DNA from: Duncaniella sp.
GTDB lineage: Bacteria > Bacteroidota > Bacteroidia > Bacteroidales > Muribaculaceae
DNA: 33,195 nt
Direction of reading: 5' to 3'
NCBI GenBank assembly: GCA_029056055.1
Contig: JAIDCC010000055.1
Coordinates: forward strand, 1 to 33,195
The position numbers and the translations under genes are program-made. Below, in pieces: positions 1-33,195 of the stretch. The notes beneath the pieces were generated by a model. The model did no database searches. It worked only from the letters and a program-made list of their open reading frames with translations, and was not told where the DNA came from. Within the stretch, counting starts at the first letter, position 1. Every line of letters begins with the position of its first letter.

Positions 1-31
1 GGGAATGGGGAATGTCTCGGGTGTACCATTC

Positions 32-70
32 TGTCCCAAGCCGAGGGCGTCCCGTGGGACAGTGGGACAA
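32..70 (+). repeat. Family A palindromic repeat, copy 1
   Basis: TGTCCCA is followed by AGCCGAGGGCG and then TGGGACA, with a second GTGGGACA directly after. The outer arms are inverted repeats and the centre GCC/GGC is a small inner hairpin. Confidence 0.85.
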
Positions 71-165
71 CCGATTTCAGGCATAAGTTGCATCGGATAA
101 ACGCGAATGTTTACGCGACCCTGCCTGCAAATTTGCGAATATTTTATATTATAGATGATTATGAG

Positions 166-215
166 GCGGTGCATGAGAAACGTGCCGGAGGCACGTCCGT
201 ACATGGAGGCGTAAG
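166..215 (+). repeat. Family B repeat, copy 1 (joined to family A copy 2)
   Basis: GCGGTGCATGAGAAACGTGC leads into the palindrome GTGCCGGAGGCAC, then GTCCGTACATGGAGGCGTAAG. It runs directly into a family A unit. On the minus strand the palindrome edge reads GTACGGACGTGCCT, nearly the site that the IS110 element occupies at 31282. Confidence 0.8.
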
Positions 216-226
216 GGTGTCCCGGA

Positions 227-272
227 TGTCCCAAGCCGAGGGCGTGTCGTGGGACAGTGGGACAATGGGACA
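227..272 (+). repeat. Family A palindromic repeat, copy 2
   Basis: TGTCCCAAGCCGAGGGCG, then TGGGACA, with the GGGACA word repeated twice more (GTGGGACA, ATGGGACA). It follows family B copy 1 immediately, forming a composite B-A unit. Confidence 0.85.
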
Positions 273-312
273 GCGATGTCCCGCGAATGTTTGTGTCGCC
301 AGAATAATGAAT

Positions 313-356
313 CCCCGCCTCACGGGGGAGGCCTGACGGCTCTCAGCGAGGCGGGG
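313..356 (-). terminator. Possible terminator hairpin downstream of eno
   Basis: CCCCGCCTC (313-321) and GAGGCGGGG (348-356) are perfect 9-base inverted arms around a 26-nt loop, about 62 nt past the eno stop. In the eno reading direction the stem is followed by ATTCATTATTCT, T-rich but not a clean T tract, so termination is plausible but unproven. Confidence 0.45.
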
Positions 357-418
357 AATGAGATGTGACGGGGTGTCGACTCTACATGAGAGTCAACCCT
401 CGAAAGCTTGCGCTATGA

Positions 419-1803
<1,385 letters not shown>

Positions 1804-1861
1804 GTTAATTTTGCATAAGTAGTGAAAAATCTTATTGAGCGGCTGCGCCGTGTCGCGGCTC

Positions 1862-1906
1862 TGTCCCAAGCCGATGGCGTCTCGTGGGACAGTGGGACAT
1901 GGGACA
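1862..1906 (+). repeat. Family A palindromic repeat, copy 3
   Basis: TGTCCCAAGCCGATGGCG, then TGGGACA, with two further GGGACA words. It lies about 15 nt past the stop of the GT9 gene (minus strand) and could form the 3' hairpin of that operon transcript. Confidence 0.85.
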
Positions 1907-1921
1907 GCCCGTGACGGGGGA

Positions 1922-3001
1922 TTATTTCTTTGGCAGGGGCACTTTCTGCGAGATGGCTTCGACGATGGCTGTCGAGGGAATGGAGCGCAGACAGTCGAGT
2001 GTGCCGCGCGGACATTTCTTGTCGCCAGCTATCGAACAGGGTTGACACGGGAGGGTCAGCATGACGGTGTCGGCGGGTGCGGTCTGGTTGTAGCCGAGAA
2101 ATCCGCAGGCGGGAGTGGTAGAGCCCCAGATGCTGAGGACGGGAGTGTCGACAAGCGCTGCAAGGTGTTGATTTGCAGAGTCCATGCTCACCATGAGGTC
2201 GAGGGCGTTGATGGTTGCGAGTTCTCCGGCGAGGTCAAACTGACCTGCAACAGACGAGACTCCCTCCTTCTGCCACGAGCGGAGCATTTCGGCCTCGGCA
2301 CCGCGGGCGCCGAAGAGATAGACGTTGTAGCCCCGTGCGGCCAGGGTGTCGACCACCTTGCTCATCTTCTCGGCAGGGTAGGTCTTCGTGGCATAACGCG
2401 CGAAGGGGGCAATGCCTATGGCCGGGTGCTTGATTTCGATGGCCGGCTTGGGGGCTTCGGAGCCTTCGTAGATGGAGCGGAACGTGCGTGAGGCAGGGAA
2501 GCCGAGCGAATCGAACACGTCGAAGTAGCGGTCGATGTAAGGGCGCTGCGGCCGCCCACCGGCAAATACGAGGTCGCGGTTGCGGCGGTCTTTGTTGACC
2601 AGTCCGACACGGGCATCCTTGAGCTTGAAGTATTCGGCCAGCAGCCACGAGCGGAGCACGTCGTGGAGGTCGGCCACATAGTCGGGATGAAGGGCACCGA
2701 GACGTCGGGCAATGCCGAGGAGTCCGCCGACGCCGTTGTATTTCTCCTTGATGTCGAAGGGGATGACCATGACATTGGCGGGAGGATTGACAAACAGGCG
2801 CGCGAAGAGCGGACGTGTAGCCACGTAGATTTCGAGCTCCGGATAGGCGCGAGCCACCGAGTAGATTACGGGGATGGTCATGGCCACGTCGCCGAGGGCC
2901 GAAAAGCGTATTGCGAGCAGGCGTTTGCGGCGCGGAGTGGAAGAGGCGTCGTGTGGAGCTGTCGTCGCCGGGGTTGGAGTTGATTTGGTCGTTTCAGTCA
3001 T
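1922..3001 (-). CDS. Glycosyltransferase family 9 (heptosyltransferase-like)
   Basis: Probably an LPS core glycosyltransferase of the WaaC/WaaF/WaaQ type (GT9, GT-B fold), acting at the inner membrane on nucleotide-activated heptose or a similar sugar. The N-terminal domain opens with LLAIRFSALGDVAMTIPV near residue 29, the family's acceptor-side glycine loop. The C-terminal donor domain shows IAPFARYATKTYP near 200 and SMDSANQHLAALVDTPVLSIWGSTTP near 275, followed by a Cys-rich stretch (CQPCS...KCPRG..DCL) common in Bacteroidales homologs. The first 28 residues are Thr/Pro/Ala-rich and lie outside the fold; no later ATG precedes the conserved core. It is the last gene of the waaA operon, 107 nt after the KdsB-like gene. 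The exact sugar and acceptor cannot be told from sequence. Confidence 0.85.
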   Translation of the reverse strand: MTETTKSTPTPATTAPHDASSTPRRKRLLAIRFSALGDVAMTIPVIYSVARAYPELEIYVATRPLFARLFVNPPANVMVIPFDIKEKYNGVGGLLGIARRLGALHPDYVADLHDVLRSWLLAEYFKLKDARVGLVNKDRRNRDLVFAGGRPQRPYIDRYFDVFDSLGFPASRTFRSIYEGSEAPKPAIEIKHPAIGIAPFARYATKTYPAEKMSKVVDTLAARGYNVYLFGARGAEAEMLRSWQKEGVSSVAGQFDLAGELATINALDLMVSMDSANQHLAALVDTPVLSIWGSTTPACGFLGYNQTAPADTVMLTLPCQPCSIAGDKKCPRGTLDCLRSIPSTAIVEAISQKVPLPKK

Positions 3002-3108
3002 TTATCTATGAATGAAGGGCAAAATCCGCATGCGTAGTTGATGCGTGAGGCGTCGGGGAAAGTTAAAATGAAGAGGAGCCGTCTATGACGTCAGGCTGCA
3101 GAGGGCTG

Positions 3109-3837
3109 TCACTTCGAGGCTTTGAGGATGGCCTCGACACCGTCGATGTCCTTGCGGTTGTCGACGGAGAGCGATTTGCAGTGGCAGTTGTAATAGTAGA
3201 TGGGCATGTGGTTTTCGAGGAAACGGAAAGAGTCGTTTTCTTCGATTTTCTCGATAGGCCCGCGGGGGGTATTATGGTAGAAATCGAGGGCTTTGCGGGT
3301 GAAAGCGCCGACGCCCACGAATTTGTGGAACACGTAGTCCATCGCGCCTTTGGGATAGGGGATGGGCGAGCGCGAGATGAAGAGACAACGGTCGTCTTTG
3401 GCGGTGACAATCTTGAGGTTGGTGGCGTCGACCACTTCGACGGGGTTAGTGAAATCGGTCATAAGGTTTGACACGAAGAACGAGTCGGGTTCCAGCCCTT
3501 CGGGGACACATTGGATGATGTAGTCGCGGGTCAGAAGAGGCTCGTCGCCGTTTACCATCACGTAGAGGTCGGCGTCGATGCGTGTCGACACTTCGTAGAG
3601 ACGCTCGGTGGCGGTGTCGTGGTCGGAGCGGGTCATTATCACTTTTGCGCCGAAGCTTTCTGCCTTGGCCTGAATGCGTTCGGAGTCTGTGGCCACGTAG
3701 ACTTCTTCGAAGATTTCAACTTCCTTGCAGTGTTCGTAGACCCACTGAATCATGGGTTTTCCACAGATGAGGGCGAGAGGCTTCTCGAAGAAGCGCGATG
3801 ACTCGGCGCGGGCCGGAATGACACAGATTATCTTCAT
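3109..3837 (-). CDS. KdsB-like cytidylyltransferase (CMP-Kdo synthetase family, atypical)
   Basis: Probably transfers CMP from CTP to Kdo or a related 3-deoxy sugar acid, making the donor used by WaaA. The start at 3837 gives MKIICVIPARAESSRFFEKPLA; the 43 residues upstream in the open frame are unlike the family. Motifs are IPARAESSRFFEKPL near residue 6, YVATDSERI near 46, SDHDTATERLYEV near 70, VNGDEPLLTRDYI near 91 and FISRSPIPYPKG near 150. Classical KdsB has PARxxSTRxPGKPL, HxSGTDRxAE and VQGDEP, so several signature positions differ. At 242 residues it is slightly shorter than usual. It lies between the acyltransferase (92 nt upstream) and GT9 genes of the LPS operon. It could instead activate another acidic sugar. 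Confidence 0.75.
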   Translation of the reverse strand: MKIICVIPARAESSRFFEKPLALICGKPMIQWVYEHCKEVEIFEEVYVATDSERIQAKAESFGAKVIMTRSDHDTATERLYEVSTRIDADLYVMVNGDEPLLTRDYIIQCVPEGLEPDSFFVSNLMTDFTNPVEVVDATNLKIVTAKDDRCLFISRSPIPYPKGAMDYVFHKFVGVGAFTRKALDFYHNTPRGPIEKIEENDSFRFLENHMPIYYYNCHCKSLSVDNRKDIDGVEAILKASK

Positions 3838-3929
3838 TTCTGGTGATGATATGGAGTGAGGGGCGTTAGCGAGGTTGAAAGGGCTGAGGTGAGGGGTGAG
3901 ATTTCGAAATGGTTGACGAGGGCGGCGCG

Positions 3930-4802
3930 TCACTTGTAGAGCCATCGGCGGTGGCTCCAGAGCCACAGACCCGGACGTCGACGGATGGTCTCTTCGAGCA
4001 TTTCGAGATAGCGGCGTGTGTAGGGGTAGTCGGGGCTATCGGGGTCGGGCTCGATTTCCTTGAACGTCAGATGATAGTGGCCGCGCTCGGGCTTCTCGAT
4101 GTCGAGGTAGAGGTAGGCGGCATTGACGCGTCGGCCTATCTCCTCGCCCCCGGGGTTGAACGTGGTGGTTTGCCCGAGAAATTCGGTGTGGTGATGAGCC
4201 ACGTCGCTGTTGGCGCGGTGGTCGGCTATGAAGCCTATGACGAAGGGCTTCTTGTCGCGCGCCCAGCCGAGCATCTTGCGGAACACTTCTTTCTGGCCTA
4301 CGGATGTCTGCCGGAAACGTGAGCGGATTTTGAGCATGAGGCGGTCGAAGGCCTTGTCGTGCATAGGTTTGTAGACCTGCGCGTTGATTTCGGGCACGGA
4401 GAAATGGCGCACGATGGCGGGCACCCATTCCCAGTTGCCGTAATGGCCGAGGTAGATTACCACCGGGCGACCTTCGGAGGCATATTTGTCGACGAGCTCG
4501 CCGCCATCCACTGTGACGCGGCGGTCGATTTCCTCGTCAGACATGTTGAGCAGCTTGACGGTCTCTACCACGTTGTCGGCCAGCTGACCGTAGAAGTCGC
4601 GTTCGATGCGGCGCAGTTCCTCGTCGGAGATATCGGGAAACGAATTGCGCAGATTTTCGCGTATCACTTTGCGGCGATAGCCGAGCCCCTTGTCGAGGAG
4701 CAGGCGTATTCCATCGCCCAGCCCGTAGAGCATCGGGGTCGGGAGCCATGACAGCGGGGTGAAGATGCCGCGGTATAACAGATATTTCAGTTTGTCACGC
4801 AT
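3930..4802 (-). CDS. LpxL/HtrB-family lipid A acyltransferase
   Basis: Predicted late acyltransferase of lipid A synthesis, placing a secondary acyl chain on the Kdo-lipid A precursor at the inner membrane. The 290 residues carry the family's HX4(D/E) catalytic motif as LGHYGNWEW near residue 118. The conserved IADHRAN..VAHHHTEFLGQ block lies near 190, and the C-terminal WLWSHRRW signature near 280. The N-terminus (YLLYRGIFTPLSWLPTPMLYGLGDGI) is hydrophobic, as expected for membrane attachment. Its start overlaps the end of waaA by 8 nt, indicating translational coupling, and Kdo transfer normally precedes this acylation, so gene order fits pathway order. Which acyl chain and position are used cannot be told. 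Confidence 0.88.
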   Translation of the reverse strand: MRDKLKYLLYRGIFTPLSWLPTPMLYGLGDGIRLLLDKGLGYRRKVIRENLRNSFPDISDEELRRIERDFYGQLADNVVETVKLLNMSDEEIDRRVTVDGGELVDKYASEGRPVVIYLGHYGNWEWVPAIVRHFSVPEINAQVYKPMHDKAFDRLMLKIRSRFRQTSVGQKEVFRKMLGWARDKKPFVIGFIADHRANSDVAHHHTEFLGQTTTFNPGGEEIGRRVNAAYLYLDIEKPERGHYHLTFKEIEPDPDSPDYPYTRRYLEMLEETIRRRPGLWLWSHRRWLYK

Positions 4803-6075
4803 TGCTGAGCGAGGAGATTATCGCGTCGGCCACGCGGGTGGTGGCGCCGACGTTGCGTGAGACATATTTCTTTGCTTTCTTTGCTATGTAGTCGAGGGCG
4901 GAGCGGTCGGAGCGCAGACGGCCGAACCAAGATTCGAGTTCGTCTGCCGTGGTGACCATGCAGCCTATGCCCAATTCGATGAGTTCGCGGGGTGTGACCT
5001 TGCGGTGGATGCAGGGGCCGAAAGCCACGGGCACACCGTAGACCACCGGTTCGATTACACTGTGGAGCAGAGGGGTGAAACCGCCTCCGACGTAGGCCCA
5101 CGTGGCATAGCGGTAGATGTAGGCCAAGGCTCCGACGAAGTCGATGATGAGCACTTGCGCCTCTTCCAAATCCTTGCCTGAATATTGCGAGGCTTCGGAG
5201 TAGAGCACGGCACGGCCATCGAGGCGGGTGCGGAGCTTGGAGATGATTTCATCTGAAATCTCGTGGGGCACGATGACAAATTTCGTATCCTCGTTACGGT
5301 TGGCCAGCGCGCACACCATGTCAAGGTCTTCGTCGTCGTGGATACTTCCTGCCACAAACATGGGTTTCCCGGCCTTGAAGGTTTCGATGAGGGGGTCGCT
5401 CCACTGCGTATCTGCCATGAGGGTGGCGTTGTCGAAGAGAGGGTCGCCGTTGAGCGAGCAGCGCGTCTGGCCGAGGCGTCCGAGGTTGTCTACCGAATGG
5501 CTGTCGAGGGCGAAAATGTGGCGGTAGGTGAGGATGGATTTCCTGTAGATACCGCCATACCATTTGAAGAAGGGGCTGTCGTCGCGGATGATGGCCGACA
5601 CGAGGAATGTCGGAATCTCTCGCGCGGCAAGCTGGGCAAGATAATTGTGCCAGAACTCCGACACCATGAATACGGCACACGCAGGACGGATTTCATCGAG
5701 AAAACGCGAGGCGTTGGAAGCCGTGTCGAGCGGAAGGTAGAGCACGGCGTCAACCTCCTCCATCGGACGCCGCTGAAGGGCTTCATACCCGGTGGGAGAG
5801 AAGAAAGTCACCACGATGACGCAATCCATGCGCTCCTTTAGCTCTCTTATCAGAGGGCGCGCTATGGCAAACTCGCCCAGCGAGGCCGAATGAATCCACA
5901 CCACGGGGCGGCTGCGGTCAATCCGGGCGGCAGCTTTAGAGAGCGCGTCGAGACAGCCTATCTGTCCGCGCCCGAAACGCACGGTCTTGGCCCGGCTTTC
6001 GTCGGGGGCGACAGCGGTGGCCGCTATCAGGGCTGTGCGGGCAGCCGAGAGCACTATGTTATAGGCTAATGACAT
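4795..6075 (-). CDS. waaA: 3-deoxy-D-manno-octulosonic acid transferase (Kdo transferase)
   Basis: Transfers Kdo from CMP-Kdo to lipid A precursors at the cytoplasmic face of the inner membrane (GT30). The 426 residues match family length. The N-terminus has a short hydrophobic segment (MSLAYNIVLSAARTALIAA). VVWIHSASLGEF near residue 60 contains the conserved ASxGE general-base motif. FMVSEFWHNYL lies near 135 and LNGDPLFDN near 208. The C-terminal donor domain has WAYVGGGFTPLLHSVIEPVVYGVPVAFGP near 330. First gene of a leftward operon, with a promoter at 6120-6151 and an 8-nt overlap with the downstream acyltransferase gene. Whether one or two Kdo residues are added is not visible. Confidence 0.93.
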   Translation of the reverse strand: MSLAYNIVLSAARTALIAATAVAPDESRAKTVRFGRGQIGCLDALSKAAARIDRSRPVVWIHSASLGEFAIARPLIRELKERMDCVIVVTFFSPTGYEALQRRPMEEVDAVLYLPLDTASNASRFLDEIRPACAVFMVSEFWHNYLAQLAAREIPTFLVSAIIRDDSPFFKWYGGIYRKSILTYRHIFALDSHSVDNLGRLGQTRCSLNGDPLFDNATLMADTQWSDPLIETFKAGKPMFVAGSIHDDEDLDMVCALANRNEDTKFVIVPHEISDEIISKLRTRLDGRAVLYSEASQYSGKDLEEAQVLIIDFVGALAYIYRYATWAYVGGGFTPLLHSVIEPVVYGVPVAFGPCIHRKVTPRELIELGIGCMVTTADELESWFGRLRSDRSALDYIAKKAKKYVSRNVGATTRVADAIISSLSNA

Positions 6076-6119
6076 GCTTCGTGGTGTGAGGTCGGGCCCG
6101 AGGGGGCTCTTTCAGCTTG

Positions 6120-6151
6120 CAAAGTTACAACTTTTTTTCAGTAAGAAACAA
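6120..6151 (-). promoter_or_regulatory. Bacteroidetes-type promoter of the waaA operon
   Basis: On the minus strand TAACTTTG (6120-6127) matches TAnnTTTG, and a TTG (6149-6151) lies 21 nt upstream. It sits 45 nt before the waaA ATG in the 121-nt gap after the DUF3109 gene, separating the LPS operon from the genes upstream. Confidence 0.7.
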
Positions 6152-6196
6152 TTTTTAGACTTTAAAATTGTGCTTCTGACCTATAATTCAAGCGGC

Positions 6197-6808
6197 TCAG
6201 TGGCCATATTCGGCCAAATAGGCTTCGCAGGCCTCGCAGAGTTCGGCATACCACTCCTCTCCGAAGTGCTCCGTGAGGGGGCCGCGCAGGAATTGATAGA
6301 GGCGGATGCCGAGACGCTTTCCGTTTTTCTCGGCCGGGCGGCAGATGTCCCAGCGGTGGTAGTTGACGGCGGTGAAGCTCTCATACTCGGTGAGGCGCAC
6401 GGGATAGAGCGCACACGAGGCGGGTTTGCGAAACCCTCCGGTGAGCCCTTCGGAATGCTTGCATTCGAGCGCACACTGGCATATGCCTCCGGGAGCATAG
6501 CAGGTGAAGACGCAGTTGCGGCCGTCGACAATCTGCGTGACGAGGTCGCCCTCTTCGTCGACATACGACGTGCCCGCTTCGGCAATTCTCTCTTTGGCGG
6601 AGGGGAGTAGGAGGGGTTCTACCACGGGGAGCAGCGAGTCGATGCTGTCGCGCTCCGCCTCGGTGATGGGTGCGCCGGCGTCGCCTTCGATGCAGCATTG
6701 TCCCAGACAGGCGTTGATGTCGCAGCAGAAAAAGCGTTCGGCCAGGTCGAGCGACACCAGTGTGTTTCCTATTTCAAGCATTACGGTTTCTTCGGTTTCT
6801 GAATTCAT
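6197..6808 (-). CDS. DUF3109 family cysteine-rich protein
   Basis: A conserved Bacteroidetes protein of unknown function, 203 residues. MLEIGNTLVSLDLAERFFCCDINACLGQCCIEGDAGAPI near residue 10 is the family's opening block, with C..C...CC cysteines suggesting a bound metal or Fe-S cluster. More cysteines follow in FTCYAPGGICQCALECKH and in SCALYPVRL. The listed ATG overlaps the DUF5103 stop by 4 nt (ATGA), arguing for coupled translation. The internal ATG at 6781 would give the more usual MLEIGNTLVSLD start and is a fair alternative. Metal binding is inferred from the cysteine pattern only. Confidence 0.85.
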   Translation of the reverse strand: MNSETEETVMLEIGNTLVSLDLAERFFCCDINACLGQCCIEGDAGAPITEAERDSIDSLLPVVEPLLLPSAKERIAEAGTSYVDEEGDLVTQIVDGRNCVFTCYAPGGICQCALECKHSEGLTGGFRKPASCALYPVRLTEYESFTAVNYHRWDICRPAEKNGKRLGIRLYQFLRGPLTEHFGEEWYAELCEACEAYLAEYGH

Positions 6809-8076
6809 ATTCCTGATTTAATGTGGTCTACGCCCACGAGACGGTCATAACGCCCTCCCGGCTCGCGATGGTAGACGCAGACGGTGTAGGTGTTGACGGT
6901 GGGATATTTGTCGCCCTCGATGAGGTTTGAGATGCCCTCGGGGGTGCTGACGGCGTAGCGGTAGTTATACGACCCCTGTTTGAGCAGGAGCGACTGCCGG
7001 TAGCAGCCCGCGTCGTTGTCCCATTCCATGCGTGAGCGGGGCGAGAGGCTGCGTTCGGTCAGGTCGCCTTCGATGAAGATTTCTCCCTGAGGCAGCCGCG
7101 GCATTTCGAGGGTGAAGTTGGTCATCAGATAGTCGGCGTTTGTCGACGAGTCGCCCACGTCGGAAGCTCTCACCCGATAGCGTCCCTGCTGCGTTTGGTC
7201 ATATAAATATTGTTCACGCGCGCGAGGATGGTCGGTGTGGAGGTAGACGTTGACCACCGGGTTTTCCTGCACGATGGTTTCCACGCCAATCCCCGGGAAG
7301 GTAGACGAGACGGTTTCGAAACGTCGGTATTCGTTGCCGGCCTTGAAAATGAGCGGCCTCAGGTGTTCGTAGACGGCTGTTGTGCCTGCGATGCGTTGCG
7401 GGGTGACGAGGGTCACCTGCTCGTCGGGCGAAAAATTCTTTGTGACAACCACGCGCAGGTCGTTGAAAGGGTCGCGCAGGGGCAGATGTTTGGTGTCGAC
7501 GCTGATTGAGAGTTGCTGATGCTCGCCGCGCGAGTCGAGGTCGGTGCGGTCGGTCACCGAGGCACTCACTCCGGCGGTCATTTCGCTCACCGAGAAACGT
7601 GCCTGAAGCAACACCTCGTCGGGGCGTTCTTCGTCGTAGACCTTCACCAGATAGTTGCCCGAGGCCGTGATGCGCACCTGTTCGTTGGGTAGCAGGATGC
7701 GGTAGTTGACGTAATGCACCAGCGTAGCCTGCGAAAACCCGACATCCTCTACTTCGGCCTCATTGAAACCGTCGACAAATTCCGAATCAACCGTCCCGTC
7801 AGGCTGCCACGCCGCGTCGAGATGCTCCAGCGAGTAGCGCAGATAGCGGCGGTCGGAGGCAAGCTCGTCAAATTCTATCAGAATCTGTTGGCCGTCAAGT
7901 CCGAGCCCGACGATTGGGGGAGCATCGGGCGCACCGGCCACCGAAACCTGCAACGAGCGAAACGTCGGCTCAAACGTGCGGGTGCGTGTGTCGGTAGCCG
8001 CCGCGGCATTCAACGTGGCTACCATCCACAGCAGCATCGAGAGGATAAAGCCCTTTGTCTCAGCGCAATTTGCCAT
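6805..8076 (-). CDS. DUF5103 protein (type IX secretion plug family)
   Basis: A 423-residue exported protein. The start MANCAETKGFILSMLLWMVATLNAAAA looks like a signal peptide cleaved near residue 27. Family hallmarks are LRYSLEHLDAAWQPDGTVDSEFVDGFNEAEVEDVGFS near 80-120 and NYRILLPNEQVRITASGNYLVKVYDEERP near 125. C-terminal blocks are FTLEMPRLPQGEIFIEGDLTE and YRQSLLLKQGSYNYRYAV. By family knowledge, DUF5103 proteins are associated with the type IX secretion translocon as a plug; no other type IX gene is in this window, so the role here is inferred. It overlaps the upstream C_GCAxxG_C_C gene by 17 nt and DUF3109 by 4 nt, forming a tight cluster. Confidence 0.82.
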   Translation of the reverse strand: MANCAETKGFILSMLLWMVATLNAAAATDTRTRTFEPTFRSLQVSVAGAPDAPPIVGLGLDGQQILIEFDELASDRRYLRYSLEHLDAAWQPDGTVDSEFVDGFNEAEVEDVGFSQATLVHYVNYRILLPNEQVRITASGNYLVKVYDEERPDEVLLQARFSVSEMTAGVSASVTDRTDLDSRGEHQQLSISVDTKHLPLRDPFNDLRVVVTKNFSPDEQVTLVTPQRIAGTTAVYEHLRPLIFKAGNEYRRFETVSSTFPGIGVETIVQENPVVNVYLHTDHPRAREQYLYDQTQQGRYRVRASDVGDSSTNADYLMTNFTLEMPRLPQGEIFIEGDLTERSLSPRSRMEWDNDAGCYRQSLLLKQGSYNYRYAVSTPEGISNLIEGDKYPTVNTYTVCVYHREPGGRYDRLVGVDHIKSGI

Positions 8077-8458
8077 CAGCTTCGAGAATGCGGTGGAGAC
8101 GCCCCACGGTGTCGGCTATGAGGTCGATACACGGTTTGGCTCCGGGGCGCTTGAGTGTGGCGCACACGTCGCTCCCCTCGACCTCGACAAATCCGTCAAC
8201 AGCTCCGCTTACTCGCCGGTAGAGTTCGGGACGTGCCATCCCCGCGTTTACTGCACTCAATACCATGGTCATGCCCGTGACGGCGCCGCACACCTCGCGG
8301 CGTCCGCCTATGCCGCTGCCGAAACCCTCGGAGAGACGTGCCAGGGTGGCTGCATCCACTCCCGTTTCGTCGGCGAAAGCCATCGCCACACATTGCGAGC
8401 AGTTGTAACCCTCGCCGCGCAGACGTCGGGCCAGAGCCATGCGTTCTTCTTTTGTCAT
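8060..8458 (-). CDS. C_GCAxxG_C_C family (putative redox-active) protein
   Basis: A 132-residue protein of the C_GCAxxG_C_C family. The pattern is C near residue 20 (YNCSQCVAMAF), then LSEGFGSGIGGRREVCGAVTGMTMVLSA near 43-70, and two later cysteines (SDVCATLKRPGAKPCIDLI). The conserved cysteines are thought to be redox active or to bind a metal; substrates are unknown. It overlaps the DUF5103 start by 17 nt. No TAnnTTTG box is evident upstream, so it may be read through from ung, 103 nt away across a family A repeat. Confidence 0.8.
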   Translation of the reverse strand: MTKEERMALARRLRGEGYNCSQCVAMAFADETGVDAATLARLSEGFGSGIGGRREVCGAVTGMTMVLSAVNAGMARPELYRRVSGAVDGFVEVEGSDVCATLKRPGAKPCIDLIADTVGRLHRILEADGKLR

Positions 8459-8499
8459 ATCTGATTTCGTTATCTTTAGTTAGAGTAAAAAAATGAGCC

Positions 8500-8554
8500 T
8501 GTCCCGCTGTCCCACTGTCCCACGGAACGCCTTCGGCTTGGGACATTTGGGACA
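8500..8554 (-). repeat. Family A palindromic repeat, copy 4
   Basis: On the plus strand: TGTCCCG, CTGTCCCA, CTGTCCCA, then CGGAACGCCTTCGGCT and TGGGACA, TGGGACA. It fills most of the gap between the end of ung and the next gene of the same strand, so it would be transcribed if the two are linked. Confidence 0.85.
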
Positions 8555-8561
8555 CGGTCGC

Positions 8562-9242
8562 TTAACCTTGCGAGGTGCCAATCCAGTCGACCGGCGTTTC
8601 GCCTCGTGCCTCAAGGTAGGCGTTGGCTCGGCTGAACGGTCTCGAACCGAAAAATCCTCGTGCTGCTGAAAGGGGCGACGGATGAGCCGACTCGATGACG
8701 CAGTGACGGCCTCGGTCAATCATCGCGCCCTTGCGCTGAGCATACGCCCCCCACAGAATGAACACCAACCCCTCGCGCTGCCGGGCAAGCGCTTCGATGG
8801 CCGCGTCGGTAAACCGCTCCCACCCTTGTCCCTGATGGGATGCTGGCGCTCCGGCCCTCACCGTCAGAACCGAATTGAGCATCAGCACCCCCTGACGTGC
8901 CCAGCGGCTGAGGTCGCCGTCGGCTGTGAATTCACGTCCCAAGTCGGAAGCCAGCTCTTTATAGATGTTCGTGAGCGAGCGGGGGAGTGGTACATCCGGA
9001 TTGACCGAGAAACATAGACCGTTGGCCTGACCTGCCCCGGGGTAAGGGTCTTGCCCGAGAATGACCACTTTGACACGGTCGAACGGACAAGCGTCAAAGG
9101 CGGCGAAAATCTTTCCCGCAGGAGGATAGACGGTTGTCGTGGCATACTCAGCGCGCACAAACTCGGCCAAGCGTGCGAAATAGTCGGCGCCCCATTGTTC
9201 GGCGAGGGCTTCCCGCCATGTCGAGTCTATTCTGATGTTCAT
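8562..9242 (-). CDS. ung: Uracil-DNA glycosylase
   Basis: Removes uracil from DNA as the first step of base excision repair. The 226-residue length is normal for family 1 UDG. The catalytic water-activating loop is ILGQDPYPGAGQANGLCFSV near residue 61, with the catalytic Asp in GQDPY. VLMLNSVLTVRAG near 118 is the LLLN region, FILWGAYAQRKG near 157 follows, and the DNA-intercalating loop is SAHPSPLSAARGFFGSRPFS near 185. The start gives MNIRIDSTWREALAEQ, typical of Bacteroidales homologs. A TAACTTTG box on the minus strand (9300-9307) lies 58 nt upstream. Confidence 0.97.
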   Translation of the reverse strand: MNIRIDSTWREALAEQWGADYFARLAEFVRAEYATTTVYPPAGKIFAAFDACPFDRVKVVILGQDPYPGAGQANGLCFSVNPDVPLPRSLTNIYKELASDLGREFTADGDLSRWARQGVLMLNSVLTVRAGAPASHQGQGWERFTDAAIEALARQREGLVFILWGAYAQRKGAMIDRGRHCVIESAHPSPLSAARGFFGSRPFSRANAYLEARGETPVDWIGTSQG

Positions 9243-9299
9243 ATCGGGCAGGTGTAGTTTTGGTTTTCCAACTTATGTGAGAAGCTTGTTTCTCGTCTG

Positions 9300-9307
9300 C
9301 AAAGTTA
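9300..9307 (-). promoter_or_regulatory. Candidate -7 box for ung
   Basis: TAACTTTG on the minus strand fits TAnnTTTG. No clear TTG is present at the -33 distance, so the call rests on the -7 box and on its position upstream of ung. Confidence 0.5.
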
Positions 9308-9391
9308 CGAAATATCTTCCGTAAAACCTCTCCCGACGCCGCCAAATATCCTCTCTCCCTCGCCTCGGCCACGCAAAAGAATTGAAAAACA

Positions 9392-9423
9392 TTTGCAGGA
9401 TTAAGAAAAATCCCGTAAATTTG
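9392..9423 (+). promoter_or_regulatory. Bacteroidetes-type promoter of tRNA-Arg
   Basis: TTTG (9392-9395) and TAAATTTG (9416-9423) are separated by 20 nt, matching the -33 and -7 consensus. The tRNA begins 25 nt downstream of the -7 box. Confidence 0.75.
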
Positions 9424-9448
9424 CACTGCAAATCGCAATCTTCCCCAA

Positions 9449-9520
9449 GCCCCTGTAGTTTAATGGATAAAATAGAAGATTCCGGTTCTTCAGTTTAGGG
9501 TTCGATTCCCTACGGGGGTA
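9449..9520 (+). tRNA. tRNA-Arg, anticodon CCG
   Basis: A 72-nt cloverleaf can be drawn. The acceptor stem is GCCCCTG (9449-9455) with CGGGGGT (9513-9519, two G-T pairs), with discriminator A at 9520. The anticodon arm is GAAGA/TCTTC (9475-9479, 9487-9491) around loop TTCCGGT, anticodon CCG at 9482-9484. The T arm is TAGGG-TTCGATT-CCCTA. The 3' CCA is not encoded. It reads CGG arginine codons. Confidence 0.93.
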
Positions 9521-9734
9521 CTGCAAACGCTTTGAAAACGATTGTTTTTCAGAGCGTTTACTTTTAACGTAACGCACAAATAACGCACGTTTCGGCATTC
9601 GTCGGGGTGTGAAAAGTAGCATCGTCGTCCCCCGTCAGGCTGCCTCGCTCGCGAGATGCGGTGGCCGTGTCCCCCGCAGTGGAGAGCAGGCTCCGGCTCT
9701 CCGCCGACGTCACGAATAAAAAATGTGTTGATTT

Positions 9735-9766
9735 TTTGGTGAATTGTTTTACTTTTAGTAATTTTG
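9735..9766 (+). promoter_or_regulatory. Bacteroidetes-type promoter, probably for rho
   Basis: TTTG (9735-9738) and TAATTTTG (9759-9766) are exactly 20 nt apart. The only downstream gene on this strand is rho, which begins 458 nt later, so the promoter implies an unusually long 5' leader. Confidence 0.7.
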
Positions 9767-9884
9767 CAATGAAAATCAAGGTTTGCCCGGCCGCGGGATG
9801 AAGTGTCAGGCCATGACCCGAACAATCCGGTCGGCAAATTTGTTAACACCCGGGAGGCTCTATTCTGCAGATGCCTCTTGACGC

Positions 9885-10000
9885 ACCCCTCCGAGCTTCC
9901 GGCTCATTCCTCGCGTTAATTCCCCCATTTTCTCCATCCATCCGGTTTACTCTCTCCCCCCAATCTTTCCCCCCTCGTCTGCCGTCTCTTCCGCTCCGCC
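9885..10000 (+). promoter_or_regulatory. C-rich, G-poor leader segment: candidate rut site
   Basis: The stretch is dominated by C and T, with runs of five or six C and very few G (for example 9931-10000). Such unstructured C-rich RNA is what Rho loads on. Its position in the transcribed leader of rho suggests autogenous attenuation, which is known for rho in E. coli; here it is inference from composition and place. Confidence 0.45.
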
Positions 10001-10094
10001 GCGTTATGGAAATAAAAAATGACGGCTTCGAGACCATCCGCACCGCAACGCCCCTCTCTGCCATCCCCCACAACGGCATCGACGCTCAAGGTCT

Positions 10095-10150
10095 TGTCCC
10101 GGTGTCCCACGAGACGCCTCCGGCATGGGACAGCCCCGTGACTTGGGACA
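10095..10150 (-). repeat. Family A palindromic repeat, copy 5
   Basis: TGTCCCGGTGTCCCA, a GACGCCTCCGGC centre and TGGGACA, with a further TTGGGACA. It lies within the presumed rho leader, about 75 nt before the start codon. Confidence 0.8.
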
Positions 10151-10224
10151 CCTCGGCCTACGATGCGGCAAAAAAACTTCTTTTAATAAGCAATTTCGAT
10201 ATTCCCCCCAGGTAAACAAGATAT

Positions 10225-12405
<2,181 letters not shown>

Positions 12406-12415
12406 TTTCGGCCTT

Positions 12416-12472
12416 TGTCCCGGTGTCCCATGTCCCGGTGAACGCTATCGGCTTGGGACAGCCCCGGGACAA
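12416..12472 (-). repeat. Family A palindromic repeat, copy 6
   Basis: TGTCCCGGTGTCCCATGTCCC, then AACGCTATCGGCT and TGGGACA, with a trailing CGGGACA. It begins 11 nt past the rho stop codon. Confidence 0.8.
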
Positions 12473-12486
12473 CGCTGACCCTGTAT

Positions 12487-12573
12487 GGGCGCCGCGCCGA
12501 CCCCGCGATTTCGAAATTCGCCGGCTTTCAGGTCGATCAGTCGTTCCGCGTCTCTGCGGACGGAACTGAGGCG
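12487..12573. repeat. Degenerate family C element
   Basis: GGGCGCCGCGCC, then CGACCCCGCGATTTCGAAATT and, near the right end, CGTCTCTGCGGACG. These blocks occur in the same order in the elements at 32851-32918 and 33126-33195. The last block forms a hairpin (GTTCCG/CGGAAC) here. Confidence 0.5.
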
Positions 12574-12591
12574 TGTCCCTACCCCTCGTAA

Positions 12592-12641
12592 GTGTCCCGG
12601 TGTCCCAAGACACGCCCCCGGCTTGGGACAGGCTGGGACAA
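12592..12641 (-). repeat. Family A palindromic repeat, copy 7
   Basis: GTGTCCCGGTGTCCCA, then AGACACGCCCCCGGCT, TGGGACA and CTGGGACA. It ends about 19 nt before the ABC-F start codon, so the hairpin would lie just upstream of that gene's ribosome binding region. Confidence 0.8.
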
Positions 12642-12659
12642 ACCTATTGAACACAATCT

Positions 12660-15358
<2,699 letters not shown>

Positions 15359-15428
15359 AGGTAAATGATTTTAAAATGTAAGTAAATTTTGATATTCATG
15401 TAGTCGCTGTTTCTCTCCGACCACGATG

Positions 15429-15436
15429 CAAAATTA
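15429..15436 (-). promoter_or_regulatory. -7 box for the minus-strand hypothetical gene
   Basis: TAATTTTG on the minus strand matches TAnnTTTG, 70 nt before the ATG. No clear TTG at the -33 position. Confidence 0.5.
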
Positions 15437-15521
15437 CCACCGTTCCGACCCCTCTATAGTGCGATTATGACAAAACCCGCAAAAAATTTTTTAAGTAACC
15501 TCCAAAGTGTCCCCCGCCGCG

Positions 15522-15597
15522 CCCTTACGCCTCTATGTACGCCCCGTCCACAGTGTATGCCTCGGCCACAATGTACGGCACGTTTCCCGCGCACCGC
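15522..15597 (-). repeat. Family B repeat, degenerate copy with internal insertion
   Basis: CCCTTACGCCTCTATGTAC at the left and ATGTACGGCACGTTTC then GCACCGC at the right match the family B ends on the minus strand. About 30 nt separates them, with ATGTAC present on both sides. A GTGTCCCCC remnant of family A lies immediately to the left. Confidence 0.6.
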
Positions 15598-15646
15598 GAC
15601 ACAATCATTTATCACACAAAGTTGTCCGGAAATTCCCCCTTCCCCA

Positions 15647-15679
15647 TTGAACCTATTCCAATTTCATTTCGTATCTTTG
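15647..15679 (+). promoter_or_regulatory. Promoter very close to the dus start codon
   Basis: TATCTTTG (15672-15679) matches TAnnTTTG; a TTG (15647-15649) lies 22 nt upstream. The ATG starts only 5 nt after the -7 box, at about the expected transcription start, so the mRNA may be leaderless or nearly so. Confidence 0.6.
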
Positions 15680-15683
15680 CACC

Positions 15684-16577
15684 ATGAAAACCGAATTCAA
15701 ACTGATGGCAGCGCCCATGCAGGGACTCACCGAACCCGAATGGCGACGCGCCCACTCCCGAGTGTGCGGCCCCTCCGCGATAGAATACTTCACCCCCTTC
15801 ATACGCATCGAAAGGGGAGAGGTACGCGCACGCGATATGCGCGACTTCACTTCGCCTCTCAACGAAGGTTTGAGCGTCACGCCGCAAGTGATTTTTCGCG
15901 ATGCCGAAGAGTGGAAGCTGCTTGTCGACGCACTACGCCGCGAGGGAGCCACGCGCATCGACATGAATATGGGTTGTCCCTTCGTTCCGCAGGTGCGCCG
16001 CGGACGTGGTGCCGGTTTTCTCGCCTCGCCCGACCAACTCGCCGTTATTGCACGCCTGATGACCCACATGCCCGACGTGGAATTTTCCGTAAAGATGCGC
16101 CTCGGCATCAACGACCCCTCCGAAGCACTCGCATTGGCCGACACACTCAACGCCATGCCCCTGCGTCTCATCACCATACATCCCCGCACAGCTTCGCAAC
16201 AATACCGCGGCCAACTGCATCTCGAAGCCCTCGCCCGTCTACGCCAACGCCTGACGCACCCGTTGATTTTCAACGGCGACATCACTACGCCTCGCCAGAT
16301 TGACGCCCTCGCCGCCGACGGATGGCACGGAGTGATGGCCGGACGCGGACTCTTGACTCGCCCGACCCTCTTCCGCGAATGGCTAGAAACCACCGAACTC
16401 TCCGACTCCCTCCTCTCCGATGCATACCTCGAAACATTGCGCCAAACCGAAATCCACTACGCCCAACGCCTCTGTGGTCTCCGCCAACTCCGCGACAAAA
16501 TGAAACCCTTCTGGGAATACGCCCCCGCCACCCTCGATAAAAAACTCGTCAAACGCCACCTCAAAGGCCTCCAATAA
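15684..16577 (+). CDS. tRNA-dihydrouridine synthase family protein
   Basis: FMN-dependent reductase of uridines in the tRNA D-loop, using NADPH. The 297 residues open with LMAAPMQGLTEPEWRR, the Dus flavin-binding start. RIDMNMGCPFVPQVRRGRGAGFLASP near residue 92-118 contains the expected catalytic cysteine (Cys98 in GCP). VKMRLGI near 136 and LITIHPRTASQQYRGQ near 163 hold FMN and phosphate-contact residues, and NGDI with VMAGRGLLTRPTLF near 197-232 completes the barrel. The C-terminal helical domain is short. In most Dus proteins GCPxxKV follows the cysteine; here the lysine position is not conserved. It cannot be assigned to DusA, B or C by eye. Possibly leaderless. Confidence 0.92.
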   Translation: MKTEFKLMAAPMQGLTEPEWRRAHSRVCGPSAIEYFTPFIRIERGEVRARDMRDFTSPLNEGLSVTPQVIFRDAEEWKLLVDALRREGATRIDMNMGCPFVPQVRRGRGAGFLASPDQLAVIARLMTHMPDVEFSVKMRLGINDPSEALALADTLNAMPLRLITIHPRTASQQYRGQLHLEALARLRQRLTHPLIFNGDITTPRQIDALAADGWHGVMAGRGLLTRPTLFREWLETTELSDSLLSDAYLETLRQTEIHYAQRLCGLRQLRDKMKPFWEYAPATLDKKLVKRHLKGLQ

Positions 16578-16610
16578 CCGCCACGCCCTTCTCCTCCCAC
16601 TGAAATCATC

Positions 16611-16657
16611 TGTCCCATCTGTCCCACCGTCCCACGCACGCCTTCGGCTTGGGACAG
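16611..16657 (-). repeat. Family A palindromic repeat, copy 8
   Basis: TGTCCCATCTGTCCCACCGTCCCA, then CGCACGCCTTCGGCT and TGGGACA. It starts 33 nt past the dus stop codon. Confidence 0.85.
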
Positions 16658-16745
16658 GTGGGGAATTTGAATGGGGTGCTGAATTGGGTGTGGGGAGCGA
16701 AAAATTAGTCTGTTTTGATATTTTTAAAAGAAAATTGCCAATAAA

Positions 16746-16777
16746 TTTGGCAGAAGCGTGGAAAAATGCTACTTTTG
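16746..16777 (+). promoter_or_regulatory. Bacteroidetes-type promoter of gltB
   Basis: TTTG (16746-16749) and TACTTTTG (16770-16777) are exactly 20 nt apart. A small inverted repeat GCCAA/TTGGC overlaps the -33 box and could be an operator, though it is only 5 bp. Leader about 30 nt. Confidence 0.75.
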
Positions 16778-16814
16778 TCGCATAATTTAAGAAGATTAAC
16801 GATTTTCATAGCTT

Positions 16815-19800
16815 ATGAAGAAACCTCAAGGTCTGTATGACCCCCGGTATGAGCATGACGCATGCGGCGTGGGACTTCTGGTCAATATCCGCGGGCGCAA
16901 GAGTCACAAACTCGTAGAGAAGGCGCTGCAAGTGCTTGAACACATGGTGCATCGCGGTGCGGAAGGAGCCGACCCTCTGACCGGCGACGGTGCGGGCGTC
17001 ATGGTAGAGATACCCCACGAATTCATCTTGTTGCAGGGTGTGCCCGTGCCCGAGAAGGGACGCTATGGCACCGGCATCGTCTTCATGCCCCGGTCGGAAC
17101 AGTCGCGCGAGGAGATTTTCGATATCATCGAACGCGAGGCTATGGAAGACGGAATGACCCTCATGGCCGTGCGCGACGTGCCTACGAACAATTCGCAGCT
17201 CGGCCCTGTGGCGCGCGGCGCCGAACCTGAGGTGAAACAAATCTTCGTGAGCGACGAGGAGAGCGACCGCCCCATGGAGCTGCGCCTCTACCTGTTGCGC
17301 AAGCGTGTGGAGAAGAAAGTGGCCGACTCAGACATCGAGGGCAAGGAGGATTTCTATATCTGCTCGCTCTCGTCGAAGACGATGGTCTACAAAGGGATGC
17401 TGTCGAGCCTGCAACTCCGCTACTATTATCCCGACCTGATGAACCCGCGTTTCACTACTGCCATGGCTCTGGTGCATTCGCGCTTCTCGACCAACACTTT
17501 CCCCGCCTGGAGTCTGGCACAACCGTTCCGCATGGTGGGACACAACGGCGAAATCAACACCATCCAGGGCAACCGACTCTGGATGAAAGCCCGCGAGAGC
17601 GGACTGGCTCCGGTAGCCTTCGGCGGTCAGGACATGACACCGATAATCCAGCCCGGCATGAGCGACTCGGCCTCGCTCGACAACGTGCTCGAATACTTCG
17701 TGATGGCAGGCATGTCGCTGCCCCACGCGCTGGCCATGCTCGTGCCTGAATCGTTTAACGACCGCAACCCCATCTCGCCTGCCCTCAAGGCGTTCTACGA
17801 ATACCACTCCATCCTGATGGAAGCGTGGGACGGCCCCGCGACACTGCTCTTCTGCGACGGCCGCTATGCCGGCGGAATGCTCGACCGCAACGGTCTGCGC
17901 CCCGCACGCTACCTCATCACCGACAACGACACCATAGTAATAGCCTCCGAAACGGGTGTGCTCGCCTTCGACCCTGCTGAAATCGTCGAGAAAGGGCGTC
18001 TGCATCCGGGCAAGATGATGCTCGTCGACATGCAGGAGGGGCGGATACTCCATGACGAGGAAATCAAGAACTCGCTTGCCGACCGCGCCCCCTACCGCGA
18101 CTGGCTGGCACGCAACCGTGTGAAACTCGACACCATCACCTCGGGCCGAAAAGTGGCCTCGGCTGTTGACGACTTCGAGCGCCGCCTCCACACATTTATG
18201 TATGACGCCGAGGAAATCGAGAAAATCCTCACCCCGATGACGACGCAGAGCATCGAGCCCACCCACTCGATGGGCGACGACACCCCCCTCGCAGCATTCT
18301 CGCGCCGCCGTCAACCCATCTACAACTACTTCCGCCAACACTTCGCGCAGGTGACGAACCCCCCAATCGACCCGCTGCGCGAGGAACTCGTGATGAGCCT
18401 CGACAGCTACATCGGTGCCGTCGGCAAGCAACTGCTCGACTTCTCGCCCGACCTCTGCAAGATGGTGCTTCTGAAACGCCCCATCATCTCAAACCGCGAG
18501 CTCGACCTTCTGTGTCATCTGCGATACAAGGGCTTCAACGCCCGCAGGCTCGACATGACATTCCCCGTCGAAGAGGGTGCTGAAGGTCTCGAAAAAGCTA
18601 TCCGTCGTCTGTGTGAGGAGGCCGAGAAGGCCGTCGACGACGATTGCAGCTACATCGTGCTGACCGACCGCGGCACCGACGCGGACCGTGCCCCGATACC
18701 CTCGCTTCTGGCCACGTCGGCTGTGCACCACCACCTCATCGAAGCCCGCAAGCGCACCCGCACCGCCCTCGTGGTCGAGACAGGCGATGCCCGCGAGGTG
18801 ATGCACTTCGCCCTGCTCGTGGGTTACGGCGCCTCGGCCATCAATCCCTACATGGCATTCGCTGTCATTGACCGCATGGTGGCCGAAAAGAAAATCCAAC
18901 TCGACTTCGCCACCGCCCAGCGCCACTTCATCGAAGCCGTCGACAAAGGTCTGCTCAAAGTGATGTCGAAGATGGGCATCTCCACTCTGACCTCCTACAA
19001 AGGTGCGCAGCTCTTCGAAGCCATCGGCCTGGGTCGCGACATATGCAGCCGATATTTCGGAGCCACCACATCGAAAATCAGCGGTTTGGGCATCGAAGCG
19101 ATAACCGAAGACATAATCGACGCCCACCGCGAGGCCTGGGCGGCTGAGTTTGACACCGAGGCCCCACTCACATTCAACGGCCGCTACATCTTCCGCAAGG
19201 ATGGCGAAGTGCACGCCTGGAACCCCGAAGCGGTCAAGGCGTTGCGCAAAGCCACACGTCTCGATTCCTACAAGCAATTCCTCGAATTCTCGGAAATCGT
19301 CGACTCGGGACATGAACCGATATTCATCCGCGACTACCTCGAAGTAGGAGGTCTCGGCGAGGGCATCCACATCGACGAAGTGGAGAGCGAGGAGGCCATC
19401 CTGCGCCGATTCGTGACGGGTGCAATCTCGTTCGGAGCCATATCGAAAGAGGCCCACGAAGCCATAGCCGCCGCGATGAACTCGATAGGAGCGAAATCAA
19501 ACACCGGCGAGGGAGGCGAAGACTCCGAACGCTTCACGCCTCGTGAGGACGGCACCTCGGTGCGTTCAGCCATCAAGCAAGTGGCCTCGGGACGCTTCGG
19601 CGTGACAACCAACTACCTCGTCAACGCCGACGAAATCCAAATCAAAGTGGCTCAGGGCGCCAAGCCCGGCGAGGGCGGTCAGTTGCCCGGCTTCAAGGTT
19701 GATGAAATCATAGCCCGCACCCGCCACTCCATCCCCGGCATCACGCTCATCTCGCCGCCTCCCCACCACGACATCTACTCGATTGAAGACCTCGCCCAGC

Positions 19801-21269
19801 TCATCTTCGACCTCAAGAACGTCAACCCCGCCGCCAAGGTGTCGGTGAAACTCGTTTCGGAAAGCGGAGTGGGCACCATCGCGGCAGGCGTGGCCAAGGC
19901 CAAAGCCGACCTCATAGCCATTTCGGGCAGCGACGGTGGCACGGGTGCATCGCCCGCCTCGTCGATACGCTACGCCGGCACACCGGTGGAACTCGGACTG
20001 GCCGAAACCCAGCAGACCCTCGTCATCAACAACCTGCGCCGTCAGGTACGTCTCCAGGCCGACGGTCAGCTCAAGACAGCCCGCGACGTAATGGTGATGG
20101 CCATGCTCGGAGCCGAGGAGTTCGGTTTTTCAACGGCGGCAATGATTGTGCTCGGTTGCATCATGGACCGCAAATGCCACACCAACACTTGCCCCGTCGG
20201 AATAGCCACGCAAAACCCCGCGCTGCGTGCCAAGTATGACGGAGCGTCGGAATACCTCGTCAGATACTTCCGCTTCATGGCGCGCCGCATCCGCGAGATG
20301 ATGGCCGAACGCGGCATACGCTCGCTCGACGAAATCATCGGCCGCGCCGACCTGCTCCACGTGCGCACCGACCTGCTCCCGAAGGGTGTCGACCTCAGCG
20401 GACTCCTCCACATTCCCGCCGAGGCCGAGACCAACCCTATTGTGTGTGTGGCCGAACAGAAACATGAAATCGACGGTGTGCTCGACCGTCAGATGATAGC
20501 CCGCGCCTACCCGGCCATCGAAAACGGAATGCACGTTGAGATGGAATTTCCCATCACCAACACCGACCGTTCGACAGGCGCTATGCTCTCGGGAGTCGTC
20601 GCGACCAAGTATGGCGACGCCGGTCTTCCCGCCCCCGACCTCATCAAAGCCACCTTCCGCGGCTCGGCCGGACAGAGTTTCGGAGCATTCCTCGTCAACG
20701 GCATCACGTTCCGCCTCGAAGGTGACGCCAACGACTACGTGGGCAAAGCTCTTTCGGGAGGGCGCATCGTTATCGTGCCTCCTGCCGGCAGCCGTTTCGC
20801 CCCCGAGGACAACATCATTGCCGGAAACACGCTGCTCTACGGTGCCACATCGGGCGAAGTGTTTATCAACGGACGCGTCGGCGAACGTTTCTGCGTGCGC
20901 AACTCGGGAGCCACGGCCATCGTTGAAGGAGTGGGCGACCATTGCTGCGAATACATGACGGGAGGGCGCACCGTGGTGCTCGGCACGACAGGGCGCAACT
21001 TTGCCGCCGGCATGAGTGGCGGTGTGGCCTACGTCTACGACCCCGACCGCACGTTCGACTTCTTCTGCAACATGGAAATGGTGGAACTCTCGCTCGTCGA
21101 CGACCCCGACGATGCACGCGAACTCCACCGTCTCGTCACCGCCCACTACCGCCACACACGTTCACCCCTGGCGGCGCGTCTGCTCGACGACTGGGACAAC
21201 GCCCTCGGCCACTTCATCCAAGTGATACCCATCGAATATAAGAAAGTCTATAAACAATCTCGCAAGTAG
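16815..21269 (+). CDS. gltB: Glutamate synthase large subunit
   Basis: Makes glutamate from 2-oxoglutarate and glutamine-derived ammonia. At 1484 residues it has full family length. The class II glutamine amidotransferase domain starts at EHDACGVGLL with the catalytic cysteine at residue 17; in homologs the leader before it is removed. The amidotransferase region runs to about 400, with HSRFSTNTFPAW and HNGEINT near 220-250. The FMN-binding synthase domain (about 790-1160) has ISPPPHHDIYSIEDLAQLI, SGSDGGTGASP and, near 1115-1127, the cysteines of the 3Fe-4S cluster in GCIMDRKCHTNTCPVG. The C-terminal right-handed beta-helix with GxGxG-type repeats (about 1240-1440) is intact. The NAD(P)H-oxidising small subunit gene gltD is not adjacent. 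Confidence 0.98.
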   Translation: MKKPQGLYDPRYEHDACGVGLLVNIRGRKSHKLVEKALQVLEHMVHRGAEGADPLTGDGAGVMVEIPHEFILLQGVPVPEKGRYGTGIVFMPRSEQSREEIFDIIEREAMEDGMTLMAVRDVPTNNSQLGPVARGAEPEVKQIFVSDEESDRPMELRLYLLRKRVEKKVADSDIEGKEDFYICSLSSKTMVYKGMLSSLQLRYYYPDLMNPRFTTAMALVHSRFSTNTFPAWSLAQPFRMVGHNGEINTIQGNRLWMKARESGLAPVAFGGQDMTPIIQPGMSDSASLDNVLEYFVMAGMSLPHALAMLVPESFNDRNPISPALKAFYEYHSILMEAWDGPATLLFCDGRYAGGMLDRNGLRPARYLITDNDTIVIASETGVLAFDPAEIVEKGRLHPGKMMLVDMQEGRILHDEEIKNSLADRAPYRDWLARNRVKLDTITSGRKVASAVDDFERRLHTFMYDAEEIEKILTPMTTQSIEPTHSMGDDTPLAAFSRRRQPIYNYFRQHFAQVTNPPIDPLREELVMSLDSYIGAVGKQLLDFSPDLCKMVLLKRPIISNRELDLLCHLRYKGFNARRLDMTFPVEEGAEGLEKAIRRLCEEAEKAVDDDCSYIVLTDRGTDADRAPIPSLLATSAVHHHLIEARKRTRTALVVETGDAREVMHFALLVGYGASAINPYMAFAVIDRMVAEKKIQLDFATAQRHFIEAVDKGLLKVMSKMGISTLTSYKGAQLFEAIGLGRDICSRYFGATTSKISGLGIEAITEDIIDAHREAWAAEFDTEAPLTFNGRYIFRKDGEVHAWNPEAVKALRKATRLDSYKQFLEFSEIVDSGHEPIFIRDYLEVGGLGEGIHIDEVESEEAILRRFVTGAISFGAISKEAHEAIAAAMNSIGAKSNTGEGGEDSERFTPREDGTSVRSAIKQVASGRFGVTTNYLVNADEIQIKVAQGAKPGEGGQLPGFKVDEIIARTRHSIPGITLISPPPHHDIYSIEDLAQLIFDLKNVNPAAKVSVKLVSESGVGTIAAGVAKAKADLIAISGSDGGTGASPASSIRYAGTPVELGLAETQQTLVINNLRRQVRLQADGQLKTARDVMVMAMLGAEEFGFSTAAMIVLGCIMDRKCHTNTCPVGIATQNPALRAKYDGASEYLVRYFRFMARRIREMMAERGIRSLDEIIGRADLLHVRTDLLPKGVDLSGLLHIPAEAETNPIVCVAEQKHEIDGVLDRQMIARAYPAIENGMHVEMEFPITNTDRSTGAMLSGVVATKYGDAGLPAPDLIKATFRGSAGQSFGAFLVNGITFRLEGDANDYVGKALSGGRIVIVPPAGSRFAPEDNIIAGNTLLYGATSGEVFINGRVGERFCVRNSGATAIVEGVGDHCCEYMTGGRTVVLGTTGRNFAAGMSGGVAYVYDPDRTFDFFCNMEMVELSLVDDPDDARELHRLVTAHYRHTRSPLAARLLDDWDNALGHFIQVIPIEYKKVYKQSRK

Positions 21270-21322
21270 AGGCGTTATAGAATAGTATCAACACGGATTC
21301 AATTATAATTATTTCTACGATT

Positions 21323-21895
21323 ATGAAAAAGATTCTTCTTTCGGTGGCCGTACTTGCTGCCGTAGCACTCGCCTCGTGCAGCTCGGCTACACAGAAGGCC
21401 GAAGACAAAGGGGCCGACCTCAAGGCCAAAATCGAGAATTGCACCGATCCCGACTCGCTCAAAATATATGTGCAGCAGGCTCAGGACTATGCCGAACAGC
21501 TCGTCAAGGAAGGCAAAGACCAGGCTGCCGCCGACTATCTCAACGAAGTGGCACCCATCCTCGAAGCCAAGGACGCTAAGAATGCAGGTCTGCTCGACAA
21601 GCTCAAACAGGAAGCCGACTCGGCCTATGCCAAGGGTGAGGCCGCTGTCGATTCGGTCAAGGCCGGAGTGAGCGACGCTGTGGAGAATGCCGGCGACAAA
21701 GCTTCTGCCGTAGTGGCTGGTGCGAAAGACGAAGCCTCGAAAGCCGCAGGTAAGGCTGAAGATGCCGTCAAGAATGCCGCCGACAAGACTTCCGACGCCG
21801 CAAAAGCCGTAGCAGGCAAGACCGAAGACGCTGCCAAATCGGCCGCAGACAAAGCCAAGGAAGCCGAGAAGGCCGTCAAGGGCGTTTTCAAATAA
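21323..21895 (+). CDS. Lipoprotein with LEA-like amphipathic repeats
   Basis: A 190-residue predicted lipoprotein. MKKILLSVAVLAAVALASC ends in a lipobox (LASC) with the lipidated Cys at 19. Residues 20-95 are charged and helical (ENCTDPDSLKIYVQQAQDYAEQLVKEGKDQAAADYLNEV). From about 105 to the end the sequence is a long Ala/Lys/Asp/Glu repeat with an approximate 11-residue period (AGDKASAVVAGAKDEASKAAGKAEDAVKNAADKTSDAAKAV), resembling group 3 LEA or apolipoprotein-like amphipathic helices. It follows gltB by 53 nt, with no TAnnTTTG box between them, so it may share that transcript. Function unknown; periplasmic stress protection is a guess from composition. Confidence 0.85.
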   Translation: MKKILLSVAVLAAVALASCSSATQKAEDKGADLKAKIENCTDPDSLKIYVQQAQDYAEQLVKEGKDQAAADYLNEVAPILEAKDAKNAGLLDKLKQEADSAYAKGEAAVDSVKAGVSDAVENAGDKASAVVAGAKDEASKAAGKAEDAVKNAADKTSDAAKAVAGKTEDAAKSAADKAKEAEKAVKGVFK

Positions 21896-21928
21896 TCACC
21901 GCTCTATCATAACGTAACCATAACATTT

Positions 21929-21969
21929 CCCCGTGCCTCTCGCCCCGACAAAGGGCGGGCGGTGCGGGG
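21929..21969 (+). terminator. GC-rich hairpin between lipoprotein and nitroreductase genes
   Basis: CCCCG (21929-21933) and CGCCC (21941-21945) pair with GGGCG (21953-21957) and CGGGG (21965-21969), with CC/GG between. The hairpin is nearly symmetric over 41 nt, with no T tract after it. It could stop transcription, stabilise the upstream 3' end, or occlude the start 27 nt downstream. Confidence 0.4.
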
Positions 21970-21995
21970 AAAGTCATATCCGAATAAAAAGACGT

Positions 21996-22523
21996 ATGAA
22001 CAATCCCGTAATCGACGCAATCCTCAGCCGGAGGAGTGTCAGAAAGTACACGGCTCAAAAGCCCTCAGAAAAGGATGTCGAGACTCTACTCCACGCTGCC
22101 ATGAGCGCGCCCTCCGGTGTCAACCGCCAGCCGTGGGAGTTTGTGATTGTCGACGACCCTCAACTACTTGCGTCGCTTGCCGAGGCTCTGCCTTATGCCA
22201 AGATGACGGCCGAGGCTCCGGTGGCCATACTCGCCTGCGGAAACAAAGAAAGATTTCTCGACGGAGTAGACTCAACATTGTGGGTGGAAGACCTTGCGGC
22301 GGCAAGCGAAAACCTTCAGTTGGCCGCACACGCCCTCGGGTTGGGGAGTGTATGGACCGCCGTCTATCCCCACTCCGACCGTATGGAAGCGGTAGCGCGA
22401 CTCCTGCATCTGCCCGACACTTTCGTGCCTTACAGTCTTATGCCCGTAGGCTATCCTGCCGATTCGCATGAGCCTGTAGAGAAATGGCACCCTGACCGTG
22501 TGCATCGCAACGCCTTCAGGTAA
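21996..22523 (+). CDS. Nitroreductase family protein
   Basis: FMN-dependent oxidoreductase, 175 residues. The start at 21996 gives MNNPVIDAILSRRSVRKYTAQKPSEKDVETLLHAAMSAPSGVNRQPWEFVIV; the frame is open further upstream but reads through the hairpin. RRSVRKY (residues 12-18) binds the FMN phosphate and SAPSGVNRQPWEF near 37-49 the isoalloxazine side. LWVEDLAAASENLQLAAHALGLGSVWTAVYP near 93 is the conserved dimer-interface helix. PVGYPADSHEPVEKW near 152 is the usual C-terminal block. The substrate is unknown. The gene is followed by a family A repeat. Confidence 0.9.
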   Translation: MNNPVIDAILSRRSVRKYTAQKPSEKDVETLLHAAMSAPSGVNRQPWEFVIVDDPQLLASLAEALPYAKMTAEAPVAILACGNKERFLDGVDSTLWVEDLAAASENLQLAAHALGLGSVWTAVYPHSDRMEAVARLLHLPDTFVPYSLMPVGYPADSHEPVEKWHPDRVHRNAFR

Positions 22524-22535
22524 TACGTCCGCGGA

Positions 22536-22598
22536 TGTCCCGCCGTCCCGCTGTCCCAAGGACCGCATTCCGCTTGGGACAGTGGGACAGTGGGACAG
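22536..22598 (-). repeat. Family A palindromic repeat, copy 9
   Basis: ATGTCCCGCCGTCCCGCTGTCCC, then AAGGACCGCATTCCGCT and TGGGACA, AGTGGGACAGTGGGACA. Starts 13 nt past the nitroreductase stop. Confidence 0.8.
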
Positions 22599-22649
22599 CC
22601 CCCGAACTCAGAGATGCTGATTTGTTAACAAAGATTAAGATATACAAAA

Positions 22650-22680
22650 TTGTATAAGCTATCAATTTTGTGTAACTTTG
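22650..22680 (+). promoter_or_regulatory. Bacteroidetes-type promoter of the polysaccharide export operon
   Basis: TTG (22650-22652) and TAACTTTG (22673-22680) are 20 nt apart. The Wza-like gene starts 90 nt after the -7 box. Confidence 0.75.
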
Positions 22681-22769
22681 CAGACGCGTGTCCTGTCCCT
22701 ATGCCATTCCATACGCTGACACGCAGCGTGCAAAAGTAACAATCATCATCTCTGACACATTATACCGAT

Positions 22770-25181
22770 ATGAAAATCAGGCACCTACTCTTGCCTCTGT
22801 TTATCTTTGGTTCTCTTGCTTCGTTCGCTATGACCGACCAGGAGGTCATAACCTATATCAAACAGGCCACTGCCGCAGGCAAAACCGAGCAGCAGATTGG
22901 CAAAGAGCTGATGGCCAAGGGTGTGACTCCCGAACAGGCCGAACGTATCAAAGCCACCTATGAATCGCAGCAGGGTGCTGAGACCAACGTCACCTCGCAA
23001 TCTGTCAACGCCGCTTCGCGCGAGCGTCGCCACGATGCTGCGGAAGACATCTCTGCCGGCACGATGGACGAGATTGGCCGAGAAGTCGACGAGGGCACAA
23101 ACGGCCAGGTTTCAGCCCGTCAAATCTACGGTCACAAAGTATTTAATTCCAACGCGCTGACTTTCGAGCCGAGCGACAATTTGGCCACCCCGCAGAACTA
23201 TCGCCTCGGGCCCGGCGACGAAGTTATAATCGATATCTGGGGTGCGTCGGAAGACCATCTGCGTCAGACCATCTCGCCCGAAGGCAGCATTATGATTTCG
23301 CAGCTCGGTCCGGTCTATCTTAACGGTCTGAGCATCAACGAGGCAAACAAGCATATCAAGAACGCTTTCGCCCGCAAGTATTCGGGTGTCTCTGATGCCG
23401 AGACCGACATTCAGGTGACTCTCGGGCAGGTGCGCACCATTCAGGTCGACCTCATGGGCGAGGTTGCCACTCCCGGTACGTTCCGCATGTCGCCTTTCTC
23501 ATCGGTGTTCCATGCTCTCTATCGCGCCGGAGGTATCAACGACATCGGCTCGCTCCGTAACATTCAGGTGCTCCGCAACGGCCGCAAGATTGCCGGCATC
23601 GACATCTACGACTACCTTTTCCAAGGCAAGACCGCGGGTAACATCCGCCTTCAGGAAGGCGACGTCATCATCGTGCCTCCCTACGGCGAACTTGTCAGCA
23701 TCGACGGCAATGTGAAGCGCCCGATGTATTACGAAATCAAGCCTGGTGAGACCATTGAAGATGTCATCACCTATGCCGGAGGTTTCACAGGCGACGCCTA
23801 CACCGAAATGATTCGTGTTGCGCGCCAGGCGGGCACCGAGAACGAACTCTACAACATTGACAAGGGCGAATTTGCCTCATACCGCCTCAAGGACGGCGAC
23901 GTTCTCTCGGTCGGCACCATCCTCGACCGTTACGCCAACCGCGTTGAGCTCAAGGGTGCAGTCTATCGTCCCGGCATGTTTGCCATCAGCGAAGACCTAT
24001 CTACCGTAGGCCAGCTCGTAAGCCGTGCCGAAGGCCTCACCGACGATGCCTACACCGAGCGCGCGCTGCTCTATCGCGAGGGTCCCGAGCTCCAGCTTGA
24101 AGTTATTCCCCTCAACCTCAAAGGCATTCTCAACGGCACGTCGCCCGACGTGAAGCTCAAGCGCAATGATATGATTGTCATTTCGAGCGTCCACGAACTC
24201 GAAGAGCGTGGTGCTGTCAGCATCAACGGTTACGTGGCTCGTCCCGGTGCTTATCCCTACGCCGACAATCTCACTCTCGAAGACCTCGTGTTTCAGGCAG
24301 GCGGTCTACTCGAAGGTGCATCGACCGCCCGTATCGACATCTCGCGCCGCATCGTCGACCCCGAAGCTACCGAACAGACCCAGCAGCTATCCGAATCGTT
24401 TACCGTCGAGATGAAAAACGGTCTCGGTGTGGGCGCGGGCAAAGGTTTCCAGCTCCGCCCCTACGACGTGGTTCAGGTGCGTTCAAGCCCCGGTTATGAA
24501 ACTCAGAAGTTTGTCTCGATGCAGGGCGAATTGCTCTTCACAGGCCAATTTGTACTCGAACGCCGCAACGAGCGTGTCAGCGACCTTATCAAACGTGCCG
24601 GCGGCATTGTCGACGGCGCCTACATCAAGGGTGCACGTCTCCTGCGCCAGATGACCGACGACGAATATGCGGCCAATCAGGAGACTCTCCGTTTCGCCAT
24701 GTCTAATCAGGAAAGCGATGGCGACTCGATTGCCCTCAACACCATTCAGCTCCCCCGCACCTACAACGTTGGTATCGACCTTGAGCGTGCCCTCGCTAAT
24801 CCCGGCAGCTCCTACGACCTCGTGATGAAGCCGGGCGACCAGCTCTTCGTGCCCGAGCAGCAGAGCACGGTCAAAATCGTGGGTGAGGTGATGTATCCCA
24901 ACACGGTGGTCTACGATGCCGACAAGAAACTCAAATACTACATCGACCAGGCCGGCGGCTACGGTCAGAAGGCCAGGAAGGGCAAAGCGTTCATCATCTA
25001 TATGAACGGCACCGTGGCCAAGGCCAAGAAGAATACCCCCATCGAGCCGGGTTGCGTCATCATCGTGCCCACTAAATCTACCGACAACGGCACCGACTGG
25101 ACCAAGGTGCTTGCCCTCTCGTCGGGCGTAGCCTCTATCGCCACCATGGCTGCTTCGGTTGCGGCAATCTTCAAGAAGTAA
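22770..25181 (+). CDS. Wza-like polysaccharide export protein with six SLBB domains
   Basis: Outer-membrane/periplasmic export channel subunit for capsule or exopolysaccharide. At 803 residues it is twice the length of E. coli Wza. A signal peptide ends near residue 20 (LFIFGSLASFA). Residues 21-70 (MTDQEVITYIKQATAAGKTEQQIGKELMAKGVTPEQAERIK) form a small helical domain. The Poly_export domain (about 144-215) has YRLGPGDEVIIDIWGASEDHLRQTISPEG. Six SLBB-type repeats start near 227, 308, 390, 481, 580 and 699, each with a (G/N)xVxxPG-like turn and an AGG helix end. The last about 25 residues are hydrophobic (ALSSGVASIATMAASVAAIF), where Wza has its membrane-spanning helix. First of three genes with Wzz-like and M23 partners. 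Confidence 0.92.
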   Translation: MKIRHLLLPLFIFGSLASFAMTDQEVITYIKQATAAGKTEQQIGKELMAKGVTPEQAERIKATYESQQGAETNVTSQSVNAASRERRHDAAEDISAGTMDEIGREVDEGTNGQVSARQIYGHKVFNSNALTFEPSDNLATPQNYRLGPGDEVIIDIWGASEDHLRQTISPEGSIMISQLGPVYLNGLSINEANKHIKNAFARKYSGVSDAETDIQVTLGQVRTIQVDLMGEVATPGTFRMSPFSSVFHALYRAGGINDIGSLRNIQVLRNGRKIAGIDIYDYLFQGKTAGNIRLQEGDVIIVPPYGELVSIDGNVKRPMYYEIKPGETIEDVITYAGGFTGDAYTEMIRVARQAGTENELYNIDKGEFASYRLKDGDVLSVGTILDRYANRVELKGAVYRPGMFAISEDLSTVGQLVSRAEGLTDDAYTERALLYREGPELQLEVIPLNLKGILNGTSPDVKLKRNDMIVISSVHELEERGAVSINGYVARPGAYPYADNLTLEDLVFQAGGLLEGASTARIDISRRIVDPEATEQTQQLSESFTVEMKNGLGVGAGKGFQLRPYDVVQVRSSPGYETQKFVSMQGELLFTGQFVLERRNERVSDLIKRAGGIVDGAYIKGARLLRQMTDDEYAANQETLRFAMSNQESDGDSIALNTIQLPRTYNVGIDLERALANPGSSYDLVMKPGDQLFVPEQQSTVKIVGEVMYPNTVVYDADKKLKYYIDQAGGYGQKARKGKAFIIYMNGTVAKAKKNTPIEPGCVIIVPTKSTDNGTDWTKVLALSSGVASIATMAASVAAIFKK

Positions 25182-25228
25182 TCACACCTGTCACTCATAC
25201 ACTCACTCACACATCAACAACACCCCGT

Positions 25229-26395
25229 ATGCAAGAAGAAATCGACAAGCGCGACGAAAACGAAGAGGGCGAAGAGATTGACCTCCTGGAGCTCTTCTAT
25301 AAGCTCTGGAACAAACGATGGACCATCTGCAAATGGTGTGCCGTCGGAGCGGTGATAGGTCTGGTGGTAGCTTTCAGCATTCCCCGCGAATACACGGTAG
25401 AAGTGAAACTCGCCCCGGAACTTTCCGACAACAAAACTGCCTCGGGCGGTCTCGGTGCTCTTGCCTCGATGGCCGGACTCGGTGGTATGCAATCCTCAGG
25501 CTCTGACGCCGTCTATCCGCAGCTCTACCCCGACGTGGTCAGCTCGGTGCCTTTCCTCACGAGCCTTTTCGAAGTCCCGGTCGAGACGAAGGAGGATGGA
25601 GAGAAATTCACTGTCAGCCAATTTCTCGATGAGGAAACCTCAGGTCCCTGGTGGGGAGCCGTGATGCGTTTCCCCTTCACCGTCATCGGTTGGCTTATGC
25701 CGGGCGACGATGATGAGGAGGATGCCAATCATAAGCTCGACACGTTCCGCCTCACCAAGGACGAGAATGACATGGTGCTCGCCCTCGCTGACCGCGTCAC
25801 CGCTTCGGTCGACCAGAAGACTTTCGTCGTTACGATTAACGTCACTATGCAAGACCCCCTCGTGGCTGCCATGCTTGCCGACACCGTAGTGGCCCGTCTT
25901 CAGGAATACGTCACCGACTACCGCACCAACAAGGCTCGCCAAGACCTCGAATATGCCGAAAAGCTCAATGCCGAGGCCAAGGATGAGTATTACAAGGCTC
26001 AGCAGAAGCTTGCCGACTACACCGACCGAAATCAGGGCATAGCCACGCAGTCGGCGCGCATAGCCCGCGACCGTCTCGACAACGAGGCCCAGCTTGCTTT
26101 CAGCCTCTACAACACCACTTCGCAGCATGTGCAGAAGGCAAAGGCCAAGGTGCAGGAGACCACTCCCGTCTATGCCGTGGTCAATCCTGCCACGGTGCCC
26201 ATCCGTCCTTCGGCTCCGCGAAAGGTGATGATTCTCATCGGTTGGGTATTTCTCGCGTTTGTGGCTTCCGCCTCGTGGATACTTTTCATCAAGCCCGCGT
26301 TGGCCTCCACAAAAGAGCGCCGTAAGCAGCTCGCCGCGATGACCGACGACTCCGACAAGGCAGACGCTGATGTGAAATCTATCGACAAGGAATGA
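25229..26395 (+). CDS. Wzz-type polysaccharide chain-length/co-polymerase protein
   Basis: Inner-membrane polysaccharide co-polymerase, 388 residues. An acidic N-terminus (EEIDKRDENEEGEEIDLLELFYKLWNKRW) precedes a membrane segment near 37-55 (ICKWCAVGAVIGLVVAFSI). A Wzz domain begins at YTVEVKLAPELSD. The periplasmic part has a coiled segment (about 230-300: QDLEYAEKLNAEAKDEYYKAQQKLADYTDRNQG), then the PxxP-type turn before the second membrane segment (NPATVPIRPSAPRKVMILIGWVFLAFVASASWILFI, about 310-358). No C-terminal tyrosine kinase domain is present. It follows the Wza-like gene by 47 nt and overlaps the M23 gene by 4 nt. Confidence 0.9.
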   Translation: MQEEIDKRDENEEGEEIDLLELFYKLWNKRWTICKWCAVGAVIGLVVAFSIPREYTVEVKLAPELSDNKTASGGLGALASMAGLGGMQSSGSDAVYPQLYPDVVSSVPFLTSLFEVPVETKEDGEKFTVSQFLDEETSGPWWGAVMRFPFTVIGWLMPGDDDEEDANHKLDTFRLTKDENDMVLALADRVTASVDQKTFVVTINVTMQDPLVAAMLADTVVARLQEYVTDYRTNKARQDLEYAEKLNAEAKDEYYKAQQKLADYTDRNQGIATQSARIARDRLDNEAQLAFSLYNTTSQHVQKAKAKVQETTPVYAVVNPATVPIRPSAPRKVMILIGWVFLAFVASASWILFIKPALASTKERRKQLAAMTDDSDKADADVKSIDKE

Positions 26396-27192
26396 GGAAA
26401 TTCCCGCTTCTCGTCATAGCGATACTCTTAGAGGCCCCGGCTCCGGTCGGGGCTTCGGCTGTTTCACCCTCACGTCAAGCCGAACCTGCCGACTCGCCCG
26501 CTGTTGAAATCTTCTCCGGATTGATCAGAGCAGTGGGGGGAGAGACACGTACCGCAGGTGTCAGGCAGGCCGACGGGCATGTGCCTCGCGACACTCATGG
26601 CCGGGTTATAGTTTTTCCCGGCGACACCGTGCCTGATGACTACTTTGTCCGTCCTATTACTTCCCCGGCGCAAGATGACCGTGAACTTGGAGCCCTCGAT
26701 TTTCTTTCCACTGTCTACGAGGAAAACGATTACTATGACTCCGGCTATTGGGGACGCCCCGACGACCCTGCGCCCGCACGCATCTACGAAGGGACGCTTC
26801 CCGATGCAGGTTGGGAGGAGTTTGTTCCGCCCGTCCGTGGCCGTGTCACATCCGAGTTCGGCTACCGCGAACGTTTCCATCGTTTCCACCGAGGCATCGA
26901 CATTCATCTCTGCACCGGCGACACCATCGTAGCCGCTCTTCCAGGGCGTGTAAGTCGCATCGGACACGAGCGCGGAGGCTACGGCCACTTTGTCATCGTC
27001 AGCCATGCCAACGGCATCGAAACACGCTATGCCCACCTTCAGTGCGCACTAGTCACCGCAGGCGATTTCATATCCGCCGGCCAACCGATTGCACTCGGAG
27101 GCAGTTCCGGCAACTCCACCGGCCCGCATCTGCATTTCGAAATCCGCTACTTCGGACAGTCGCTCAACCCCCGCCGCGTTTATCCGTTCTGA
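26392..27192 (+). CDS. M23 family metallopeptidase (LytM domain)
   Basis: Secreted peptidoglycan endopeptidase-type protein, 266 residues. A signal peptide covers about 1-22 (LLVIAILLEAPAPVGASA). The Zn-binding LytM domain lies at about 145-262: VRGRVTSEFGYRERFHRFHRGIDIHL with the HxxxD motif near 167-171, YGHFVIVSHANGIETRYAHL, then STGPHLHFEIRYFG with HxH near 246-248. All ligand positions are present, so it is probably active. The intervening N-terminal region is not recognised. The ATG overlaps the stop of the Wzz-like gene (ATGA), so it belongs to the export operon. It may open the wall locally for the export machinery (inference). Its last six codons and terminator are tandemly duplicated downstream. 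Confidence 0.9.
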   Translation: MRKFPLLVIAILLEAPAPVGASAVSPSRQAEPADSPAVEIFSGLIRAVGGETRTAGVRQADGHVPRDTHGRVIVFPGDTVPDDYFVRPITSPAQDDRELGALDFLSTVYEENDYYDSGYWGRPDDPAPARIYEGTLPDAGWEEFVPPVRGRVTSEFGYRERFHRFHRGIDIHLCTGDTIVAALPGRVSRIGHERGGYGHFVIVSHANGIETRYAHLQCALVTAGDFISAGQPIALGGSSGNSTGPHLHFEIRYFGQSLNPRRVYPF

Positions 27193-27325
27193 AACGCCCC
27201 TGTCAGACATAAGAAAAAGCACAACCGTCGAGGCTGCGCTTCTCTTGCCCCGCCGCGTCTATCCGTTCTGAAACGTCCCCGTCAGACACGAAAAAAGCAC
27301 AGCCGTTGAGGCTGCGCTTCTCTTT
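27171..27325 (+). repeat. Tandem duplication of the M23 gene end and terminator
   Basis: Two imperfect copies of a 79-nt unit (27171-27249 and 27250-27325). Each holds CCGCCGCGT(T/C)TATCCGTTCTGA, which encodes the last residues RRVYPF and the stop of the M23 gene, followed by a hairpin and TCTC. The second copy is out of the gene but keeps the codons. Confidence 0.85.
27291..27325 (+). terminator. Terminator of the polysaccharide export operon
   Basis: AAGCACAGCC and GGCTGCGCTT pair with a single A-C mismatch around loop GTTGA, followed by CTCTTT. A less perfect version (extra mismatch) occurs in the first duplicate at about 27216-27246. It separates the operon from the convergent rubredoxin gene. 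Confidence 0.7.
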
Positions 27326-27362
27326 GAATTGATGAAAATAATTTTGTGTTGAGGGCAGAGTG

Positions 27363-27527
27363 TTATTCCTCCACCACTTCAAAATCGTCTTTACCTACAC
27401 CGCAAATCGGGCAAACCCAATCAGCGGGAATATCTTCGAAAGCCGTACCCGGGGCGATACCACCTTCAGGGTCGCCGACAGCCGGGTCGTAAATCCAGTC
27501 GCACACGATACATCTGTACTTTTTCAT
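27363..27527 (-). CDS. Rubredoxin
   Basis: A 54-residue small iron protein for single-electron transfer. The translation reads [20 protein letters not shown] and later [28 protein letters not shown]. The four iron ligands are in two CxxC pairs: Cys6/Cys9 and Cys39/Cys42. The aromatic residues Tyr4, Trp11, Tyr13 and Trp37 of the family core are present, as is the usual [15 protein letters not shown] loop. Length is exactly standard. It is convergent with the export operon. No clear TAnnTTTG box was found upstream, and the redox partner is unknown. Confidence 0.96.
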
Positions 27528-27733
27528 AATTTCAGTCGTTTTTTAGTTTGATTTTGAGTCGTTACACAATAATAACACCCATCCCCGGCAAATAGTTCGC
27601 CCGGCAGCCCGAAGCCTCATCCTCATATTCATCTCCAGCCAATCAATTCGTCATTTTGTCAAAATGTCAATTTCTCAATATCTCAGCATGTCAAAATCAG
27701 CTTTCCTCCAGACATCGCCACGAATGCGTCCTG

Positions 27734-27782
27734 CTGTCCCACTGTCCCACGACACACCTCCGCCTCGGGGCAGCCGGGACAC
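27734..27782 (-). repeat. Family A palindromic repeat, copy 10
   Basis: CTGTCCCACTGTCCCA, then CGACACACCTCCGCCT and CGGGGCAGCCGGGACA. The right arm is degenerate. Confidence 0.7.
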
Positions 27783-27857
27783 CGTCGACAGACATCCCCA
27801 TCCCACAAAAGTATGTTAATCTTTCTTAATTCCCTCGGAAAACTCAGCGGAAATGAG

Positions 27858-27865
27858 TAATTTTG
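27858..27865 (+). promoter_or_regulatory. -7 box of the ribosomal protein operon
   Basis: TAATTTTG matches TAnnTTTG, 110 nt before rplM. The -33 position holds TCG instead of TTG. Confidence 0.6.
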
Positions 27866-27910
27866 CACTCCGATTATGTCCAATTAATAAACCGATCGAG
27901 CCGGAGCAGA

Positions 27911-27926
27911 GGTTTTTGGCCAAACC
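27911..27926 (+). promoter_or_regulatory. Hairpin in the rplM leader
   Basis: GGTTT and AAACC pair around TTGGCC in the roughly 100-nt leader. L13 represses its own operon through the leader in E. coli, so an autoregulatory role is possible; with only 5 bp it is weak evidence. Confidence 0.3.
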
Positions 27927-27975
27927 CCGCCGAGGCAAAATCAAAATCAAACAATCTATTAATTAAACATTTAAC

Positions 27976-28455
27976 GTGGATACTTTAAGCTACAAGACCC
28001 TCACCCCCAACGCCCAGAGCGTTGAGCACAAGTGGGTCGTAATCGATGCCACCGACCAAGTGCTCGGCCGTCTTTGCGCCACCATCGCACTCATTCTCCG
28101 TGGCAAGAACAAACCCTCCTACTCGCCCAACATCGAATGCGGCGACAACGTCATCGTCATCAACGCTGACAAGGTGAAACTCACCGGCAACAAGTGGACC
28201 GACCGCGAATACCTCTCTTACACCGGCTACCCCGGCGGTCAGCGCGTCGCTACTCCCGAGATTCTCAAGAAGAAATCGTTCAACAAGCACCTCAAGCCCG
28301 GCTACAACCCCCTCTTCATCAAGGTTGTCAAGGGTATGCTCCCCAAGAACCGTCTCGGTCGTGCTATCATCGAGAACATGCACGTCTACAACGGCCCCAA
28401 CCATCCCCACGAGGCCCAGAATCCCGAAGTTATCGACATCAACAAAATCAAATAA
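27976..28455 (+). CDS. rplM: 50S ribosomal protein L13
   Basis: Large-subunit protein that assembles early on 23S rRNA. 159 residues; starts with GTG, giving MDTLSYKTLTPNAQSVEHKWVVIDATDQVLGRLCATIA, as in Bacteroidales homologs, and no nearby ATG fits. Family blocks are YSPNIECGDNVIVINADKVKLTGNKW near 52 and SYTGYPGGQR near 83. VKGMLPKNRLGRAIIENMHVYNGPNHPHEAQNPEVIDI lies at the C-terminus. First gene of rplM-rpsI, with rpsB-tsf following; the rpsI start is 7 nt past its stop. Confidence 0.98.
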   Translation: MDTLSYKTLTPNAQSVEHKWVVIDATDQVLGRLCATIALILRGKNKPSYSPNIECGDNVIVINADKVKLTGNKWTDREYLSYTGYPGGQRVATPEILKKKSFNKHLKPGYNPLFIKVVKGMLPKNRLGRAIIENMHVYNGPNHPHEAQNPEVIDINKIK

Positions 28456-28462
28456 TTGAAGC

Positions 28463-28849
28463 ATGGAATCAGTTAATGCAGTTGGTCGCCGCAAGGCTGC
28501 CGTAGCCCGCGTAATCGTCAAGGAAGGCAACGGGCAAATCACCATCAACAAGCGTGCTCTCGACGTCTACTTCCCCTCTTCCATCCTTCAGTACATCGTC
28601 AAGCAGCCCCTCCTCACTCTCGACGCAGCCGAGAAGTATGACATCCACGTCAATCTCGACGGTGGTGGCTACAAAGGCCAGGCCGAAGCTCTCCGCCTCG
28701 CCATCGCCCGCGCTCTTGTCAAAATCAACCCCGAAGACAAGCCCGCTCTCCGCGCCGAAGGCTTCATGACCCGCGACCCCCGCGTCGTTGAACGCAAAAA
28801 GCCCGGTCGTCCCAAGGCTCGCAAACGCTTCCAGTTCTCGAAGCGCTAA
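28463..28849 (+). CDS. rpsI: 30S ribosomal protein S9
   Basis: Small-subunit protein whose C-terminal tail reaches the P-site tRNA. 128 residues; MESVNAVGRRKAAVARVIVKEGNGQITINKRALDVYFP at the start, LDGGGYKGQAEALRLAIARALVKINPEDKPALRAEGFMTRDPRVVERKKPGRPKARKRFQFSKR at the end, with the invariant basic KR C-terminus. Seven nt after rplM, so translationally linked. Confidence 0.98.
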   Translation: MESVNAVGRRKAAVARVIVKEGNGQITINKRALDVYFPSSILQYIVKQPLLTLDAAEKYDIHVNLDGGGYKGQAEALRLAIARALVKINPEDKPALRAEGFMTRDPRVVERKKPGRPKARKRFQFSKR

Positions 28850-28860
28850 TATCTTCCCCG

Positions 28861-28887
28861 CTCAGGCATACCGTCAGGCTGCCTGAG
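28861..28887 (+). promoter_or_regulatory. Hairpin between rpsI and rpsB
   Basis: CTCAGGCA (28861-28868) and TGCCTGAG (28880-28887) form a perfect 8-bp stem with an 11-nt loop, 12 nt after the rpsI stop. A second small hairpin, TTTAG/CTAAA, follows near 28908-28920. No T tract follows, so it may be a processing site, attenuator or S2 leader rather than a terminator. Confidence 0.4.
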
Positions 28888-28994
28888 ACACCTCTCATCC
28901 TCAAGTGTTTAGTATCTAAACCCCGGCGATGGACACGTTCCCTACCCCGAGGTTGTAAAATTTCAAAGAACGTAAACAATTCTTTCTACACAGA

Positions 28995-29834
28995 ATGTCA
29001 ACTCCCGGTTTTGACCAACTCCTCGAAGCAGGCTGCCATTTTGGCCACATGAAAAGTAAATGGAATCCTGCTATGGCGCCCTACATCTTCATGGAGCGCA
29101 ACGGTATCCACATCATCGACCTCTACAAGACTCAGGCTAACCTCGAAGAGGCTGCCAACGAGCTCCGCGCCCTCGCCAAGAAAGGCCAGCGCATCCTCTT
29201 TGTCGCTACCAAAAAGCAGGCAAAGGAAATCCTCGCCGAAAAGGCTCAGAGCGTAGGCATGCCCTACGTTATCGAACGCTGGCCCGGCGGTATGCTCACC
29301 AACTTCCCCACCATCCGCAAGGCTGTCAAGAAGATGGCGTCTATCGACAAAATGACCAAGGACGGCACTTTCGACAACCTCTCGAAGCGTGAGAAACTCC
29401 AGATCACCCGTCAGCGCGCCAAGCTCGAGAAGAACCTCGGCTCTATCGCCGACCTCAACCGTCTCCCCTCGGCTCTCTTCGTAATCGACGTTCACAAAGA
29501 GCACATCGCAGTGGCTGAAGCAAACCGTCTCGGTATCCCCGTATTCGGCATCGTCGACACCAACTCCGACCCCTCGAACATCGACTTCGTCATCCCCGCC
29601 AACGATGACGCTTCGAAGAGCATCGACCTCATCCTCTCTACAGTCTGCGAAGCCATCAACGAAGGTCTCGCCGAGCGCAAAGTAGAAAAGGCCGACGAAA
29701 AGGCTGCTCCCGAGAACGGTGAAGCTCCCCGTCGCGATGGTGCCAACCGTCGTCGCGTAAGCCGTCGTCCCGCCGCCGAGGCTCCCGCAACTGAAACTCC
29801 CGCGGCTGAGGCTGCTCCCGCCGAAGAAGCTTAA
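28995..29834 (+). CDS. rpsB: 30S ribosomal protein S2
   Basis: Small-subunit protein needed for S1 binding. 279 residues: a standard S2 fold to about 225 (FDQLLEAGCHFGHMKSKWNPAMAPYIFMERNGIHIIDLYKT, FVATKKQAKEI, YVIERWPGGMLTNFPTI, FVIDVHKEHIAVAEANRLGIPVFGIVDTNSDPSNIDFVIPANDDA). A charged then Ala/Pro/Glu-rich tail of about 50 residues follows (RRDGANRRRVSRRPAAEAPATETPAAEAAPAEEA). Such tails are common in Bacteroidetes S2. It precedes tsf, the classic rpsB-tsf order. Confidence 0.98.
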   Translation: MSTPGFDQLLEAGCHFGHMKSKWNPAMAPYIFMERNGIHIIDLYKTQANLEEAANELRALAKKGQRILFVATKKQAKEILAEKAQSVGMPYVIERWPGGMLTNFPTIRKAVKKMASIDKMTKDGTFDNLSKREKLQITRQRAKLEKNLGSIADLNRLPSALFVIDVHKEHIAVAEANRLGIPVFGIVDTNSDPSNIDFVIPANDDASKSIDLILSTVCEAINEGLAERKVEKADEKAAPENGEAPRRDGANRRRVSRRPAAEAPATETPAAEAAPAEEA

Positions 29835-29897
29835 TAGCCAATCTTCCGCACCCCCACTCTCTCTTCAATCCCCCTAATTTCTAACACTCCTGAAGGG

Positions 29898-29922
29898 CCG
29901 GCTGAATGTTCGGCCGGCTCTT
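29898..29922 (+). promoter_or_regulatory. Hairpin in the rpsB-tsf gap
   Basis: GCCGGC (from about 29898) and a second GCCGGC (from about 29916) pair around TGAATGTTCG, followed by TCTTCATCC. In this 113-nt gap it may act as a partial terminator between rpsB and tsf. Confidence 0.45.
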
Positions 29923-29947
29923 CATCCTTAAAACTACTATAAGAATT

Positions 29948-30940
29948 ATGGCAGTATCTATGGCAGATATCACCAAGCTGCGCAACCTCACTTCAGCCGG
30001 CTTGATGGACTGCAAGAAAGCTCTCGCCGAGACCGAAGGCGACATCGAAGCAGCCGTTGAAATCCTCCGCAAGAAGGGTCAGGCTGTAGCAGCCAAGCGC
30101 GAAGACCGTCAGGCATCTGAAGGCGTCGTTATCGCCAAGACCGACGGCAAGTTTGCAGCCGTTCTCGCCCTCAACTGCGAGACCGACTTCGTTGGTAAGA
30201 ACGCAGGCTTCGTTGCCCTCGCTCAGAAGCTCATCGACATCGCTATGGAAAACAAATTCCGCACTGTCGAAGAACTCAAGGCTTTCACCGTCGACGGCCA
30301 GACCGTTGCCGACCTCATCACCGAAGAGAGCGGCAAGACCGGCGAAAAGACCGAAATCGGCGCTTACGCCGTTGTTGAGGCTGCTACCACCGCCGCCTAC
30401 AACCACTTCAACAACAAGCTCGCTGCTATCGTAGGCTTCAACCTCGAAGACGTTGACCCCCAGGTTGGTCGCGAAATCTGTATGCAGATTGCCTCGATGA
30501 ACCCCGTAGCCGTAGGTCGCGAAAACGTAGCTCAGGCCACCATCGACGCCGAAATCGCCGTTGCTGTTGAAAAGACCAAGCAGGAACTCGTTGGCAAAGC
30601 CGTCAACGCCGCCCTCACCAAGGCCGGTCTCAACCCCAACCACTTCGACTCAGAAGACCACATCGAGAGCAACATCTCCAAGGGCTGGATTACTGAAGAA
30701 GACGCCGCCAAGGGTCGCGAAATCATCAAGACCACCGCTGAAGCCAAGGCCGCTAACCTCCCCGAAGCAATGATTCAGAACATTGCCAACGGCCGCCTCA
30801 ACAAGTTCTTCAAGGAAAACTGCCTCATGGAGCAGGAATACGTGCAGGACAGCAAGCTGACCGTTGGTCAGTTCCTCGACCAGACCCGCAAGGGCCTCGT
30901 TGTTGTCGACTTCAAGCGCGTCAACCTCAACCAGGACTAA
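29948..30940 (+). CDS. tsf: Translation elongation factor Ts
   Basis: Guanine nucleotide exchange factor for EF-Tu. The start at 29948 gives MAVSMADITKLRNLTSAGLMDCKKALAETEGDIEAAVEILRKKGQAVAAKR (330 residues), as in Bacteroidales homologs; ATG 29960 is an alternative, and the frame extends upstream without family similarity. The UBA-like N-terminal domain and the EF-Tu-contacting TDFVGKN block near 78 are intact. The core domain ends with MEQEYVQDSKLTVGQFL near the C-terminus. It is last in the ribosomal cluster, with a terminator hairpin 28 nt past the stop. Confidence 0.97.
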   Translation: MAVSMADITKLRNLTSAGLMDCKKALAETEGDIEAAVEILRKKGQAVAAKREDRQASEGVVIAKTDGKFAAVLALNCETDFVGKNAGFVALAQKLIDIAMENKFRTVEELKAFTVDGQTVADLITEESGKTGEKTEIGAYAVVEAATTAAYNHFNNKLAAIVGFNLEDVDPQVGREICMQIASMNPVAVGRENVAQATIDAEIAVAVEKTKQELVGKAVNAALTKAGLNPNHFDSEDHIESNISKGWITEEDAAKGREIIKTTAEAKAANLPEAMIQNIANGRLNKFFKENCLMEQEYVQDSKLTVGQFLDQTRKGLVVVDFKRVNLNQD

Positions 30941-30967
30941 TCTCATAGCCTCATCCAAGGCCCCCGC

Positions 30968-30997
30968 GAGCCGGACTATCCCCCGATAGCCCGGCTC
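30968..30997 (+). terminator. Terminator after tsf
   Basis: GAGCCGG-A-CTATC pairs with GATAG-C-CCGGCTC (12 bp, one A-C mismatch) around a CCCC loop, followed by TCTCATTATCC. Strong stem, modest T content. Confidence 0.7.
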
Positions 30998-31005
30998 TCT
31001 CATTA

Positions 31006-31029
31006 TCCCACCGTCCCACGTCCCATCGT
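31006..31029 (-). repeat. Family A partial copy 11
   Basis: TCCCACCGTCCCACGTCCCA resembles the left half of family A; the right arm is missing or too degenerate to call. Confidence 0.4.
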
Positions 31030-31039
31030 CCAACCTCCG

Positions 31040-31200
31040 TATGTAGCACACCCCGTAGGGGCGCACTACATTGCGCCCTCGCAGCCCCGCGATATCAGAT
31101 TCCCCGCGTCGCCACTCATCTTCGCTGCGGCTCCAATTTCGAGTTGCCGCGTTGCCGAACATCTTCGCTGCAGGGCTGCACACATTCGGTTCCTCCTATG
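31040..31200. other. Degenerate repeat patch left of the IS
   Basis: GTAGGGGCGCACTACATTGCGCCC (31054 onward, palindrome-like) followed by GCAGCCCCGCGATATCAGATT resembles family C. CATCTTCGCTGC occurs at 31117-31128 and 31160-31171. No gene is supported. Confidence 0.4.
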
Positions 31201-31212
31201 CCTGAATTTGGT

Positions 31213-31260
31213 TGTCCGATTGTCCCACGACACGCCCTCGGCGCGGGACACCCGGGACAC
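31213..31260 (-). repeat. Family A palindromic repeat, copy 12 (joined to family B)
   Basis: TTGTCCGATTGTCCCA, then CGACACGCCCTCGGCG and CGGGACACCCGGGACA, running directly into the family B remnant at 31261. Same B-A order as at 166-272 when read on the minus strand. Confidence 0.8.
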
Positions 31261-31282
31261 CCCTACGCCTCCATGTACGGAC
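31261..31282 (-). repeat. Family B repeat interrupted by the IS110 element
   Basis: CCCTACGCCTCCATGTACGG followed by AC is the end of family B on the minus strand and stops exactly where IS sequence begins. The continuation expected from other copies (GTGCCTTCGGCAC) is found at 32710-32722 on the far side of the element. Confidence 0.75.
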
Positions 31283-31285
31283 TTT

Positions 31286-31293
31286 TACCTTTG
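31286..31293 (+). promoter_or_regulatory. -7 box at the IS left end (junction promoter half)
   Basis: TACCTTTG matches TAnnTTTG but has no TTG at the -33 distance in the integrated form. If the ends are joined, the right-end TTG at 32690-32692 falls 19-20 nt upstream. It would drive the noncoding RNA and transposase. Confidence 0.6.
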
Positions 31294-31339
31294 CAGAGTG
31301 AAATAAAGACAATAAAAAGCCAAAAAAATTGTTAAAAAG

Positions 31340-31486
31340 AAAGGCGGAGACAGTGAACTACGTACGGACATAGCTCTTAGTATCTAAGGCACGTCTTAGT
31401 CTGTCTCCACCTTTTGTGTTGGCCACATCAAACTAGATTTCTAGACCTTCATGTCTACTAAAAGTCCTGGATGCGTCAACACGCCA
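31340..31486 (+). ncRNA. Candidate bridge RNA of the IS110 element
   Basis: Two stem-loops can be drawn. Loop 1: AAAGG-C-GGAGACAG (31340-31353) pairs with CTGTCTCC-A-CCTTT (31401-31414), then ACTA/TAGT (31357-31360, 31397-31400). Its internal loop has GTACGGAC (31362-31369), identical to the left insertion flank 31275-31282, and AAGGCACG (31386-31393), complementary to the right flank 32709-32716. Loop 2: GTGTTG/CAACAC (31416-31421, 31477-31482) and CATC/GATG (31426-31429, 31470-31473). Its internal loop has CTAGATTTC (31433-31441), identical to the right end 32701-32709, and TAAAAGTCC (31459-31467), complementary to the left junction 31279-31287. Both have small apical hairpins. This is the layout of target-binding and donor-binding loops. 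Exact RNA ends unknown. Confidence 0.85.
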
Positions 31487-31512
31487 TTTTTAATTATTTT
31501 ACATACAAAGGT

Positions 31513-32541
31513 ATGAAAAATCTCTCAAACTTCCAACATTTCATCGGTTGCGATGTCTCGAAAGATACTCTCGACTTCGCGATCCATGCCCGTGGCACAG
31601 ACTACCGCCAGTTCGAACACCTTCAAGTAGACAACTCTGAATCAGGCTTCAAGAAGTTCTGCAAATGGCTGGGTTCAAACAAAATCAAACTCTCCGAGTG
31701 CGTTGTGGGCATGGAGCACACCGGCATCTATTCCGAGGGGCTCTCGCAGTGGTGTCATGCCAAGAAAATCGCTTTTGTCATGCTTCATCCACTCGAGGTG
31801 AAGAATGCCTCCTGCCGCGGCCGAAACAAGACCGACAAGGTTGATGCACAGTTTATTGCGCAGCACGTCTACACCTACCGTGAGGAGCTCACCGAATCCG
31901 ATGTCGAGCCGAAGGTCATCAACACCCTGCGCCAGCTCTACAACGAGCGCCGTCTGGCCGTCCGCACCCGCACGGCCTATTCCAATCAGGCCAAGACCGT
32001 TTCAGATGCGCGTGTCGCCCTGCGCATCGCCAAGACCATCGAACGTCTGACCCGGGATATCAAGGAAATAGACGCGGCCATCCGCGAGGAGGTTAACGCC
32101 GATGAAGCAATCCGCGAAAACTATGGGCTGCTGACATCCATCAAAGGCATAGGGCTTGTCAACGCCGTCCTCACCATTATAGCCACGGGCAATTTCACGC
32201 GCTTTCAGAACGCCCGGCAATACGCCAAATTCGTATGTGTCAGCCCGATGTCCCGAGAATCGGGAAGCTCCGTGAGAGGTGGCTGCCATGTGAGTCATGC
32301 CGGCCACTCGGAAATAAAATCCATTCTCACGGAGGCCGCCAGAGTCGCAATAGCGTCCGATCCGGACATGAAGGCATACTTCACACGAAAACGAGAGCAA
32401 GGCAAATCCTACGGCTGCGTGATGAACGCCGTCAAATTCAAACTGATCAGCCGGATGTTCGCGGTGGTAAAACGTAAGAAGCCCTACGTTGACGTCAACG
32501 CCTACCTCTCACAGAACACCACCCCTGCGGCAAGCGCCTGA
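31513..32541 (+). CDS. IS110-family transposase (DEDD / serine recombinase)
   Basis: RNA-guided recombinase of IS110 elements. The start at 31513 gives MKNLSNFQHFIGCDVSKDTLDFA (342 residues); the upstream in-frame ATG at 31471 lies inside the second stem of the noncoding RNA and is less likely. The N-terminal RuvC-like DEDD domain has Asp14 (GCDVSK), Glu68 (GMEHTGIY) and Asp108/Asp111 (NKTDKVDA). A helical middle (about 135-205) follows. The C-terminal Tnp domain has LTSIKGIGLVNAVLTIIATGNFTRFQNARQYAKFVCVSP near 207 and RESG with the presumed catalytic Ser250. HVSHAGHSEIKSILTEAARVA and the terminal YVDVNAYLSQ complete it. No frameshift or missing catalytic residue is seen, so the enzyme may be active. 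Confidence 0.95.
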   Translation: MKNLSNFQHFIGCDVSKDTLDFAIHARGTDYRQFEHLQVDNSESGFKKFCKWLGSNKIKLSECVVGMEHTGIYSEGLSQWCHAKKIAFVMLHPLEVKNASCRGRNKTDKVDAQFIAQHVYTYREELTESDVEPKVINTLRQLYNERRLAVRTRTAYSNQAKTVSDARVALRIAKTIERLTRDIKEIDAAIREEVNADEAIRENYGLLTSIKGIGLVNAVLTIIATGNFTRFQNARQYAKFVCVSPMSRESGSSVRGGCHVSHAGHSEIKSILTEAARVAIASDPDMKAYFTRKREQGKSYGCVMNAVKFKLISRMFAVVKRKKPYVDVNAYLSQNTTPAASA

Positions 32542-32708
32542 CCCCGAAGCAACAGAAAACTCTTCGGTCGGGGAGCGCCGCGCGGCAAGGGGCCGGACCA
32601 CCGGTCCCGACGAGCGCAACGGCGCTGAAGGTAATATTAAATGTTAAACCGGCTCTGCAATTTTAAGGAAATTTTAACACGTCCGATACTTGCAAAAACC
32701 CTAGATTT
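32542..32708 (+). other. IS right noncoding end
   Basis: CCGAAG/CTTCGG hairpin (32544-32567 area) just past the transposase stop may end its transcript. GC-rich inverted words follow (GGGCCGG/CCGGTCCC). The end is AT-rich, with TTG at 32690-32692 and CTAGATTT at 32701-32708. Confidence 0.55.
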
Positions 32709-32773
32709 CGTGCCTTCGGCACGTAGGCCATGCCGGGCGACAACAAATCGCAACGTAAAATATTACCTAACGC

Positions 32774-32822
32774 GCTGTGCATGAGAAACGTGCCGAAGGC
32801 ACGTCCGTACATGGTCGCGTAA
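32774..32822 (+). repeat. Family B repeat, intact copy (unoccupied IS target)
   Basis: GCTGTGCATGAGAAACGTGC, then the palindrome GTGCCGAAGGCAC and GTCCGTACATGGTCGCGTAA. The minus strand at 32796-32810 reads GTACGGACGTGCCTT, exactly the pre-insertion site reconstructed for the IS110 element. Confidence 0.8.
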
Positions 32823-32850
32823 ATTTTTGCCGATTTCATACGGATTGAAT

Positions 32851-32918
32851 GGCGCGTCCGCCGAGCCCACGATGTCGAATTTGCCCCGTCGCAATGCCCC
32901 CGTCTCCGCGGACGCGCC
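32851..32918. repeat. Family C palindromic element, copy 1
   Basis: GGCGCGTCC (32851-32859) and GGACGCGCC (32910-32918) are perfect inverted ends of a 68-bp unit with CCCACGATGTCGAATT inside. It is followed by ATGGCGCAATGCGGTTCAAA. Confidence 0.75.
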
Positions 32919-33001
32919 ATGGCGCAATGCGGTTCAAATAGAGGATTGACCACATCCTCTTCGGGGATGCATTGCGCTGTAATTGCCTGATTAGCAGGTA
33001 G

Positions 33002-33032
33002 GGACGCGCCATGGCGCAATGCGGTTCAAATA
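33002..33032 (+). repeat. 31-nt repeat, second of three identical copies
   Basis: The 31 nt starting GGACGCGCCATGGCGC and ending GGTTCAAATA at 33002-33032 are identical to 32910-32940 (direct) and to 33104-33134 (inverted). Each holds the 12-bp palindrome GCGCCATGGCGC. Confidence 0.85.
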
Positions 33033-33125
33033 AAGAATTGAGGAAGGCCATCGGATACTCCTACCGACCCTCAAACTTCACAATAGCCGTATGACGGTGA
33101 GCTTATTTGAACCGCATTGCGCCAT

Positions 33126-33195
33126 GGCGCGTCCACGCAGACCCACGACTACGAATTACCCCCTCTCGCCGCGCCAACGTCTCTGCGGACGCGCC
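33126..33195. repeat. Family C palindromic element, copy 2
   Basis: GGCGCGTCC (33126-33134) and GGACGCGCC (33187-33195) bound a 70-bp unit with CCCACGACTACGAATT and CGTCTCTGCGGACG. It runs to the very end of the window. Confidence 0.75.

Follow-up and report, generated by a model that had tools for sequence, protein, structure and literature searches.

The closest described systems are RNA-guided insertion sequences. For IS621 of E. coli, two papers (PMC11208160 / PMC11208158) describe an RNA in the left end with two internal loops, the 5' strands of which copy the top strand and the 3' strands of which complement it, a promoter formed at the joined ends, a recombinase with DEDD and Ser residues, insertion in REP-type repeats and a CT core present in both target and donor. 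According to the same work, strand exchange in IS621 is followed by pairing of the donor-loop handshake guides with positions 6-7 of the target, and those of the target loop pair with the donor; pairing with the cognate DNA blocks the exchange. In PMC11187229, an RNA from the noncoding region (seekRNA) selects the target of ISEc21 and of the IS1111-type elements ISEc11 and ISPa11; the RNA lies upstream of tnp in the IS110 type, IS1111 members usually having it downstream of tnp together with subterminal inverted repeats, and ISPa11 targets REPs. REPs were presented as insertion targets of IS elements in 2006, before the bridge RNA papers, in PMC1525189, and targeting of REPs by IS110 elements was already on record (PMC1525189, PMC11208160). 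Among the titles and abstract beginnings found for bridge RNA/IS110, seekRNA, bridge RNA/Bacteroid and IS110 with REP, none described a Bacteroidales bridge RNA; the mined sets of PMC11208160 may well contain such elements.

The locus analysed here resembles IS621 in an RNA predicted in the left end with two loops, in the polarity of the loop strands, in a promoter-like motif at the joined ends, in the DEDD and Ser residues of the recombinase, in insertion at a REP-type repeat and in a donor-loop handshake with the target. It differs from IS621 in the guides themselves, in a single C shared at the crossover in place of a CT core, in a promoter-like motif of the Bacteroidetes type and, tentatively, in a target-loop handshake position that complements the target and not the donor. 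Its RNA is placed upstream of tnp, as in the IS110-type seekRNA elements and unlike the IS1111 group, and it appears to target REP-like repeats, much as in the 2006 report.

In the window, i.e. the whole 33,195-nt stretch of Duncaniella sp. DNA that was analysed, an IS110-group insertion sequence of 1427 bp (31283..32709, + strand) was delimited by comparison with copies of the repeat that it interrupts. The left flank ends in GTACGGAC (31275..31282, + strand) and the right flank opens with GTGCCTT; when joined, the flanks gave the uninterrupted repeat sequence with nothing gained or lost, and the insertion had therefore left no target duplication, as is characteristic of IS110-group bridge recombinases. 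Two other contigs of the same genome begin inside the left end of the element and enter different sequences behind the shared CCATGTACGGAC, so the element interrupts three or more copies of the repeat. Three left ends were recovered from this genome (G000) versus only one right end, and the other two left ends showed at most one difference from the window copy over the assembled 77 or 84 nt. The right end, CTAGATTTC (32701..32709, + strand), matches the left donor guide and is the right end in nine elements, the right ends having been picked by a pattern that itself contains CTAGATTTC; only rows ending in CCTAGATTTC were accepted, which gave 19 flanks.

The element encodes a recombinase of 342 aa (31513..32541, + strand) with the domains DEDD_Tnp_IS110 (PF01548) and Transposase_20 (PF02371), both above the Pfam cut-off. 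Its matches in the PDB included IS621 (E 2.1e-25) and ISCro4 (PDB 9t56, E 1.6e-24), the comparison with ISCro4 covering the protein. Residues D14, E68, D108, D111 and S250 aligned with the catalytic D11, E60, D102, D105 and S241 of IS621 (numbering from the literature; the PDB chain runs two residues ahead, as counted by hand). The two domains and the aligned residues give the protein the combination typical of the IS110 group, a DEDD RuvC-like N-terminal domain followed by Transposase_20 with its catalytic Ser. Among plasmids and phages, relatives of the recombinase were found only below 60% identity, with 31.8% and 29.6% as the best among the matches listed, and a search of viral contigs, with a query able to find only close relatives, returned four stretches fitting the pattern and no transposase relative.

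The initial annotation had read a bridge RNA by eye in the noncoding region upstream of this gene. All eight coordinate ranges it gave carry the letters and matches it described, and the four guide-to-DNA matches are exact. In the first loop, the left target guide (LTG) GUACGGAC (31362..31369, + strand) equals the left flank, and the right target guide (RTG), AAGGCAC with a core-pairing G (31386..31393, + strand), is the complement of CGTGCCTT at 32709-32716. It is followed by the target-loop handshake position UC (31394..31395, + strand). In the second loop, the left donor guide (LDG) CUAGAUUUC (31433..31441, + strand) equals the right IS end, and the right donor guide (RDG) UAAAAG (31459..31464, + strand), conserved in relatives, has its pairing partner, C+TTTTA, in the left IS end. 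The whole 3' strand of this loop, TAAAAGTCC (31459-31467), had been taken as complementary to the left junction. Of this strand, TAAAAG alone would be the guide to the donor; the UCC tail (31465..31467, + strand) does not read the donor, complements GGA of the target flank (31279-31281) and was assigned to the donor-loop handshake guide. In most relatives these last three letters are UUA or UUU. The donor loop thus matches both IS ends, as in the IS110 group. Neither LDG and RDG nor the ends of the IS vary within the close clade, so that the donor guides are supported by identity and position, not by covariation.

The predicted bridge RNA (31331..31485, + strand) was delimited by folding, covariation among 10 sequences and hits of a covariance model. 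Folding of 31283-31512, proposed earlier as a check, gave -63.2 kcal/mol with a z of -5.1, none of 200 shuffles being as good, and produced two stem-loops with the guides inside. The guides were said to lie in large internal loops, and they do lie in the interior of the stem-loops; the loops are open only in part, because the single-sequence fold closes some of their segments, e.g. by pairing GGAC in the left guide to GUC in the right one. The stem of the target loop is formed by 31341..31353 and 31401..31413 (+ strand), with 8 of its 13 pairs changed on both sides in relatives, and that of the donor loop by 31418..31429 and 31470..31481 (+ strand), where 93.3% of cells pair. The suggested covariation test, performed on 10 rows (G201 with the first loop only; two inner helices left out of the pair count), supported both outer stems and the donor-loop hairpin, with 95.8% of cells pairing. 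Nine pairs were changed on both sides (15 cells), which none of 500 shuffles equalled, and pairing fell to 26-47% when the stem registers were slid. Further pair types were no more numerous than in shuffles (194 of 500 as high), and much of the covariation signal came from G784, in which the target-loop stem has another sequence and still pairs. On structure only, the left end would thus carry the structured noncoding RNA upstream of tnp that marks the IS110 group. Rfam gave no bridge-RNA match at the gathering threshold over the whole window, and a relaxed E-value search of 31250-32750 returned five rows from unrelated families only (best E 0.31).

Close relatives of the recombinase (57-64% identity) were rare, being found in 3 of 297 family genomes at E 1e-80, with the element's own genome counted as a fourth. 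A covariance model, R1, was built from five left ends (G000, G134, G241, G115 and G310, the last of which shares its element and left flank with G784). Of 397 family genomes, 10 yielded bridge RNAs with this model, namely the five source genomes and five others (G006, G201, G032, G270 and G353); the finds in G006 were limited to an interrupted RNA and a remnant, and that in G201 was a fragment at a contig end. The element of G310 lies in identical context in G784, the genome of L022, which is of the same family, a species of Muribaculaceae being the most likely host. Genus searches with the RNA model yielded no additional elements. In G006, which belongs to the same genus as the window, the bridge RNA of L051 (contig C69) is interrupted after the target loop by a sequence that is found again elsewhere on that contig. 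A donor-loop remnant standing by itself, L054 (contig C5), lies near an apparent tRNA gene, as judged by eye.

Homologous elements whose loops do not follow their own flanks had been named as grounds for abandoning the bridge RNA reading. The loops were compared with permuted flanks, the conserved C serving to anchor the register, and the close clade tracked its flanks as a set. Averaged over ten elements, 7.6 of 9 LTG positions agreed with the own flank and 4.3 with the flanks of others (0 of 100000 permutations as good); among the last 8 bases, between 5 and 8 matched. Without the four bases next to the crossover, the values were 3.7 of 5 and 1.6 (again 0 of 100000). On these five outer bases the own flank was the best of the ten in seven elements, tied in two (G115 and G201) and was not the best in G032. 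Left out of this comparison were G241 (5 nt of flank on the contig), L038 (guide past the contig end), the remnant L054 and the distant elements. For the RTG, nine elements gave 4.7 of 5 for the own and 1.9 for other flanks (0 of 100000 permutations), with 4 to 5 of the first 5 bases matching; with 4 bases 2 and with 7 bases 1 of 100000 permutations did as well. Here G134 and G270b, for which no right flank was found, were left out, and the register was chosen manually on the alignment, skipping three bases ahead of the right guide. The weakest left fits were those of G032 (5/8) and G270a (6/8), and the weakest right fit that of G353 (4/8), G353 and G241 each matching 4 of the first 5. The target loop thus matches both sides of the insertion site and varies with it between elements, as in the IS110 group.

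The two ends lie on different contigs in G115, G032, G006, G201, G353 and G270, the pairing of ends was not established for G310, and the window, G241 and L032 each have both flanks on a single contig. Of the two G270 elements, G270a and not G270b was given the right flank L064, whose right end is identical to that of G241, a close relative. Beyond the close clade the outcome was mixed. L032, at 40% identity and outside the family, carries its left flank in the loop as a 10-nt match, GGTGCTGCTT (1 of 2000 shuffles with one as long), and its right flank starts with GGAAC, as predicted by its right guide when read by eye. L027 and L028 fitted in part, with LTG matches of only 6 nt that were not significant, and L033 had no significant left-guide match. 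The L029 row was no fair test, the flank rule having taken a wrong 5-nt flank, and L030 lacks the motif used.

The sequence on the right of the element, GTGCCTTCGGCACG (32710..32723, + strand), is the right target and a REP-like palindrome. It opens the rest of the interrupted dispersed repeat (32710..32826, + strand, end approximate), which holds a second, inverted and intact target site at 32798-32810 on the - strand. The 13-mer GTACGGACGTGCC was followed by GACGTGCCTT in 27 of 28 distinct sites from own-genome loci and the window, reading GTACGGACGTGCCTT; these sites were collected by searching with the 13-mer itself, and the two arms of a repeat each counted as a site. It has 77 exact copies in its own genome (arms counted singly) versus 0 for the backward control, and a single copy in 26 other genomes of the genus. 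Copies of the repeat, about 115-140 bp with inverted arms (CATGTACGGACGTGCCTTCGGCACG...), were seen in the own genome, e.g. at L002-L020, and in the window at 32710-32826 and 190-202. Judged by this distribution of sequences, the dispersed repeat is a species-specific REP/MITE-like family; a motif search of the own-genome loci did not find its mobiliser.

Among the 19 right flanks of relatives and the window, a palindrome begins within the first two bases in 14 versus 9.5% of 6000 random positions, and each of the nine genomes has at least one palindromic right flank (in G006 one of two, and weak). The clade appears to insert at REP-like repeats, the target loop going with the repeat of the host species: the target loop varies between species and the donor loop is fixed, and therefore each element appears to target the palindromic repeat of its own host.

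An origin of the matches by chance, or from the repeat itself, with the RNA region holding copies of the flank only since the flank is an abundant repeat, would be favoured by the great abundance of that repeat, with its 77 exact 13-mers in the own genome. In 5000 dinucleotide shuffles of 31331-31486, moreover, longest matches of the observed lengths (8, 8, 9 and 9 nt) arose singly in 107, 105, 49 and 62, i.e. each in about 1-2%. All four arose jointly in none of the 5000, however, relatives with other flanks carry those flanks in their loops, and the stems around the loops covary. A chance origin of the four matches was rejected on the joint shuffles and the tracking in relatives, and this reading is given a practically negligible probability. 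Guide tracking also weighs against the view that the RNA upstream of the gene does no more than regulate expression of the recombinase, as a 5' leader or an antisense target, with the protein picking the site. PMC11208160 mentions an earlier suggestion that IS110 noncoding ends regulate expression, and tnp of ISPpu9 is reported to be under the control of two sRNAs; a regulator alone would nevertheless not mirror, at a fixed register, the DNA beside each element, which makes this view highly improbable.

The explanation that accounts best for the data, held with great confidence, is that the window contains an IS110-group element which is probably complete, is present in several copies and brings its own predicted bridge RNA. 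Element boundaries, guide matches, tracking, stem covariation, the abundant repeat target, catalytic residues and the junction motif are all directly observed features of the DNA. The comparative support is strong and indicates that the RNA is a real bridge RNA, an additional case of a known RNA-guided recombinase system. A true bridge RNA in a dead copy, which spread in the past and is no longer mobile, is compatible with this explanation and concerns activity only. The full length of the other copies is not visible in the assembly, with one right end recovered in G000, as would suit a dead copy; against it, the recombinase frame is open with its catalytic residues aligned, the four guide matches are exact, and the two other left ends differ from the window copy by at most one position over 77 or 84 nt. 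Loss of mobility is thus considered rather unlikely.

When the right end was joined to the left end, a promoter-like motif, TTG-N20-TAnnTTTG, appeared in 9 of 9 elements tested, and with the same spacing in L032. In the window its -33 half (TTG) is at 32690..32692 and its -7 half (TACCTTTG) at 31286..31293, both on the + strand, 20 nt apart. TAnnTTTG corresponds to the Bacteroides -7 motif. With spacings of 19-21, there were 8 occurrences of the full motif in the 33-kb window, both strands taken together, and base shuffling of the window junction produced it in 4 of 20000 cases.

At the crossover, the target reads ...RC|X and the donor ...TC|T, with only one C common to both, so the element lacks a CT core shared by target and donor such as that of IS621. 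Two readings of the core were compared. With the last two flank bases as the core, the donor loop paired with the target at position 7 in 9/9 and at position 6 in 5/9 elements. With C and the next base as the core, the LTG paired at position 9 in only 7/9 (mostly by G-U wobble, and not in the window element) and the right guide in 9/9. In this second register, the better-fitting of the two and chosen after the data were seen, with G-U counted and G115 taken with its commonest flank, the donor-loop handshake of 9 elements paired with the target at 18 of 18 positions and with the donor at 0 of 18. It had been remarked that the GG of the last match lies in the flank, and this fits the pairing of the donor-loop handshake with the target. 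The target-loop handshake of 11 elements likewise paired with the target at 22 of 22 positions and with the donor at 0 of 22. Pairing of the handshake guides with the other DNA was thus seen for the donor loop and not, in contrast to IS621, for the target loop, a result that depends on the register.

The departures from IS621, one shared crossover base and a target-loop handshake reading the target, are proposed tentatively. They are weak evolutionary evidence, because they were recognised post hoc and the clade offers about two states (GAC and ARC), with TGC in L032, as read by eye. Under the IS621 rules such a target loop would be locked before the exchange, and the clade would therefore need another drive for it. 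It is conceivable, if on balance doubtful, that a Bacteroidales clade of bridge recombinases uses a single shared crossover base and a one-armed handshake, with the target loop rewritten to follow lineage-specific REP-like families. If so, the exchange would perhaps be driven by a gain of pairing on the donor side only, and the RNA would be a record of the co-evolution between the IS and the repeats of its hosts.

By analogy with IS621, the element would be excised as a circle, in which TTG of the right end and TACCTTTG of the left end would form a Bacteroidetes-type promoter transcribing the left end, and the resulting RNA would be bound by the recombinase. Loop 1 (LTG 31362-31369, RTG 31386-31393) would pair with the two strands of the REP-like site of the host, GTACGGAC/GTGCCTT, and loop 2 (LDG 31433-31441, RDG 31459-31464) with the circle junction CTAGATTTC/TTTTA, the recombinase then cutting beside the shared C and swapping strands without leaving a duplication. 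The bridge-RNA logic would thereby extend to a defined clade, most likely of Muribaculaceae, in which both flanks were tested. The clade offers a natural set of guide/target pairs, with right guides of up to 7-8 matching nt and guides that differ with species-specific repeats, as well as what may be a natural, directly testable exception to the IS621 rules for the core and the target-loop handshake. A recombinase native to gut Bacteroidales could also serve as a tool there.

Several minor observations concern the right end and its surroundings. In the right end of the IS, a GC-rich structured element of about 65 nt (32555..32620, + strand) has counterparts at 80-95% identity in 101 plasmid records. 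Of these, 95 are typed as mobilizable and most are from Bacteroides, Phocaeicola or Parabacteroides, including NC_005026 (2747 bp). No gene is listed at the site in most of the plasmid rows shown, and the element corresponded to no Rfam family. It was seen again at L024, L025, L027, L029 and L061 and at L089-L091, and the right ends of several IS110 relatives have it. No copy was found in the right ends of L022 (G784) and L026 (G115), in which another motif (GTTTGTGGGTA / GCTTGGGGTA) is present twice between the stop codon and the right end. In G241 (L025), a gene with an IPNHVHILL motif (HUH/Y1-like) directly adjoins the IS110 right flank, from about position 1497 on the + strand, and presumably resembles a Y1/RAYT transposase. 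In the window, the end of the contig (32850-33195) is taken up by another family of dispersed palindromic repeats (GGACGCGCCATGGCGC), and similar sequence adjoins the IS in contig C129.
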